Of a stretch of DNA of 64,000 nt, positions 1-64,000 are shown in pieces. The stretch is from Bacteroidales bacterium (lineage in GTDB: Bacteria; Bacteroidota; Bacteroidia; Bacteroidales; JAIOZK01): positions 1 to 64,000 of the forward strand of contig JAIOZK010000006.1 of assembly GCA_021740625.1 (NCBI GenBank). The letters are read 5' to 3'. A model generated the notes under the pieces. The model was not told the origin of the DNA and made no database searches. It saw only the letters and a list, made by a program, of their open reading frames with translations. Both the position numbers and the translations under genes were made by a program. How positions within the stretch are numbered: position 1 is the first letter of the stretch; every line of letters starts with the position of its first letter.

Positions 1-230
1 GTACCTCCTTTCCTGAAATATTTGCTTGGAAATATTTTGAGAAATGAAATAAGTTGTTAAAGGAAAGAAGGGGAAAATATAGGGGCAGGAATAATGAAGT
101 AAAAATTGATTTGATAAGGTGTTTAGCGGCTTGATACTCACTCTCTCTCTACAAATCCGGTGATTTTGTGATTCGGCATTTGGTTTTGTTTCTGTTTGTT
201 AATTCCGGAAATGATGAAAAGGTAACCCGG
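1..230. other. Intergenic stretch at the window edge, no gene seen
   Basis: AT-rich sequence with no convincing reading frame, RNA gene or terminator on either strand. A short CT run (ctctctctct) lies near 141-150. It may hold the 3' flank of a gene outside the window. Confidence 0.5.
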
Positions 231-635
231 TTAATTGATTGTCGATTGTCGATTGTCGATGGTCGATTTTCGATTTTTTCGGGCTGACATCACTGTTTTT
301 TGGAAAATGGCTACCAGTTGATTGGATTCATCCAGGAGATGCTCCATTAACTTTGTATCGGCCTTTAACTTTGATCTCGAAATAATGGTAATGTTTACAT
401 GCGTTTCTCTTAATTCTTTGAGCACTAAACTTGTTTTGTGTATAAAATCGTTCCTGGATTCTGCTCCCTGTGCTTCACCATAATTAAGAGCCGCACTTGT
501 GGAAGACATGATGATCTGGTTGGCCATGTGTTTGTCAACAAAGTCATTACCCATGGATTTGCTCAAATCAGTTACTTTAACTGAAAAGTCAATTAAGCGA
601 TTTTCGATCTCTTTTCTCATTGGACGTTTATTCAC
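231..635 (-). CDS. Four-helix-bundle protein (IVP / S23 family)
   Basis: A 134-residue protein of the four-helix-bundle family first described from intervening sequences of 23S rRNA genes. It shows the family pattern of amphipathic helices and the conserved stretch NYGEAQGAESRNDFIHK, followed by LKELRET. No rRNA gene is nearby, so this is a free-standing member; the molecular role of such copies is unknown. The longest frame begins at a GTG (635); an in-frame ATG at 620 is an alternative start. The last 16 or so codons run into a heptamer tandem repeat (237-271), which is read as a repeating peptide, KSTIDNRQSTIN, and looks like an added tail, not part of the fold. A second heptamer array in inverted orientation lies just upstream (687-712), so the gene is framed by repeats. 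Confidence 0.85.
   Translation of the reverse strand: MNKRPMRKEIENRLIDFSVKVTDLSKSMGNDFVDKHMANQIIMSSTSAALNYGEAQGAESRNDFIHKTSLVLKELRETHVNITIISRSKLKADTKLMEHLLDESNQLVAIFQKTVMSARKNRKSTIDNRQSTIN
237..271. repeat. Heptamer tandem array, left arm, overlapping the IVP gene end
   Basis: Five consecutive 7-bp units read GATTGTC three times, then GATGGTC and GATTTTC, continuing into GATTTTT. The array lies inside the 3' end of the IVP gene and supplies its last codons. Its inverted partner is at 687-712. Confidence 0.85.
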
Positions 636-686
636 TTAATACTTTTCAAGCGAAAAATGTCCCGCTTTGCATACAATTTTTTTTCC

Positions 687-712
687 AAATCGACCATCGA
701 AAATCAACAATC
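687..712. repeat. Heptamer tandem array, right arm, inverted
   Basis: Units GACCATC, GAAAATC and AACAATC are the reverse complements of GATGGTC, GATTTTC and GATTGTT. They mirror the array at 237-271 across the IVP gene. Confidence 0.75.
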
Positions 713-721
713 ACTAAAGCC

Positions 722-751
722 AAAAAAACCCGGAACCTCCGCCCCGGGTTT
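722..751 (-). terminator. Rho-independent terminator of the DUF2892 gene
   Basis: On the minus strand a 7-bp stem, AACCCGG (from 750-744) and CCGGGTT (from 733-727), closes a 10-nt loop and is followed by seven T. It lies 18 bp after the stop codon of the gene ending at 770. Confidence 0.85.
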
Positions 752-769
752 CACGCAATAACATTTCGA

Positions 770-994
770 TCACTCCGCAGTTTCTTTCGGTTTTTTGGCC
801 ATGCAGGTGCTAATCCCCAGCAAGGGATATAAACCGCAAAACCCCACAATTCCGGTGATGAGTGAAATGCCGCCAACGATCCCCAGCACAATGGCCCAGG
901 TCCCGGTGAGCACTTCAAAAACAATTAATAAGGCTATCGCCGCAGCAATCAGGATCCTGATAACCCTGTCGACAGCTCCTTCATTTCTTTTCAT
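770..994 (-). CDS. DUF2892 small inner-membrane protein
   Basis: A 74-residue protein with two closely spaced hydrophobic segments (about residues 11-30 and 34-52) and the family ending GFCGLYPLLGIST. The family occurs alone or fused to rhodanese domains (YgaP type), but no rhodanese domain is present here. The N-terminal pattern RVIRILIAAAI is typical. It is a monocistronic gene with a clear terminator directly downstream. The family is recognised from sequence pattern; no specific function is known, and the two membrane helices are the only safe statement. Confidence 0.85.
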   Translation of the reverse strand: MKRNEGAVDRVIRILIAAAIALLIVFEVLTGTWAIVLGIVGGISLITGIVGFCGLYPLLGISTCMAKKPKETAE

Positions 995-1151
995 AATCCT
1001 TTGATTTTGGTTTTTATTTAGAACGAATTTAAAAATTTATTTGGGCCATTGCAAAAATTTTATATTCACTTTGGCCGAATTTTTATTAATCGTAGCTTTA
1101 CAGCTTCAAAATGAACTTGTACATAATTTCAATAACAAATCTACAGCGAAC

Positions 1152-3110
1152 ATGTTTAAAATCAAATTGATTCTCGGATTCCTGGTATTTGCATTTATGG
1201 CTACAAATGCCGGTCCTATTGACGAGCTGATCAATTCAGCCGGAGATAAAGATGCGTATCCCGATGCGGATTACATCACCATTTTCGACAGCACCATGGT
1301 GGATGTTGCCGAAAGTGGTCTCAGCTATACCAACACACATCAGCTTTTCAAGATTCTCACTCCCAAAGGGGCGCTTGATAAAGCTGTTATAAAATACGGG
1401 TACGATCCCTTATCTGCTTTCTCAGAAATCAAAAAAGTTAAGATCTACCGAAAGGACGGAAGTATAGAGGTGGTCACCAATGATCAGGAAATGGATTATC
1501 CCGCTCCGGCACGCATGATCTACTGGGGCGCCCGTGAAAAAATGATCGAAGTGGGCCGCCTGGAACCCGGCGATGCCGTGGAGGTATTCCTTTTCAGGAA
1601 AGGCTTTACCTATGCCCTGCTGCTGGATAATGGCGATGATGATAAATACATCCCGCCCATGCGGGGACATTTTTACGATATCGTGGAATTCTGGAGCAGC
1701 CAGCCGTTGCTGGAAAAAGTCTACCAAACAGCCATTCCCGAAGACAAACTGGTACAGTATGAATTCTACAACGGTGAGGTGCGCTCTTCCGCCGTGCTGA
1801 AAGATGATAAAATGCTTTACACTTTCACCAAAACCGACATCATGCCGATCAAACGTGAACCCAACATGGTGGCTTATTCTGATATTGCACCGAAATTACT
1901 GATTTCCACCAGCCCCGACTGGAAAGCCAAATCCCTCTGGTTTTACGGCGTGAATGAAGATTACGGAAGTTTTGAATCAACACCCGAAATTGACAAAAAA
2001 GTAACCGAGATACTGCAGGATGCAGAGACCGAAATGGACTCCATTTCCCTGCTTACCCACTGGGTTGCCGATGAAATCCGTTATTCAGGCATTTCTATGG
2101 GCGAAGGTGAAGGCTATACCCTGCATAAGGGTGAAATGAATTTTGAAGATCGTTGCGGAGTATGCAAGGACAAGGCCGGTATGCTGATCACCATGTTGCG
2201 GGCCGCCGGATTTGAATCTTATCCTGCCATGACCATGGCCGGTTCGAGAATCGATTATATTCCCGCCGATCAGTTCAATCACTGTGTTACGCTGGTGAAA
2301 AAGAGAGATGGAGAATACAAATTGCTCGATCCCACCTGGGTGCCTTTTATACGGGAATTATGGTCGAGTGCGGAACAACAGCAAAATTATCTGCCCGGTA
2401 TCCCCGGAGGATCCGATTTGAAGATTACACCGCTTTCCGATCCAGAAAATCACTATTTCAAAATGAAGGGAGAATCGGAAATCCTTCCCGATGGCAGCCT
2501 GGAAGGGTGGCTGGAACTGGAAGCCGAAGGACAAAGCGATGCCGCCATCAGGAGGTATTTCGTACGAAACCATAAATCGGAATGGGATAAAGACCTGATC
2601 CGTGAATTTTTGAATATCTCTCCGAAAGCCATTGTCAGCAACATTGAATACGATAATCCCTATGACTATTTGAGCGGGCCGATCAAAATAAAGTTCCATT
2701 ATAAGATACCAGGTTACGCCCTTGTGGGCGATGAAGAAATCATTTTTGATCCGTTGATTGCTTCCGGTATTTTCAAGGGAGCTATGTCACATCTCCATAT
2801 TAACACCAAGCTGGAAGGCAGACAATATGCCTTTCGCGACAGGTGTTCGAGACTGGTAGAGCTGAATGAAAAAATAAAACTGCCCGAAGGATATAAAAGC
2901 CTTCAGGAATCCAGGAACGTGAACACCGGTAATGAGATCAGCAGTTTCGACGGACATATTGATACGGAAGGGAATCATATCAGGATCCATGAACGGATCA
3001 GTCTTGGAAAAAGAATTTATGATCCCGGCGATTTCGAAAACTTTAAAAATGCAGTTGAAGCCCAGAAAGATTTTGCTTCACAAAAATTCATTCTTGTCAA
3101 ATCCAAATAA
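1152..3110 (+). CDS. Exported DUF3857 / transglutaminase-like protein (intact Cys-His-Asp)
   Basis: A protein of about 652 residues from the ATG at 1152, which begins a signal peptide (MFKIKLILGFLVFAFMATNA). The frame is open further upstream but only a non-signal leader would be added. The N-terminal half matches DUF3857. A transglutaminase-like core follows with GVCKDKAGML (Cys338), FNHCVTLV and LLDPTW, which supply the Cys-His-Asp triad expected for a papain-fold enzyme. A C-terminal beta-rich domain completes it. The substrate is unknown; such proteins are common exported proteins in Bacteroidota and are thought to act in the periplasm or at the cell surface. It is followed after 9 bp by a second DUF3857 gene that has lost the cysteine, so the two probably form an operon. 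Confidence 0.9.
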   Translation: MFKIKLILGFLVFAFMATNAGPIDELINSAGDKDAYPDADYITIFDSTMVDVAESGLSYTNTHQLFKILTPKGALDKAVIKYGYDPLSAFSEIKKVKIYRKDGSIEVVTNDQEMDYPAPARMIYWGAREKMIEVGRLEPGDAVEVFLFRKGFTYALLLDNGDDDKYIPPMRGHFYDIVEFWSSQPLLEKVYQTAIPEDKLVQYEFYNGEVRSSAVLKDDKMLYTFTKTDIMPIKREPNMVAYSDIAPKLLISTSPDWKAKSLWFYGVNEDYGSFESTPEIDKKVTEILQDAETEMDSISLLTHWVADEIRYSGISMGEGEGYTLHKGEMNFEDRCGVCKDKAGMLITMLRAAGFESYPAMTMAGSRIDYIPADQFNHCVTLVKKRDGEYKLLDPTWVPFIRELWSSAEQQQNYLPGIPGGSDLKITPLSDPENHYFKMKGESEILPDGSLEGWLELEAEGQSDAAIRRYFVRNHKSEWDKDLIREFLNISPKAIVSNIEYDNPYDYLSGPIKIKFHYKIPGYALVGDEEIIFDPLIASGIFKGAMSHLHINTKLEGRQYAFRDRCSRLVELNEKIKLPEGYKSLQESRNVNTGNEISSFDGHIDTEGNHIRIHERISLGKRIYDPGDFENFKNAVEAQKDFASQKFILVKSK

Positions 3111-3119
3111 TCCAGGAAA

Positions 3120-4937
3120 ATGAAAAAAAATATCATCATAATAATCCTGCTGTTCCTGAGCAGCGTTGTTGTATCCGGTCAGGAAGAAAATGCTGATGCT
3201 GTTTATCAGAAACTTATCAAAGAATACCGGCTTCACCCGGATGGATCATGGGATTTCCATCTGGAGAAGGAACTGAAACTGTTGACCCATTTTTCCTTTC
3301 ATCGTTTATACGGTGAGACTTTCATCGTATACAACCCGGATTACCAGAAACTGCAAATCGATCATGCTTATACCATCATGCGCAACGGCAAGAAGGTCAT
3401 CACACCTGAAAATGCATTCAATGAAGTATTGCCAAGGGGAGCAGCCAATGCTCCGGCTTACAATCAACTGCGTGAAATGGTAGTAACCCATACCGGGCTT
3501 GAAACGGGTGCGGTGATCCATCTGGGTTACACCCTGAAAAACAGTGCTGATTTTTATCCTGTTTTTATGGGCGAGGAAATGATCGGTGAATCATCGCCTG
3601 TAAATGAGATGGAAATAAGAGTGATCATACCGGAGGGCAAAAACCTGCAGCATCAGACCTCCAATATCCGTACGGCTCCCGAGATCAGTACTGTAGGAAT
3701 GAATAAAGTATATACCTGGAAATTTGTAAACCTGAAAGCCAATACCCATGAATCATACAAAGATAAGAAGCTGTTGCCTCGAATTCTTTTCAGCGAATCG
3801 GACAACCTCCACAAGACATACGACAAATTCATCAGGCAGGAGGCTTTTTATTTTAAAACGGATAGGAGCATGAGCGAAAAGGCCAAAGTCATTCGGGATA
3901 AAAGCAATCATGAATTAAAAACCATGATGGGTATACAGGATATGGTGATCCATGAAATCAGAGAATATCACCTTACTTTACCGGTAACCGCTTTCAGGGT
4001 AAGGCCTCCCATGGAAGTGTGGGAAAGCAGTGGCGGAACCAAACTGGAGAAAGCATGTTTGCTGGCAAGTCTGCTTCGGGAGGCCAATATCAGCGCCAGG
4101 GTTGTTGCCGTAATTCCTGACAAATACTATTTACGAGAGATGGGCAATCTTCTGGTCATGGATGATTTTCTGGTACAGGTAAATCCTAGAGAACATGGGC
4201 AATTCTATATTTCTGCAACAGGAAATGATAAACAAAACCTGTATGACCGACTGGCCGGGAATCAATTGCTGGTACTGGAATCAGCCATTGAAAGCCTGCG
4301 GACTTTCGAGACAAAGCAAAGCACGAACAAAATACAATTCGGCACCGGGCTGGTCATTCAGGAAGATCAGAAGATCGTTGGCACTTGTGAGATCGAACTG
4401 GAGAATTTTGCCAATCCCTACCTGAAAATTCTGAACGACAGCAATTACATATACAGCCTGATCAGCGGTTTCGGCAAATCCGAAATAAAAGAATTCGAAT
4501 TTCTGCGTTTGAGTGAAGACAAAAGCTCCATTCATTATGAAGTTGAAAATAAAAATGCCTTCAAAGAAAATGAAGAATATTTTTTCATGCAATTACCAGA
4601 ACCCCGAAATCATTTGAATGAGGCTTATCTTTCTACCCTGGCAGTTGAAAGGAGGGATGCACTGAAACTTGAGAATCCACTCCATTATTCATATTCCTAC
4701 TCAGTGTCGGTGCCGGATCAATTCGAGATGGTCTCAAAACCGCTTGACCTGAAACTGGAAAACCAGGCCGGCAAGCTGGAGATCAAATTTGAAAAATCAG
4801 GGCAAAATATCCTGATTGAAAAAAGCCTGGAAATCCCGGACAACATTATCAAACCCAATGTATATCAGGATTTCAGAAAACTCATGATGGAATGGTATGA
4901 TGGGCATTACGGGAAGCTGGTCCTGAAGAAGAACTAA
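3120..4937 (+). CDS. Exported DUF3857 protein with degenerate transglutaminase core
   Basis: A 605-residue protein beginning with a signal peptide (MKKNIIIIILLFLSSVVVSG). DUF3857 is clear in the first 200 residues (IVYNPDYQKLQIDHAYTIM, with GAVIHLGYT later). The transglutaminase-like region at about 300-350 aligns with the upstream protein, but the motif GVCKDKA has become GGTKLEKA, so Thr307 replaces the catalytic cysteine, and no clear HCVTLV or LLDPTW match is visible. It is therefore likely a non-catalytic partner or binding protein. It lies 9 bp behind its intact paralogue, suggesting cotranscription and perhaps a complex. The fold is confidently assigned; its role is not. Confidence 0.88.
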   Translation: MKKNIIIIILLFLSSVVVSGQEENADAVYQKLIKEYRLHPDGSWDFHLEKELKLLTHFSFHRLYGETFIVYNPDYQKLQIDHAYTIMRNGKKVITPENAFNEVLPRGAANAPAYNQLREMVVTHTGLETGAVIHLGYTLKNSADFYPVFMGEEMIGESSPVNEMEIRVIIPEGKNLQHQTSNIRTAPEISTVGMNKVYTWKFVNLKANTHESYKDKKLLPRILFSESDNLHKTYDKFIRQEAFYFKTDRSMSEKAKVIRDKSNHELKTMMGIQDMVIHEIREYHLTLPVTAFRVRPPMEVWESSGGTKLEKACLLASLLREANISARVVAVIPDKYYLREMGNLLVMDDFLVQVNPREHGQFYISATGNDKQNLYDRLAGNQLLVLESAIESLRTFETKQSTNKIQFGTGLVIQEDQKIVGTCEIELENFANPYLKILNDSNYIYSLISGFGKSEIKEFEFLRLSEDKSSIHYEVENKNAFKENEEYFFMQLPEPRNHLNEAYLSTLAVERRDALKLENPLHYSYSYSVSVPDQFEMVSKPLDLKLENQAGKLEIKFEKSGQNILIEKSLEIPDNIIKPNVYQDFRKLMMEWYDGHYGKLVLKKN

Positions 4938-5023
4938 CGGCAAAAATATATTTCACTCAATAATACAGATGGGATAATTCGAGCCATCTTCAAGTATCAC
5001 AGTCACTTTGTCTCACGGTCTTT
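4938..5023. other. Convergent intergenic gap
   Basis: Short gap between two convergent genes. A weak hairpin (GATGG...CCATC near 4969-4993) has no T-run on either side, so I do not call a terminator. Confidence 0.4.
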
Positions 5024-5956
5024 TCAAATCCCCGACGTATTCAAATTCCCCAGGCTCATGGTCAGGGTGCGTTTAATATCTTTCTTCTGATCGGCAAATA
5101 CTTTTACAGTTACCTGCAGGTGAATATTATAGATATTCAGGTTCAATTCCTTTGATCTGATCTGGCCGATTTTCAATACATCGGAATTGATCACGCCTGA
5201 ATCACGCGTTACTTTGGTATCGATGATCTCATTATCACCTGTACGGATAATTTCTTTATCGTAGTCCTGAAATTCGGCAATATTTGCTAGCTCGTGTATG
5301 GTAAGTACTTGCAGATTTTCAATTCCATCAATATTGATCAGGAACCAGTCATACGTATTTTGATCGATCAGGCAGCGGTTCAGGGCATCCTTTTCCAGTA
5401 TACGGGCATTGTTGATGATGGATGTTCCGTAAAAATTATTATCAAAACTAAACAGGGTGTCATAAGTAATGGCATAACGCAGGCTAACACTGCCGGTGAT
5501 ATTTCTAAGTTTGGGATAAACATGATAGGCATTGTAAGATCGCACCAGGATTTCAAAATTGATGGCAAAGAACAAAGCATGCATGGGATTGTCGAAAATA
5601 ACAAATCCGCCATCGCCGGTACTGATGAATGATTGCTCAATTTTTTTCGCATCATATTTCTGGAAGACAAACTGGTTGTTTTCAAGACTCAGGCGAATGG
5701 CCTTTTCAAAAAAAATCTTAAAAACCGTGGGAATGAGCGTTTGCTGAAGATGGGGGTAAAGACCGTACCTGTATATATCAATACCGAGCACAGCTCGTTT
5801 TTTAAAACTTCTGACATTGATAAACTCGGTAAGCTTCTGATATAATTCTTCGCTTTCCGGGATCACATTTACCTTTTCGAAAGTCGATTCGGTATCCAAT
5901 TCTTTCAAAAGTTCTTTAATTTCCGAGTATGATAGTTTTCTTATTTTCTCAGGCAT
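5024..5956 (-). CDS. Divergent class III nucleotide-cyclase-like protein
   Basis: A 310-residue soluble protein without signal peptide or membrane segment. Residues about 52-200 follow the order of a class III adenylate/guanylate cyclase domain: VLGIDIYRYG with Asp60 at the first metal site, FISTGDGGFVIF with Asp115 in the GDG motif, a hydrophobic helix, then RYAITYD, and YGTSIINNARIL with Arg185. The canonical N-x3-R pair is altered, with Ile181 where Asn is expected, and the purine-selecting Lys before GD is Ser/Thr. The C-terminal 90 residues form a beta-rich region I do not recognise. It may be an unusual cyclase or a non-catalytic nucleotide sensor. It is transcribed away from a 24-bp palindrome and a structured RNA gene. 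The fold call is by motif order only. Confidence 0.6.
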   Translation of the reverse strand: MPEKIRKLSYSEIKELLKELDTESTFEKVNVIPESEELYQKLTEFINVRSFKKRAVLGIDIYRYGLYPHLQQTLIPTVFKIFFEKAIRLSLENNQFVFQKYDAKKIEQSFISTGDGGFVIFDNPMHALFFAINFEILVRSYNAYHVYPKLRNITGSVSLRYAITYDTLFSFDNNFYGTSIINNARILEKDALNRCLIDQNTYDWFLINIDGIENLQVLTIHELANIAEFQDYDKEIIRTGDNEIIDTKVTRDSGVINSDVLKIGQIRSKELNLNIYNIHLQVTVKVFADQKKDIKRTLTMSLGNLNTSGI

Positions 5957-6084
5957 GGATATCTGTTTTACTGTAATTTGTTAATAATAAACATAGATAC
6001 AAATTTAATTTGTTTTTGCAATCTGATCATGATATGTATATAATTTTGTTTTTCAATGGCTTGTAAAAAATGTTCATGCATCAA

Positions 6085-6108
6085 AGTTATTAACAATTGT
6101 TAATAACT
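6085..6108. promoter_or_regulatory. Perfect 24-bp palindrome, operator candidate
   Basis: The half-site AGTTATTAACAA is followed directly by its exact reverse complement. It sits between the start of the cyclase-like gene (129 bp away, minus strand) and the promoter of the structured RNA (-33 element at 6146). A homodimeric regulator could bind here and control one or both. Confidence 0.6.
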
Positions 6109-6145
6109 CCTGTTAATTTAAAGTGAATATGAAAAACGAAAAAAA

Positions 6146-6178
6146 CTTGCGATGCGTGCTTAATCTTTTATATCTTTG
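6146..6178 (+). promoter_or_regulatory. Bacteroidota-type promoter of the structured RNA
   Basis: CTTG at 6146-6149 and TATCTTTG at 6171-6178 match the -33 (TTTG) and -7 (TAnnTTTG) elements, separated by 21 bp. Transcription should begin near 6183-6186. Confidence 0.8.
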
Positions 6179-6182
6179 ATTC

Positions 6183-6517
6183 ATCAAGCGAGCGATAAAA
6201 GGCCGTTTGCAGAGCGATGACAGCGCAACGAAGCGTGGACCGAAAGGGCAAGCGTGGAGCAAAGCCGGGACTCAAAGCAGAAGGAAGGCTGAAAAGCCGA
6301 CCGGAAGCAGCGAGAAAGTTCTGTAAATCGGGACTCAGTGAAGCTCCATCCGTCTTCGGACAATGAAAGCGACTGAGTCCGGGCAGAAGGGAAAGCCCCA
6401 CGGGGCGGAACCGATGCAGCCAGCCAGAATAACCGTAACTTGACACAAACCGGAAGCTACGGCATCCGGGGAGTGAATGGGAACTCAACCAAACGGTCGG
6501 GTTCCCATTGTGTTTTT
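6183..6517 (+). ncRNA. Structured non-coding RNA of unrecognised family
   Basis: A GC-rich island of about 335 nt in AT-rich surroundings, with a strong promoter before it and an intrinsic terminator at its end. Visible helices: GGCT-GAAA-AGCC with a GNRA-type loop (6287-6298); an 8-bp stem GGACTCAG/CTGAGTCC (6331-6338 with 6373-6380) that encloses a GTC-TTCG-GAC hairpin (6352-6361); GCCCC-AC-GGGGC (6395-6406); CCGTA/TACGG (6433-6437 with 6458-6462). The element AAGCGTGGA occurs twice near 6230-6260. I looked for the hallmarks of RNase P RNA, tmRNA, SRP RNA and group II introns and did not find them. The downstream protein gene is on the other strand, so it is not a leader. The 5' end is inferred from the promoter. 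Identity and function are unknown. Confidence 0.75.
6474..6517 (+). terminator. Intrinsic terminator of the structured RNA
   Basis: A 9-bp stem, AATGGGAAC (6476-6484) with GTTCCCATT (6501-6509), plus an inner ACC/GGT pairing, is followed by TGTGTTTTT. Confidence 0.85.
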
Positions 6518-6555
6518 AAGGAGATCCCAATTCGTATCATTGAAATTCGATTTAT

Positions 6556-6579
6556 ATTCACGCATTCGTGGCTAATTTT
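6556..6579. repeat. Short intergenic repeat (GCATTCGTGGCTA type), copy 1
   Basis: ATTCACGCATTCGTGGCTAA lies at the end of the TrkA-C gene and contains its stop codon (6572-6574, minus strand). Further copies are at 7425-7445 (inverted) and 7535-7557. Confidence 0.7.
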
Positions 6580-7354
6580 TCTCTTTTCGTTCCAGGTCCT
6601 TTTCCTCCTCACTCTTCTCCTTTTTCTTTTGTTTGGTAGTTGCCTTGCGGTGTTCGGCAGCTCCTTTTCTTCCTTTCTTTCTCACATCCAGATTTCTGAT
6701 GTTATCTTCCTGCCCGTAGATGATCATATTGTCCCCGCTTTCAATTCTGGTTTCCCCATGGGGTGCCCCGATATAAGTACCATCAGCACGGATAATGGCC
6801 AGCACATTGATACCCTCCTTGCGCAGCGCACACTGTTCAAGTGCTTTTCCTTCTATCCAGTCATCTTCTTCAACACCCAGTTCGGTAATCTGGTAATCTC
6901 CGCTAAGCTTCAAAAGGCTTGTATAATCCCGCACATTCAGGTCGGTATATTTATTGAGCGCTTTGTCAATCTGCTGACTTAACCAGCGATCAAATAATTT
7001 ACTCGTTGACAACAACCATAAAACTGCTACGGCTCCTGCAATAATCAAAAGGTCCCAGTACCATCTAAAATCATTCTCACCCTTGTTTACAAAAGTGAGT
7101 ATCAATGTTGCCATGGCCGAAACAATGCCCGCATTCCCAAGCAGCATCAGCAGCATGACGATTTTCCTGCGCAAAGGATGTTCGGTAACTCTTTCCGCTT
7201 CCCTGGTGGTAAAGCCAACGCCTGTAAAAGCCGATCTTGCCTGAAACTTGGCCGACTGTTTCGACAAACCCGTATGCATGATGGCATTGCTTGCTATACG
7301 GGTTATCAGAATAGAAACAGCCAATATGATGATCAATGATAATACCGGTGCCAT
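6572..7354 (-). CDS. Membrane protein with TrkA-C (RCK-C) domain
   Basis: A 260-residue protein with hydrophobic segments near residues 2-22, 65-90 and 99-117, then a cytoplasmic TrkA-C domain at about 140-225 (ITELGVEEDDWIEGKALEQC, with GDNMIIYGQEDNI later). The tail is extremely charged and Lys/Glu-rich. TrkA-C domains bind small ligands and gate potassium and other ion transporters. There is no TrkA-N nucleotide-binding domain and no complete channel, so this may be an accessory or sensory membrane subunit. It lies behind dnaG on the same strand but 208 bp away, with repeats between. Its stop codon falls inside a dispersed repeat. Confidence 0.75.
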   Translation of the reverse strand: MAPVLSLIIILAVSILITRIASNAIMHTGLSKQSAKFQARSAFTGVGFTTREAERVTEHPLRRKIVMLLMLLGNAGIVSAMATLILTFVNKGENDFRWYWDLLIIAGAVAVLWLLSTSKLFDRWLSQQIDKALNKYTDLNVRDYTSLLKLSGDYQITELGVEEDDWIEGKALEQCALRKEGINVLAIIRADGTYIGAPHGETRIESGDNMIIYGQEDNIRNLDVRKKGRKGAAEHRKATTKQKKKEKSEEEKDLERKEKN

Positions 7355-7424
7355 AATATTTTATTTTGATTGCTTGAAAAAATACAAAAAATTTAAAAGT
7401 GGATTGGATATATTCTGTGCCGGT

Positions 7425-7445
7425 TTAGCCACGAATGCACGAATA
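7425..7445. repeat. Short intergenic repeat, copy 2 (inverted)
   Basis: TTAGCCACGAATGCACGAAT is the reverse complement of the copy at 7535-7557; the two could pair across about 90 bp between dnaG and the TrkA-C gene. Confidence 0.75.
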
Positions 7446-7534
7446 AGAATTAATCTAATATTGGTGCAATGATTTTCCATTATTTCTAACTGCAAAACGA
7501 ATATACCAACATACGAATCTACCAATACACATAA

Positions 7535-7557
7535 AATATTCGTGCATTCGTGGCTAT
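7535..7557. repeat. Short intergenic repeat, copy 3
   Basis: ATATTCGTGCATTCGTGGCTA ends five bases before the dnaG stop codon and is the inverted partner of copy 2. Confidence 0.75.
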
Positions 7558-7561
7558 TTTA

Positions 7562-9508
7562 TTATTTGGTGATGATGCGGCTAAGCTGATGATTGATCTC
7601 TATACTTACTTTTTTCAGGTTGAGTTGCATCTGCAGCAATTCTTTCATTTCGTCATCATCCTTGCTTTCTTTGATCTTATCCTGTATATCCAGGATCAGG
7701 TTATCAACCTTGCGGGCCTTAAAGGAGAGGATGCAACTGCTGACGGCATTTTTCAAAATATCTTTCTCAGTTGTTACATAAATCTTATGTTTTTCCCAGT
7801 TGCTACTCAATTCATAAGGCTCGGAAATAAGATTCACGGCCGCCGATGAAACATCCTTATCCTCAAAACTGATAAAATGTTTCTCTTCCGGGATCTCACC
7901 TTTTTCATGGAACTGAACAAACTCATCAAAAATCTTTTGATAAACGGGATCACGAAATTCAATTTCATCTCTGAGGATATCCGATACAATAAACTCAGCT
8001 ACCTTCACCGGCACTTCTTCTTTTCTACCCAGCTCATCTTCCTGTTCAAAACTTATTTCCTGCGTACCGTAATTCAACAACAAACGGATCACCTCTTTCT
8101 CCTGGAAGCTGGTATCGGTGGGATCAACTGTGATCTGTTCCTCGGATGTATATTCAGCCGCTTCGGGCACCTCAACTGTTTCTTCCTTCCTGGACTTTTG
8201 CCTGAATTTTTCCCTCAGATTCTTGTTCAGCTCATTCATCAGGGTTTGCTCGGGAACATCCAGCATGCTGCTGCATTCCTTAACGTAAAAATTCCGGTAT
8301 ATTCCATCGGGGATTCGGGAAATGGATTTGACGATCTCTTTGACCACATTGGCCTTTTTGATGGGATCTGTCCCGGCATCCTTGCTCAAAAGGCCTGTCT
8401 TGAAAGATATAAAATCACGGGCTTGCTGATCAATAAATTCTTCTGTCTCGGCCGTCCGGTGGCTTCTTACATAAGAATCCGGGTCCTCCCCTTCCGGGAA
8501 CAAAACGATCTTTACATTCATGCCCTGTTCCAGGATCATATCGATACCGCGGAAAGAGGCTTTCAAACCGGCTTCATCCCCATCATATAAAATGGTGATA
8601 TTGGGTGTATAACGCTTGATAAGCTTTACCTGTTCCTCTGTGAGCGATGTGCCCGAAGAAGCCACAACATTGCGAATGCCAGCCTGATAAAGGGAGATCA
8701 CATCGGTGTATCCTTCCACCAGGAAACAATTATCCTGTTTGACAATCTCATTCCGGGCAAAATAAATACCGTAAAGCGATTTGCTCTTGTTGTATATCTC
8801 CGATTCAGGGCTATTAACGTACTTTGCTTTGGATTTATCAGATGAAAGGATGCGGCCGCCAAAACCGATCACTTTGCCCGTTAGATTGTGAATGGGGAAC
8901 ATGACCCTACCGCGAAAACGATCAAATTTTTTATCCTCTTTTACAATGGTAAGGCCCGATTTCTCAAGGAATTCCAGTTTATATCCATTTTTCTGGGCAT
9001 GGGAAGTAAAGTCTTCCCATTGATCCAGGCAATACCCCAATTGAAAGGTTTTTATCGTTTCTTCATTGTAATCCCGTTCTTTAAGGTATGACAAGCCCAC
9101 CGCCCTTCCTTCCTCATTTTCAAAAAGCAGTTTCGAAAAGTATTTTTGCGCATATGCTGAAATGTTGTACAGGCTTTCCTGTTCATTGAGTTGTTCCAGT
9201 TGCTCGGGTGTTTGCTCTTCCTCCTCTATTTCGATGTTGTACTTATCTGCCAGGTATTTCAGGGCTTCAGGATAGGAATAATGTTCATGTTCCATTACAA
9301 AGTTGACCGCATTGCCCCCCTTGCCACAGCCAAAACATTTGTAAATGCCTTTGGATGGTGAAACAGTGAAAGAAGGCGTTTTTTCATTGTGGAAAGGACA
9401 CAAACCAATGTAATTGACACCTCTCTTTTTCAGATTTACAAAATCTCCAACCACCTCTTCAACGCGGGCTACATCATAAATTTCCTGTATGGTTTCCTTT
9501 GTGATCAA
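7562..9508 (-). CDS. dnaG: DNA primase DnaG
   Basis: A 648-residue primase that makes RNA primers at the replication fork. The N-terminal CHC2 zinc-binding domain shows Cys37, His40, Cys58 and Cys61 (LCPFHNEKTPSF, then YKCFGCGKGG). The catalytic core with the Toprim fold follows: FLVEGYTDVISLYQAG carries the conserved Glu and YDGDEAG the DxD. The C-terminal region, which binds DnaB helicase, is present but divergent, as usual. The only credible start is TTG at 9508: there is a stop just upstream, and the encoded MITKETIQEIYD matches family N-termini. There is no linked rpoD or rpsU, unlike the classical macromolecular synthesis operon. Confidence 0.97.
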   Translation of the reverse strand: MITKETIQEIYDVARVEEVVGDFVNLKKRGVNYIGLCPFHNEKTPSFTVSPSKGIYKCFGCGKGGNAVNFVMEHEHYSYPEALKYLADKYNIEIEEEEQTPEQLEQLNEQESLYNISAYAQKYFSKLLFENEEGRAVGLSYLKERDYNEETIKTFQLGYCLDQWEDFTSHAQKNGYKLEFLEKSGLTIVKEDKKFDRFRGRVMFPIHNLTGKVIGFGGRILSSDKSKAKYVNSPESEIYNKSKSLYGIYFARNEIVKQDNCFLVEGYTDVISLYQAGIRNVVASSGTSLTEEQVKLIKRYTPNITILYDGDEAGLKASFRGIDMILEQGMNVKIVLFPEGEDPDSYVRSHRTAETEEFIDQQARDFISFKTGLLSKDAGTDPIKKANVVKEIVKSISRIPDGIYRNFYVKECSSMLDVPEQTLMNELNKNLREKFRQKSRKEETVEVPEAAEYTSEEQITVDPTDTSFQEKEVIRLLLNYGTQEISFEQEDELGRKEEVPVKVAEFIVSDILRDEIEFRDPVYQKIFDEFVQFHEKGEIPEEKHFISFEDKDVSSAAVNLISEPYELSSNWEKHKIYVTTEKDILKNAVSSCILSFKARKVDNLILDIQDKIKESKDDDEMKELLQMQLNLKKVSIEINHQLSRIITK

Positions 9509-9551
9509 TGTTTGAAATTTATAACAAATTTAGTGAACTTAGACATTTATT

Positions 9552-9661
9552 ATTCATTATTCGACATTCGACATTATTATTGCTTGATCCTTTCTTTTTT
9601 TGGTCAACCTATTTCAGGGAACAAATTCTGAATATCGAATGTCAAATGTCGAATTTCGAAG
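9552..9661. repeat. Paired inverted heptamer arrays
   Basis: Left arm 9552-9579 reads ATTCATT, ATTCGAC, ATTCGAC, ATTATTA. Right arm 9627-9661 reads TCTGAAT, ATCGAAT, GTCAAAT, GTCGAAT, TTCGAAG. The arms are degenerate reverse complements separated by about 47 bp. They fill the gap between dnaG and the DUF2807 gene, which has no other feature. Confidence 0.75.
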
Positions 9662-9692
9662 TGATGACACACCGGGAAATCAACCAAGGCAA

Positions 9693-10325
9693 CTACCCTA
9701 TCCTTTCAATACTCCCCAAACCTGTCTGGCTTGCAAAAACCTGGGGGTCTCCCCTGTATTTGATGCGACCGATCCCACTCGATTTTACATGCAGTTTTTC
9801 GCTGGCATTCACGATACAATCGCCCACGCCTCTGTTTACAATATCAACTTCCCGGGCTTCAAAATTCATGGCGTCAATCTTTCCGGTTCCGGAAATTCTC
9901 ACATTGTGTTTGTATGTTTTGCCGCTCAATTCAATTTCACCAACACCACTCAGTTCCGTGTGTGTATTATCAGCTTCCAGGAATAAATAAATACCTCCCA
10001 CACCGCTGTTGGTGATAAATATATCCTTCAGATGTATACTTTTGTCACTGCGTATCCTGCCCACACCGCTCAACCTGAGAGAAAGTATTTCTTTCATGGT
10101 AATATAAATATCAAGCCTTGGAAGGCCGGCAAACCAAAGAGGAATGGAATCCTTTACAGCAATGGTCAGTTCATCATTCTTTACAGTGGTTTTTAACTTT
10201 TTAACCACATCCTGATCCGATGTGATCTTTACTTCCTGTGTTTCTCCTTTTTTCAGGATCACGTTTCCGACACTTTTCAGCCATAAATTTTTAAAATCAG
10301 GCAAATCTCTGGTATCTGAATACAT
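9693..10325 (-). CDS. DUF2807 (GIN-domain) beta-helix protein
   Basis: A 210-residue protein matching the putative auto-transporter adhesin head GIN domain, DUF2807: RDLPDFKNLWLKSVGNVIL, then repeated SGVG, SGTG and SGIG turns spaced by about 20 residues, expected of a right-handed beta-helix. Most family members carry a signal peptide or lipobox, but none is visible here, and the short region upstream does not encode one in frame. The protein could be cytoplasmic, or its 5' end may be lost or misread. Function is unknown; the family is abundant in Bacteroidota. Confidence 0.8.
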   Translation of the reverse strand: MYSDTRDLPDFKNLWLKSVGNVILKKGETQEVKITSDQDVVKKLKTTVKNDELTIAVKDSIPLWFAGLPRLDIYITMKEILSLRLSGVGRIRSDKSIHLKDIFITNSGVGGIYLFLEADNTHTELSGVGEIELSGKTYKHNVRISGTGKIDAMNFEAREVDIVNRGVGDCIVNASEKLHVKSSGIGRIKYRGDPQVFASQTGLGSIERIG

Positions 10326-10434
10326 AACTAATTTTTTATGAAATATACAAAGTTTTCTGATGATACCAGTAAGATAAAAATGTTTTAACGCGCATTTTTG
10401 CTAACTTTAATCCATGAAACAAAAACCTTTTGTA

Positions 10435-12084
10435 ATGAAAACTTTTGCAATTATCCAAATCTTATTTTGTATCTGCTTTGCAGGAGTTGCCCAGGATTTC
10501 GACTGGGCTGAAAAAGCCGGAGGCAACGAATCCGACCAGGGATACGATATTGTGACCTCTGCAGATGGTATTTCTTACGTTACAGGCTGGTTTTCCGATA
10601 CGGCTCATTTTGATGATCTGATGCTGATAAGCGCAGGAGGAAAGGATGTATTTGTTGCAAAATATGGCATCGGTGGTGATTTGCTTTGGGTTTGCCATGC
10701 TCCCGGTGAATATAGCAATACAGCCGCCGGAATTACAACTGATCAGGATGGGAACGTATTTATTACTGGCTGGTTTGAAGGCCAAATACATTTCGGTGAA
10801 CTTACATTGCAGGCACACGGACTGTATGATATGTTTGTTGCCAAACTGAATCCCCAGGGTGATTTTATATGGGCAAATCAAAGTTACGGTGAACAGGATA
10901 ATTACGGCAACAGGCTTTGCATCAATCCGGAAGGGGATGTGATCGTTGCCGGAAGCTTCAGGCATGTAGTTGATTTTGGAAATGAAATCGAATTAGAAAG
11001 TGAAGGCGACCGGGATATTTTTATTGCCCTTTACAGCAATGAAGGAGATATCCAGTGGGTCAAACGCTTTGGTGGGACAGGCGAAGACCGGGCTTATGGC
11101 ATAGAAACCGACCAGAACGGGCACATCTTTTTTACCGGTTTCTTCAATGGTACGGTATTTTTCAAAGAATTGAGCATGTACAGTCCGGCCATAGCCAGCG
11201 CTTATGTCGCCCGACTGAGTCCGGGAGGCGGGTTTACATGGGCCCACAGGCTTTTCGGCGGAGCAAATGATCTCGCACGCGGATTCGGGCTCGACCTGGA
11301 CGAAGCAGGCAATGCTTATACCACCGGATTTTTTTCAGGCATGCTGAACCTCAGTTACCAGGATACGCTCTATGCCAAAGGTGGAAAGTATGATCTTGAT
11401 GTTTACCTGGCAAAATACGATCCTGATGGAACCCTCTTATGGGCCCAAAATGCCGGAGGCGTTCATATGGACCAGGGAAGGGATCTTGTAGTGGACCCTG
11501 CGGGAAATTCTTATATCTCAGGCTTCATCAACACTTTTGCCGAATTCGGCTCCTTTGAAATAGAAAGTACGGGTATGTCGGATGTGTTTGCTGCAAAATA
11601 CGATACCGACGGAAATATCCAGTGGCTAATAAATGCAGGAGGTACCCTGGCTGATTATGGATTCGGGATCGGGATAGATGCCGATTCGGCTGCCTATCTT
11701 ACCGGTGCCTTTAACGAAGATGCCACCTTTGGTGATATTACACTGGAAGGATGGAACCTGCAAGACATTTTTGTTGCCAGAATTGATCCGACAGGGTCTT
11801 TTATCTCACTATGGCAGGATCGGCAAGAGTTCAGAATTTATCCCAATCCGGTTGATGAAGAATTCAGAATAGATCTTGATCAGGAAGATTTTAATGCAGC
11901 GGGAACCGAAATCAATATTTTTGATATGAACGGCCGAATCGTTTATCAGGAAAACTTGCAATTGTCATCCAGACTTCAGGAACACACAATACATACTGCG
12001 CAATTCCATGAAGGTGTTTACGTGATGAAAATTGTTTCCTCATCTCTCAAACGAAGTGTTAAATTTGTCGTAAAGCATCATTGA
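10435..12084 (+). CDS. T9SS-secreted SBBP/beta-propeller repeat protein
   Basis: About 549 residues from the second ATG (10435), which starts a clean signal peptide (MKTFAIIQILFCICFAGVAQ). An ATG at 10414 is also in frame, but a promoter-like TAACTTTA at 10402-10409 would place the transcript start close to it. The body holds about seven repeats of the form W-x-AGG...D-x-GN-x-Y-x-TG-x-F of SBBP type, likely a beta-propeller. The C-terminal 85 residues (FRIYPNPVDEEF, then IFDMNGRIV and GVYVMKI) are a type A T9SS sorting domain, so the protein should cross the outer membrane and be attached or released there. The next gene starts 2 bp after the stop, so the two are probably cotranscribed. Confidence 0.9.
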   Translation: MKTFAIIQILFCICFAGVAQDFDWAEKAGGNESDQGYDIVTSADGISYVTGWFSDTAHFDDLMLISAGGKDVFVAKYGIGGDLLWVCHAPGEYSNTAAGITTDQDGNVFITGWFEGQIHFGELTLQAHGLYDMFVAKLNPQGDFIWANQSYGEQDNYGNRLCINPEGDVIVAGSFRHVVDFGNEIELESEGDRDIFIALYSNEGDIQWVKRFGGTGEDRAYGIETDQNGHIFFTGFFNGTVFFKELSMYSPAIASAYVARLSPGGGFTWAHRLFGGANDLARGFGLDLDEAGNAYTTGFFSGMLNLSYQDTLYAKGGKYDLDVYLAKYDPDGTLLWAQNAGGVHMDQGRDLVVDPAGNSYISGFINTFAEFGSFEIESTGMSDVFAAKYDTDGNIQWLINAGGTLADYGFGIGIDADSAAYLTGAFNEDATFGDITLEGWNLQDIFVARIDPTGSFISLWQDRQEFRIYPNPVDEEFRIDLDQEDFNAAGTEINIFDMNGRIVYQENLQLSSRLQEHTIHTAQFHEGVYVMKIVSSSLKRSVKFVVKHH

Positions 12085-12086
12085 TT

Positions 12087-12596
12087 ATGGCTCAGAAAGA
12101 AATTGAATTATTGAAAAAACAAATTGAAAAACTGGATCAGAAAGATTTTGACCTGGAAGCCTGGAAAAATTATACGAACATCATCCTAGGAAGAATTTTC
12201 GGAGAGAATTCTCAGAAAATTGACCAGATCAGAAAGATCGAATACGAACACAGTAGCTGGAGTTTGCGGGATACATCAGGCACTTCAGCCATACAGGCTT
12301 GCAAGGATATGGGCAAGGAAATCCTGAATGCATCCATCGCCGAACTGGAAACCTTCGGCGTACCCAAAACCGGCACCGAAAGCAGCGAAGAGATCATCAT
12401 GATCATCAAAGAGGCATTGCAGGATGAATTGAAGGGATCACAATACAAAGAACTTCTCGGCATTATGCACTCCAGGGAGAAACCCGAAGAAAAGCAGGTC
12501 CTGATCGCCGATAAGATAAAAAGCTATGATTCGGATGCGGCCAACCATGTGCTGGGCAGGATACTGTCCAATAAAAAGGTAGAAAAAGAATTATAA
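12087..12596 (+). CDS. Hypothetical helical protein downstream of a T9SS gene
   Basis: A 169-residue, soluble, charged protein without signal peptide. I do not recognise the family. It begins with a predicted helix rich in Lys/Glu, has a central segment with EYEHSSWSLRDTSGTSAI, and ends in a helical tail. The ATG at 12087 is preferred over a TTG at 12081 that overlaps the previous stop. The tight spacing to the upstream secreted protein suggests cotranscription, but nothing in the sequence points to a secretion role. Confidence 0.75.
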   Translation: MAQKEIELLKKQIEKLDQKDFDLEAWKNYTNIILGRIFGENSQKIDQIRKIEYEHSSWSLRDTSGTSAIQACKDMGKEILNASIAELETFGVPKTGTESSEEIIMIIKEALQDELKGSQYKELLGIMHSREKPEEKQVLIADKIKSYDSDAANHVLGRILSNKKVEKEL

Positions 12597-12665
12597 GTCG
12601 GTTTCTTTATGCATTGGTCCATATCCTTTTGGAACAGGATTTGTCCGGCATGAGGCTAAAAACAC

Positions 12666-13202
12666 ATGGCCAACAATATAATCATACAAAAGCCTTTTGA
12701 TATCATAAAACATCAGCTTGATGAAAATGGCAATTACCCAAATAATCCTCGATTACCATTGCTGATATACCTGCAAGCTATTGAACTTAAAAGTCCGGAT
12801 ACAGAAAGACCTATTGAAGACCTGCTGGAAAAGAACAACTGGAAAAATGCCTGGAGAAACGGAATCCTGACAAATCACCATTTCCACAGCAACACCCACG
12901 AAGTATTGGTAGTTTACAGTGGTAAAGCCCTGGTTATGTTTGGCGGGCCCAAAGGCCCTGAAGAAGTTTTAAAAGCCGGGGATGTTGCTTTGCTTCCGGC
13001 CGGTACAACACACAAAAAAATTCAGGATGACAACCATTTCGCATGCATCGGAGCCTATCCTGATGGAAAGGCTTACAACATGCATCATGGCAATCCGGAG
13101 GAGCTTGAAGAGGTGAAAGATAAGATCAAAACGGTGAAAGTTCCTGAACTGGATCCAATTTACGGAGAAAAGGGCCCAATTATCAAGTACTGGAAAGAAT
13201 AA
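12666..13202 (+). CDS. Cupin-domain protein (YjlB-like)
   Basis: A 178-residue single-domain cupin. Motif 1 is present as HFHSNTHEVLVVYSGKALVMFGG with metal ligands His, His and Glu, and motif 2 as GDVALLPAGTTHK with the last His. It resembles the B. subtilis YjlB family, whose substrate is unknown. There is no signal peptide. It is followed 83 bp later by an SDR gene on the same strand, so the pair may serve one small-molecule pathway, but this is only by proximity. Confidence 0.85.
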   Translation: MANNIIIQKPFDIIKHQLDENGNYPNNPRLPLLIYLQAIELKSPDTERPIEDLLEKNNWKNAWRNGILTNHHFHSNTHEVLVVYSGKALVMFGGPKGPEEVLKAGDVALLPAGTTHKKIQDDNHFACIGAYPDGKAYNMHHGNPEELEEVKDKIKTVKVPELDPIYGEKGPIIKYWKE

Positions 13203-13285
13203 AATAAAGAGAATTTGAAATGAGATTTAAATAAACCCGCACCAAAAAAAGGAGATAATCGTTAACAACATAAAAATAATTTCAT

Positions 13286-13990
13286 ATGAAGATATTTATT
13301 ACCGGAACAAGTTCAGGCATTGGATACGGACTGGCTAAAAAGTACCTTGAGGATGGCCATGAAGTATTTGGGGTAAGCCGAAGCGAAAGTGAGGAACTGA
13401 ACAAATTCGAGAAATTCCACTTCATTCCCCAGGATCTCACTGATTTCAAATATGCAGAGATCAATATTTCCAACATGCATAAAAAAAATGAGGTGATTGA
13501 TCTGGTGATCCTGAATGCCGGCATTTTGAATGAGATCAAAGACATGTCGCAAACCACGGTTGAGGAGCTGAAGAAAAGCATGGACGTGAATGTTTGGGGC
13601 AACAAAGTAGCCCTGGATGCAGCCCTGAACATGGCCGAAGTAAAACAGGTAGTGGCCATTTCAACCAAAGCTGCAGTGCGCGGCAACCGGGGCTGGAATG
13701 CCTATGCCATTTCCAAGTCAGCATTTAAAATGATGATCAGCCTGTATGCCCAGGAATACCCCCATACACACTTTTGTTCGCTGGCCCCCGGACTGATCGA
13801 TACCAATATGCAGGATTACCTGACCAATCTCCCGGATGACGAACGTTTTCCCTCCATCGACCGGTTGAAGGCAGCCAAAGGAACTGATAAAATGCCAAGC
13901 CCGGAAGAAGCAGCCGATATGTTGTCTGAAGCAATCGAAAAAGTAAGAAATCATGAATCCGGATCTTTTGTGGATGTGAGGGAAATGTAA
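13286..13990 (+). CDS. Short-chain dehydrogenase/reductase
   Basis: A 234-residue classical SDR. The cofactor motif GTSSGIG occupies residues 7-13, NAG 77-79, and the catalytic Ser126, Tyr140 and Lys144 (YAISK) are all present. The absence of an acidic residue right after beta-strand 2 (VSRSESEE) hints at NADP(H), but weakly. Its substrate cannot be told from the sequence. It follows a cupin gene and precedes the ileS operon, separated by 164 bp that hold the ileS promoter. Confidence 0.9.
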   Translation: MKIFITGTSSGIGYGLAKKYLEDGHEVFGVSRSESEELNKFEKFHFIPQDLTDFKYAEINISNMHKKNEVIDLVILNAGILNEIKDMSQTTVEELKKSMDVNVWGNKVALDAALNMAEVKQVVAISTKAAVRGNRGWNAYAISKSAFKMMISLYAQEYPHTHFCSLAPGLIDTNMQDYLTNLPDDERFPSIDRLKAAKGTDKMPSPEEAADMLSEAIEKVRNHESGSFVDVREM

Positions 13991-14103
13991 ATCCGCATAT
14001 AATTTTCAACAGTTGTGGAGTAATTTACGCAGTTGTATTGCGGATTACTTATTAATGTCTCGCACCCTAAATACATTGTTTTCAAACCTTTCAATATTTT
14101 TTA

Positions 14104-14111
14104 TACTTTTG
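14104..14111 (+). promoter_or_regulatory. -7 element of the ileS operon promoter
   Basis: TACTTTTG matches TAnnTTTG, 44 bp before the ileS start. No good -33 TTTG lies at the usual spacing, so only the -7 element is called. Confidence 0.55.
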
Positions 14112-14154
14112 CACCCTATTTTTATACAGGAAAATAATACACTTTATTTGCCGG

Positions 14155-17100
14155 ATGGAACAGAAATATCAGGAATACAAGAAGCTTAATTTGCCGGAAG
14201 TCGGGAAAAAGATAGAGGAATACTGGAAAGATAAGGGAGTTTTTGCACAAAGCCTTAGCACGCGTGAAGGGAAAAAGCCGTACATCTTTTACGAAGGCCC
14301 TCCGTCAGCCAATGGTATGCCCGGTATTCACCATGTACTATCCAGAGCCATCAAAGATATTTTCTGTCGTTATAAAACCCTCAAAGGTTATTACGTCAAA
14401 AGGAAAGCTGGCTGGGACACCCATGGCCTGCCCATCGAAATTGCCACCGAAAAAACCCTGGGCATTACAAAGGAAGACATCGGCACAAAGATCAGTGTTG
14501 AAGACTACAACAAAGCCTGCCGCAAGGAGGTGATGAAGTACAAGGATCAGTGGGATGAACTGACCCGGAAAATGGGATACTGGGTCGACCTGGATGATCC
14601 ATACATCACTTTCGACAACAAATACATAGAAACGGTTTGGTATCTTCTGAAACAACTGTACGAAAAAGGTCTGCTTTACAAAGGATATACAATACAACCC
14701 TATTCACCGGCAGCCGGAACCGGCCTGAGTTCGCACGAGCTGAACCTCCCGGGATGTTACAAAGATGTTAAAGATACAACCGTCACCGCACAATTCAAGA
14801 TCATCAGCAATGAAGAATCAAAGTTTCTGCACGAGCTGGCAGATACGGATGTATACTTCCTGGCCTGGACAACAACGCCCTGGACACTGCCATCCAATAC
14901 CGCACTGGCATTTGGTAAAAAGATCGATTACGTGCTGGTCAGGACTTTCAATTCCTACACCGACGAACCCATCACAGTAATCCTGGCCAAAGACCGCTTC
15001 AATGCTTATTTCAGTGAAGATGCAAAAGATCTTAAGCTCGAGGATTATAAATCCGGGGATAAAAAACTTCCATATAAAATCCTGGGTGAATTCAAAGGTT
15101 CCGAACTGGAAGGCATTCGTTACGAACAGCTCATTCCCTGGATCATGCCCATGGGAGACGCTTTCCGGGCCATAACAGGTGATTTTGTTACCACAGAAGA
15201 TGGTACCGGGATCGTTCACATCGCACCTACTTTTGGTGCAGATGATGATATGGTCGCCAAACAACACGGCATATCGCCCTTGTTCCTGATCGACAAAGAA
15301 GGGAAAAAACGTCCTATGGTTGACCTGAGAGGCCGTTTTTTCAGGATCGAAGACCTGGACCAAGAATTTGTATCCAATTATGTTAAAACATCCTACGAAG
15401 ATTATGCTGGCCGTTTCGTCAAGAATGAATACGACAAGACCCTAACAGAGGCTGATCCTCAACTGGATGTGGACCTCGCCGTCATGCTGAAACTTGACAA
15501 CAAGGCATTCAAGATCGAGAAATATGTACACAATTACCCACATTGCTGGCGGACGGATAAACCCGTGCTCTATTATCCCCTGGATTCCTGGTTCATCAAA
15601 ACCACGGCCTTCAAGGATAAAATGCTTGAACTGAACAACACCATCAACTGGAAACCCAAATCCACCGGTACGGGCCGATTTGGCAACTGGCTCGAAAATC
15701 TGGTCGACTGGAATCTTTCACGCTCCCGATTCTGGGGCGTACCCCTCCCGGTATGGTCAACCGAAGATGGAAAAGAAAGAAAATGCCTGGGATCGGCCAG
15801 AGAACTGAAAGAAGAAATTGAAAAATCCATTGCTGCCGGTTATATGGATGAGAATCCATTGAATAATTTCGACCCGGATAATATGACGGATGAAAATTAT
15901 AAGACTTTTGATTTTCACCGTCCTTATGTGGATAAGATTGTACTGGTTTCCAAAACCGGCCAGAAGATGCACCGTGAAATGGATCTGATTGATGTCTGGT
16001 TCGACTCGGGATCCATGCCTTATGCACAATTTCATTATCCCTTCGAGAACAAAGAAGTGTTTGATAAGAGCTTCCCGGCTAATTTTATTGCCGAAGGTGT
16101 TGACCAGACCCGCGGCTGGTTCTTTACCATGCATGCCATCGCAGTGATGCTGTTCGATTCGGTTTCCTATAAAACCTGTGTTTCGAATGGATTGATCCTC
16201 GATAAGAATGGCAATAAAATGTCGAAACGCCTCGGCAATGCCGTCGATCCCTTTGAGACCATACAAAAATACGGGCCGGATCCGCTCAGGTGGTACCTGA
16301 TGACCAATGCACAACCCTGGGACAACCTAAAATTCGATAACAAAGGCATAGAAGAAGTACAAAGGAAATTTTTCGGTACACTTTACAATACCTATGCTTT
16401 CTTTGCTTTGTATGCCAACATCGACGGCTTTGCATACAAAGAAAAGGAAATACCCTATGATCAGCGGCCGGAGATCGACCGCTGGATCCTTTCAGAACTG
16501 AATTCATTGATGAAATTCGTCGACGAGAGTTATGAGGATTATGAGCCTACAAAAGCAGGACGCGCTATAGCAGAATTTGTAGACGACCACCTCAGCAACT
16601 GGTACGTGCGCCTGTCCAGAAGAAGGTTCTGGAAAGGAGATTATACCGAAGATAAAATTTCAGCTTATCAGACGCTTTATCGTTGCCTGGAAGTACTGGC
16701 CCAGATCGCATCCCCCATTGCACCCTTTTTTATGGATCAATTGTTTATCGACCTGAACCGCGTGACAAAAAGAGAAGCAGTCGATTCTGTCCATCTGGCA
16801 GAATTTCCGAAAGCCGATTTGAGTAAGATCGACAAAGATCTTGAAGAAAGGATGGAGCTTGCGCAGCAGTTTTCTTCCATGGTGTTATCCCTGCGGAAGA
16901 AGACCAACATCAGGGTGCGCCAGCCACTCAATAAGATCATGATCCCGGTTCCGAACAAGCGGTTCAGGAAACAACTGGAAGAAGTTGAGGACCTGATCAA
17001 ATCGGAGGTAAATATAAAAGAGGTTGAATATCTGGCCGAAGACAACAAAGTGCTGGTGAAAAAGATCAAACCCAACTTTAAAAGCCTGGGGCCGCGCTAT

Positions 17101-17589
17101 GGCAAATTGATGAAGAAACTCTCACAAGCAATTACTTCTTTTTCACAGGACCAGATCAACAAACTGGAAACAGACAATTATCATAAACTGGATATTGATG
17201 ACCAGGAAATCGAGCTGAGCCTGGAAGATGTTGAGATCACCACCGATGATATTCCGGGTTGGGTGGTAGCCACTGAGGACCACCTGACCGTGGCCCTGGA
17301 CATCACCATTACTGAAAAACTGAAAGAAGAAGGCATCGCCCGGGAGGTGATCAACAAAATACAGAATCTGAGAAAAGAAAATAAATTTGAAGTAACGGAT
17401 AAAATCCTGCTTCAGATCGGTAAAAACACAGAAACCGACAATGCAATCAACAATAATATTTCTTATATTTGTTCAGAGACCTTGGCAAAATCACTCGAAT
17501 TAAAAAACCAGATTGACAACAACAATAAAGTGAATGTTGAGCTCTTTGATAATTTGAAGATTGATATTGCGATAGAAAAAGCCGATTAG
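14155..17589 (+). CDS. ileS: Isoleucyl-tRNA synthetase
   Basis: A 1144-residue class I aminoacyl-tRNA synthetase that charges tRNA-Ile. The HIGH motif appears as GIHHVL near residue 60 and KMSKR at 688-692. The editing (CP1) domain includes WTTTPWTLPSN, and the anticodon-binding domain follows the catalytic core. The length and the C-terminal region are those of the longer form shared by eukaryotes and many Bacteroidota, the type often linked with natural mupirocin tolerance; this last point is family knowledge, not seen here. It heads an operon with a DksA-like gene and lspA, a common arrangement in this phylum. Confidence 0.97.
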   Translation: MEQKYQEYKKLNLPEVGKKIEEYWKDKGVFAQSLSTREGKKPYIFYEGPPSANGMPGIHHVLSRAIKDIFCRYKTLKGYYVKRKAGWDTHGLPIEIATEKTLGITKEDIGTKISVEDYNKACRKEVMKYKDQWDELTRKMGYWVDLDDPYITFDNKYIETVWYLLKQLYEKGLLYKGYTIQPYSPAAGTGLSSHELNLPGCYKDVKDTTVTAQFKIISNEESKFLHELADTDVYFLAWTTTPWTLPSNTALAFGKKIDYVLVRTFNSYTDEPITVILAKDRFNAYFSEDAKDLKLEDYKSGDKKLPYKILGEFKGSELEGIRYEQLIPWIMPMGDAFRAITGDFVTTEDGTGIVHIAPTFGADDDMVAKQHGISPLFLIDKEGKKRPMVDLRGRFFRIEDLDQEFVSNYVKTSYEDYAGRFVKNEYDKTLTEADPQLDVDLAVMLKLDNKAFKIEKYVHNYPHCWRTDKPVLYYPLDSWFIKTTAFKDKMLELNNTINWKPKSTGTGRFGNWLENLVDWNLSRSRFWGVPLPVWSTEDGKERKCLGSARELKEEIEKSIAAGYMDENPLNNFDPDNMTDENYKTFDFHRPYVDKIVLVSKTGQKMHREMDLIDVWFDSGSMPYAQFHYPFENKEVFDKSFPANFIAEGVDQTRGWFFTMHAIAVMLFDSVSYKTCVSNGLILDKNGNKMSKRLGNAVDPFETIQKYGPDPLRWYLMTNAQPWDNLKFDNKGIEEVQRKFFGTLYNTYAFFALYANIDGFAYKEKEIPYDQRPEIDRWILSELNSLMKFVDESYEDYEPTKAGRAIAEFVDDHLSNWYVRLSRRRFWKGDYTEDKISAYQTLYRCLEVLAQIASPIAPFFMDQLFIDLNRVTKREAVDSVHLAEFPKADLSKIDKDLEERMELAQQFSSMVLSLRKKTNIRVRQPLNKIMIPVPNKRFRKQLEEVEDLIKSEVNIKEVEYLAEDNKVLVKKIKPNFKSLGPRYGKLMKKLSQAITSFSQDQINKLETDNYHKLDIDDQEIELSLEDVEITTDDIPGWVVATEDHLTVALDITITEKLKEEGIAREVINKIQNLRKENKFEVTDKILLQIGKNTETDNAINNNISYICSETLAKSLELKNQIDNNNKVNVELFDNLKIDIAIEKAD

Positions 17590-17628
17590 TGTTTGCGGCA
17601 AATTAGTAAACCGGTAAATTTTACGGCT

Positions 17629-18072
17629 ATGACAGCAAAAGACAAAAAAGACGAAACGAAAGAAAAAACGCGCTATAATGACGAAGAACTGCAGGAATTC
17701 AAAGAGATCATCCTGAAAAAGCTTGAAAAAGCGCGTCATGACCTGGAGTTGCTTACAGAAGCTTACACCAACAGCAACGAACACGATACCAACGACACCT
17801 CACCCACGTTCAAGGTACTCGAAGAAGGTTATAACGTATTATCCAAAGAAGAAAACAGCCGGCTGGCCGCCCGTCAGCAGAAGTTCATCAATTCGCTCGA
17901 AAATGCATTGATCAGGATTGAGAACAAGACTTATGGCATTTGCAGGGTAACCGGCAAACTGATCTCCAAGGAGAGGCTGAAAAGTGTACCCCATGCTACG
18001 CTTAGCATAGAGGCGAAGAACCAGCAGTATAACATTCCCACAAACCCGAGTAAGCAGGAAAACAAGCCTTGA
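17629..18072 (+). CDS. TraR/DksA-family protein lacking the zinc-finger cysteines
   Basis: A 147-residue protein with an N-terminal coiled-coil hairpin containing the acidic segment DTNDTSPT at its tip (52-60) and a C-terminal region YGICRVTGKLISKERL that aligns with the DksA zinc finger. Only Cys105 of the expected four cysteines remains, so a normal Zn site is not possible; this is common in the Bacteroidota form. Proteins of this fold insert into the RNA polymerase secondary channel to tune transcription. The ATG at 17629 is chosen; the TTG at 17593 would add residues unlike the family. Its stop overlaps the TTG start of lspA. Confidence 0.9.
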   Translation: MTAKDKKDETKEKTRYNDEELQEFKEIILKKLEKARHDLELLTEAYTNSNEHDTNDTSPTFKVLEEGYNVLSKEENSRLAARQQKFINSLENALIRIENKTYGICRVTGKLISKERLKSVPHATLSIEAKNQQYNIPTNPSKQENKP

Positions 18073-18680
18073 AAAAAGCCATCATAATCATTCTGTCTAT
18101 CCTGGTGGCCGACCAGATCCTCAAGTACTGGATCAAAACCACTATGACCATCGGGGAGGAAATTCCTGTTTTCGGCAACTGGTTCATCATCCATTTTACC
18201 GAAAACAACGGAATGGCTTTCGGTATTCAGTTTGCCGGAGAATTCGGCAAGTTGGCCCTGAGTATTTTCCGTATCATTGCTGTTATAGCCATTGGCTGGT
18301 ACCTCATCCGCCTGACGAAAGAAAAGGCCAAACCGGGCCTAATCGTCAGCCTGAGCCTTATCTTTGCCGGCGCTCTCGGAAACATCATCGACAGCGCTTT
18401 TTACGGTCTTTTGTTCAGTCAAAGTTCCTATCATAGCGTCGCCGAATTCATGCCCGAAGGCGGAGGTTATGCCACTTTTCTCCACGGCAAGGTGGTCGAT
18501 ATGTTTTATTTCCCCATCATCCAGGGGACCGTGCCCACCTGGTTTCCATTCTGGGCCGGAGAACCTTTTATCTTCTTCCGCCCGGTTTTTAACATTGCCG
18601 ATTCGGCCATTACCATCGGGGTTGTTTTGCTGATCATTTTTCAGAAGAGCTTTTTTAAGAAGGAAGAAGCAGGGTCTTAG
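18069..18680 (+). CDS. lspA: Lipoprotein signal peptidase LspA
   Basis: A 203-residue inner-membrane aspartic protease that removes signal peptides from prolipoproteins. Four membrane segments are visible. The conserved blocks are ENNGMAFG, GALGNIIDS with Asp108, and FNIADS with Asp178, the catalytic pair; the usual Arg after the first Asp is Ser. An insertion of about 50 residues between the last two blocks is typical of the phylum. The start is a TTG that overlaps the stop codon of the DksA-like gene (TTGA), which implies translational coupling. The stop codon lies inside the palindrome of the downstream terminator. Confidence 0.95.
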   Translation: MKKAIIIILSILVADQILKYWIKTTMTIGEEIPVFGNWFIIHFTENNGMAFGIQFAGEFGKLALSIFRIIAVIAIGWYLIRLTKEKAKPGLIVSLSLIFAGALGNIIDSAFYGLLFSQSSYHSVAEFMPEGGGYATFLHGKVVDMFYFPIIQGTVPTWFPFWAGEPFIFFRPVFNIADSAITIGVVLLIIFQKSFFKKEEAGS

Positions 18681-18691
18681 ACCCATTTTTT
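18672..18691 (+). terminator. Terminator of the ileS-lspA operon, containing the lspA stop
   Basis: GGGTC-TTA-GACCC (18672-18684) followed by A and TTTTTT. The TAG stop of lspA is part of the hairpin. Confidence 0.8.
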
Positions 18692-18721
18692 GCATGCTGT
18701 CTGCCAATCAATATAGGGCTG

Positions 18722-18745
18722 AAAAAAAAATTGGGTCTAAGACCC
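18722..18745 (-). terminator. Mirror-image terminator of the chimeric lipoprotein gene
   Basis: The same hairpin in reverse orientation (18732-18745) is followed on the minus strand by a run of T (18722-18732). It includes the stop codon of the minus-strand gene (18737-18739). Confidence 0.8.
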
Positions 18746-19684
18746 TTTAATTTCTATCCCATGTTTTTCAATCTCCTCCAGGAAACCGCTTTTATCATTG
18801 TTTCTTTCAAATACAATGGGCTCAATTCTGTCATCAATTTGTCTGCGCAATTTCCACAACAAGGGTCTTGTTGAAAAAAAATCTCCCTTTAAATCAGTTA
18901 CAACAATGGCCACATCAATATCACTATCTTCCCGGTAGTTGTCTGTAGCATAAGAGCCAAACAGATACATTTTTTCTATATCAAATTCATAAATCTGCTG
19001 AGCATAAGTTGAATCAATGATGCCAAGCATATTGGACAACTCATCAGCTCTCTTTTCAAGGATACTTGTAGTTTTAAAATTATCAAACCCGGAGAGAATC
19101 AACGGATTATCACAAACTGCTGATGTATATATATACTCAAATAAATTCAATACCTCTTCATTTACCCAAACATTTCCGTATACAGAATTGACTATGGCTT
19201 CCTCCGGAGTATAGTATCCTAGATTTTGAAAAATGTAATTGCATTCAAAAAACCCACTCTCAAATGCAATCACCTCAAATCCCATTTCCTGGTGCAGGAA
19301 TTTGATCAGGCGTACTTTCATCAGGTTGTATTCTTTGGTGCCGTGGCTGCTTTCTCCCAGTTGAACAATTGTTCTGTCGTCAATGTATTGTTTCAAGCAT
19401 TGCAGATCTTCGAAATTCTCGGAGGTAAGGGACCGGATATCCACCCGGTTGTTTTTGTCGTTGAGCCACTCCAAGTAGGCAGGGTCAACTTCCGGGATGG
19501 AAGGTTCTTCTTCGGTTAACATTAATGAGTCGATTAAAAGACCTGTCCAATCATCAATTTCCCAGCATGCCTTTTGCGTTTCGATCAATGTGGGCTGCTC
19601 ATCTTTTGTACAGGAATACATACAAAAAAAGATTAATCCAACGCAAAGGATCGTCAGGAGTGCAAATTTTTTTGAGATAAACAT
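18737..19684 (-). CDS. Chimeric lipoprotein: partial erythromycin-esterase domain joined to an MNT nucleotidyltransferase
   Basis: A 315-residue frame from the ATG at 19684. Residues 1-25 form a lipoprotein signal ending in the lipobox CMYSC. Residues about 85-210 match the start of the erythromycin-esterase-like family (VQLGESSHGTKEY, then VIAFESGFFE), whose members are normally near 400 residues, so the catalytic domain is cut short. From about residue 226 the sequence changes to a complete minimal nucleotidyltransferase: YLFGSYATDNYREDSDIDVA, with Gly243-Ser244 and Asp255-x-Asp257, the GSx10DxD motif. MNT proteins are cytoplasmic antitoxin-like enzymes, which conflicts with export. The best reading is a fusion by deletion or recombination near 18990-19025, possibly a dead gene. 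No HEPN partner is seen. Confidence 0.7.
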   Translation of the reverse strand: MFISKKFALLTILCVGLIFFCMYSCTKDEQPTLIETQKACWEIDDWTGLLIDSLMLTEEEPSIPEVDPAYLEWLNDKNNRVDIRSLTSENFEDLQCLKQYIDDRTIVQLGESSHGTKEYNLMKVRLIKFLHQEMGFEVIAFESGFFECNYIFQNLGYYTPEEAIVNSVYGNVWVNEEVLNLFEYIYTSAVCDNPLILSGFDNFKTTSILEKRADELSNMLGIIDSTYAQQIYEFDIEKMYLFGSYATDNYREDSDIDVAIVVTDLKGDFFSTRPLLWKLRRQIDDRIEPIVFERNNDKSGFLEEIEKHGIEIKGS

Positions 19685-20007
19685 CTTATATCGTATTCTG
19701 CCAGATGCTCTTGAAATGGAGTAAGTGGCATGTTTGTTTCCTGATGGATTAAATATACGAATTATCGGGATGTTTTGCAATTGATGTTTCAAATAACGTC
19801 GTTCCTGCGGAACTTATTGGATTTCCTCTCCTTCTGCTACCATGAAAAATAAGCGTTAAAATGATGAGTAGCCATTTTTTCATCTTGCTTTGATTTGGTT
19901 CATCTTCCGAGCCCGGATTTTTCTGTGGTTCTTAAAGACTTGGTTTTTTATAAAGTTAAATCCCTTCATATTTAAAAAAACTCATATATCATTCAAACAA
20001 GATTTTA
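19685..20007. other. Intergenic region before atpD
   Basis: About 320 bp without a gene. A small palindrome, GTTCC-TGC-GGAAC, lies at 19801-19813. The rest is AT-rich and holds the upstream part of the atpD promoter region. Confidence 0.5.
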
Positions 20008-20015
20008 TATCTTTG
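20008..20015 (+). promoter_or_regulatory. -7 element of the atpDC promoter
   Basis: TATCTTTG matches TAnnTTTG, 24 bp before the atpD ATG. The -33 element is not clear. Confidence 0.6.
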
Positions 20016-20029
20016 CCGCCTAATCTTAA

Positions 20030-21559
<1,530 letters not shown>

Positions 21560-21571
21560 AACAATTGTTCA

Positions 21572-21808
21572 ATGAAACTTGAGATCATAACACCCGACGA
21601 GAGTATTTATACCGGAGAAGTAATGCTTGTGCAGCTTCCCGGATTGGACGGGTCGTTTGAGATTTTAAATAACCACGCCCCGCTGGTTTCCATTTTGAAA
21701 GAAGGACAGATCAAGATCAAAACACCTGAAAAGCAGGAAAAATTTTTCGATATAAAAGGTGGTGTGATCGAAGTACTGAAAAACAAAGTTTTAATCCTTG
21801 CCGAATAA
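21572..21808 (+). CDS. atpC: F-type ATP synthase subunit epsilon (short form)
   Basis: A 78-residue protein equal to the N-terminal beta-sandwich of epsilon (KLEIITPDESIYTGEV, then LNNHAPLVSIL). The C-terminal two-helix regulatory domain found in E. coli epsilon is absent, as is usual in this phylum, so the inhibition of ATP hydrolysis by those helices cannot occur. It lies 12 bp behind atpD. The gene converges with a lipoprotein gene only 24 bp away, and no obvious terminator separates them. Confidence 0.95.
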   Translation: MKLEIITPDESIYTGEVMLVQLPGLDGSFEILNNHAPLVSILKEGQIKIKTPEKQEKFFDIKGGVIEVLKNKVLILAE

Positions 21809-21832
21809 ATTTATTATCTGTTCTGATAAAAC

Positions 21833-22663
21833 TTATTTGCAATACTGATCAATAAACTTATCCAGGTTTTCCGCTCCCATTTCTGCGGCTTTTTCCCAAT
21901 CTTTACATGCGGCGGATTGATTCCCCAGGCTGAAATGTGTGTTACCACGATTAACATATGCCTCTTTATAATCCGGCGAAAGTTCTATGGCCCTGTTGAA
22001 ATCCTGCAAGGCTTCCTGGAATTTTTGCTGCTGAGCAAACAAGGTCCCGCGGTTGTAAAAAGCACTTGCAAAATCCGGTTTTATCTCCAGTGATTTGTTG
22101 TAGTATTCAAGCGCTTTCTCTCTATTGTTGATTATATTATAAACAATGCCAAGATAAAGAGCGGTTGCAGAATCATTGGGATTCAGGTCGTATGAGGTTT
22201 TGAATTCATCGATGGCACCATAATAGTCTTTGGTCTTATATTTACACAGTCCTATGTTATAATAAGCCTTGGCATGTTCGGGCTGCATCTGGGTTACCTT
22301 TTTAAACTCCTGCATACTTCTTTCGTAACGCCCTGCTTTGAATTCCCTGATCCCACGGTTAAAAAACACTTTTGTTACCTTATTCACATCCAGATCTTTC
22401 CGGGGATCCGTGTTGGGCCCGATGAAGCCTGTATCTGTTGTTTGTATTTCGATATTGTCCTGTTGATTGTTGTTTTGGTCTTTTCGCTGTGCAATTGGTG
22501 TTTGCCGGGGTTTTTTGGCCGGTTTTTGAATATCTTTCGTTTGGCCTGTATCACCGCTAATTTTTTCAAGTACCGCACTCTCTTGTTTATCTCTTTTGGT
22601 ATCACTGGTACAGGATGAAAATACAAAAACAGCAATCAGTAAAAAGAATGTTATCCTGAACAT
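21833..22663 (-). CDS. TPR-repeat lipoprotein
   Basis: A 276-residue protein with a lipoprotein signal (MFRITFFLLIAVFVFSSC, Cys18 as the modified residue), a low-complexity Lys/Gln linker, and about four to five tetratricopeptide repeats between residues 100 and 270 (AKAYYNIGLCKYKTKDYYGA and similar units). TPR arrays bind peptides or proteins; the partner is unknown. It faces the atpC gene and, with the next gene, divides the ATP synthase cluster in two. Both interrupting genes are on the minus strand. Confidence 0.9.
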   Translation of the reverse strand: MFRITFFLLIAVFVFSSCTSDTKRDKQESAVLEKISGDTGQTKDIQKPAKKPRQTPIAQRKDQNNNQQDNIEIQTTDTGFIGPNTDPRKDLDVNKVTKVFFNRGIREFKAGRYERSMQEFKKVTQMQPEHAKAYYNIGLCKYKTKDYYGAIDEFKTSYDLNPNDSATALYLGIVYNIINNREKALEYYNKSLEIKPDFASAFYNRGTLFAQQQKFQEALQDFNRAIELSPDYKEAYVNRGNTHFSLGNQSAACKDWEKAAEMGAENLDKFIDQYCK

Positions 22664-22865
22664 AAGCTTTTGTTTTCTGCAAATTTAATGCTTATTTCAA
22701 ACGGAGAAAAACCTCGTGTATTATAAACAGGAATTTAACAGGATTTTGGGTTCCGGGTTTCGAATTCCGGGTTTTTGATCCTTATCTCAAACTGCCAAAT
22801 AATGATGCCTCAGTTACGCCAGGACAAGACAAAGTCTCTCAGTCTCTTAGTCACAATATTCCATA
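22664..22865. other. Intergenic gap with a lone heptamer-like array
   Basis: At about 22748-22774 the units GGGTTCC, GGGTTTC, GAATTCC and GGGTTTT follow one another. AGTCTCTC and AGTCTCTT occur near 22830-22855 but are not its reverse complement, so no inverted partner is seen. No gene. Confidence 0.5.
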
Positions 22866-23372
22866 TCACTCAGTATCCACATCCACCTCAGCCGGGATGG
22901 AAAGATGTCCCTGGACAAGTTCCCATTTGTTGCCTCTTTTCTCAAGCACACCCGTAAAACGAATTCCTTCAAAACTCATGGCCTCACCTTTGTAAAGAAA
23001 ATTATAATTCAGGGTTTCGAAAAACCAGGCAGTATTTCCTGTATTGTTGATGTGGATATGCTGATCATTAACAGAGATGTAGGTATTTTCAAAAGATTCA
23101 AATTGGTTTTTAATTGCGCTCCTGATGCTTTCCCATCCCGTAAGCAATTCATCACTATCGGTCCCGATCAGTTCAATATTTTCTTCCTTGGACCAGATGT
23201 TCTCAATAATTCTGAAGTCCTGGTTTTCATTGGCTATCACATATTGATCCAGGACATTTTCTATGCTTGCAATTTCAGCTTCCGGATTCACTTTCTTTGT
23301 TTTTACCTGACAGGCAAATAGCAATACAATCAATATAATACCAATAATGGAAAAGAAGGATAGCTTTTTCAT
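22866..23372 (-). CDS. SnoaL/NTF2-like lipoprotein
   Basis: About 168 residues from the ATG at 23372, which opens a lipoprotein signal ending LLFAC (a longer frame would bury it). The body has the NTF2-like pattern of SnoaL_3/DUF4440 proteins: IENVLDQYVIANENQDF, then GWESIRSAIKNQF, and strand-rich segments ending in KWELVQGHLSIP. Such domains form an alpha+beta cone that binds small ligands or acts as an enzyme. No catalytic residues can be assigned. It is exported and most likely anchored in a membrane. Confidence 0.85.
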   Translation of the reverse strand: MKKLSFFSIIGIILIVLLFACQVKTKKVNPEAEIASIENVLDQYVIANENQDFRIIENIWSKEENIELIGTDSDELLTGWESIRSAIKNQFESFENTYISVNDQHIHINNTGNTAWFFETLNYNFLYKGEAMSFEGIRFTGVLEKRGNKWELVQGHLSIPAEVDVDTE

Positions 23373-23592
23373 ACGACCAAAGTTTTTAGGTTTATCGGGT
23401 GAATTTACAATTTTTACAAAAAATTTCAAAACATTCCCAACAAAAATATTTATCAGAGGAGCTTATATAAATATTAAAAATATATGAAGATTTTTAAATA
23501 TAATTTAACAAAATAATTTTCTCCAATTCGCCAATAATTCGTAAACTTGCAGCCGAATTCACAGAGATTTAGGCCATTATAAATTGAACAGG

Positions 23593-24780
23593 ATGTTAAG
23601 GAATAAAAAGCGGGTTTTACATGCTATTTTCTTGTTTCTTTTTGTTGTAGGGATATCCTTTGTATTTGCAGCCTATCAACCGGCCAATCCCCAGCATAAT
23701 GCCCACGGTAAACATAACAATCAAGATACTACCGAATCCTGGGAAATTGAAGTTCTGGAAGAAGAATATAATGCCGGCAAAATGATCATCGAACACATCA
23801 TCGACTCACACGAATGGCATTTAGCCACCATTGGACATACCCATATTACAATTCCTCTTCCCGTAATCCTGATACATGATGGAAAGCTTCATGCATTCTG
23901 GTCGAGCAAATTTCAACACGGTCATAGTTCTTACAAGGGCTTTCGTATTGAAACCGAAGGTGAGTATAAAGGTAAGATCGTAAAATACCCCGAGTACAAT
24001 TACCTGGATGAAGAAATAATACATGTTGAAAAAGAAGCAGGTAAGAAAAAGGTGGAACTGCCTGTCGATCTTTCCATCACCAAAAATGTAGCGGCCATAT
24101 TTATCAGCATCATTATCCTTTGCTGGATTTTTATTTCGGTGGCCAAGCGTTACCGGAAAAGAAAAGGCGAAGCCCCGAAAGGTTTGCAATCATTTGTTGA
24201 ACCGCTTATCATTTTTATCCGCGACGACATTGCCAAAGCTGCCATTGGAGAAAAAAAATACGAAAGATATTTGCCATTCCTTTTAACCCTGTTCTTTTTT
24301 ATTTTCCTGAATAATTTACTTGGTCTCGTACCTTTTTTCCCGGGTGGGGCCAATGTTACGGGAAATATTGCAGTAACAGGGATTTTGGCCTTATTTACAT
24401 TTGTAATTGTAACATTCAGTGCAAACAAATACTACTGGAAGCATATTTTTAATACACCCGGTGTGCCCATATGGCTGAAATTACCCATTCCCATTATGCC
24501 GGTTGTTGAGCTCATGGGTATCTTTACAAAACCCTTTGTACTGATGGTTCGTCTCTTTGCCAACATTACGGCAGGACACATTATCATCCTTGGCTTCATC
24601 AGCCTGATCTTTATTTTTGGAAATATGCAATGGGGAATTGGTTTAGGAGCTTCACTTATTTCGGTCCCCTTTGCAATTTTTATGGGGCTGCTGGAACTTT
24701 TGGTAGCCTTTATACAGGCATATGTTTTCACACTTTTGTCGGCATTGTATTTTGGAATGGCAATAGAAGAACATCATTAA
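23593..24780 (+). CDS. atpB: F-type ATP synthase subunit a
   Basis: A protein of about 395 residues that forms the ion channel next to the c-ring. The key Arg lies in MVRLFANITAGH, and five to six hydrophobic segments follow residue 160. The first 160 residues are an extension with a signal-like N-terminus and a His-rich, acidic domain (HNAHGKHNN, then HGHSSYKG) that should face the periplasm; long N-termini are common in the phylum, but the function is not known. The ATG at 23593 is used; a TTG at 23584 is possible. TAAACTTG at 23542-23549 may be part of a promoter, which would let the F0 group be expressed apart from atpDC. Confidence 0.96.
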   Translation: MLRNKKRVLHAIFLFLFVVGISFVFAAYQPANPQHNAHGKHNNQDTTESWEIEVLEEEYNAGKMIIEHIIDSHEWHLATIGHTHITIPLPVILIHDGKLHAFWSSKFQHGHSSYKGFRIETEGEYKGKIVKYPEYNYLDEEIIHVEKEAGKKKVELPVDLSITKNVAAIFISIIILCWIFISVAKRYRKRKGEAPKGLQSFVEPLIIFIRDDIAKAAIGEKKYERYLPFLLTLFFFIFLNNLLGLVPFFPGGANVTGNIAVTGILALFTFVIVTFSANKYYWKHIFNTPGVPIWLKLPIPIMPVVELMGIFTKPFVLMVRLFANITAGHIIILGFISLIFIFGNMQWGIGLGASLISVPFAIFMGLLELLVAFIQAYVFTLLSALYFGMAIEEHH

Positions 24781-24785
24781 GGTAA

Positions 24786-25076
<291 letters not shown>

Positions 25077-25088
25077 AACAAACATCTA

Positions 25089-25126
25089 CTTCATATTCTG
25101 GCGGTTGGCCGGGATATGAAGTTTTT
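25089..25126 (+). terminator. Intra-operon terminator or attenuator between atpE and atpF
   Basis: CTTCATAT (25089-25096) pairs with ATATGAAG (25114-25121), with an inner GGC/GCC stem, followed by TTTTT. Confidence 0.75.
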
Positions 25127-25151
25127 ATTTGTTAAAGAAATTTGAATTGTT

Positions 25152-25646
25152 ATGGAATTAGTACAACCGGGAATAGGATTGATTTTTTGGATGACCCTGT
25201 CATTTGGTGTGGTCATCTGGATTCTGGGAAAATTTGCCTGGAAACCCATTATGAAGTCCCTCAAGGAACGCGAAGATTCGATCGATGAAGCCCTGCATAC
25301 CGCCGATAAAGCCAGGGAAGAAATGAACCAACTAAAAGTTGATAATGAAGCGCTTATCGCCAAAGCCAAAGAAGATAGAGATGCTATACTCAGGGAAGCA
25401 CGTAAGGTGAAAGAAAAGATCATTGACAAGGCCAGGCTGAAAGCAAACGAAGAGGCAAATCGCATCGTGGAAAATGCCAAAAACCGCATTGAGAACGAAA
25501 AAATGGCCGCCATGACAGATCTGAAAAATCAGATTGCTTCCCTTTCTATCGAAATTGCCGAAAAGATTCTGCAACATGAACTTTCTGATGATAAAAAACA
25601 GAAAGAATTTGTGCAGAAGTTAATCGACGATGTAAATCTTAATTAG
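25152..25646 (+). CDS. atpF: F-type ATP synthase subunit b
   Basis: A 164-residue peripheral-stalk subunit: one N-terminal membrane helix (about residues 8-27) followed by a long charged coiled coil (KEREDSIDEALHTADKAREE and onward). It anchors subunit delta and the F1 head against rotation. It is separated from atpE by 75 bp holding a terminator-like hairpin and is followed by atpH after 8 bp. Confidence 0.96.
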   Translation: MELVQPGIGLIFWMTLSFGVVIWILGKFAWKPIMKSLKEREDSIDEALHTADKAREEMNQLKVDNEALIAKAKEDRDAILREARKVKEKIIDKARLKANEEANRIVENAKNRIENEKMAAMTDLKNQIASLSIEIAEKILQHELSDDKKQKEFVQKLIDDVNLN

Positions 25647-25654
25647 ATAAAGGG

Positions 25655-26212
25655 ATGAAAAACACCATCGTAGCCAGAAGATATGCAAGAGCCTTGTTTG
25701 AGTTTGCAACAGAGCAAAACCTCCTCGAAGAAGTAAAAAAAGATATTGAGCTATTGCTGAAAGTGATCAGGGAAAACAAGGAATTCCGCTTGATGCTGAA
25801 AAGTCCCGTCATTAAATCTGAAAAAAAGAAAAACATTATGAAGGATATTTTCAGGGATACTATGCATGAAGTTACCCTGAGATACCTGATGATCATCATT
25901 TCAAAAAGAAGGGAAAGTTACCTGGATGGCATATCTGATGAATTCATCGAACTGTATAAGGAACTTAAAAATATTGTGACCGCACATTTTATAACAGCCG
26001 TTAAAATGGATAAGGATATCAGGATGCAGGTCATAGATCTGTTGAAAAAGCAAACCGGTGGTGAGATAGAATTTATAGAAGAAATAAAAGAGGAATTGAT
26101 TGGTGGTTTTGTTTTACAGTATAAAGACAAAAAATATGATGACAGTATTGCAAGGCAGTTGACCGATCTGAGAAAAGACTTTGAAGTGAATTTATACGAA
26201 AGCAAATTATAA
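25655..26212 (+). CDS. atpH: F-type ATP synthase subunit delta
   Basis: A 185-residue subunit linking the peripheral stalk with the alpha subunits. The N-terminal helical bundle (ARRYARALFEFATEQN) and the conserved C-terminal segment (EEIKEELIGGFVLQYKDK) identify it. It sits between atpF and atpA with gaps of 8 and 16 bp in a single operon. Confidence 0.95.
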   Translation: MKNTIVARRYARALFEFATEQNLLEEVKKDIELLLKVIRENKEFRLMLKSPVIKSEKKKNIMKDIFRDTMHEVTLRYLMIIISKRRESYLDGISDEFIELYKELKNIVTAHFITAVKMDKDIRMQVIDLLKKQTGGEIEFIEEIKEELIGGFVLQYKDKKYDDSIARQLTDLRKDFEVNLYESKL

Positions 26213-26228
26213 TATAAAAAGATAAACA

Positions 26229-27827
26229 ATGGCAGAAATTAATCCCGCTGAAGTATCTGCAATATTGCGCCAGCAATTGGCCGGATTTAAAGATGAAGCC
26301 CAACTCGAAGAAACCGGGACCGTATTGGAAGTGGGTGATGGTATCGCCCGTATTTACGGTTTGAACGAAGGTGAGGCCGGTGAGTTGATCGAATTCGAAA
26401 AAACAGGTGTGATGGGCATCATCCTCAACCTGGAGGAAGACAGTGTGGGTGCCGTTCTCCTGGGTGAAAGCAATGAGATCAAAGAAGGTGATATTGTAAA
26501 ACGTACCAAAAGGATCGCTTCAATCAAAGCAGGAGAAGGTTTGTTGGGCCGCGTGATCAATACCATTGGCGAACCCATTGATGGGAAAGGAGAAATCAAG
26601 GGGGAAACATTGGAGATGCCCCTGGAAAGAAAAGCACCCGGTGTAATTTACCGCCAGCCGGTGAATGAACCCCTGCAAACAGGTATCAAACCGATCGATG
26701 CCATGATCCCCATCGGCCGCGGGCAGCGTGAGCTTATCATCGGCGACCGCCAGACTGGTAAATCCGCCATTGCCATCGATACAATCATCAATCAAAGAGA
26801 GAATTTTGAAAAAGGAGAACCGGTTTACTGCGTTTATGTTGCCATCGGCCAGAAAGGATCATCCGTTGCCAATACGGTAAAAGCCCTCGAAGACAATGGT
26901 GCCATGGATTATACGGTTGTGGTTGCCGCTACTGCCTCCTATCCCGCTGCCATGCAGTTTTATGCTCCTTTTGCCGGTGCATCCATTGGAGAATTCTTCA
27001 GGGATACAGGCCGTCCTGCACTTGTGATCTACGACGATCTCTCAAAACAGGCCGTTGCCTATCGTGAGGTTTCACTCCTGCTCAGGAGGCCTCCGGGTCG
27101 TGAAGCCTACCCCGGGGACGTGTTTTACCTGCATTCAAGATTACTGGAGCGTGCTGCCAAGATCATCGAAGCAGAAGATGTTGCAAAAAATATGAATGAC
27201 CTTCCCGATTCACTGAAGAGCAAAGTAAAAGGAGGTGGTTCACTCACTGCTTTGCCAATCATCGAAACACAGGCGGGTGATGTTTCAGCATATATTCCCA
27301 CAAATGTGATCTCCATTACCGATGGCCAAATATTCCTCGAAACAAACCTCTTTAATGCCGGTGTAAGACCGGCTATTAACGTGGGTATTTCGGTATCCCG
27401 TGTGGGTGGTAATGCACAGATCAAATCCATGAAGAAAATTGCGGGTACACTGAAACTTGACCAGGCACAATACCGGGAACTGGAGGCATTTGCCAAATTC
27501 GGTTCCGACCTTGACCCAACCACACAGGCTGTGATCGAAAAAGGACGGAGAAATGTGGAGATCCTGAAGCAACCTCAATATTCACCGGTACCAGTGGAAA
27601 ACCAGATTGCCATTATTTTCTGCGGAACGAGGAATTTGCTCAGGAAAGTACCGATCAACAGCATCCGGGATTTCGAGGACGAATTCCTGCATTTCATGGA
27701 AGAAAACCACCGGGATGTGATGGATACCCTGAAATCAGGTAAGCTAACCGACGAAGCAATTGAAACGCTTGAGAAAACAGCAAAAGACATTGCCAAGAAA
27801 TACGAAAAAGCCAAAGTTATAGAATAA
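26229..27827 (+). CDS. atpA: F-type ATP synthase subunit alpha
   Basis: A 532-residue regulatory subunit of F1. The P-loop is [13 protein letters not shown], the Arg finger region appears as [13 protein letters not shown], and [21 protein letters not shown] matches the family. It binds nucleotide at non-catalytic sites between the catalytic ones of beta. It is followed 13 bp later by atpG. Confidence 0.98.
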
Positions 27828-27840
27828 GAAATATGTTTCC

Positions 27841-28722
27841 ATGCCCAGCTTAAAAGAAGTTAGAAACAGGATTGCTTCCGTAAAATCAACACAGCAGATC
27901 ACTTCTGCAATGAAGATGGTGGCTGCCTCCAAGCTGAGGAAGGCCCAGAACAACATCCTCGCCATGCGACCTTACGCTTCGAAGCTGCGCGAGTTGCTCC
28001 AGGATTTAAGCAGCAGCATCGACAACATGGAAGAAAATGAATATACTGAAGAGCGTCCTGCTAAAAAAATTCTGCTGATCGCCGTAACTTCTAACAAAGG
28101 ACTCTGCGGTGCTTTCAATGCTAACGTGATTAAAAAGGTGAAAGCCATGTTGTCGAAAGATTTTAAAGAGCAATACAGGCAGGGAAATCTGGATATGTTC
28201 TTCTTTGGTAAAAAGGCCTTTGAACATTTCAAAAAAAGAAAATATAAAAACGTTGACGGGGATACCGATTTGCTCGACAATCTTAAATTTAACAACGCCG
28301 TCCCCTTTGCTGAAAAATTCATGCAGGCTTTTGCTAATAAGCAATACGACAAGATTGTGCTGATATACAATCAATTCAAAAATGCAGCCTTACAAAAACT
28401 GCTGAGTGAGCAATTTCTGCCGATTGTACCTCCTGAAGAAGAAGCAGAAAGTACAGCAAAAATGGATTATATCTTCGAACCCAACAAGGAAGATATCATC
28501 AGGGAGTTGATCCCGAAAACTCTGAAAATACAACTTTACAAAGCACTGCTTGATTCTTATGCCTCGGAACAGGGAGCCCGAATGACTGCCATGCACATGG
28601 CCACAGAAAATGCCAAAGAACTTACCAAGGAACTGCAGCTTAAGTATAATAAAGCACGTCAGGCCTCTATTACAAACGAGTTGATCGAAATTGTCAGCGG
28701 CGCGGAAGCCCTGAAAGGATAA
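27841..28722 (+). CDS. atpG: F-type ATP synthase subunit gamma
   Basis: A 293-residue central rotor shaft. The N-terminal helix (MPSLKEVRNRIASVKSTQQI, then TSAMKMVAASKLRKA) and the C-terminal helix (YNKARQASITNELIEIVSGA) form the coiled coil inside the head. An insertion of about 20 residues around 120-145 relative to E. coli is seen. It is the last gene of the atpBEFHAG group; the beta and epsilon genes are 6 kb upstream, not behind it. Confidence 0.97.
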   Translation: MPSLKEVRNRIASVKSTQQITSAMKMVAASKLRKAQNNILAMRPYASKLRELLQDLSSSIDNMEENEYTEERPAKKILLIAVTSNKGLCGAFNANVIKKVKAMLSKDFKEQYRQGNLDMFFFGKKAFEHFKKRKYKNVDGDTDLLDNLKFNNAVPFAEKFMQAFANKQYDKIVLIYNQFKNAALQKLLSEQFLPIVPPEEEAESTAKMDYIFEPNKEDIIRELIPKTLKIQLYKALLDSYASEQGARMTAMHMATENAKELTKELQLKYNKARQASITNELIEIVSGAEALKG

Positions 28723-28783
28723 GAAGACCGGAGGGAAGAAAGTGTAATCCATGGAACCGGCTTCAACTCGTTAATATTTTCCG

Positions 28784-28791
28784 TAAATTTG
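28784..28791 (+). promoter_or_regulatory. -7 element before the ureohydrolase gene
   Basis: TAAATTTG matches TAnnTTTG, 24 bp before the start at 28815. No good -33 element at the usual distance. Confidence 0.5.
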
Positions 28792-28814
28792 CCTCAATTC
28801 AAATCCCGGAACCA

Positions 28815-29990
28815 ATGGAAATAGACCTTTATTTCGATCCCATCGATTTAAGTGGGTATGAATTTGCTGATAAGGCACACCGGAAAAGACTCGGGGATAT
28901 TGTGCGGAGCTATCATACCAAAGAAAACTTTCCCTCTCTTGAAAACATTGACATTGCCATTATCGGGGTAAAAGAAGAAAGGGCTGCCATTGATAATGCA
29001 GGTTGCAAACTGGCACCGGATGTGATTCGGGATTATTTCTACAGGCTTTTTCGTGGGCCCCACGATTTAAGAATTGCCGACCTGGGAAATATCATCCAGG
29101 GAAATAGCATTGAAGATACTTATTTTGCCGTTACAACTGTCGTGAAACAATTGCTGGAGCATAGCATTTTTCCCATCATTATCGGCGGCAGTCAGGATCT
29201 CACCCACGCCAACTACAAATCGTATGAGGAGTTAAAAAGGATCATCAACATTGTTTCGATCGACCCATTGTTTGATCTCGGGGAGAAGGAAGATAAGCTT
29301 AGTTCAAGATCTTACCTGAGCAAGATCATTTTAAACCAGCCCAATTATTTGTTCAATTTTACCAACATGGGTTATCAGACCTACTTCATCGATGATCAGG
29401 CGATCGAGCTGATGGAGAATTTATTTTTCGATTGTATCCGCCTGGGTGAAATTCGCTCCGATTTGGAAGAAAGTGAACCGCTTTTAAGAAATGCCGACAT
29501 GATCAGTTTTGATATATCAGCGATCAGGCAATCGGATGCTCCCGGCAATGGCAATGCTTCACCAAATGGTTTTTATGGTGAAGAGGCCTGCCAGATCATG
29601 CGCTATGCTGGAATGAGTGATAAACTGAACTCGTTGGGTATTTATGAGGTCAACCCCGCAAAAGATGTAAACGGGCAAACATCACACCTGGCAGCACAAA
29701 TGATCTGGTACTTCATTGATGGTTATTATAACCGCAAAAAAGAATTCCTGCACAAAAATAAAAAGCACTTTTTAAAATACATGATTTCCATCAAGGATCA
29801 CAAAGAAGAGCTGGTATTTTACAAGAGTAAAAAAAGTGATCGATGGTGGATGGAAGTACCGGTAAAATCAAGCCTGCGGATCAAATTTACCAGGCACCAT
29901 TTTGTACCCTGTTCTTATCATGATTATCAAACTGCCCTCAATAACGACATTCCCGATAAATGGTGGAGAACTTACCAGAAACTGATGTAG
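28815..29990 (+). CDS. Ureohydrolase (arginase/agmatinase/formimidoylglutamase) fold protein with altered metal sites
   Basis: A 391-residue protein of the arginase superfamily. The three metal-binding blocks are recognisable but changed: GGSQD where GG-x-HD or GGDHS is expected (Gln127), DPLFD where DAHxD is expected (Leu152 in place of His, with Asp150 and Asp154 kept), and SFDISAIRQSDAPG where SxDxDxxDP is expected (Ser in place of the second Asp). The binuclear Mn site is therefore unlikely to be complete. Databases often label this Bacteroidota group formimidoylglutamase. It could have a different metal need or be a non-catalytic homologue. It follows atpG by 92 bp with its own -7 element. 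No histidine-degradation genes are nearby. Confidence 0.75.
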   Translation: MEIDLYFDPIDLSGYEFADKAHRKRLGDIVRSYHTKENFPSLENIDIAIIGVKEERAAIDNAGCKLAPDVIRDYFYRLFRGPHDLRIADLGNIIQGNSIEDTYFAVTTVVKQLLEHSIFPIIIGGSQDLTHANYKSYEELKRIINIVSIDPLFDLGEKEDKLSSRSYLSKIILNQPNYLFNFTNMGYQTYFIDDQAIELMENLFFDCIRLGEIRSDLEESEPLLRNADMISFDISAIRQSDAPGNGNASPNGFYGEEACQIMRYAGMSDKLNSLGIYEVNPAKDVNGQTSHLAAQMIWYFIDGYYNRKKEFLHKNKKHFLKYMISIKDHKEELVFYKSKKSDRWWMEVPVKSSLRIKFTRHHFVPCSYHDYQTALNNDIPDKWWRTYQKLM

Positions 29991-30097
29991 ATTTTTGTTG
30001 CAGGTCATGGATCACAATAACTATTTATTGCAACAAAACCATGTTGGTTCAAATTAGCCGGCATAGAAGTAAAATACCGGATCGCAATTTCGAGAAA

Positions 30098-30134
30098 CAA
30101 AAAAGGCAACCCCGATTTCTCACTGAGTTGCCTT
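30098..30134 (-). terminator. Rho-independent terminator of the minus-strand gene at 30158
   Basis: On the minus strand AAGGCAAC (30134-30127) pairs with GTTGCCTT (30110-30103), followed by TTTTG. It lies 24 bp after the stop codon. Confidence 0.85.
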
Positions 30135-30157
30135 GATGCCGTATCATTAATAATGGA

Positions 30158-30664
30158 TTATCTGCTGAATTCCTTGATCAGTTTTCCTCTTTCATCAACC
30201 CATTCGGGAAGTGCATATGCAAATCCCCTTCCTTTGTACTTGGCTTTCACGATATCTCCGCGCCGGTTGGCCAGTTTAACAAGATGCTGGTTGAGTTTAA
30301 CCCTTGTATCCTTATCATTTTTGAAGAAATTACCCTCTTTGGCTTTCTTGGTCAGTTCTTCGAGAAGTTCTGAACTGATCATTGCTTTTCCTTTTTCTTT
30401 CAGACTTGCCAGGATGGCCTTGTCCCAATCAGAAAGCGGATAGGGTTTTCTCTTTTGTTTCCCCAGGCTGAAGCCTCCCGAGATTTTGCCATCTGCGGCA
30501 AAGCTCTTTACCTCAAGTTTCTTGGCTTCAGCCAGTGCTTCCTCGAGTTCAACAATTCTTTGTTTAACCTGCTCCGTTTTAAAGCTTAGTTTTCTTAGTT
30601 CAGAATTATACTCATTCAATAAATCGAGTAAATCCAGTTCGTTTAATGTTTCAACTGATGACAT
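30158..30664 (-). CDS. Coiled-coil protein with a winged-helix-like C-terminus
   Basis: A 168-residue basic protein that I do not recognise by name. Residues 5-52 form a coiled coil of leucine-rich heptads; residues about 75-160 (LSDWDKAILASLKEKGKAMI, then NQHLVKLANRRGDIVKAKYK) read like a small winged-helix fold followed by a basic wing. It may bind DNA and dimerise through the coiled coil, but this is inference. It is monocistronic, with a good terminator downstream and an AT-rich 222-bp region upstream, divergent from the dipeptidase gene. Confidence 0.75.
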   Translation of the reverse strand: MSSVETLNELDLLDLLNEYNSELRKLSFKTEQVKQRIVELEEALAEAKKLEVKSFAADGKISGGFSLGKQKRKPYPLSDWDKAILASLKEKGKAMISSELLEELTKKAKEGNFFKNDKDTRVKLNQHLVKLANRRGDIVKAKYKGRGFAYALPEWVDERGKLIKEFSR

Positions 30665-30886
30665 ATCTTTTAGTTTTAATTAGGTAAATTAAAAATACTC
30701 CACTTTTACAAATATAATACAATTTCATTCTTTGTTGACATTTAACGCATTAAAAAATTTAATATTATGTTGATAAATATTATTATTAGTTTTTATTGTG
30801 GTTATTTATGCAGCAATCCATTTCCAGCGAAATAATTATCTTTATGCCCCATTTGAAAAAAGAAAAGGAAACAAATTAAATTACTT

Positions 30887-32632
30887 ATGAAAAAACATGT
30901 TTTAACGATTATGCTGAGCATCTTCACAGTGGGTGTTTCTCTGGCATGTACCAACTACTTAATTACAAAAAAAGCTTCTACCGACGGATCGACGATGATC
31001 AGTTATGCGGCCGATTCACATGTGTTGTATGGTGAACTATACCACTGGCCAGCCGGAAAATGGCCTGCCGGAACCATGATGGATATTTATGAATGGGACA
31101 CCGGGAAATTCCTGGGTCAGATTGAACAGGCGTCCCAAACCTACAATGTTATCGGCAATATGAATGAATGGCAGGTTGCTATCGGCGAAACTACTTACGG
31201 AGGCCTTAAGAAACTTGGAAAACAGCCGGGAGCAATTATGGATTACGGCAGTTTGATCTATGTGACACTGCAACGGGCTACTTCGGCCAGGGACGCAATC
31301 AGGATCATGGCGGAACTTGTTGAAAAATATGGATATGCAAGCTCCGGTGAATCTTTTTCCATCTCAGATCCCAATGAGGTCTGGATCATGGAATTGATTG
31401 GAAAAGGTGAATTTGAAAAAGGTGCTGTATGGGTGGCAAGAAGGATCCCCGATGGTTATGTATCCGGGCATGCCAACCAGGCTAGAATTACCACCTTCCC
31501 GCTTGAAAAAGAAGATAACGCGATCTCATCCGACGATCTTGATAAAATCAACGATGAAAATATTGATTGCGTTTATGCGGCAGATGTAATTTCCTTTGCA
31601 AAAGATAACGGACTGTATAAAGGCAAAGACAAGGATTTTAGCTTTTCCGATGTATACGCTCCCGTCGATTTCGGAGGAGCAAGATTTTGCGAGATCCGTG
31701 TCTGGACCATGTTCAATAATGTTAAGGATGGTATGGAAGAGCACTGGGAATACGTGAAAGGAAATATCGAACATCCCGAAGAGCATGAAGAAGGAGAACC
31801 CATTACACCCGATCATTATGCTTCCAACAGAATGCCCCTCTGGATCAAACCCGATAAAAAAGTAAGCGTGCACGATATGATGATGTTTATGCGCGACCAC
31901 CTGGAAGGGACCGAGTTGGATATGCGGAAAGATGTGGGTGCCGGACCTTTTGGCAAACCCTACCGCTGGCGTGGACTCTACTGGGAAGTGGATGGTGTTA
32001 CCTATTGTAATGAAAGAGCAACTGCCACACAGCAAACAGGATTCTCATTTGTTACCCAGTCCAGGAGCTGGTTGCCCAATGAGATCGGGGGCATTTTCTG
32101 GTTTGGTGTGGATGATGCTGCCAGCACTGTTTACATTCCAATGTATTCAAGCATGACCGAAGTCCCCGAAACTTTTGCCGTTGGCAATGGTGCCATGATG
32201 GAATGGTCGGAAAATGCTGCATTCTGGGTCTTTAACCAGGTAACCAACCTGGCATATACGCGCTACAGTTATATCCACCCGGAGATTGACAGCCTGCAGC
32301 GTCACTTTGAGACTTCTTTTATTGATTATACGCCGGCGGTTGATTTGGGTGCCAAAGAATTGTACGCCCAGGATCCTGAACTGGCGGTGGAATATCTCAC
32401 CAATTACTCGGTAAACCAGGCCAATATGGTAAGCAGGGAATGGAAAAAGTTTTACCAGTATTTATTCATGAAGTACATGGACGGAAACATCAAGACAAAA
32501 AGAGAAGTCCCGGAAGGTTATAAATATTATCCTCCGGAGGTAAAACAACCCGGGTATACCGAAGAATGGTACCGGATGATCATCGAAGAAACAGGTGATC
32601 AGTTCAAAGTTCCGGAAGGCGGAGGACACTGA
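30887..32632 (+). CDS. C69-family dipeptidase (N-terminal nucleophile)
   Basis: A 581-residue protein of peptidase family C69. The signal peptide (residues 1-20) ends directly before Cys21, and CTNYLITKKASTDGS is the conserved start of the mature enzyme, where the cysteine becomes the N-terminal nucleophile after cleavage. SFSISDPNEVWIMELIGK is also typical. The same Cys could be mistaken for a lipobox (SLAC), but the family motif explains it better. It should hydrolyse dipeptides or related amides in the periplasm. It is monocistronic and divergent from the coiled-coil gene. Confidence 0.92.
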   Translation: MKKHVLTIMLSIFTVGVSLACTNYLITKKASTDGSTMISYAADSHVLYGELYHWPAGKWPAGTMMDIYEWDTGKFLGQIEQASQTYNVIGNMNEWQVAIGETTYGGLKKLGKQPGAIMDYGSLIYVTLQRATSARDAIRIMAELVEKYGYASSGESFSISDPNEVWIMELIGKGEFEKGAVWVARRIPDGYVSGHANQARITTFPLEKEDNAISSDDLDKINDENIDCVYAADVISFAKDNGLYKGKDKDFSFSDVYAPVDFGGARFCEIRVWTMFNNVKDGMEEHWEYVKGNIEHPEEHEEGEPITPDHYASNRMPLWIKPDKKVSVHDMMMFMRDHLEGTELDMRKDVGAGPFGKPYRWRGLYWEVDGVTYCNERATATQQTGFSFVTQSRSWLPNEIGGIFWFGVDDAASTVYIPMYSSMTEVPETFAVGNGAMMEWSENAAFWVFNQVTNLAYTRYSYIHPEIDSLQRHFETSFIDYTPAVDLGAKELYAQDPELAVEYLTNYSVNQANMVSREWKKFYQYLFMKYMDGNIKTKREVPEGYKYYPPEVKQPGYTEEWYRMIIEETGDQFKVPEGGGH

Positions 32633-32721
32633 TCAGGAATTTACAAATAACAATTAAATCTTATAATTCGTCTATTGAATTTCTGTAATTATCCAGAGTT
32701 CCACATTGTATGATATATCAT

Positions 32722-32738
32722 CTTTTTTGGACAGCCTC
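32722..32738. repeat. Solo end of the MITE-like repeat
   Basis: CTTTTTTGGACAGCCTC differs by one extra T from the right end of the element at 44653-44757. No matching left end is seen in this intergenic region (32633-32884), which holds no gene. Confidence 0.6.
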
Positions 32739-32825
32739 AGGATGCGTTGAGAAAGGCTATTATTATGTTTTACCTGTAATTTAATAAACTTTAACATGTC
32801 ACTTCATCCCCTTCATTTGATTTAA

Positions 32826-32856
32826 TTGAATAGTAGTCAATTTTTTCGTAATTTTG
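32826..32856 (+). promoter_or_regulatory. Promoter of the GT5-N / DUF4270 operon
   Basis: TTG at 32826-32828 and TAATTTTG at 32849-32856, spaced 20 bp, match the Bacteroidota consensus 29 bp before the start at 32885. Confidence 0.65.
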
Positions 32857-32884
32857 CGACCGCTTTAACCAATCGCGCAGAAAA

Positions 32885-33694
32885 ATGGAAAACGCAAGAG
32901 TTCTTTATGTTGCACAGGAAATAACGCCCTATTTACCGGAAACGCACATGAGCCAAATCGGCAGGTATCTGCCACAGGGTATACAAGAACAAGGTAAGGA
33001 GATCCGTACTTTTATGCCCAGGTTCGGAAATATCAACGAAAGAAGGAATCAATTACACGAAGTAATCCGGTTGTCGGGAATGAATCTGATCATCGACGAT
33101 ACCGATCATCCCCTCATCATCAAAGTAGCATCCATTCAACAAGCGCGCATGCAGATTTATTTTATCGATAACGAAGATTACTTCCAGCGGAAAGCAACCA
33201 TACGGGATAAAAACAACAAGTTTTTTGAAGACAATGATGAAAGGGCTATCTTCTATTCCCGCGGGGTAATCGAAACTGTGAAGAAACTGGGATGGGCCCC
33301 CGACCTGGTGCATTGTCATGGCTGGATTAGCAGTTTGGTGCCACTGTACCTGAAAAAAGCATACAAGGATAATCCCCTCTTCAGTGAGTTGAAAGTTATT
33401 GTGTCTGTATATGATGATGGGTTCACTGAAAAACTGAGCAAGGATTTTGCAAAAAAGATCAAAATTGAAGGCATTACCAACAAAGACCTCGAGTACTATA
33501 AGCAGCCCGATTACGTTAATATGATCAAATCTGCGATCGATTATTCGGATGCGGTTGTTATCGGCAATGAAAAGATCAACAAGGATATTGAAAGTTATCT
33601 TGGAAAAATTGACAAACCCGTCCTGGAATATCAATCGGAAGATGATTACATAAAAGCTTATAATGCCTTTTACGACAAAATTTTGGAACAATAA
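32885..33694 (+). CDS. Stand-alone glycogen/starch synthase N-domain (GT5-like)
   Basis: A 269-residue protein that equals the N-terminal Rossmann domain of GT5 glycogen synthase: VLYVAQEITPYLPET, RYLPQGIQEQG, and PDLVHCHGW, the last a family hallmark. The ADP-glucose motif KxGGL is replaced by HMSQIG, and the second (C-terminal) GT domain with the catalytic Glu is absent, so it cannot make glycogen by the known mechanism. This short form is frequent in Bacteroidota, next to DUF4270 and glmS as here. It may be a sugar-binding or regulatory protein. Confidence 0.85.
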   Translation: MENARVLYVAQEITPYLPETHMSQIGRYLPQGIQEQGKEIRTFMPRFGNINERRNQLHEVIRLSGMNLIIDDTDHPLIIKVASIQQARMQIYFIDNEDYFQRKATIRDKNNKFFEDNDERAIFYSRGVIETVKKLGWAPDLVHCHGWISSLVPLYLKKAYKDNPLFSELKVIVSVYDDGFTEKLSKDFAKKIKIEGITNKDLEYYKQPDYVNMIKSAIDYSDAVVIGNEKINKDIESYLGKIDKPVLEYQSEDDYIKAYNAFYDKILEQ

Positions 33695-35054
33695 GAATCT
33701 TTTAAAAACCGCTGTCTTGAAGTTCAATTCACTTACCCGGAACCGAATATCATTTGCATTGCTAATTTCAGGATTAATTTTATTGACCCACTGTAAAAAA
33801 GATCCTGATGCCGTAGGGGCAAAATTAATTCCCGAAAACAACCTGCCAGGAGTCCTTTACAGTGATACGTCTTCTCTGATAACTTACTCGCAGCGCATCG
33901 ATTCGGTAAGGACAGATGAAACCTCTGTGAATATTTTCGGCAGCATGAATGATCCCGTTTTTGGAAGAACCAATGCTTCTTTTTCTGCTCAATTCAGATT
34001 ACTCAACGAAAACCCCCAGATCGGCGAAAACCCGGTCATCGACTCCATCATACTGACGCTGGCTTATGCAGGTTATTATGGCGATACCCTGACCCCGCTT
34101 AACCTGAGCATCTACGAATTAAGTGAAAGGATTTTTAAAGACAGCGTATACTTCTCGAACAAGCACTTTCAAAACTATGGTTTTGATTATGCGGATAAAT
34201 ATTTCATGCCCGAACCTACCCAAGGATTTATCCCGGAAGGCGACTCTCTTCCACGCACACCCAGGCTCAGGATTGACCTCGGCCAATATACACATGAACT
34301 CGGTGAAAAGATCCTTTTTGCCGACTCAGCTTACCTGAGCGATAACGAAAATTTTGTTGAGTATTTCAAAGGCCTGAATTTTCAAACCAATGTTGCTGCC
34401 CAGGGCGGTTCGGTTTTGTATTTCGACCTGATCTCTTCTGTTACGAATCTGACCATTTATTATCATACAGATACCGTAAACAGTACCCTGCCGCTGATCA
34501 TCAATACCAACAGTGCCCGTATCAATCAGTTTGAGCACAACTACGAAACTTCTACGGATATGAATTTCAGGAAACAGGTTCTTGCTGATGATACCACGCC
34601 CGGACAGCAAAAGATTTATTTGCAGGCAATGGCAGGGGTTAAATCGGCAATAAAATTTCCATTCATACGAAACTGGCTCGATAACCAATCCATACTGGTG
34701 AATGAAGCCCGCCTGGTGCTGCCTGTTGATCAAAACAATGAATATTTCCAGCCTGCTCCACAACTCGGACTGATTCAGATCAACGAGGATGGAACAACAA
34801 GTTTCCTGCTGGATGAACTTGAAGGGCCCGATTATTTTGGAGGCAGCTATGACTCCCTGGCAACGACATATAGTTTCAGGATAACACGCCACATACAGTG
34901 GCTTATGCAGGGTAAATATGAAGATTACGGACTCTCGCTTTTCATCAGTAGTCCCGGGTCAAATGCTTACCGTACGGTCATATACGGTCCTGAAGCAACA
35001 GAACCATTAGAAGGACTGAAACTCGAGTTAAGGTACACGGAAATCTCTAATTAA
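33663..35054 (+). CDS. DUF4270 lipoprotein
   Basis: A 463-residue exported lipoprotein. DUF4270 is recognised from DPDAVGAKLIPE, DSIILTLAYAGYYGD and the C-terminal SSPGSNAYRTVIYG. The lipobox is LLTHC. Start is uncertain: ATG at 33663 overlaps the upstream gene by 32 bp and gives a 44-residue leader, whereas TTG at 33717 gives a more standard signal peptide. The family is confined to Bacteroidota and its role is unknown; the constant neighbours are the GT5 N-domain gene and glmS, which suggests a link with amino-sugar or surface-polysaccharide supply. Confidence 0.88.
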   Translation: MPFTTKFWNNKNLLKTAVLKFNSLTRNRISFALLISGLILLTHCKKDPDAVGAKLIPENNLPGVLYSDTSSLITYSQRIDSVRTDETSVNIFGSMNDPVFGRTNASFSAQFRLLNENPQIGENPVIDSIILTLAYAGYYGDTLTPLNLSIYELSERIFKDSVYFSNKHFQNYGFDYADKYFMPEPTQGFIPEGDSLPRTPRLRIDLGQYTHELGEKILFADSAYLSDNENFVEYFKGLNFQTNVAAQGGSVLYFDLISSVTNLTIYYHTDTVNSTLPLIINTNSARINQFEHNYETSTDMNFRKQVLADDTTPGQQKIYLQAMAGVKSAIKFPFIRNWLDNQSILVNEARLVLPVDQNNEYFQPAPQLGLIQINEDGTTSFLLDELEGPDYFGGSYDSLATTYSFRITRHIQWLMQGKYEDYGLSLFISSPGSNAYRTVIYGPEATEPLEGLKLELRYTEISN

Positions 35055-35081
35055 ATATACATTTCCTTTTGCCCAGGTACA

Positions 35082-35112
35082 TTGATTCAGGGTTTTAAAT
35101 TATTTATATTTG
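35082..35112 (+). promoter_or_regulatory. Promoter of glmS
   Basis: TTG at 35082-35084 and TATATTTG at 35105-35112, spaced 20 bp, 19 bp before the glmS start. No glmS ribozyme fits in this short leader. Confidence 0.65.
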
Positions 35113-35131
35113 CATTATAAATCTTGATCTT

Positions 35132-36970
35132 ATGTGTGGAATTGTCGGATATGTAGGCAATAAGCAAGCCTACCCAATACTCATCAAAGGACTTCAAAGA
35201 CTTGAATACCGTGGATATGACAGTGCAGGCATTGCCATACTCAACGGAGTACTGAATGTTTACAAAAGAAAAGGCAAGGTATCCGAGTTGGAATCCTTTG
35301 TAAAAAGCAAGGATGTCGATGGCCGGATTGGTATTGCCCATACACGCTGGGCCACACATGGTGAACCCACTGATGAAAATGCCCACCCTCACAGCTCCCA
35401 ATCAAAAGATCTTTCCATTATCCACAACGGTATCATCGAAAACTATGATGTATTGCGCAATGAGCTGATCAACCGGGGTTACGAATTTCATAGTGATACC
35501 GATACCGAAGTGCTGATCTATCTCATTGAGGACATCAAAAAGAATGAAAAGGTTGATCTTGGAGAAGCCATCAGGATTGCCCTGAACCAGGTAGTAGGTG
35601 CCTATGCCATTGTGGTGATTTCCAAGGATGAACCCGACCGCTTGATTGCTGCAAAAAAAGGCAGCCCGCTGGTAATTGGTATCGGTGATGACGACTTTTA
35701 TATTGCTTCCGATGCAACGCCAATCGTAGAGTATACAAAGAATGTCGTTTACCTGGATGATGAAGAAGTCGCCTATATACAAAAAGGTGAAAAACTGAAG
35801 ATCAAAACCATCAAGAATAAGGATAAAACCCCCTATGTAACAAAGCTGGAAATGAACCTGAGCCAACTCGAAAAAGGTGGCTTCGAGCATTTTATGCTCA
35901 AAGAGATCTACGAACAGCCGCGTTCAATCCGGGACAGCTTGCGCGGAAGGCTGAATGCCGACAAGGGAATCGTTTCCCTGGGCGGCATCATCGATTATGA
36001 GCAGAAAATGGTCAATGCCAATCGCATTATCATCATCGCCTGCGGGACTTCCTGGCACGCAGGGCTGGTGGGTGAATACCTGTTTGAAGACCTGGCCAGG
36101 ACACCGGTTGAAGTAGAGTATGCCTCTGAATTCAGGTACAGGAACCCGGTCATCTATGAAGATGATATCGTGATCGCCATTTCCCAGTCGGGAGAAACGG
36201 CTGATACCCTTGCTGCTATCGAACTAGCCAAGTCAAAAGGTGCTACCATCATCGGCATATGCAATGTAGTGGGTTCTTCCATTGCCAGGGCTACAGATGC
36301 CGGCAGTTATACACATGCCGGGCCCGAAATTGGTGTGGCCTCCACAAAAGCTTTTACGGCCCAGGTTACCATATTGTGCCTGATGGCCCTGAGAATTGCT
36401 CAACTCAAAGGTACGCTTTCCAAGTCAAGGTTCCGCCAGATACTTTACGAGTTGGAATCCATTCCTGAAAAAGTGGAAAAAACCCTGCAAGTAAGTAAAA
36501 AAGTGATCGAGATTTCTGAACAATACCAGAACGTAAGAAATTTCCTTTACCTGGGCAGGGGATACAATTTTCCGGTAGCCCTGGAGGGAGCCCTGAAGCT
36601 TAAGGAGATCTCTTACATCCATGCAGAAGGTTATCCTGCCGCCGAAATGAAACACGGTCCCATCGCCCTGATCGACGAGGAAATGCCGGTGGTTTTTATT
36701 GCTCCTAACCGGGGAATCTATGAAAAAGTAATCAGCAACATTCAGGAGGTAAAAGCAAGAAAAGGCAAGGTCATCGCCATTGTGACCGAAGGAGACGAAA
36801 GTGTACGCAAACTCGCAGATCACGTGATTGAGATCCCGGAGACAGAGGAACTACTGGTTCCGCTACTGGCAACCATACCTTTGCAAAAACTATCCTATCA
36901 TATTGCAGTAATGCGGGGATGTAATGTCGATCAGCCCAGGAACCTGGCAAAATCGGTTACGGTGGAGTAA
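35132..36970 (+). CDS. glmS: Glucosamine-fructose-6-phosphate aminotransferase (isomerizing)
   Basis: A 612-residue enzyme that converts fructose-6-phosphate and glutamine into glucosamine-6-phosphate, the entry to peptidoglycan and LPS amino sugars. Cys2 of MCGIVGYVG is the glutaminase nucleophile, RLEYRGYDSAG and the HTRWATHG block are present, and two SIS domains follow with ISQSGETADTLAA and the C-terminal CNVDQPRNLAKSVTVE. Length is normal. It ends the GT5-N/DUF4270/glmS cluster and has its own promoter. Confidence 0.98.
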   Translation: MCGIVGYVGNKQAYPILIKGLQRLEYRGYDSAGIAILNGVLNVYKRKGKVSELESFVKSKDVDGRIGIAHTRWATHGEPTDENAHPHSSQSKDLSIIHNGIIENYDVLRNELINRGYEFHSDTDTEVLIYLIEDIKKNEKVDLGEAIRIALNQVVGAYAIVVISKDEPDRLIAAKKGSPLVIGIGDDDFYIASDATPIVEYTKNVVYLDDEEVAYIQKGEKLKIKTIKNKDKTPYVTKLEMNLSQLEKGGFEHFMLKEIYEQPRSIRDSLRGRLNADKGIVSLGGIIDYEQKMVNANRIIIIACGTSWHAGLVGEYLFEDLARTPVEVEYASEFRYRNPVIYEDDIVIAISQSGETADTLAAIELAKSKGATIIGICNVVGSSIARATDAGSYTHAGPEIGVASTKAFTAQVTILCLMALRIAQLKGTLSKSRFRQILYELESIPEKVEKTLQVSKKVIEISEQYQNVRNFLYLGRGYNFPVALEGALKLKEISYIHAEGYPAAEMKHGPIALIDEEMPVVFIAPNRGIYEKVISNIQEVKARKGKVIAIVTEGDESVRKLADHVIEIPETEELLVPLLATIPLQKLSYHIAVMRGCNVDQPRNLAKSVTVE

Positions 36971-37060
36971 AATCCATCTGATTTTTCATTCTCCTCAATT
37001 ATTCGACTGGTTATTTTCATATCTTTATTGAATAAAAGAACTCTATCAAACAACCACTGC

Positions 37061-38710
37061 ATGGAAAAACAAATCGTAATTGTTGCTCCAATGACAGATT
37101 TGGAGCAATACCAGATGGACTTTACCCTACATTTGAACACAGGCTCTGAAATGACTTTGAGTAATTTGAAGACTTTATTTCAGAATGACTTTAATACAGG
37201 GTTTTTACCGAAGACAACTAATAAAGAAAAAAACATACCGGCGGCAGGATATTATCTAAGCGGTATTCTGCGTAAAGAAGGTTATCATACTTTGCTCACA
37301 TCAGACTTTGATGAAAACTCACTTGCAGGCCTGAATGCACAAAATCCGTTGGCTGTGTGTATTTCAACGACAATGGTGCTTAAATCTGATTCGTTAAGAA
37401 AAATTGTACAAAACATACGTGCAACATGGCCAGGAGTGTTTATCATTGCAGGTGGTATTTATGTATGGAAATGTTTTCACTTTTATAAAAAAATTAAACA
37501 TATTCCAGAGTCAGATTCAAATTCTAAACTACTGTTCCAAAAAGGAACGGAAGATATACAAACAGATGTTTATATCATAGCCCCACATGGTAAAGAAAGC
37601 TTGCTCATTATATTAAAGGAAATTCGAGAAGGGAAATTCGCGAAAATTAAAGAACTTCCGAATTTGGCAATTCCTGAAGAAAATGGGTTTTATTTTACAA
37701 GAATGAAGGAGGAAAATGTGGATTATAGCAAAGACATTACTTTATGGGACCGGATAGATGATTTGCCTGGACAAATTCCTTTCCGTACTTCTATCGGTTG
37801 TCCATTTCGATGTAGATTTTGTGATTTTTATTGCATTTACCCCGAAATATATATCCGTTCACCGAAAAGCTTGCTCAGGGAACTGAGTATGATTCAAAAC
37901 AAACTTGATGATAATCCTGCTATATTGCATGCCACTGATGATAATGTGTTTATAAATTCTAAAAGGGTAGAGGAGGTTTGTAACGCGATCATTGAATCAG
38001 GAGTTAATAGATGGATTGGTTTTCTGCGGGCCAACACAATCAATGAATCCAATATTGAGTTGATAAAGCGCTCCGGTCTTATGATGGCTATCATTGGAGT
38101 GGAATCGGGTGATGAAAGGCAGCTCGAAAGAATGAATAAGAAGCAAAAGTTAGTAGATGTTAAAAGAGGCATCGAGCTTCTTGATCAGCATGGCATTACG
38201 GTTATGATGACTTATATCGTGGGTTATCCGGGAGAGAACAAGCAAAGCATTCAAAATACAGCCAGTTTTATGAATGATTTACAAATAGGCTTAGCCGGTT
38301 CAAGCTACCAACTTTTTCCCCTTTATATTTCTCCTTTCAGCGATCTGGGGAAAAATGAATTTCGCAGCAAGTGGAACATTGAAGGTTTGTATGATAAATG
38401 GAAACATTATACCATGTATTCGAATGAAACAAATCAATATGGTTATGATTTATTCAGCAGTGTGCAATTTGTTCCATATCATTATCCACATGAAAGAACA
38501 TTTTATAACCAGAAAGCCTTTAACCAGGATGTTCGAATGGAGTTGTTCAGTCTTAGAAGACTACTTAGCATGTCAATCATTGAAAAGAAAGCTAATAGTC
38601 ACTCAAAAGAAATATTGATAAAAATGGCAAATGCCATGAATATTAATATCCGTGCAAAATCTTTGGATGGCTTTTTAAAGAAGATACGAATTGATTTCAA
38701 ACTCAATTGA
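37061..38710 (+). CDS. B12-binding-like radical SAM protein, AT-rich orphan
   Basis: About 549 residues from the ATG at 37061 (a TTG at 37028 is also in frame). The N-terminal 200 residues resemble the cobalamin-binding domain of BchE-type radical SAM enzymes (GYYLSGILRKEGYHTLL, then IIAGGIYV), without a DxHxxG box. Cys247, Cys251 and Cys254 (CPFRCRFCDFYC) bind the 4Fe-4S cluster, and GVESGDERQLERMNKKQ is typical of the TIM barrel. Its base composition is clearly more AT-rich than neighbouring genes, which suggests recent transfer. No peptide precursor or pathway gene is adjacent, so its substrate is unknown. Confidence 0.8.
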   Translation: MEKQIVIVAPMTDLEQYQMDFTLHLNTGSEMTLSNLKTLFQNDFNTGFLPKTTNKEKNIPAAGYYLSGILRKEGYHTLLTSDFDENSLAGLNAQNPLAVCISTTMVLKSDSLRKIVQNIRATWPGVFIIAGGIYVWKCFHFYKKIKHIPESDSNSKLLFQKGTEDIQTDVYIIAPHGKESLLIILKEIREGKFAKIKELPNLAIPEENGFYFTRMKEENVDYSKDITLWDRIDDLPGQIPFRTSIGCPFRCRFCDFYCIYPEIYIRSPKSLLRELSMIQNKLDDNPAILHATDDNVFINSKRVEEVCNAIIESGVNRWIGFLRANTINESNIELIKRSGLMMAIIGVESGDERQLERMNKKQKLVDVKRGIELLDQHGITVMMTYIVGYPGENKQSIQNTASFMNDLQIGLAGSSYQLFPLYISPFSDLGKNEFRSKWNIEGLYDKWKHYTMYSNETNQYGYDLFSSVQFVPYHYPHERTFYNQKAFNQDVRMELFSLRRLLSMSIIEKKANSHSKEILIKMANAMNINIRAKSLDGFLKKIRIDFKLN

Positions 38711-38765
38711 GAAATAAAAGTCAGAAAGCAAAGAAGTTTTGAAAAAGAAAACTTTTGAACTAAAT

Positions 38766-39341
38766 CTAATATCTGTCCTCTACCGCTTTCCAGTCGACCA
38801 CCTGCCAGAAATCATTGATGTATGCAGGCCTGCGGTTTTGCTTGTCGAGATAATAAGCATGTTCCCAAACATCGCAGGTAAGCAGGGGTGTATAACCATC
38901 CCTGATCGGATTACCGGCATTGCTGCTTTGGATAATCTCGAGCTTGTTTTCTGCATTTTTCACCAACCAGGCCCAGCCGGAGCCAAAAAGGGTGGCCGCA
39001 GCATCTGAGAACTTTTCCTTGAAATCTTCAAACGAACCGAAATTTTTGTTGATTGCATCCATCAATTTGGATCCGGGTTGCCCGCCTCCATCGGGACTCA
39101 TGCAATTCCAGTAAAAAGTATGGTTCCAAACCTGTGCGCCATTGTTGAATATCCCGCCGTTAGCGTTTTTAATGATCTCTTCCAGAGATGCATCTTCGAA
39201 TTTGCTGTCTTTGATCAATCCATTAAGCTTATTCACATAGGTTTGATGATGCTTGCCATAGTGAAATTCAATGGTCTTCTTTGAAATATAAGGCTCAAGC
39301 GCATCGGCCTTATACGGTAATTCAGGTAATTCAAATGCCAT
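38766..39341 (-). CDS. Superoxide dismutase, Fe/Mn family
   Basis: A 191-residue cytoplasmic enzyme that converts superoxide to oxygen and peroxide. The metal ligands are His27, His74 (VWNHTFYW), Asp157 and His161 (CDVWEHAYY). The Gln in the N-terminal domain (NNGAQVWNH, Gln70) is the position used by iron-type enzymes, so it is more likely Fe-dependent or cambialistic. It lies 20 bp behind the CtpA-type protease on the same strand, so the two may share a transcript. It shows that the organism meets oxygen at least at times. Confidence 0.96.
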   Translation of the reverse strand: MAFELPELPYKADALEPYISKKTIEFHYGKHHQTYVNKLNGLIKDSKFEDASLEEIIKNANGGIFNNGAQVWNHTFYWNCMSPDGGGQPGSKLMDAINKNFGSFEDFKEKFSDAAATLFGSGWAWLVKNAENKLEIIQSSNAGNPIRDGYTPLLTCDVWEHAYYLDKQNRRPAYINDFWQVVDWKAVEDRY

Positions 39342-39361
39342 AACGTATATTTTTTTGGGGT

Positions 39362-40990
39362 TTATATTTCGCTGTCCTGATTTTTTAAATGATCAACTGC
39401 CCTGGCAAATACGTCATCTATCTGGTGATAAACCGGGTAAAAACCTTTGTCATCATAAAGGTTTTGTGAAAAATAGGCTTTGAGTAAAGCTTTGATTTTC
39501 CTTTTTGTTTCGGCAATTTCCTGTGCAGAACCTTTTACATTTTTCTCTGCTGCATAGGCAATAAACTGTTGAAACAGACTATTTGAAATATTAAAATTCC
39601 TGTTGAATTCCCGGTAGGTCTTGTATTGATCATAATCCTGCCTGTGCTTGTCGGTATAGTCAAAAGCGAACTGATATATCAATCCTCTTCTCAACAATTT
39701 GTTATAAAACACGTAGTTTGAATCTTGCTGGAGCGGGACGTAAATATCAGGCATGATGCCACCACCTCCGTAAACCACTTTCCCACCGGGTGTAATGTAC
39801 TTCAAGGAGTCGGCAAATTGTATGCTGTCAGGATGTAAAACTTCTCCATTCATGAAGCGTTCATAAGACTCATGATAGTATTCTTCCAATCCTTCATCAT
39901 AAGGTTTTTGGATACACCTTCCCGTGGGTGTATAATACCTTGCAACTGTAAGTCTCAGGGCAGAGCCATCGGGAAAGCTAAGTTGTTCCTGTACCAATCC
40001 TTTACCGAAACTTCTCCTGCCGATGATGCTTCCCCGGTCGTTATCCTGTATGGCACCTGCGAGGATCTCACTGGCAGAAGCCGAGCCTTCGTCGATCAAA
40101 ACGACCAGTTCCTGATCTTCAAACCTTCCCCTTTGTGTGGCGTAAGCAAAATTTTTGGGTCTGCTGTTGCCTTCGGTATAAACAATCAGTTTGTTGTTTT
40201 CCAGGAACTCATCCGCGATTTTGACGGCAGCTTTCAGGTAGCCGCCAACATTGCCTCTTAGATCCAAAATAAGTTTTTCCATTCCTTCCTGCAGCAATTC
40301 GTCCATAGCATCAGAGAATTCTTCGAAGGTAGTGGCCGAAAATTTGTTCAATTTGATGTAACCGATCTTTTCATCAACCATATAGGCCACATCAAGGCTG
40401 TAGGTAGGAATCACATCGCGTGTTATGGTAAAATCAAGTAGTTCATCAGAATTGCGGCGATAAACATCCACATTTACACGGGTACCGCGTTTGCCCTTTA
40501 GTTTACTCATGGCTTCATGATTGTTGATACTTACACCAGCCACAAGGGTATCTTCAATTTTTACGATGCGGTCACCTGCTTTCAAACCCACTTTTTCCGA
40601 GGGGCCTCCCGGAATCGGATGAATCACCGTGATGGTATCTTTTACAATACGAAACTGTATTCCGATCCCTTCGAAATTGCCCTGGAGAGGATCGTTCACC
40701 GTATTAAAATCCTTGGCCGGAATGTACTGGGAATGTGGATCAAGTTCCTGTAATATCTCCACGATGGAATTTTCTACCAGTTCTTCTTTGTTAACCGAGT
40801 CTACATAATCCTGGTCGATGTAATTGATAATGTCGGTAAGTTTATCATATCGGGGTGTATTCAGCGTAAATACATTTTTTTCCAGGCGTGAAACTTCTGA
40901 CAGTTTCATCCCGACATAAATTCCCAGCGCCAGTAAAATGGCAAAAACTATGGGAAGGTATATATACTTGTTTCTGCGTTTGTTCATCAT
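39362..40990 (-). CDS. S41-family carboxyl-terminal processing protease
   Basis: A 542-residue protease with one N-terminal membrane anchor (residues 12-30), a PDZ domain at about 90-180 (PIPGGPSEKVGLKAGDRIV) and a tail-specific protease domain. The catalytic Ser lies in EGSASASEILAGA and the Lys in SFGKGLVQEQ. It should act in the periplasm on the C-termini of misfolded or regulated proteins. It begins six bases after the terminator of the tRNA-Leu gene, on the same strand. Confidence 0.95.
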   Translation of the reverse strand: MMNKRRNKYIYLPIVFAILLALGIYVGMKLSEVSRLEKNVFTLNTPRYDKLTDIINYIDQDYVDSVNKEELVENSIVEILQELDPHSQYIPAKDFNTVNDPLQGNFEGIGIQFRIVKDTITVIHPIPGGPSEKVGLKAGDRIVKIEDTLVAGVSINNHEAMSKLKGKRGTRVNVDVYRRNSDELLDFTITRDVIPTYSLDVAYMVDEKIGYIKLNKFSATTFEEFSDAMDELLQEGMEKLILDLRGNVGGYLKAAVKIADEFLENNKLIVYTEGNSRPKNFAYATQRGRFEDQELVVLIDEGSASASEILAGAIQDNDRGSIIGRRSFGKGLVQEQLSFPDGSALRLTVARYYTPTGRCIQKPYDEGLEEYYHESYERFMNGEVLHPDSIQFADSLKYITPGGKVVYGGGGIMPDIYVPLQQDSNYVFYNKLLRRGLIYQFAFDYTDKHRQDYDQYKTYREFNRNFNISNSLFQQFIAYAAEKNVKGSAQEIAETKRKIKALLKAYFSQNLYDDKGFYPVYHQIDDVFARAVDHLKNQDSEI

Positions 40991-40995
40991 TGATA

Positions 40996-41024
40996 CAAAA
41001 AAAGCTTTCCAATACCGGAAAGCT
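40996..41024 (-). terminator. Rho-independent terminator of tRNA-Leu
   Basis: On the minus strand AGCTTTCC (41024-41017) pairs with GGAAAGCT (41010-41003) and a T-run follows. It stands between the tRNA and the protease gene. Confidence 0.85.
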
Positions 41025-41033
41025 ATGTTTGTG

Positions 41034-41117
41034 TACCCGGAGCCGGGGTCGAACCGGCACGAGTGTTACCTCATTGGTTTTTGAGACCAACGCGTCTACC
41101 AATTCCGCCACCCGGGC
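41034..41117 (-). tRNA. tRNA-Leu (CAA)
   Basis: An 84-nt class II tRNA. The acceptor stem pairs GCCCGGG with TCCGGGT (two G-T wobbles), the discriminator base is A, and CCA is not encoded. The anticodon stem TTGGT/ACCAA closes the loop CTCAAAA, giving anticodon CAA, which reads UUG. The variable arm is long, and the T-arm contains GGTTCGACCCC. Confidence 0.95.
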
Positions 41118-41199
41118 ATTGGTTCATTTATTACGGATGCAAAGTTAAGCAAAAAAATTCATAAGCCCGTCCGATTGAGGGTGAATCCTCCTGAAAAGA

Positions 41200-41230
41200 T
41201 TGCAGGGATGAAAATAAAAGCTTACTTTTG
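41200..41230 (+). promoter_or_regulatory. Promoter of prs
   Basis: TTG at 41200-41202 and TACTTTTG at 41223-41230, spaced 20 bp, 36 bp before the prs start. Confidence 0.65.
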
Positions 41231-41266
41231 CACACCTGAAAAATCATCTGTAAATCATTCAGCATC

Positions 41267-42214
41267 ATGTCAAAGAAAAATCTGGTCAGCATTTTCGCAG
41301 GAAGGGAATCCCATAACCTGGCAAAAGGAATCGCAGAAAGTTATGGAATGGAACTTGGCAAATCAATAGTTACGGAGTTTTCTGATGGAGAGTTTCAACC
41401 TTCTTATGAAGAGAACATCCGGGGACGGGATGTTTTTATTGTTCAATCCACCTATGCCCCATCCGATAATTTGTTTGAGTTGCTAATGATGATAGATGCA
41501 GCCAGAAGGGCTTCGGCAAAAAATATCATTGCCCTCATGCCCTATTTCGGCTTTGCCCGCCAGGACAGGAAAGACAAACCCAGGGTATCCATCGCTGCCA
41601 AACTCATTGCCAATTTGTTGTCTGCTTCCGGTGTTACCCGTGTAATCACCATCGATTTGCATGCCGACCAGATACAGGGATTTTTTGACGTACCCGTGGA
41701 TCACCTCTTTGCATCTTCCATTTTTGTTCCATATCTGAAAAATCTTGAACTGGAAAACCTAATTTTCGCATCCCCCGATACAGGTGGAACAAGGAGGGCT
41801 GCCAATTATGCCAAGGTGATGAATACTGGTTTTGTGATCTGCTACAAACAAAGGGCAAAACCCAATGAAGTGGAAAGAATGTCGCTGGTAGGTAATGTAA
41901 AAGGAAAAAATGTAGTGCTGGTGGATGATATCATCGATACCGCCGGTTCCATGACCAAGGCTGGCGAACTAATCATGAAAGAAGGAGCCAAAAGTGTCAG
42001 GGCCATGTGCACACATCCTGTTTTTTCAGGCAAAGCCTACGACCGGCTTGAAAATGCTCCATTTACCGAGATCGTGACCACAGACACCATCCCGCTGAAA
42101 AAAGAAAGCAACAAAATAAAGGTACTTTCAACGGCTGATCTCTTCGCTGAAGTGATCAAACGTGTTGAATCAAAAAAATCAATAAGTTCACTTTTTAAAT
42201 TTTCTGATAAATAA
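41267..42214 (+). CDS. prs: Ribose-phosphate pyrophosphokinase
   Basis: A 315-residue enzyme making PRPP from ribose-5-phosphate and ATP for nucleotide, His and Trp synthesis. FGFARQDRKDKPRVSIAAK, the TIDLHADQIQGFF metal/ATP segment and the PRPP loop VLVDDIIDTAGSMT are present. It is followed 16 bp later by rplY and then pth, an arrangement seen in many bacteria. Confidence 0.97.
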   Translation: MSKKNLVSIFAGRESHNLAKGIAESYGMELGKSIVTEFSDGEFQPSYEENIRGRDVFIVQSTYAPSDNLFELLMMIDAARRASAKNIIALMPYFGFARQDRKDKPRVSIAAKLIANLLSASGVTRVITIDLHADQIQGFFDVPVDHLFASSIFVPYLKNLELENLIFASPDTGGTRRAANYAKVMNTGFVICYKQRAKPNEVERMSLVGNVKGKNVVLVDDIIDTAGSMTKAGELIMKEGAKSVRAMCTHPVFSGKAYDRLENAPFTEIVTTDTIPLKKESNKIKVLSTADLFAEVIKRVESKKSISSLFKFSDK

Positions 42215-42230
42215 TATAAACAATTGAATT

Positions 42231-42887
42231 ATGAAAAGAGTATCTATGAGCGGCTCTCCGCGCGAGAGCGTAGGGAAAAAAGATGCTAAAAAAGTAAGGG
42301 CAAAAGGCCATGTACCATGCGTGATGTATGGTGGTGACCAGCAAATCCATTTTACCATGGATGAGCGTGATTTCAACAAGCTGGTCTTTACACCCGATGT
42401 TTTTTTGGTAAACCTGACAATTGATGGTAAGGAATATCCAACCATCATTCAGGAAGTTCAGTATCACCCCGTAACCGATAAAGTCCTGCATGCAGATTTT
42501 CTGCAGGTTGTACCGAGCAAACCACTGAAGGTGGCATTGCCGGTAAGGCTCACAGGATCTGCCATCGGTGTGGTAAAAGGCGGAAGGCTTATCCAGCGCC
42601 AAAGCAAATTACTCATTCAGGGTATGATCGATGATATCCCGGATTTTATCGAAATTGATGTTTCGGATATGAACATCGGTGACCTTATTAAGGTTCAGGA
42701 TATGAAACATGATAAACTGAAATTCCTCGATGTACATTCCGAATTGATCGTTGCTGTGAGAGCAGCCAGAAAGATTGAAGAAGAATTAGAAGAAGAGGAA
42801 GAAGAAGGCGAAGAGGGAGCTGAAGGTGCTGAAGAAGGAGCCGAAGGTGAAAGCGCAACAGAAGCACCTGAGGAAAAATCCGAATAA
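42231..42887 (+). CDS. rplY: 50S ribosomal protein bL25 (Ctc form)
   Basis: A 218-residue protein with the 5S-rRNA-binding L25 domain (residues 1-90; GSPRESVGKKDAKKVRAKGH, VPCVMYGG) and the C-terminal TL5/Ctc beta-domain to about residue 185. The last 30 residues are a very acidic Glu/Gly/Ala tail. It follows prs at 16 bp and is closed by a strong terminator that ends just before the pth start. Confidence 0.95.
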   Translation: MKRVSMSGSPRESVGKKDAKKVRAKGHVPCVMYGGDQQIHFTMDERDFNKLVFTPDVFLVNLTIDGKEYPTIIQEVQYHPVTDKVLHADFLQVVPSKPLKVALPVRLTGSAIGVVKGGRLIQRQSKLLIQGMIDDIPDFIEIDVSDMNIGDLIKVQDMKHDKLKFLDVHSELIVAVRAARKIEEELEEEEEEGEEGAEGAEEGAEGESATEAPEEKSE

Positions 42888-42913
42888 AATATTTGTTATA
42901 ATTAAGTATGAGA

Positions 42914-42954
42914 AGAGGTATAAAGGATTAGCATTATCTTTATGCCTCTTTTTT
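42914..42954 (+). terminator. Terminator after rplY, abutting the pth start codon
   Basis: AGAGG-T-ATAAAG pairs with CTTTAT-G-CCTCT (right arm ending at 42949), followed by a T-run to 42954. The pth ATG is at 42958, so read-through is needed for pth expression from the upstream promoter. Confidence 0.8.
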
Positions 42955-42957
42955 GTT

Positions 42958-43515
42958 ATGAAATATTTAATAGCAGGACTGGGAAATATCGGGCAGGAAT
43001 ATGCGAATACCAGGCACAACATTGGTTTTGTGGTTGCAGATGCGCTGGTAGAGGAAAGGAAGGGTACCTTTGAAAATACGCGTTATGCCGATATGGCAAA
43101 AGTGCGCTATAAAGGCAAAAACCTGGTGGTGATCAAACCTACGACTTACATGAACAGAAGCGGAAAGGCAATCCGGTACTGGTTGAACAAGGAAAATATT
43201 CCCCTGTCAAACTTGCTTGTGATCGTGGATGATATTGACCTGCCCCCGGGCGTCTTGAGATTACGCAAAAGAGGAGGTCCGGGAAACCACAATGGGATGA
43301 CAGATATTGTGGGAATACTCGAAACAACCGAATTCCCCAGACTGAGAGTAGGCATAGGAGATGATTTTGCCAGAGGGCATCAGGTGGATTACGTACTGGG
43401 AAAATGGAGTAAGAAAGAAGAAGAATTGATGATCCCCAGAATAAAGCAGGCTGTTGAAATGATAGAGTCCTTTGTGGCCATCGGACCCGACAGGACCATG
43501 AACATATATAATTGA
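42958..43515 (+). CDS. pth: Peptidyl-tRNA hydrolase
   Basis: A 185-residue enzyme that frees tRNA from peptidyl-tRNA dropped by ribosomes. MKYLIAGLGNIGQEYANTRH contains Asn10 and the catalytic His20; VDDIDLPPG has the catalytic Asp, and GGPGNHNGM the conserved substrate Asn. The frame stays open upstream inside rplY, but ATG at 42958 gives the family N-terminus. The start codon lies four bases after the T-run of a terminator hairpin. Confidence 0.96.
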   Translation: MKYLIAGLGNIGQEYANTRHNIGFVVADALVEERKGTFENTRYADMAKVRYKGKNLVVIKPTTYMNRSGKAIRYWLNKENIPLSNLLVIVDDIDLPPGVLRLRKRGGPGNHNGMTDIVGILETTEFPRLRVGIGDDFARGHQVDYVLGKWSKKEEELMIPRIKQAVEMIESFVAIGPDRTMNIYN

Positions 43516-43536
43516 TAATTAATAATTAATAATTGA
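43508..43536. repeat. Heptamer tandem array ATAATTR
   Basis: ATAATTG, ATAATTA, ATAATTA, ATAATTG follow each other across the pth stop codon up to the next start. No inverted partner is visible. Confidence 0.75.
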
Positions 43537-43538
43537 AT

Positions 43539-44594
43539 ATGAAAAAGATATACATTTTATTTGCTGCGTTGTCCATCGTTTGTATGCATTTGAGTGCACA
43601 GATCAGCATCACATCCGATGAGTTGCTGGGTGTTGGTGATATTGTTGTTCAGGCATTTGATGAAGACCCGGATCCTTCCATTCTACCAGGGGATGCCGGG
43701 GAAGATATAATCTGGGATTTCAGTGCTTTGCAGGAAGATAACACAGATACATTCAGGTTTATGAGCCCAACCTCCACTCCCTACTGGGGTAACTTCCCAA
43801 CTGCTAATCTGGCTCTTTTTACAGGTACCGACAGCAGTTATGCATATTTTAACAAAAACACCCAGAATCTTAAAATGGTTGGTGTTGCTACCGAAGTGGA
43901 AGAGCTGGGGCTTGTTAGTTCTACCATAGAACCCAATGAATTATTTCTTGTTTTCCCTTACGAGTATGGTTTTCAGGACAATGAAGTTTTTGATTATTAT
44001 TTCGAATCATCAGTAACCACACCCGGTGTCGACAGCATGAAAGTGAGGAGAAATACTGTAAAGGACAGTCATGTAGATGCCTGGGGTAGCATGACAGTGC
44101 CCATGGGGACTTATGATGTACTTCGGGTGCATGAAACAAGAGATTATATCGACAGCATCTGGGCAAAGGTGCTGTTTTTCGGCTGGCAACTGTTTGCCGT
44201 TGAAGAAGATACAGAAGAACGCTACCTCTGGTGGTCGGATGATCCGGAGGTGGGATATGTCCTGATCAACCTGAACACCGACCCTGAAAGCGGTGAGGTG
44301 ATGAGTTCTGAATTCATGGCCGAACCCCATTTGGTAGGGATGCCTGAACAAAAAACAACAGCACATATAAGCGTTTATCCCAACCCAGTTCAGGACCATG
44401 TAATAATTTCCAATACTGGAGATACAGAAATGCGCTATGCTGTCTATGACCTGAATGGTAAAAAACTGATGGCGGGGATTTCAAACCCGGTTGAAAAAAC
44501 CATCCTGGATCTGGAAGGACTCGAAAGCGGGATTTATTTTCTCCGGATGAAAGAAGGGGATGAATTTTATACGACAAAGTTGGTGAAACGATAG
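43539..44594 (+). CDS. T9SS-sorted secreted protein
   Basis: A protein of about 351 residues with signal peptide (MKKIYILFAALSIVCMHLSA after the initial Met at 43539; a TTG at 43533 is also in frame). The central 250 residues are beta-rich and unrecognised; WDFSALQEDNTDTF and FPYEYGFQDNEVFDYYF are characteristic of a group of exported Bacteroidota proteins. The C-terminal 75 residues (ISVYPNPVQDHVII, YDLNGKKLM, GIYFLRM) are a type A T9SS sorting domain. It ends 217 bp from the convergent Fe-S protein gene, with a MITE-like repeat between. Confidence 0.88.
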   Translation: MKKIYILFAALSIVCMHLSAQISITSDELLGVGDIVVQAFDEDPDPSILPGDAGEDIIWDFSALQEDNTDTFRFMSPTSTPYWGNFPTANLALFTGTDSSYAYFNKNTQNLKMVGVATEVEELGLVSSTIEPNELFLVFPYEYGFQDNEVFDYYFESSVTTPGVDSMKVRRNTVKDSHVDAWGSMTVPMGTYDVLRVHETRDYIDSIWAKVLFFGWQLFAVEEDTEERYLWWSDDPEVGYVLINLNTDPESGEVMSSEFMAEPHLVGMPEQKTTAHISVYPNPVQDHVIISNTGDTEMRYAVYDLNGKKLMAGISNPVEKTILDLEGLESGIYFLRMKEGDEFYTTKLVKR

Positions 44595-44652
44595 ATTACA
44601 TGGAGCAAGCGTTACAGTTGCATGCTAGCTTTGGTAAATGGTAGTTTAAGAA

Positions 44653-44757
44653 GAGGCTGTCCAAAAAGTGCAATATTTCGTCAGGCTGAGCGCCTGGCCT
44701 GCCGGCAAGGCGCTCGATGTGATCCAGATAACTGTTTGGTGCTTTTTGGACAGCCTC
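44653..44757. repeat. MITE-like palindromic element, copy 1
   Basis: The ends GAGGCTGTCCAAAAAG (44653-44668) and CTTTTTGGACAGCCTC (44742-44757) are perfect 16-bp inverted repeats. Inside, CAGGCTGAGCGCC leads to a second hairpin, GAGCGCC (44688-44694) with GGCGCTC (44709-44715). No transposase is encoded. It lies between two convergent genes. A longer relative is at 55047-55219. Confidence 0.85.
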
Positions 44758-44811
44758 CATTTTTCATTCTAAATGAACTGCCCTTTATTTTATGTCTTTT
44801 TACCTTCCTGT

Positions 44812-46905
44812 TTAATCCAGCCCCATCGACATACTCACCATCTCCGCAATATCATAATTCTTCATCTTCTCCTCCTGGTTCTTGTACTTGATACCGTCGG
44901 TCATCATGACCATACAGAAGGGGCAGGCAGTTGCCACAACATCGGATTTTGTTTCCATCACATCTTCGATCCGCTCGATGAAAACTTCTTTATTGCCTTT
45001 TTCGGCTTCCTTGAACATTTGTCCGCCGCCGGCACCGCAACAAAGTGCAAAACTCTTACTGCGTTTCATTTCCACCTTTTTGCTTTCAATTGCATTCAGC
45101 ACATCCCTTGGGGCATCATATTCACCATTGCCCCGGCCCAGGTAACAGGGATCATGGAAAGTAACTTTCTGGTTCTTGAATTTTCCACCATTCATGCTGA
45201 GCTTTCCTTCCTTTATCAGTTTGGACAAAAATTGTGAATGATGCACCACTTCATAATTTCCCCCGAATTCCGGGTATTCATTTTTAAAAGTATTGAAATC
45301 ATGCGGATCGCAGGTCAGGATCTTTTTCACTTCATATCCGTTCAGGATCTCAATGTTGGTCATGGCCTGCATCTGGAAAAGCATTTCGTTCCCACCCCGG
45401 CGGGCCACATCGCCGCTGTCGCTCTCTTCGGTTCCCAACACGGCATAATCAATTTTCAGATGGTTCAGTATCTTGATGAATTCGCGGGTAACTTTCTTGT
45501 AACGATCATCGAAAGCGCCTGCCGAACTGACCCAGAAAAGCCATTCGGGCTTCTTCCCTTCGGCTATTTTGTCTGCCATCAGGGGAACATCCAATCCTGC
45601 ATCTTCTGCCCATTTCATGCGGTCTTCAGGTGAGAACTGCCAGGGCGCCCCATTGTTCTCGATATTGGTGAAAACAGCATTCAGTTCACCGGGTCCGGCC
45701 GACTCTTCCATCACCAGGTATCTTCTCATATCCAGGATCAGTGTAGGATGATTGATGTTGATAGGACATTCCTTCGCACAGGCATTGCAAGTAGTACAGG
45801 CCCACAATTCTTCCTCGCTGATATAATCCCTGACCAGTGATTTTTTATCATCATAGCTTAATCCTTCTTTCAGCAGTCCGGGGCCTTTTTCTTTCATCCT
45901 GGCCCTGAGGTCCATCACGATCTTACGGGGTGACAAGAGTTTCCCGGTGATATTGGCCGGGCAAACATCCGTACATCGGCCACATTCTGTGCAGGCCAAT
46001 GCATCCAGGTAATTTTTCCAGCTAGTGTCTTCTGCATCTTTCACCCCGAAACGGGCCGGTGCTTCTTCTTCTCCCTCCGCAGGCTCCTGGAAGGCTGCAT
46101 CAGGATCCATCATCAGTTTCACCTCCTTGGTGATCTCAGGCATATTGGGCAGGTAACCCAGAGGTTCCAGTCTGCTGAGAAAAACATTGGGCACCGACAT
46201 GAACACATGGAAGTGTTTGGAATAGGGCAAAATATTGGCAAATATGAAAATCCACAAAATATGAGCCCACCAGTTGATCTCATGCCAGGTATGTATCTTT
46301 TCCGGTGATAAATGACCAAAGAAGTTGGCCATGTACTCGCTAACCGGGTATACACCGGCAATTTCTTCTCCCGATGATTTTTGCATCAAAACATAAAAGG
46401 TATTCATCCCAAGCAAACTGACCATCAGGATCAGGATGATCGTAAGCGCAATATTCGCATCGATTTTGGAAATGGATTTCATTTCTACGCCATAAAACCT
46501 TCTCACATGCATGAAGATCCTCCGGACCAAAAAGGCAATGATGGCAAGCAGCACGATCAGGGCGAATATATCACCCGAGGCAATGATCACATCATAAACA
46601 GGACCAAGCACTTTCAAAACTCTTTCAGTACCGAAAAGACCATCGATGATCATTTCAATACTTCCAAAAAGTATCACCATAAATCCCCAGAATACCAGGG
46701 CATGCATCAATCCAACCACGGGTTTCCTGAAAATTTTTGTTTGTCCGATGGCCACCTTCAGAGTAATGCCTATTCTCCTGGAAATGTTACGGATCGGAAA
46801 AGGTTTGGTGAGCTTCATATAACTGAATATCCTGTACATTGTATAAGAAAAGACAGCCAGCGTAACAAGAACAGATGCAAGAAATATTATTTGTTTGGTC
46901 TCCAT
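44812..46905 (-). CDS. Membrane Fe-S oxidoreductase, HdrD-like; candidate ETF:menaquinone oxidoreductase
   Basis: A 697-residue protein. The N-terminal 260 residues have about six membrane helices of the NarI/heme-b type. Two 4Fe-4S clusters follow (CTECGRCTDVCP and CTTCNACAKECP), then two cysteine-rich CCG domains as in HdrD/GlpC. The second is intact (FHDPCYLGRG, then ALCCGAGGGQM). In the first, the entry motif reads WVSSAGAFDDR, with Ser where Cys is usual, though CDPHDF is present. Proteins of this layout pass electrons from electron-transfer flavoprotein, reduced by acyl-CoA dehydrogenases, to menaquinone. The nearby icmF and butyrate kinase genes support a role in short acyl-CoA oxidation. 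The family call is strong; the electron partner is inferred. Confidence 0.85.
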   Translation of the reverse strand: METKQIIFLASVLVTLAVFSYTMYRIFSYMKLTKPFPIRNISRRIGITLKVAIGQTKIFRKPVVGLMHALVFWGFMVILFGSIEMIIDGLFGTERVLKVLGPVYDVIIASGDIFALIVLLAIIAFLVRRIFMHVRRFYGVEMKSISKIDANIALTIILILMVSLLGMNTFYVLMQKSSGEEIAGVYPVSEYMANFFGHLSPEKIHTWHEINWWAHILWIFIFANILPYSKHFHVFMSVPNVFLSRLEPLGYLPNMPEITKEVKLMMDPDAAFQEPAEGEEEAPARFGVKDAEDTSWKNYLDALACTECGRCTDVCPANITGKLLSPRKIVMDLRARMKEKGPGLLKEGLSYDDKKSLVRDYISEEELWACTTCNACAKECPININHPTLILDMRRYLVMEESAGPGELNAVFTNIENNGAPWQFSPEDRMKWAEDAGLDVPLMADKIAEGKKPEWLFWVSSAGAFDDRYKKVTREFIKILNHLKIDYAVLGTEESDSGDVARRGGNEMLFQMQAMTNIEILNGYEVKKILTCDPHDFNTFKNEYPEFGGNYEVVHHSQFLSKLIKEGKLSMNGGKFKNQKVTFHDPCYLGRGNGEYDAPRDVLNAIESKKVEMKRSKSFALCCGAGGGQMFKEAEKGNKEVFIERIEDVMETKSDVVATACPFCMVMMTDGIKYKNQEEKMKNYDIAEMVSMSMGLD

Positions 46906-47180
46906 AATTATTTGGTTTTGGAAATGGTATTGTTGATAAATACAAGTATAGGAAGATTTTTTTTAAGTATGATTATAAATTAGATGTCTGGTTCATTGTT
47001 CGATTGTTCCATTGCTCTATTGTTATATGGTTTATCAAATTTCTATGTGTTTTGATATTCTGGGAAATGAGCAACCGAGCAACCGAGCAATCGAACAATC
47101 GAACAATGGAACGATTGAGTAAAGAAATATATGCAAGTTAATTCCATCAGATCACCATCATTCTTTTGATCAACATTCCT
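46906..47180. repeat. Intergenic region with paired inverted octamer arrays
   Basis: Left arm 46991-47021 reads GTTCATT, GTTCGATT, GTTCCATT, GCTCTATT. Right arm 47069-47119 reads GAGCAACC twice, GAGCAATC, GAACAATC, GAACAATG, GAACGATT, GAG. The arms are degenerate reverse complements around about 47 bp. The repeats stand in the divergent gap between the Fe-S protein gene and icmF; no gene lies here. Confidence 0.8.
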
Positions 47181-47188
47181 TATCTTTG
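47181..47188 (+). promoter_or_regulatory. -7 element of the icmF promoter
   Basis: TATCTTTG matches TAnnTTTG, 26 bp before the icmF ATG. A TTTG at 47165-47168 is too close to be the -33 element. Confidence 0.6.
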
Positions 47189-47214
47189 TATCAAATCGAA
47201 CTATTTACGCTAAC

Positions 47215-50200
47215 ATGAGAGTACCTTCTAAGCAAAAGATCTACAAGCCGAAGAATCATATTCGAATTGTAACCGCTGCCAGTTTATTCGACGGACATGA
47301 TGCGGCCATTAATGTAATGCGCAGGATTTTACAATCAACGGGTGCTGAAGTCATCCACCTGGGCCACAACCGTTCGGTGCAGGAAATTGTGAATTGCGCC
47401 ATACAGGAAGATGTACAGGCTATTGCCATAACTTCTTACCAGGGAGGTCATATCGAGTTTTTTAAATACATGTATGATCTGCTCAGGGAAAAAGACTGCG
47501 AACACATCAAGCTTTTTGGTGGTGGTGGTGGAGTTATTTTACCGGAGGAGATTGATGAACTTCATGAATACGGGATTACCCGGATTTACAGTCCGGATGA
47601 TGGCCGTGAAATGGGACTGCAGGGCATGATCAATGATGTGCTTCAGAAATGTGATTTTCCTACCGGCAAAAATATACAGGTAGAACTTAACGGTGGACTT
47701 GAGCAGGATTCAAAACTACTGGGCAATATCATTTCTGCTGCCGAGAACTTCCCCAAATCCATCCAGGATCTGCTGGATCAATTGCGTGAGAAGGTTAAAA
47801 AACATAAGTCACCGGTACTGGGAATTACCGGTACAGGCGGATCGGGCAAATCATCCCTGGTGGATGAGCTGGTGCGCAGGTTCCTGGATGATTTCAAGCA
47901 TAAGACCATTGCCATCATCTCCGTGGATCCTTCCAAGCGCAGAACTGGCGGTGCTTTGCTTGGCGACAGGATTCGGATGAACGCCATCAATGATGAACGG
48001 GTCTACATGCGCTCCCTTGCCACCAGGCAATCCAATCTGGCCATGAGTAAATATGTAAAAGATGCCGAAACCATCGTACAGGCTGCCAGTTATGATCTGG
48101 TCATTCTGGAAACTTCCGGCATCGGGCAATCCGATACCGAGATCATCGATCACAGCGATCTTTCACTTTACGTGATGACCCCTGAGTACGGGGCGGCCAC
48201 CCAGCTTGAAAAGATTGACATGCTGGATTTTGCCGATCTCATCGCGATTAATAAGTTTGATAAAAGAGGCGCCCTGGATGCACTCAGGGATGTTCGCAAA
48301 CAATACCAGCGCAACCATCTTTTATTCGATGAAGATGTTGATGATATGCCTGTATATGGCACCATTGCATCACAGTTCAATGATCCCGGTGTAAACCAGT
48401 TATACAATGCACTGATCAGGATGATCAAGGAAAAAACAGGTGTCGACTTTGAAGCCCATTCCGATGAAATGGATGAATTATCAGAAAAGATCCACATCAT
48501 CCCCCCCAACCGCACCCGCTATCTTTCCGAGATATCCGAAACCATACGCGATTATAACCAATGGGCTGTTGATCAGTCGAAAGTCGCCGACAGACTCTAC
48601 AGCATCCGCCAAACCCTTGAGATGATTGGTGATCTGGCAGATGCAAATACGAAGGAGCAGCTTGAAAATACATACAAAGAGCAGGAACTGAACCTGGATC
48701 CACACAATAAGGAGATCCTGAAGAAATGGGATAAAAAAGTCAAAAAATACAAAGACAAGAAATTCATTTTCAAGGTCAGGGACAAAGAACTCAAAGTGGA
48801 TACTTATACCGAGACCCTTTCCCATACAATGATTCCCAAAGTTATTTTGCCGAAATACAGGAACTGGGGGGAGATTCTGAAGTGGGTCCTGAAAGAAAAT
48901 GTGCCGGGTGAGTTTCCCTTTTCTGCCGGGGTATTCCCTTTCAAGCGCGAAGGGGAAGATCCAACACGTATGTTCGCCGGAGAAGGTGGTCCCGAAAGAA
49001 CCAACAAGAGGTTCCACTATCTTTCCTACGATATGCCGGCCCGGAGGCTTTCCACTGCATTTGATTCGGTAACGCTTTATGGATTCGATCCTGATCTGAG
49101 ACCCGATATCCATGGCAAGATCGGGAATTCAGGTGTTTCCATCTGTTGCCTCGATGATGCCAAGAAATTGTATTCAGGCTTCAACCTGGCCGATCCCAAA
49201 ACATCGGTCTCCATGACCATCAATGGCCCTGCGCCAGCCATGGTGGGCTTTTTTATGAATGCAGCCATCGATCAGCAATGCGAGATATATATCAAAGAAA
49301 ACGGGTTGGAAGAGGAAGTCAAGGGGAAAATTGACGCCTTTTACAAAGAAAGAGGAACAAAAAAGCCACAATATTATGGTGAGCTACCCAAAGGGAACGA
49401 CGGTCTGGGACTGATGCTGCTGGGTGTGACCGGTGAACAGGTCCTGCCCAAAGATGTTTATGAAAAGATCAAGGCAGATACCATTTCCCGTGTCCGTGGT
49501 ACCGTGCAGGCCGATATCCTGAAGGAAGACCAGGCCCAGAATACCTGCATCTTTTCCACAGATTTTGCACTGAAAATGATGGGTGATATTCAACAGTATT
49601 TTATCGACCACAACGTCAGGAATTTTTATTCGGTGTCGATATCGGGCTATCATATCGCTGAAGCCGGTGCCAATCCGATCACCCAACTTGCGCTTACACT
49701 GGCCAATGGTTTCACTTACGTGGAGTATTACGCTTCAAGAGGAATGGACATCAGCAAATTTGCACCCAACTTATCCTTCTTCTTTTCCAATGGCATCGAT
49801 GCTGAATACTCTGTTATGGGGCGTGTGGCAAGGCTGATCTGGGCCAAGGCCATGAAGATAAAATACGGAGCGAATGAGCGTTCCCAGAAACTGAAGTATC
49901 ATATACAGACTTCAGGCCGATCCCTGCATGCCCAGGAAATCGATTTCAATGACATCAGGACCACCCTCCAGGCTTTGTATGCCGTTTACGATAATTGCAA
50001 TTCATTGCATACCAATGCCTATGATGAAGCCATAACCACCCCCACCGAGGAATCGGTTCGCCGGGCGGTGGCAATACAATTGATCATCAATCATGAGCTG
50101 GGGCTGGCCAAAAACCAGAATCCATTGCAAGGTTCTTTCATCATCGAAGAACTGACTGACCTTGTGGAAGAAGCTGTACTGACTGAATTTGACCGCCTCA

Positions 50201-50595
50201 CTGAAAGGGGTGGTGTACTGGGAGCCATGGAAACCATGTATCAGCGCAGCAAGATACAGGAAGAATCCCTGTATTATGAAACCTTGAAACATACAGGCAA
50301 GCTTCCAATCATGGGTGTCAATACTTTTCTGAATTCGAAAGGATCGCCAACGGTAATACCGGGAGAAGTAATTCGGGCTACCCCGCAAGAAAAGGAAAAT
50401 CAGTTGAAAACACTGAAAAACCTTCACAAAACCTACAAAAAGGAAGCTTCAGTATTACTTAATAAACTTCAGGATACAGCTCTTGAAAATAATAATATCT
50501 TTGAAAATTTAATTGAAACAACAAAATACTGTTCCATTGGGCAAATTACCAATGCCCTTTTCGAAGTGGGTGGTCAGTACAGAAGAAATATGTAA
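47215..50595 (+). CDS. icmF: Fused isobutyryl-CoA mutase IcmF
   Basis: An 1126-residue three-part enzyme: an N-terminal B12-binding domain (FDGHDAAIN, with His28 as the cobalt ligand), a MeaB-like GTPase chaperone in the middle ([11 protein letters not shown] at 203-213), and a C-terminal acyl-CoA mutase barrel ([20 protein letters not shown], then [10 protein letters not shown]). This order defines IcmF, which interconverts isobutyryl-CoA and n-butyryl-CoA and, in some members, pivalyl-CoA/isovaleryl-CoA. Methylmalonyl-CoA mutase has a different layout, so I reject that call. The butyrate kinase gene follows by 33 bp. Confidence 0.93.
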
Positions 50596-50628
50596 ATTGC
50601 ACTAGATTTTTAATTTAAAACAATCTTT

Positions 50629-51705
50629 ATGATTTCGGCAAAGATCTTAATTGTTTATCCTGCGATAGAATCCACATATCTGGCAGTATACCGCAGTACC
50701 GACCTGATTTTTCTGAAAAACATCAAACACACAGCGGAGGAACTTGACAGATTCGGAGATTTGATGGAACAGGTGGAGTGGCGGAAGGATATTATCATGA
50801 AAGTACTGGAAGAAAATGATATCAATATTGAGTTGATTGAACTTGTGATGGGCAGAAGCGGATTGTTGAAGCCTGTTAAATCAGGAGTATACAAGATCAA
50901 TGAGAGAATGCTGGAAGACTTGCGCATCGGTGTGCAGGGCGTGCATGCAACAAACCTGGGTGGGGTTATTGCCTTTGAAATCGCCAAGGACCTCGGGAAA
51001 AAAGCATATATGGCCGATCCTGTTGTTGTTGATGAAATGGAGGAGATTGCCAAAGTTACAGGTCACCCGGAATTCAAACGCCGCTCTATTTTCCATGCAT
51101 TGAGCCACAAACACTTCGCCCGAAAATATGCCAAATCGATCAACAAACCTTACGAGGAGTTAAACCTTATTGTTTGTCATGTGGGAACTGCCGGAATTTC
51201 CATAGGAGCCCACAAAAAAGGAAAAGTGATCGATGTGAATAATTCTTTTGATGGAGATGGACCCTTCGGCATACAAAGAAGCGGCACCCTTCCGATGGGA
51301 GAGCTTGTGAAAATGTGTTTCAGTGGAAAATATACAGAGGAAGAAGTCTTCAGGATGATCACCAAAGAAGGTGGCTATACTGCATATCTGGGTACCAGCA
51401 ACCTGGATGAAATCGACAAAAAAGTACTATCGGGCGACGAAACAACTTTGTTCATTTCCAATGCATTATCCTACCAGGTATCCAAAGAAATCGGTTCCCT
51501 GTATACAGCCCTCGAGTGTGAAGTAGATGCCATCTTGCTAACCGGTAATATCTTCAACAGTGAACGTTTCCTGGAAAATGTTTCCAGACGGGTGAACAAG
51601 GTTGCACCCATTGCACTGTATCCCAGCCAGAACGATTTTGATGCCATGGCATTGAACGGACTGCGTGTGATCAAAAATGAAGTCGAAGTATTGGAATATA
51701 AATAA
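50629..51705 (+). CDS. Butyrate-kinase-family protein with altered phosphate-binding motifs
   Basis: A 358-residue ASKHA-fold protein similar to butyrate kinase over its whole length (KVIDVNNSFDGDGPFGIQRS, ALSYQVSKEIGSL, LTGNIFNSERFLENV). Butyrate kinase makes ATP from butyryl-phosphate. Two key motifs differ: the N-terminal loop, normally NPGSTSTK, reads YPAIESTY, losing Asn, Ser and Lys; and the glycine loop, normally HLGGGISVGAH, reads HVGTAGISIGAH with one extra residue. It may be inactive, changed in substrate, or a partner of a canonical paralogue elsewhere. No phosphate butyryltransferase gene is in the window. It follows icmF closely, suggesting one operon. Confidence 0.8.
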   Translation: MISAKILIVYPAIESTYLAVYRSTDLIFLKNIKHTAEELDRFGDLMEQVEWRKDIIMKVLEENDINIELIELVMGRSGLLKPVKSGVYKINERMLEDLRIGVQGVHATNLGGVIAFEIAKDLGKKAYMADPVVVDEMEEIAKVTGHPEFKRRSIFHALSHKHFARKYAKSINKPYEELNLIVCHVGTAGISIGAHKKGKVIDVNNSFDGDGPFGIQRSGTLPMGELVKMCFSGKYTEEEVFRMITKEGGYTAYLGTSNLDEIDKKVLSGDETTLFISNALSYQVSKEIGSLYTALECEVDAILLTGNIFNSERFLENVSRRVNKVAPIALYPSQNDFDAMALNGLRVIKNEVEVLEYK

Positions 51706-51720
51706 TAATTTTTACGAAGC

Positions 51721-52326
51721 ATGTCTCACTGGTTAGAAGAAGCAGAAAGAGAAGCCCTGGGCAAAGAAAGCAAAAGCAATAGTCCCAGTTTTCTGGACCG
51801 CAAAATGCGTATTGAAAAGAATTACAATGCCCATGCAAAGGAATACAACACCTTTATAAAAAAGCTTGATAAGCTGGTGAAAAGGGTCAATGCCCTGCCG
51901 CTCGAAAAAAAAGATCCTTTTGGCAATATCGATTCCAAAAGCAAAGAATCCAAGCTGCTGAATCATATGCACGTTTTGAAGAGCAGTTTGAGATTCGAAA
52001 AAAAAGTGTACAGGGGTTCTTTCTGGGACCTTATGAAACCCAAACATTTGAAGCATGTGAGGGTAATGCTGATCACCGTAAGCAGCCAGTTTGGTAAAAT
52101 CGGGCTGGATGTGAGGGATGAGGCTCTGCTGAAAGAAAAAATCATTGTGGATAAAGACCTGGTAAAGGCCAAAAAGAAATTCAAAGACGAGGATCGATAT
52201 CATGAATACCTGAACTGGGATATCAAGGATCTGGATGAGGAACTGGCCCTGAAGATCATCGACTGGCTCGCTTTCAAAGCAGAGGTTTATGAATTGCCCT
52301 TTGTGAAAGTCAAATATGAAGACTGA
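51721..52326 (+). CDS. Hypothetical charged protein after the butyrate kinase gene
   Basis: A 201-residue, highly charged, soluble protein without signal peptide that I do not recognise. A long helical N-terminal half (residues 25-75, Lys/Glu-rich) is followed by a more compact part with RGSFWDLMKPKHLKHVRVM. It starts 15 bp behind the butyrate kinase gene, so it is probably the last gene of the icmF operon. Nothing in it suggests an acyl-CoA enzyme. Confidence 0.75.
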   Translation: MSHWLEEAEREALGKESKSNSPSFLDRKMRIEKNYNAHAKEYNTFIKKLDKLVKRVNALPLEKKDPFGNIDSKSKESKLLNHMHVLKSSLRFEKKVYRGSFWDLMKPKHLKHVRVMLITVSSQFGKIGLDVRDEALLKEKIIVDKDLVKAKKKFKDEDRYHEYLNWDIKDLDEELALKIIDWLAFKAEVYELPFVKVKYED

Positions 52327-52477
52327 TCCACACAGAAAAAATTAATTATCCAGATATTTACGAATTTACATTTCTCTACAACACCATTGTTTAAACTCAT
52401 TTCAAATTGCTGCTCCTGAATAGTATGCAGCAATATTTTTTATACTTTCATCGTATAAAATTGAAAATAATGAAATA

Positions 52478-53416
52478 ATGAAAAGAAGGGATTTTCTCCG
52501 CAAAGGGATCGCTGCCGGAGTCATTGGCAGTGCCGCAGTTTCAATGTTCGGATATTCCAAAGTATTAAGAGGCAATCCGATTGGCCCCCAGGCTGATGGC
52601 AAGGAGGGTTTTGACCTTGTAGCCATTCGGGGTAACGATCCCGCAGCCATGTTCGATAAAGGGATTGAGTCGCTCGGGGGGTTGAAGAGCTTTGTGAAAG
52701 CAGGAGACAAAGTAGTGGTGAAACCAAATATCGGCTGGGATGTAATTCCTGAAAGAGCTGCAAATACCAATCCCCAGTTGGTCAAACGCATTGTGAAACG
52801 ATGCTATGAGGCCGGAGCCAAAGAGGTTTTTGTTTTTGATAATACCTGCGATAACTGGGTGAAGTGTTATAAGAACAGCGGTATAGAAGACGCTGCCAAA
52901 AGCGAAGGAGCCAAAATCGTTCCGGGAAATACCGAGAATTATTACCAGGAAGTGGAAATCCCGCAGGCCAAAAAACTGAAAACCGCCAAAGTACATGAAC
53001 GCATCCTTGATTCTGATGTATTTATCAATGTCCCCATATTAAAGGATCATGGATCGGCCAGGTTGTCCATCGCCATGAAAAACCTGATGGGTGTTGTATG
53101 GGACCGTCGCTTCTGGCACAGAAATGACTTGCATCAGTGCATTGCTGATTATTGCACCTTCCCAAAAAAGCCCGACCTGAATATTGTGGATGCTTACCGT
53201 GTAATGAAAAGAAACGGTCCAAGGGGTGTTTCTGCAGATGATGTGGTCAGGGTAGATGCCATGATCATCAGTCCCGATATTGTGGCAGTGGATGCTGCAG
53301 CAACGAAATTTTACGGCAGCGAACCTTCCGAAATCCCTTATATCGCCATAGCGCATGAAATGGGAATCGGCAACATGGATCTTGACAAATTGAAAATCGA
53401 CCGGGTAAAACTATAA
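52478..53416 (+). CDS. DUF362 protein with Tat-type signal
   Basis: A 312-residue protein starting MKRRDFLRKGIAAG, a twin-arginine signal, followed by a DUF362 domain (VVVKPNIGWDVIPERAANTN, then VFINVPILKDHG, and KNLMGVVWDRRFWHRND). DUF362 domains often occur with 4Fe-4S ferredoxin modules; here the next gene, 5 bp away, is a polyferredoxin. Together they probably form an exported redox unit. The reaction is unknown. Confidence 0.88.
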   Translation: MKRRDFLRKGIAAGVIGSAAVSMFGYSKVLRGNPIGPQADGKEGFDLVAIRGNDPAAMFDKGIESLGGLKSFVKAGDKVVVKPNIGWDVIPERAANTNPQLVKRIVKRCYEAGAKEVFVFDNTCDNWVKCYKNSGIEDAAKSEGAKIVPGNTENYYQEVEIPQAKKLKTAKVHERILDSDVFINVPILKDHGSARLSIAMKNLMGVVWDRRFWHRNDLHQCIADYCTFPKKPDLNIVDAYRVMKRNGPRGVSADDVVRVDAMIISPDIVAVDAAATKFYGSEPSEIPYIAIAHEMGIGNMDLDKLKIDRVKL

Positions 53417-53421
53417 TCTGA

Positions 53422-54987
53422 ATGCAATTATACAGGGTGCTGAAATGGATCAGGGTTGGCGTTGCGTTGTTGTTCTTTTTGCTGTTCACCTTTATTTTTA
53501 TCGATTTTTCGGGCTTGCTTCCTGTATGGGTTTATAATTCTGCCACTTACCTTCAATTTGCCCCTTCCATCCTGGAATTCACACAATTGCTAAGCTGGTC
53601 TGCTGCGGGTTTTGCTTTCATTGTTTTGCTGAGCCTGCTCTTTGGCAGGATATATTGTTCCACCATCTGTCCGATAGGAACCCTGCAGGATATCATGATC
53701 AGGATTCACAAAAGATTCAGGATTGCCCGAAGATTCAGGTATGTCAGAACTTACAATATTTTACGGTATAGCATCCTTCTGTTAACCATCCTGGTTTTCC
53801 TTTCAGGAAGTTCCATACTGATCAACCTGCTGGATCCCTTCAGCGGCTTTGGGAAGATTTTTGCCAATATTTTAAGGCCTTTGTATGTGGCAATAAACAA
53901 CCTGGGAGCTTTAATCCTGAATCAGTTTGATGTATACTCCTTGTATCATGTAGAATACAAGGCCTTTGCCCTGCCGGCTTTCCTCTATGCAATGGGACTC
54001 ATGTTTTTGTTATCCTGGTTGACCCTGATCAGGGGAAGGCTGTTTTGCAACAGCATTTGTCCAGTTGGCACCTTGCTGGGTTTGATTTCAAAATTATCGG
54101 TTTTCAAATTGAAGATCCAGGAAAACAGTTGCACAAATTGCTGGCGATGTGCCATGGATTGCAAAGCAGGTTGTATTGATGCAGACAAAATGTACATTGA
54201 CTTCAGCCGATGCATCGGTTGCCTGAACTGCACCATTTCCTGCCCGAACAATGGCCTAAGTTTTGTCCCTGCCTGGAAGAGCAAAAGTGTTCCCGGGAAA
54301 TCAAAGTCAGCAGATGCATCGAAAAGAAACTTCATAAAATACACCGCACTGTTCAGCCTTGGTTTGCATAAAATCCTGAGATCACAGGATAAAATTGTGC
54401 CAACCAAAGACAGCACCATCCCCGAAGAAAAAGAGTTTTCGGTCAGCCCGCCCGGATCACGGAACATTAACCGCTTCAATGAATTGTGTACAGCCTGTCA
54501 TTTGTGCGTCAGTGCCTGCCCCACACAGGTATTGCAAGCTTCATTCTTCCAGTATGGCCTGCAGGGTATGTTTCAACCCTACCTGGATTATCACAAAAGT
54601 TTTTGCAATTACGAATGCCGAATATGCACGGATATATGCCCAACCGGTGCATTGCTGCCCCTCGACCTGGCAGAAAAAAAGCTGACTCAGATCGGACAGG
54701 TACATTTCGAAAAAGGAAACTGTATTGTTGAAACCGAGGGAACTGATTGTGGCGCTTGCTCAGAGCATTGTCCGACAAAAGCCGTTTACATGGTTCCCTA
54801 CAATGGGCTTTTTCTCCCGGAGATCGACCAGGACATCTGCATCGGATGCGGTGCATGCGAATATGCCTGTCCCACAACACCCTACAAAGCTATTTATGTA
54901 GATGGCAATCCCATTCACCAGCAAGCCAAAGAACCCAGTCAGGAAAAAATCCAGGAAGAGAGCAGTGGGGAAGACTTTCCATTCTGA
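53422..54987 (+). CDS. Membrane polyferredoxin (NapH-like part joined to NapG-like part)
   Basis: A 521-residue protein. The first 220 residues hold about five membrane helices with the NapH/YccM motifs YCSTICPIGT and CNSICPVGTL. Then come 4Fe-4S motifs CTNCWRCAMDCKAGC and CIGCLNCTISCP. Near residue 300 lies SKRNFIKYTALFSLG, like an internal twin-arginine or signal-anchor, followed by a NapG-like domain with further clusters (CTACHLCVSACP, CRICTDICP, CGACSEHCP, CIGCGACEYACP). It looks like a fusion of a NapH-type membrane subunit with a NapG-type ferredoxin. It likely moves electrons between quinol and the DUF362 partner encoded 5 bp upstream. Confidence 0.88.
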   Translation: MQLYRVLKWIRVGVALLFFLLFTFIFIDFSGLLPVWVYNSATYLQFAPSILEFTQLLSWSAAGFAFIVLLSLLFGRIYCSTICPIGTLQDIMIRIHKRFRIARRFRYVRTYNILRYSILLLTILVFLSGSSILINLLDPFSGFGKIFANILRPLYVAINNLGALILNQFDVYSLYHVEYKAFALPAFLYAMGLMFLLSWLTLIRGRLFCNSICPVGTLLGLISKLSVFKLKIQENSCTNCWRCAMDCKAGCIDADKMYIDFSRCIGCLNCTISCPNNGLSFVPAWKSKSVPGKSKSADASKRNFIKYTALFSLGLHKILRSQDKIVPTKDSTIPEEKEFSVSPPGSRNINRFNELCTACHLCVSACPTQVLQASFFQYGLQGMFQPYLDYHKSFCNYECRICTDICPTGALLPLDLAEKKLTQIGQVHFEKGNCIVETEGTDCGACSEHCPTKAVYMVPYNGLFLPEIDQDICIGCGACEYACPTTPYKAIYVDGNPIHQQAKEPSQEKIQEESSGEDFPF

Positions 54988-55046
54988 TTACAAATTTTTC
55001 TTAAGAAAAGCGGGACATTTCGCTTGCGAAAGGTATTAAGCTATAA

Positions 55047-55219
55047 GAGGCTGTCAAAAAAGTACGATATTACGACAGGCTGAGCGCCTTGCCTGCCGGC
55101 TAGGCAGGAAGTCGAAGCCTAAAGATCGTTGATTATCAGCGCATCTCGACTACCTGCCTGTTGGCAGACAGGCGCTCGATGTTACCCAGATAACGCTAAG
55201 CTACTTTTTGGACAGCTCC
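55047..55219. repeat. MITE-like palindromic element, copy 2
   Basis: Left end GAGGCTGTCAAAAAAGTA (55047-55064) and right end TACTTTTTGGACAGCTCC (about 55202-55219) are imperfect inverted repeats. The inside shares CAGGCTGAGCGCC and GGCGCTCGATGT with copy 1 but has about 70 extra bp, including GTCGAAGCC and more hairpins. It fills the gap between the polyferredoxin gene and the T9SS gene and may carry terminator hairpins. Confidence 0.8.
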
Positions 55220-55251
55220 TTGTCATGTTTAATTCCAAAAGACAATGCGCT

Positions 55252-57483
55252 ATGAAAAATTTATTAATCCTGTTTATCTTTTTAACAAGTGTTTTCCTGC
55301 TTCATGCCAATGATCTTAACGAAGGCTTTGAAGTGGATGACCAGGATCCGTTTACAGGATCCGCTGAATTAACCTGGACTGGAGATGTTGGTGATTTTGA
55401 GATCACTTCCAGTGGGTGGCCCTATGGTTCTACCTGCGATTTCAACGGGGATCACTCCATCAGGTCCAGGGATGTGGAAGATATTGATGCTACCATTGTT
55501 ACCGACATTTCATCAAGCTATAGCTCCAGTGTGAAAATGAGATGGGAGGTGTACTTTGGTGGTAATTCTGCTTCCATTACTTATACCAAAGGAGTTGCCC
55601 TGATCTTATTTGTAAACTCCGATATTGCCGCTGATATAGAATCAGGCAATGTAAATGGGTATCGCCTGCTGCTGGCAGATCCGGATGGACTGTACCTGGA
55701 AAAAGCTTCCGGGAATGGCTGGAGTATAATTGATGAATACCTGTTCGAAGATGCCAATATCAATGAAGGCTGGAATATTGCCGTTGAACGGGAAGCGGAC
55801 GGGACCTGGAACTGGGGCTTTTCAAACGGAATCCTTGGCAATGCCGTAACCCTGACGGAAAGCGTGCTGGACAATGATCATGTTTCCGGGGATTACAGCG
55901 GAATGTACTGGTTCTGTTCAACCGCGGATGCACCGGATTTTGGCTTTGATAACTTCAAAGTCGATCCATACACACCAGGATTATGGAGAGCAGACGCTGC
56001 TTCATCTTCGTGGAGCACGGCTTCCAACTGGGATGATGGCAACATTCCCACCGCAACTACTGATGTTAACATACCGGCCGGAGCCACACAATATCCAGTC
56101 ATATCAGCCACTGCTTATTGTAAAGATCTTACAATCGCTCCTGGTGCTGAGCTGTCAGTTTCCAACGGTATCACGCTGAATGTGAATGGGGATTTCCTGG
56201 TTCAATCGGATGATACGGGCACAGGCTCTTTCCTGAACGAGGGAAACCTGAGCATGGCAGGAGGAGGAAGCATCAGCTTCGAGCGATTTATCGAAGCATA
56301 TACAGGTGCTGATGATGGGTGGCACCAGATCTCCTCCCCCGTCAATGATTTTACAGTTGCCGGCTCTGATTTCGAACCTGGCAGTAATGATGACCTTTTC
56401 CGCTGGGATGAAGACGCATACCTGTGGATGAATTACAAGGATACGCCTTTTGATTTTTCAAATGGAAAGGCTTACCTGGTAGCCTATGCCGTTGATGACA
56501 CCAAAAAATTCACTGGCAGCTTCAATAATTCTGATATCACTTTTACGGATTTATCGCTGGGTTCAGGAAACGGATGGCATCTTCTGGGAAATCCTTATCC
56601 CTGCGCACTCAACTGGAATGATGGCAAGTGGGCACTGAGTAACATCGCCGGCATCGCCAAGGTTTACAGCGAAAGTGCCGGTAATTACATAGATATTACT
56701 GCCGGCGGTATTATTCCTGTTACACAGGGATTTTTTGTGCAGGCTCTGGATGCGAACAATTCCATTACAATACCGAAGGATGCCAGAACACATGACAACA
56801 CCCCGCTTTATTCCCCTGAACAATACCCTGCTTTAAAACTCAAAACAATGGGAGATCAAAATTCATTTTATGATATCAGCACCATCGCATTTCATCCGGA
56901 GGCCAGCCTTGATTTTGATGCAGAACTTGATGCCAGGAAATTTTTCGGGCAGGCTTCTGCACCCCAACTTTATACATCGACAAAAGCTGTATATTATTCA
57001 ACCAACACTTTACCCCTGCAAAATGAAAACAGTCTGGATCTGTATTTTGAATCCGGACTGGATGGCACCTATGAAATTGCAATCCACCTTATTCAGAATT
57101 TCGAGGATAATCAGCTTGTTGTACTGGAAGATAAACTTGAAAATCTCAACATCGATTTAACACAGGATAGCACTTATGAATTTTCTTCCTCACCGGAAGA
57201 CCCTGCAGACAGGTTTTTGCTACACTTTGTGGATGTCACTGCAACCCAGGATATTGATGCAGATAAAAATCTGAATACCTGGTACAGCGATGGCTGCATC
57301 AATATTATGAATGCAAAAGAGCAAGCAATTAAAAAGCTGGCTCTTTATGATCTGAACGGAAGATTGATTTTTGTAAAAGATATTGCGGGAACAAGCAAAA
57401 TAGCTGTACCAGGAGGTCTACCTGAAGGACTATATCTTCTGAAACTAGGTGAAAACAATACTTTTAAAATTTTTATTCATTAA
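55252..57483 (+). CDS. Large T9SS-secreted beta-rich protein
   Basis: A 743-residue protein from the ATG at 55252, which begins the signal peptide MKNLLILFIFLTSVFLLHA; a longer frame would start inside the upstream repeat element. Residues 25-235 look like a concanavalin-type beta-sandwich (GFEVDDQDPFTG, WNWGFSNGILG), then comes a T9SS-cargo region (ASNWDDGNIPTATTDVNIPA; WHLLGNPYPCALNW) common in secreted Bacteroidota proteins. The C-terminus (KKLALYDLNGRLIFVKDI, GLYLLKLG) is a short type A sorting domain. It is followed 13 bp later by a small anchored protein gene. Confidence 0.88.
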   Translation: MKNLLILFIFLTSVFLLHANDLNEGFEVDDQDPFTGSAELTWTGDVGDFEITSSGWPYGSTCDFNGDHSIRSRDVEDIDATIVTDISSSYSSSVKMRWEVYFGGNSASITYTKGVALILFVNSDIAADIESGNVNGYRLLLADPDGLYLEKASGNGWSIIDEYLFEDANINEGWNIAVEREADGTWNWGFSNGILGNAVTLTESVLDNDHVSGDYSGMYWFCSTADAPDFGFDNFKVDPYTPGLWRADAASSSWSTASNWDDGNIPTATTDVNIPAGATQYPVISATAYCKDLTIAPGAELSVSNGITLNVNGDFLVQSDDTGTGSFLNEGNLSMAGGGSISFERFIEAYTGADDGWHQISSPVNDFTVAGSDFEPGSNDDLFRWDEDAYLWMNYKDTPFDFSNGKAYLVAYAVDDTKKFTGSFNNSDITFTDLSLGSGNGWHLLGNPYPCALNWNDGKWALSNIAGIAKVYSESAGNYIDITAGGIIPVTQGFFVQALDANNSITIPKDARTHDNTPLYSPEQYPALKLKTMGDQNSFYDISTIAFHPEASLDFDAELDARKFFGQASAPQLYTSTKAVYYSTNTLPLQNENSLDLYFESGLDGTYEIAIHLIQNFEDNQLVVLEDKLENLNIDLTQDSTYEFSSSPEDPADRFLLHFVDVTATQDIDADKNLNTWYSDGCINIMNAKEQAIKKLALYDLNGRLIFVKDIAGTSKIAVPGGLPEGLYLLKLGENNTFKIFIH

Positions 57484-57496
57484 AAATCAAAACATC

Positions 57497-57763
57497 ATGA
57501 GACAGTTAAAAACAACTTTGATTCTTGTATTCACTTTGCTGATCATCATTTGCTCCCAGGCTCAAAGCCAGGGACCGGGCGAACCACCTCCTCCCCCGGG
57601 GGGACATGGAACCGATGATAACCAGTCGCCGCGTGGAGCACCCGTGGGATCAGGACTGATGTTATTGATGACATTGGCAGGGGCTTACGGAGTCAGGAAA
57701 TATTACTCGTTAAAAAAGAATGTTAGAAAGGGAAAGAGAGAAAACACGATAAGGCAAAAGTAA
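57497..57763 (+). CDS. Small exported protein with PID-CTERM-like C-terminal anchor
   Basis: An 88-residue protein with signal peptide (MRQLKTTLILVFTLLIIICS), a short Pro/Gly-rich linker (PGEPPPPPGG), then APVGSGLMLLMTLAGAYG, one membrane helix, and a basic tail (KKNVRKGKR). The tripartite C-terminus of short motif, helix and basic cluster resembles the small PID-CTERM type sorting signals described in Bacteroidota, with PVG in place of PID. It is in an apparent operon with a large T9SS cargo gene. Function is not known; the name is by resemblance only. Confidence 0.7.
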   Translation: MRQLKTTLILVFTLLIIICSQAQSQGPGEPPPPPGGHGTDDNQSPRGAPVGSGLMLLMTLAGAYGVRKYYSLKKNVRKGKRENTIRQK

Positions 57764-57880
57764 CAAGGTAAAAGGCAAAAGGTTAAAGTAGTTAGGATTA
57801 CACAATGTCCTTCAACTCAAACTCACAATTTTACTTTAATACTTTTACCTTCTACCTTTTGCCTTCTTTATTTAGCCTTT
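57751..57880. repeat. Paired inverted 7-8-bp arrays plus T-run
   Basis: Left arm (57751-57791) contains AAGGCAAA, AGGTAAA, AGGCAAA, AGGTTAA. Right arm (57831-57880) is its degenerate reverse complement, ending in TTTTTTT. About 40 bp lie between. It separates convergent genes and could act as a terminator on the plus strand. Confidence 0.7.
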
Positions 57881-57940
57881 TTTTTATAGTTAATATCAGT
57901 GATAATCCGCAAAATCCGTATCATCCGTGTTCTATCACAA

Positions 57941-58870
57941 CTACCGCAGATGAAACTTCGTAGCCCCGATCACATTATTGCCCTCGAAGACCTCCACATA
58001 ATAAGTTCCTTCTTTCATCTCCTCTTTTTCACTTTTCTTGCTCCAGTAAAGGCAGTGGTCCTGTGAAGTACCATCATAATAAATATCTTTCCTGATGGAA
58101 TATTGCAGTTTTTCATCCTGGTACATAAAGGAATAGTCATCACCTCTTGAGGGCGTTAGGATGAGTTTATCGGGGCGGGCGATTCTGATGTAAAGTTCTT
58201 TATCACCCTCGGGAACGATATTGTTTTCACCCAGGGTAAAGCAGATCCGAATCTTATCCACCCTGCGGGCCCGGTCTGTTTCTTTTTGCTTGCTGCCGCC
58301 CCAACGCAGTTGAATGCCCTCGGCTTTCAGGTTGTATGTTTGCAGGATTTCGGCCTGTTCCACTTTTTCGCTGAGTCTTTTCTGCACGTCTACCAGCTCT
58401 TCGGTTATGTCAACCTGTTTCTGGTATTTTCTTTTTATCTGGACATTTTCTTCTTTCAGGGCTTTGTTTTCACGGTAAAGAGAATCCATCTGGTGAACAT
58501 AAGTCTGAGCAACCAGTTGAAGCTTTTTAAACTTTTTATTGATCTTGTAATACTCCCATTTATAATTGAGCAGATTCTTGATCTCTTTGGCATTGGCCCG
58601 AATCACACTGTCTTTGACGTGGAGAGTATCGGCCAGCTCGCCGTATTCTTCCTTTATTTCATTGTGCTCGCTCATAAGTGAATCCAGCTCGGCAATGAAC
58701 ATTTGCCGTTGTTTTTCTTTTTCAGCCTGCAAATCATTCAGGTCGGACTTTGTAAAAATCAACCAAACGGCCAGACCCACAGCAATCACGGCTGCAATGA
58801 TGAGCAATATGGGAAATAATTTGTTATTATTTTTCTTGTTAGTTTCGAGTTTCGTATTTCTTTCTTCCAT
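57941..58870 (-). CDS. Coiled-coil membrane protein
   Basis: About 309 residues from the ATG at 58870 (a longer frame adds an unlikely leader). One membrane helix lies at about 18-40 (LFPILLIIAAVIAVGLAVWL), followed by a coiled coil from about 45 to 185, and a C-terminal beta-rich domain of about 120 residues (RICFTLGENNIVPEGDKELY, GTYYVEVFEGNNVIG). The topology suggests a short cytoplasmic tail and a periplasmic rod with a globular head. The family is common in Bacteroidota, but I know of no function. Confidence 0.8.
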   Translation of the reverse strand: MEERNTKLETNKKNNNKLFPILLIIAAVIAVGLAVWLIFTKSDLNDLQAEKEKQRQMFIAELDSLMSEHNEIKEEYGELADTLHVKDSVIRANAKEIKNLLNYKWEYYKINKKFKKLQLVAQTYVHQMDSLYRENKALKEENVQIKRKYQKQVDITEELVDVQKRLSEKVEQAEILQTYNLKAEGIQLRWGGSKQKETDRARRVDKIRICFTLGENNIVPEGDKELYIRIARPDKLILTPSRGDDYSFMYQDEKLQYSIRKDIYYDGTSQDHCLYWSKKSEKEEMKEGTYYVEVFEGNNVIGATKFHLR

Positions 58871-59046
58871 TGTATCAGGAGGTATTAAAATGTCCGTTAA
58901 ATAATCGTGAAATCCCTGCCATTTATTGCAAAGATACAAAATTTAATTCTCTTTTGCTAGTAAAATTCAAACAATCAGATTGTTATGTTTTCTGTTTTTT
59001 GGATAATCTTGAATTTCAGATAGAAACAAGTCTACAACATGATGAA

Positions 59047-61230
59047 TTAATGCAATACAAGAATTTTGCTTTCCTGACCGGAGTTTGAACTGATTTTGCA
59101 AATGTATGAACCGGAAGATAGTTTGTTGTCCTTTTCATCATAACCATTCCAGATGATGGAATACCTGCCTTCTGAAAGAATATCATCCATCAGGACTTTA
59201 ATTTCAATGCCCTTCATATTGAAGACAGATATTTTAATATGGTCTTTGTGTGAGATTGCAAAACTTATTATGACCTGCTCTTTGAAAGGATTTGGGGAGA
59301 TTTTCAAATTGAAAAAAGCTTTCGAAACCGGGTCTTTTTCTTTTATTCCGACGACTCCGCCGGTTTGGGTTTTAAAGATTATTCCTGCATCACCAAAGAC
59401 GAGGCCGTTCATTTCATCGAAGAAGTGGAGATCATTTACATGATTTGTGGAAGGCTGTTCCAGTTCAAACCAGCTTTCTCCCCCGTTTATAGTTTTTAGT
59501 ACGTATGGGGCATGATAAGTACTGGCATATCCGATCTGAGAATTAACAAATGAAATTTTTTGAGGGCATCTCGAAGTTTCTATCAGTTCCCAGCTATTGG
59601 TAGCATCCGTTGTTTTATAAATTCCATCACAGGGAGCAGAAATATAACCGGTATCATTATTCAGAAAACATATATCATATAACACATCATCAATAACATT
59701 GGAAACTTCCCAGGTATTACCACCATCAAGGGTTTCCAGATATACCGGTATGCTCCAGTAACAAGAACCAACAGCAATTCCTCTTGACTCATTGAAGAAA
59801 TGAACATCATCTATATAATGTCCCTGCTCCTGATAAACCTCCTCCCATGTTTGGCCGCCATCAAAGGTTTTTTTGATGATCCCGCAGTGGTTCCCATTTT
59901 CATGGTTTTCAGCAAACAATAAACCTTCATTTTCAGTCAGAAAATAAAACAGATTGACATGGATATAATGTTGCTGACTTCCAAAGACCTGTATTGATTC
60001 CCAGCTCTCACCTCCATCAACAGTTCTTAGAATATTGGGATCATTATCCCCAACAAAACCGATGTTTTCATTATAAAAATAAACACTTACATCTTCAGTA
60101 CCCCCACATATTTTTTCCCAGCTTTTACCTCCATCTGTTGTTTTATGAACCTGTCCTGAGGGAATTCCGGCAAAGGACAATGTCTTCCCGGCAAGGAAAC
60201 CGATTTGATCATTGATAAATTGTACCTCATGAATATCTCCAAGTTTGTTTTGCGAACTTTTACTGATCCAGCTTTCACCCTGATCATCGGAGTACATGAT
60301 CTCACAGTGGTATCCGACTGAGATGACTTCGTTATTATTAAGGAAGCAAGCGTCATTAAGATCAAACAGAAAATCGGGAATTATGGCTTCATACCAGTTA
60401 TTTCCTCCGTCATCAGAAGCCAGAATACTTCCATGATAAATGACATGATCACCCACAGCAACAAATTTACCTGTGGGGCCCTGGCAAATCGCCTTAGGAA
60501 TATTCCAGTAATCAAAAAAGACTGTATCCCATTCAATGCCGCTATCCAAGCTCTTAAAAATGGCTCCGCCGGAAAGTGCAAAAGCCACGGAATCATTCAT
60601 AAAAAACAAGTCATGACTTATTGGTTGATTGGGAATGACGGACAACAAATCCCAATCATATCCTGAATTACATGTCATCATAATGTCACCATGCTGGCTC
60701 CGCATATATCCTGTTGTATCATTCGTAAAATCAATGGCCATAATTCGATCTTCGACCGGATTGTCAATTTCAATCCAGCTTTCTCCCCCATCCGAAGAGC
60801 GAATGATAAGCTCACCCCAGCCGCTCACCAGAACATTATCAGGATCCAAAACATAAACTTCATGAAAGCTGCCGGAGAAACCGGATTCAATTTCGGTCCA
60901 GGTATTTCCGCCATCCTGGGTTTTGATGATGGTACTGTCCCAGCCAGTGGCAAATCCGGTTTGGGAATTGCAAAAGTCTATGGCTTCAAGATTCGTTTTG
61001 TTTTCAATTCCTGCCGGGTTGTGACAGAGTAACCAGGTATCCCCGTTGTCGGAGGTTGAAATAATTGTGGCCCGGTTGGCGGCAGCGATTAATTTGTTCG
61101 TTCCCGGAATCAGACAAAGCTGATTGATCGTATTTTCCTGGGGATGTGGATTTATCCTTTCCCAAATTTCCTGGCCGATGAGATTTACGGACAAAAATAT
61201 CATCAGGCTGAAGATGGATGATTGTTTCAT
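59047..61230 (-). CDS. T9SS-secreted YCF48/BNR-repeat protein
   Basis: A 727-residue protein with signal peptide (MKQSSIFSLMIFLSVNLIG) and about ten repeats of the form TxDGGxTWxxI separated by 40-50 residues (TQDGGNTWTEIE, SSDGGESWIEID, TVDGGESWESIQ), which form a YCF48/sialidase-like beta-propeller. The C-terminal 90 residues (LKISPNPFKEQVIISF, then FNMKGIEIKVL and IWNGYDEKDNKLSSGSYI) combine a FlgD-like Ig fold with the T9SS sorting signal. It should be exposed at the cell surface or released. Its ligand is unknown. Confidence 0.92.
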   Translation of the reverse strand: MKQSSIFSLMIFLSVNLIGQEIWERINPHPQENTINQLCLIPGTNKLIAAANRATIISTSDNGDTWLLCHNPAGIENKTNLEAIDFCNSQTGFATGWDSTIIKTQDGGNTWTEIESGFSGSFHEVYVLDPDNVLVSGWGELIIRSSDGGESWIEIDNPVEDRIMAIDFTNDTTGYMRSQHGDIMMTCNSGYDWDLLSVIPNQPISHDLFFMNDSVAFALSGGAIFKSLDSGIEWDTVFFDYWNIPKAICQGPTGKFVAVGDHVIYHGSILASDDGGNNWYEAIIPDFLFDLNDACFLNNNEVISVGYHCEIMYSDDQGESWISKSSQNKLGDIHEVQFINDQIGFLAGKTLSFAGIPSGQVHKTTDGGKSWEKICGGTEDVSVYFYNENIGFVGDNDPNILRTVDGGESWESIQVFGSQQHYIHVNLFYFLTENEGLLFAENHENGNHCGIIKKTFDGGQTWEEVYQEQGHYIDDVHFFNESRGIAVGSCYWSIPVYLETLDGGNTWEVSNVIDDVLYDICFLNNDTGYISAPCDGIYKTTDATNSWELIETSRCPQKISFVNSQIGYASTYHAPYVLKTINGGESWFELEQPSTNHVNDLHFFDEMNGLVFGDAGIIFKTQTGGVVGIKEKDPVSKAFFNLKISPNPFKEQVIISFAISHKDHIKISVFNMKGIEIKVLMDDILSEGRYSIIWNGYDEKDNKLSSGSYICKISSNSGQESKILVLH

Positions 61231-61442
61231 TTGATCCGGCTTTAAAGGCTAAATGTAAGAAAAATTTAGATCCTTTCAAGATTGTCAACCAAAGGTTTTT
61301 GTTAACATAACATTCACGTTATCTGCTTTTGAAATGGTGGCATTTTGAATGCGCTGGATCAATTCTTTCGATCAGGTCATCATACCCATTGTTCCAGCCA
61401 ATTTTTTCTGTTGTATCTCGCGCAAGTTATTATTTTTGAACA

Positions 61443-62129
61443 ATGATCATCATTATTGATAAAAGGATACCGGTAAAAGCCAGGACTGCCTTGAAAAAAT
61501 ATGGCCACGTCATTGAACTCACCACACAGGAAATTACTTATGAATCAATATCCGGGCATCCTGATATTTTCTTTTGCAAAATCAATGCAAAACTTGTGAT
61601 TGCCCCGAATGTACCTGAAAATTTCAGGGAACAAATGAATCAGTTTAAGATTGAATATATCCAGGGAGAAATGGCCGTTGGCCCGAAATATCCAGAAACC
61701 GCAGCGTACAACGCCGTATTTACCGAAAATATGCTGATCCACAATTTCCGGTATACAGATTCAAGAATAACCGATCTTTCCGGGGATGCCGAACTGATCC
61801 ATGTGAACCAGGGCTATGCCCGGTGCAATATCGTTCCGTTGAAAAACAAAAAGTTCATCACCTCCGATCAGGGAATTCATAAAACGCTTCTCAGGTATGA
61901 TTTGGATGTTTTGTATGTGAAACCCGATGAGATCATCCTTCCCGGGCAAAAACACGGTTTCCTCGGAGGCTGTTGCGGTGTATGGAAAGACAGTCTTTTC
62001 ATCATCGGAAACCTTGATCATTTTTCGGAAGGGGAAAAGATCAGGAAATTTGTTTCCGAAGCCGGCTTCCGGATCATCGAATTGTATGATGGTCCATTGT
62101 TTGACGGGGGAAATGTTTTGTTTGTATAA
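61443..62129 (+). CDS. DUF6873-like protein (possible guanidino-modifying-enzyme fold)
   Basis: A 228-residue soluble protein. Features visible are the N-terminal strand MIIIIDKRIP, CKINAKLVIAPN, NQGYARCNIVPL, SDQGIHKTL, GFLGGCCGV and the terminal LFDGGNVLF. The recurrent small-residue turns and the NQGYARCN and GFLGGCCG motifs agree with my memory of the DUF6873 group, thought to share the five-bladed fold of guanidino-modifying enzymes. No catalytic triad can be fixed from one sequence. It is monocistronic. Confidence 0.55.
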   Translation: MIIIIDKRIPVKARTALKKYGHVIELTTQEITYESISGHPDIFFCKINAKLVIAPNVPENFREQMNQFKIEYIQGEMAVGPKYPETAAYNAVFTENMLIHNFRYTDSRITDLSGDAELIHVNQGYARCNIVPLKNKKFITSDQGIHKTLLRYDLDVLYVKPDEIILPGQKHGFLGGCCGVWKDSLFIIGNLDHFSEGEKIRKFVSEAGFRIIELYDGPLFDGGNVLFV

Positions 62130-62231
62130 GAAAGTTTGCAGTGCTATTCCCAAATTTTGATTAAAAAATGATTGTATATTCTCAAAAATTAATGTATTTT
62201 TGAGATTGTAATCGCAATATTTAACTAAAAA

Positions 62232-63365
62232 ATGATAAAAAGGGAACTCTATGATATCCTGCTCAAGCACTTTTTTAAGGGTAAATTGTTGGTTATTTTT
62301 GGAGCCAGACAAACCGGCAAAACCACCTTGATCAAGGAACTTCAGAAAAAATATCAGCGTGATTCGATTTATCTGAATTGTGATCAACCCAATGTTGCAG
62401 AACAGTTAAGAAATCGATCATCCCAGGAATTAAACCTGGTGATAAAAGATAAAAAAGTGGTTTTTATAGATGAAGCCCAAAGAGTTGAAAACATAGGTTT
62501 GACGCTTAAATTATTAATCGACAATTTTCCTGAAAAACAAATTGTTGCAACAGGCTCGTCCTCTTTTGATCTGGCCAACAAGATCAATGAACCCTTAACC
62601 GGTAGAAAATTCGAATACCAGCTTTTCCCGATTTCCTTAAAGGAGGTTTTGCAAAAACATGATTCCATGCTGGACTTATCTGCTATGATCGAACAACGGA
62701 TAATTTACGGAATGTATCCCGATGTTGTGGAGAATATGCCGGATGCCAGACAGATTCTTGAAAACCTGACTTCTTCTTATCTCTATAAAGATATTTTTGA
62801 ATGGCAGCAAATACGCAAACCCGATTTGATCGTAAAATTGTTAAAAGCAATCGCCTTACAAACAGGGAATGAAGTATCTTATCATGAACTGGCAAGTCTG
62901 CTGGGCGTGGCCAAGGAGACTGTAATCTCATATATAAACCTGCTTGAACAGACCTTTGTAATTTTCCGTTTAGGTGCGTTCAGCAGAAATCTTAGGACCG
63001 AGTTAAAGAAAAAACAAAAGATTTACTTTTGGGACACGGGCGTTCGAAATGCGCTGATCAACAACTTTAATCCATTGACGGAAAGGCAGGACACAGGGGC
63101 AATCTGGGAAAATTTCATGATCAGCGAACGTATGAAATCCAATGAATACAATCGTCATTATTGTAATTCGTATTTCTGGCGGACAACCACCCAGCAGGAA
63201 ATAGATTATATTGAGGAATATGAGGGACAGCTTCATGCCTATGAGTTTAAATGGAGTTCGAAAAAGAAAGCAAAAATTCCCGCTTCATTCAAAAACACTT
63301 ATGATGATAGCATATTCAAGGTAATTGGCAAAGGAAACTTCATGGAGTTTGTCAGACTTCTTTAA
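62232..63365 (+). CDS. AAA ATPase with DUF4143 domain
   Basis: A 377-residue protein with Walker A GARQTGKTT (24-32), Walker B KVVFIDEAQ and the sensor segment VATGSSSFDL. The C-terminal half matches DUF4143: YLYKDIFEWQQIRKPD, then a small helix-turn-helix (SYHELASLLGVAKETVISYI) and the nuclease-like end TTTQQEIDYIEEYEGQLHAYEFKW. This ATPase family is widespread, often horizontally spread, and of uncertain function; links to mobile elements and stress have been suggested. The end pattern E-x-D-Y-I...E-F-K resembles the PD-(D/E)xK core, but without a clear active site. Confidence 0.88.
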   Translation: MIKRELYDILLKHFFKGKLLVIFGARQTGKTTLIKELQKKYQRDSIYLNCDQPNVAEQLRNRSSQELNLVIKDKKVVFIDEAQRVENIGLTLKLLIDNFPEKQIVATGSSSFDLANKINEPLTGRKFEYQLFPISLKEVLQKHDSMLDLSAMIEQRIIYGMYPDVVENMPDARQILENLTSSYLYKDIFEWQQIRKPDLIVKLLKAIALQTGNEVSYHELASLLGVAKETVISYINLLEQTFVIFRLGAFSRNLRTELKKKQKIYFWDTGVRNALINNFNPLTERQDTGAIWENFMISERMKSNEYNRHYCNSYFWRTTTQQEIDYIEEYEGQLHAYEFKWSSKKKAKIPASFKNTYDDSIFKVIGKGNFMEFVRLL

Positions 63366-63397
63366 ATTGTTACCTGAGAACTTCACCCGCTTTTTCG

Positions 63398-63405
63398 TAA
63401 TTTTG
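63398..63405 (+). promoter_or_regulatory. -7 element of the aspS promoter
   Basis: TAATTTTG matches TAnnTTTG, 31 bp before the aspS ATG. The -33 element is not evident. Confidence 0.55.
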
Positions 63406-63436
63406 CCCTCTTGAATCTAAAAACCATTATTTCAAA

Positions 63437-64000
63437 ATGTTAAGAACACATACTTGCGGAGAATTACGAATAGACGACCTGAACAAAAAAGTTACATTGA
63501 GTGGTTGGGTGCAGCGCATTCGGGACAAGGGTGCATTGATCTGGATTGACCTGCGCGACCGATATGGCATCACCCAGGTTTTCCTGGAAGAAGGAAAATC
63601 TGATGAAAGCCTGGTAAAGCAGGTCAGGGAACTGGGACGTGAGTTCGTCATTCAGGTAGAAGGTAATGTCATCGAGAGGGCTTCCAAAAATCCCAATATC
63701 CCAACCGGGGATATAGAAGTTGTTCCCTACAGGATCGAAATTTTGAATACTTCCAAAATACCTCCTTTCACCATAGAAGATGAAACCGACGGAGGCGAAG
63801 AACTCCGCATGAAATACCGCTACCTGGATTTGCGCCGCAAGCCGGTGCGTACCAAACTGGAACTGCGCCACCGCCTGGCACTGGAAACCCGCAAATATTT
63901 GGATTCACAACAATTTATTGAAATAGAAACACCTGTTCTGATCAAATCCACACCCGAAGGCGCAAGGGATTATGTTGTTCCTTCACGCATGAGCCCCGGA
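63437..64000 (+). CDS. aspS: Aspartyl-tRNA synthetase, N-terminal part (cut by window end)
   Basis: The first 188 codons of a class IIb synthetase, still open at the last base. The N-terminal OB-fold anticodon-binding domain is complete ([39 protein letters not shown]). Then come the bacterial-type linker [14 protein letters not shown] and the beginning of motif 1 ([20 protein letters not shown]). Of family length near 590 residues, about two thirds lie beyond the window. Confidence 0.95.

Follow-up and report, generated by a model that had tools for sequence, protein, structure and literature searches.

A probable new class of large structured RNA in Bacteroidales, with putative DnaA boxes upstream of its promoter

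Background

A G+C-rich stretch that begins at about position 6182 (plus strand) of the window, that is, of the whole 64,000 nucleotides analysed (contig JAIOZK010000006.1 of a Bacteroidales bacterium, assembly GCA_021740625.1), raises the question of what is encoded there and how it is controlled. A preliminary description, made from the letters of the window, had proposed a free-standing structured RNA of unknown family, with a promoter, a terminator and a neighbouring operator-like palindrome. The question has some general interest, as few bacterial RNA classes of comparable size and complexity are known, and several of these have poorly understood functions.

Results and discussion

The RNA gene in the window

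The features of the locus are listed in Table 1. The promoter is as first described, with CTTG and TATCTTTG separated by 21 bp, and the reported lack of a long plus-strand frame is borne out in the window sequence. The terminator is likewise present, but its stem is longer than the 9 bp originally claimed, comprising 15 consensus pairs among the relatives. A UUCG loop lies near 6352-6359 and a UACG loop at 6458-6461.

Table 1. Positions of the RNA gene, its predicted structural elements and its promoter array in the window
Feature	Position	Strand	Basis or remark
Inverted DnaA-like box pair, palindrome TTATTAACAATTGTTAATAA	6087-6106	.	aligned in 72 distinct homologous promoters
Putative box I TTATTAACA	6087-6095	+	2 bp from box II
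Putative box II TGTTAATAA	6098-6106	-	inverted relative to box I
Half-site III TGTTAATTT, consensus TGTTNATA	6111-6119	-	+14 to +21 from palindrome centre in 72 promoters; degenerate in the window
Half-site IV AGTGAATAT, consensus TGTKNATA	6122-6130	-	+25 to +32 in 72 promoters; 2 bp from III; degenerate in the window
-33 element CTTG	6146-6149	+	sequence; promoter alignment
-7 element TATCTTTG (Bacteroidota TAnnTTTG)	6171-6178	+	sequence; homologous promoters
Structured RNA gene, about 336 nt	6182-6517	+	predicted start about 6182; homologues in register at both ends
P1, 5' strand UCAAG	6184-6188	+	pairs with 6439-6443 (CUUGA)
Core internal loop, 5' side CGAGCGAUAAAA	6189-6200	+	consensus YGAGNGAUAAAA, nearly invariant
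P2, 5' strand	6201-6203	+	pairs with 6423-6425
Variable multi-helix domain	6204-6422	+	consensus fold of 7 close homologues
P2, 3' strand	6423-6425	+	column-pair test; consensus fold of close homologues
Core internal loop, 3' side AGAAUAACCGUAA	6426-6438	+	consensus ANAAUAACNGUAR, nearly invariant
P1, 3' strand CUUGA	6439-6443	+	column-pair test
3' hairpin with UNCG-type (UACG) loop	6444-6475	+	within models R1 and R2
Intrinsic terminator	6476-6517	+	stem 6476-6509, T-run 6513-6517

The folding energy of the plus strand is modestly lower than that of shuffled sequences (z = -2.9), and because the minus strand is equally better than its shuffles (z = -3.1), it was set aside as evidence. That the feature is beyond chance, and that the proposed free-standing structured RNA is supported, follows from the existence of homologues in many families, from covariation, and from a promoter array at a fixed distance, all described below. 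A minus-strand open reading frame of 106 aa (6168-6488) is unsupported as coding, because the same-genus homologue contains indels that are not multiples of three. A protein-level comparison between diverged homologues gave 185 matches; the inspected ones are short, and neither frame nor strand is constant among them, so they are read as probably reflecting the conserved ends of the RNA, and this comparison is not decisive on coding capacity.

Distribution of the family

None of the Rfam 15 covariance models matches the RNA at the gathering threshold, and at E values up to 10 the only match is a chance one, located over the promoter on the opposite strand. This outcome is the one that the preliminary description had predicted for a novel RNA, and its proposed search for homologues was likewise productive, relatives being found across the Bacteroidota by blastn, by a model of the 3' domain and by a 5' pattern.

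With blastn, pieces of the segment 6150-6530 were found in a genome of the same genus and in six other families of the order. The eight first copies share the promoter, the 5' end (A)UCAAGUGAGCGAUAAAAG, the 3' block AAUAACNGUARCUUGG, the hairpin and the terminator, while the middle is variable. With a covariance model restricted to the 3' domain (R1), matches at E ≤ 0.01 were obtained in 94 of the 393 genomes that were sampled from this order, though a few of the lowest-scoring ones are doubtful. About three quarters of these genomes are without a detectable copy, and so the RNA is not universally needed. An independent search of named genomes with an exact pattern, composed of the -7 element and the 5' end, gave 80 loci, nearly all in Bacteroidota, in genera including Draconibacterium, Maribellus, Sunxiuqinia, Tangfeifania and Lentimicrobium, as well as Cecembia, Mariniradius, Pleomorphovibrio and Aquiflexum. 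An R1 match lies downstream on the same strand in about 73 of the 80, and this agreement is strong confirmation, because each search is blind to the opposite end of the RNA. In a phylum-wide sample of 395 genomes, convincing copies were found in just one further family (f128, probably Cyclobacteriaceae); weak R2 matches at three loci (L211-L213) were not accepted as copies.

Both ends are in register in 109 homologues. Lengths in the family are mostly between about 285 and about 650 nt. There is usually one copy per genome, with two or three in some, and tandem copies occur. Tandem or closely spaced duplicates are seen at L049, L050, L051, L052 and L156; at L051 they lie on both sides of a single gene of 286 aa. 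No match was found to the 5' pattern in the viral_contigs set, nor to the RNA in plasmids and phages by distant blastn, and a phage or plasmid origin was rejected for this lack of relatives in viral, phage or plasmid records. No paper describing the RNA was found in the open-access literature. Judged against Rfam 15 and open-access papers, these sequences appear to constitute a new, uncatalogued family of large, free-standing, elaborately folded RNAs, present in many Bacteroidales and some Cyclobacteriaceae.

Conserved ends and variable interior

In the proposed fold, helix P1 is formed by the 5'-terminal YCARR and YYUGR of the 3' block, and helix P2 by GRY and RYC just inside. Covariation was assessed over 102 distinct sequences and 64 columns with our own implementation modelled on R-scape (not R-scape itself), in which substitutions were placed by parsimony on a FastTree tree and re-dealt to random columns. 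The top four of all column pairs are 3-56, 19-39, 0-59 and 18-40, with E values of about <0.01, 0.02, 0.14 and 1.5, respectively, of which the two weakest are not significant taken alone. All four belong to P1 or P2 and are in nested register: P1 accounts for ranks one and three (3-56 and 0-59, each paired in 101 of the 102 sequences), and P2 for ranks two and four. The 5' columns of the pattern-found loci are partly fixed by the pattern, although either base was permitted at positions 0 and 3, and 18 and 19 were unconstrained. The P1 variants comprise UCAAG/CUUGA, UCAGG/CCUGA, UCAGA/UCUGG and CCAGA/UUUGG, together with CCAAA/UUUGG in L210.

The inner helices also show compensatory changes. 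In a subclade of 14 sequences (488-499 nt), two-sided changes with pairing kept are present in 54 of 146 predicted pairs, or in 40 of 128 at another setting. In the latter run RNAalifold did not choose P1, which hardly varies in this subclade, and the support for P1 comes from comparison across lineages. For the window RNA and six close relatives, the consensus fold has 77 pairs over the whole RNA, 29 of them with two-sided changes. The covariation check proposed in the preliminary description thus turned out positive, both in the top-ranked pairs of P1 and P2 and in the two-sided changes of the inner helices.

This comparison shows the ends of the RNA as pairing in two predicted helices, P1 and P2, with a nearly invariant internal loop between them, and it shows within these paired ends a predicted multi-helix domain that evolves fast. 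In the core loop, GUA opposite GA would fit a bulged-G (sarcin-ricin) module.

The promoter array

DnaA is the protein that starts chromosome replication, and the elements upstream of the RNA promoter resemble its binding sites. In 72 distinct promoters the distance from the palindrome to the first paired base downstream is 86-88 bp; for two tandem copies in one genome it is 97 and 98 bp, which is one helical turn further. From the palindrome centre to the TTTG of the -7 element it is 77-78 bp in seven of the eight first homologues and 89 bp in the eighth, again one helical turn more. In the promoter alignment the half-sites TGTTNATA and TGTKNATA sit 13 and 11 bp on. The fourth base of half-site IV is G in 49% and T in 51% of the 72 promoters, an alternation that may represent the interchange of canonical and A-type DnaA boxes. 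The palindrome search required AACA..TGTT, leaving flanking bases and further half-sites unconstrained, so that the conservation of these eight bases is partly due to selection by the search. Promoters lacking an exact palindrome often still have related boxes, as in L090, which has four TGTKGATA-type sites, and in Cyclobacteriaceae, which have direct TGTGGATAA repeats.

The array consensus TGTKNATAA reads TTATNMACA on the opposite strand, and the published DnaA box consensus is TTATnCACA (PMC5742627). A gap of 2 or 3 bp between boxes is preferred by E. coli DnaA (PMC11317965), and the gap is 2 bp for I-II and III-IV. In 112 upstream regions there are 225 matches, at fixed positions, to TTATNCACA or accepted variants with at most one mismatch, versus about 27 in base-shuffled copies. 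These observations argue strongly that the 9-mers are DnaA boxes, from which it would follow that the RNA is transcribed in response to DnaA and, through it, to replication state or growth rate. The operator-like palindrome of the preliminary description is therefore real, and a conserved part of the gene in 72 promoters, but a simple operator fits less well than DnaA boxes; the array is better read as a putative inverted DnaA-box pair followed by two direct half-sites, at an activator-like distance. DnaA boxes near a promoter are also a feature of DnaA-regulated promoters such as those of E. coli dnaA and mioC. In the present case, however, the regulated gene would specify a large non-coding RNA, and the putative boxes are upstream of the promoter, at the distance of an activator site, and not across it.

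The strongest competing explanation accepts the same RNA family but takes the palindrome to be the site of a dedicated regulator, such as a Crp/Fnr-type activator (PrfA-like TTAACAnnTGTTAA), and not of DnaA. The core TTAACA-AT-TGTTAA equals a PrfA-type box, the palindrome without mismatch occurs once in the window's own genome, and the fixed spacing would suit a class I activator. However, DnaA better accounts for the pair of additional direct half-sites and for the alternation of G and T, and likewise for the direct exact TGTGGATAA repeats in Cyclobacteriaceae and L090 and the presence of the same boxes in the rpiB/oriC-like clusters described below. A dedicated regulator is thus considered rather unlikely.

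Still less probable is that the DNA itself is the functional part, as a DnaA-regulating locus like DARS or datA, with the RNA as a by-product. The boxes form close pairs, and box I is inverted relative to those that follow, an arrangement shared with the E. coli DARS1 and DARS2 cores (PMC5742627; the DARS1 sequence was checked). The start-to-start spacings, however, are 11, 13 and 11 bp here versus 14 and 12 in DARS1, and the boxes are mostly TTATNAACA, not TTATNCACA. Moreover, they hold a fixed distance to an RNA promoter, and the RNA has strong covariation and conserved ends.

The same boxes at other loci

Across the order, the palindrome is listed at 75 sites, 40 of them upstream of the RNA and some at other loci. 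In G071 and G363 it occurs within box clusters upstream of rpiB, at or near the GC-skew minimum. At L297 it precedes a gene read as dnaB, the replicative helicase. At six loci (L292, L294, L295, L304, L305 and L307) its neighbours are a LOG-family gene on one side, followed in several cases by uvrA, and on the other a conserved gene whose product is a membrane-type protein of roughly 400 aa starting with MIKY or MIKH. In 20 regions where the palindrome has no accompanying model match, no convincing RNA was found (one, L288, is cut off by a contig end); these regions instead showed oriC-like clusters, dnaB and the uvrA-LOG locus.

The window's own genome (G000) has four TTATNAACA-type (A-type) boxes within about 260 bp upstream of rpiB (G000:C47:90779-91034; L341, L342), at a local minimum of cumulative GC skew. 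The background box density is 0.16 per kb, as measured in G302 and G282. This cluster is a candidate for the predicted oriC of the genome. Bacteroidetes origins are commonly far from dnaA (PMC4755523). The present survey suggests TTATNAACA as the main form of DnaA box in Bacteroidales, and the region upstream of rpiB as a frequent site of oriC. The RNA locus as oriC itself was rejected, since GC skew does not switch there in the manner of an origin in either G302 or G282.

Comparison with known RNAs

The preliminary description recognised none of the usual housekeeping RNAs, and this agrees with the Rfam 15 result. That the RNA is a diverged member of such a family (RNase P RNA, tmRNA or 6S RNA) is highly improbable and already largely refuted. 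Its size is similar to that of RNase P RNA and tmRNA, and tmRNA was not found in the window's own assembly, but the bacterial type A RNase P RNA is elsewhere in the genome (RF00010 match at G000:C52:41627-42023, 236.6 bits) and not at the RNA, and most relatives carrying the RNA also have an ordinary, separate tmRNA. Neither RF00023 nor ARAGORN gives a tmRNA match at the RNA, the latter finding only one tRNA in the window, and there is no match to 6S-Flavo (RF01685) there.

Elsewhere in the genome (G000:C13:50999-51137) there is a weak 6S-Flavo match, which at 44.9 bits does not reach the Rfam cut-off, and similar sub-threshold matches in 12 relatives suggest that diverged 6S RNAs of this order escape the model. 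As for tmRNA, none is over the cut-off in the own assembly, which is 95% complete, while the sister genome G001 has one; perhaps an assembly gap is responsible.

OLE, ROOL and GOLLD are large, elaborately structured bacterial RNAs with poorly understood functions (PMC12286853), and the present RNA is like them in these respects. It differs in the taxa that carry it, and the search of Rfam 15 as a whole gave no match that would place it with them. GOLLD, furthermore, is phage-borne, whereas the present RNA was not seen in phage or plasmid records. Comparative genomics has yielded the candidate structured RNAs Bacteroidales-1, Bacteroides-1, Bacteroides-2, Flavo-1 and 6S-Flavo in Bacteroidota (PMC2864571). 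The RNA has no match to those of them in Rfam; Bacteroides-2, which is without an Rfam entry (PMC2864571, table), is outside this comparison.

Genomic neighbourhood

In the window, the RNA is convergent with a gene for a TrkA_C-domain protein and dnaG. The neighbours vary by lineage: dnaG and the TrkA_C gene; rplQ-eno before and ubiD after; a relA/spoT-like gene; and others, the names being assigned by inspection of the proteins or, where it was applied, by Pfam. They occur in both orientations, and synteny is lineage-specific. The comparison of neighbours gave no consistent partner or target gene recurring across lineages. Together with its own promoter and terminator, this shows the locus as a single, free-standing predicted gene.

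The idea that the RNA is a long leader or cis-regulatory RNA of a neighbouring gene, as might be thought from the same-orientation gene that follows it in several lineages, deserves the least credence, given its own intrinsic terminator and a downstream gene that is convergent in the window and differs among lineages.

Two further observations concern the surroundings. A protein of 310 aa (5024-5956) without a Pfam match is conserved beside the RNA in five genomes. In the gaps flanking the TrkA_C gene there are three perfect copies of GCATTCGTGGCTA, one in inverted orientation (6562-6574, 7426-7438 and 7544-7556), with 0.06 expected by chance when one mismatch is allowed.

Proposed role

The locus is most likely a new class of large non-coding structured RNA under DnaA control. 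DnaA would bind the putative upstream boxes and set transcription of the RNA by replication state or growth rate. The RNA might then act in trans. A conserved core assembled from the two ends, around an interior that varies freely, suggests a site for binding or tertiary contact together with a scaffold; the core could be where a protein or a tertiary partner makes contact, with the variable domain as the scaffold. The promoter, for its part, suggests a link of the RNA to replication or growth, and the RNA could conceivably tie some cellular process to chromosome replication. The function is open to experiment, because the regulatory signal points to a pathway.

Conclusion

The family is common in environmental Bacteroidales and is also present in cultured Draconibacterium, Maribellus, Tangfeifania, Cecembia and Aquiflexum. 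It is a tentative suggestion that this new class of large RNA, set by DnaA, may serve Bacteroidota as an RNA arm in the control of replication or the cell cycle. If control by DnaA is true, the family would provide a non-coding RNA tied directly to the initiation of replication, in a phylum whose replication control has been little studied.
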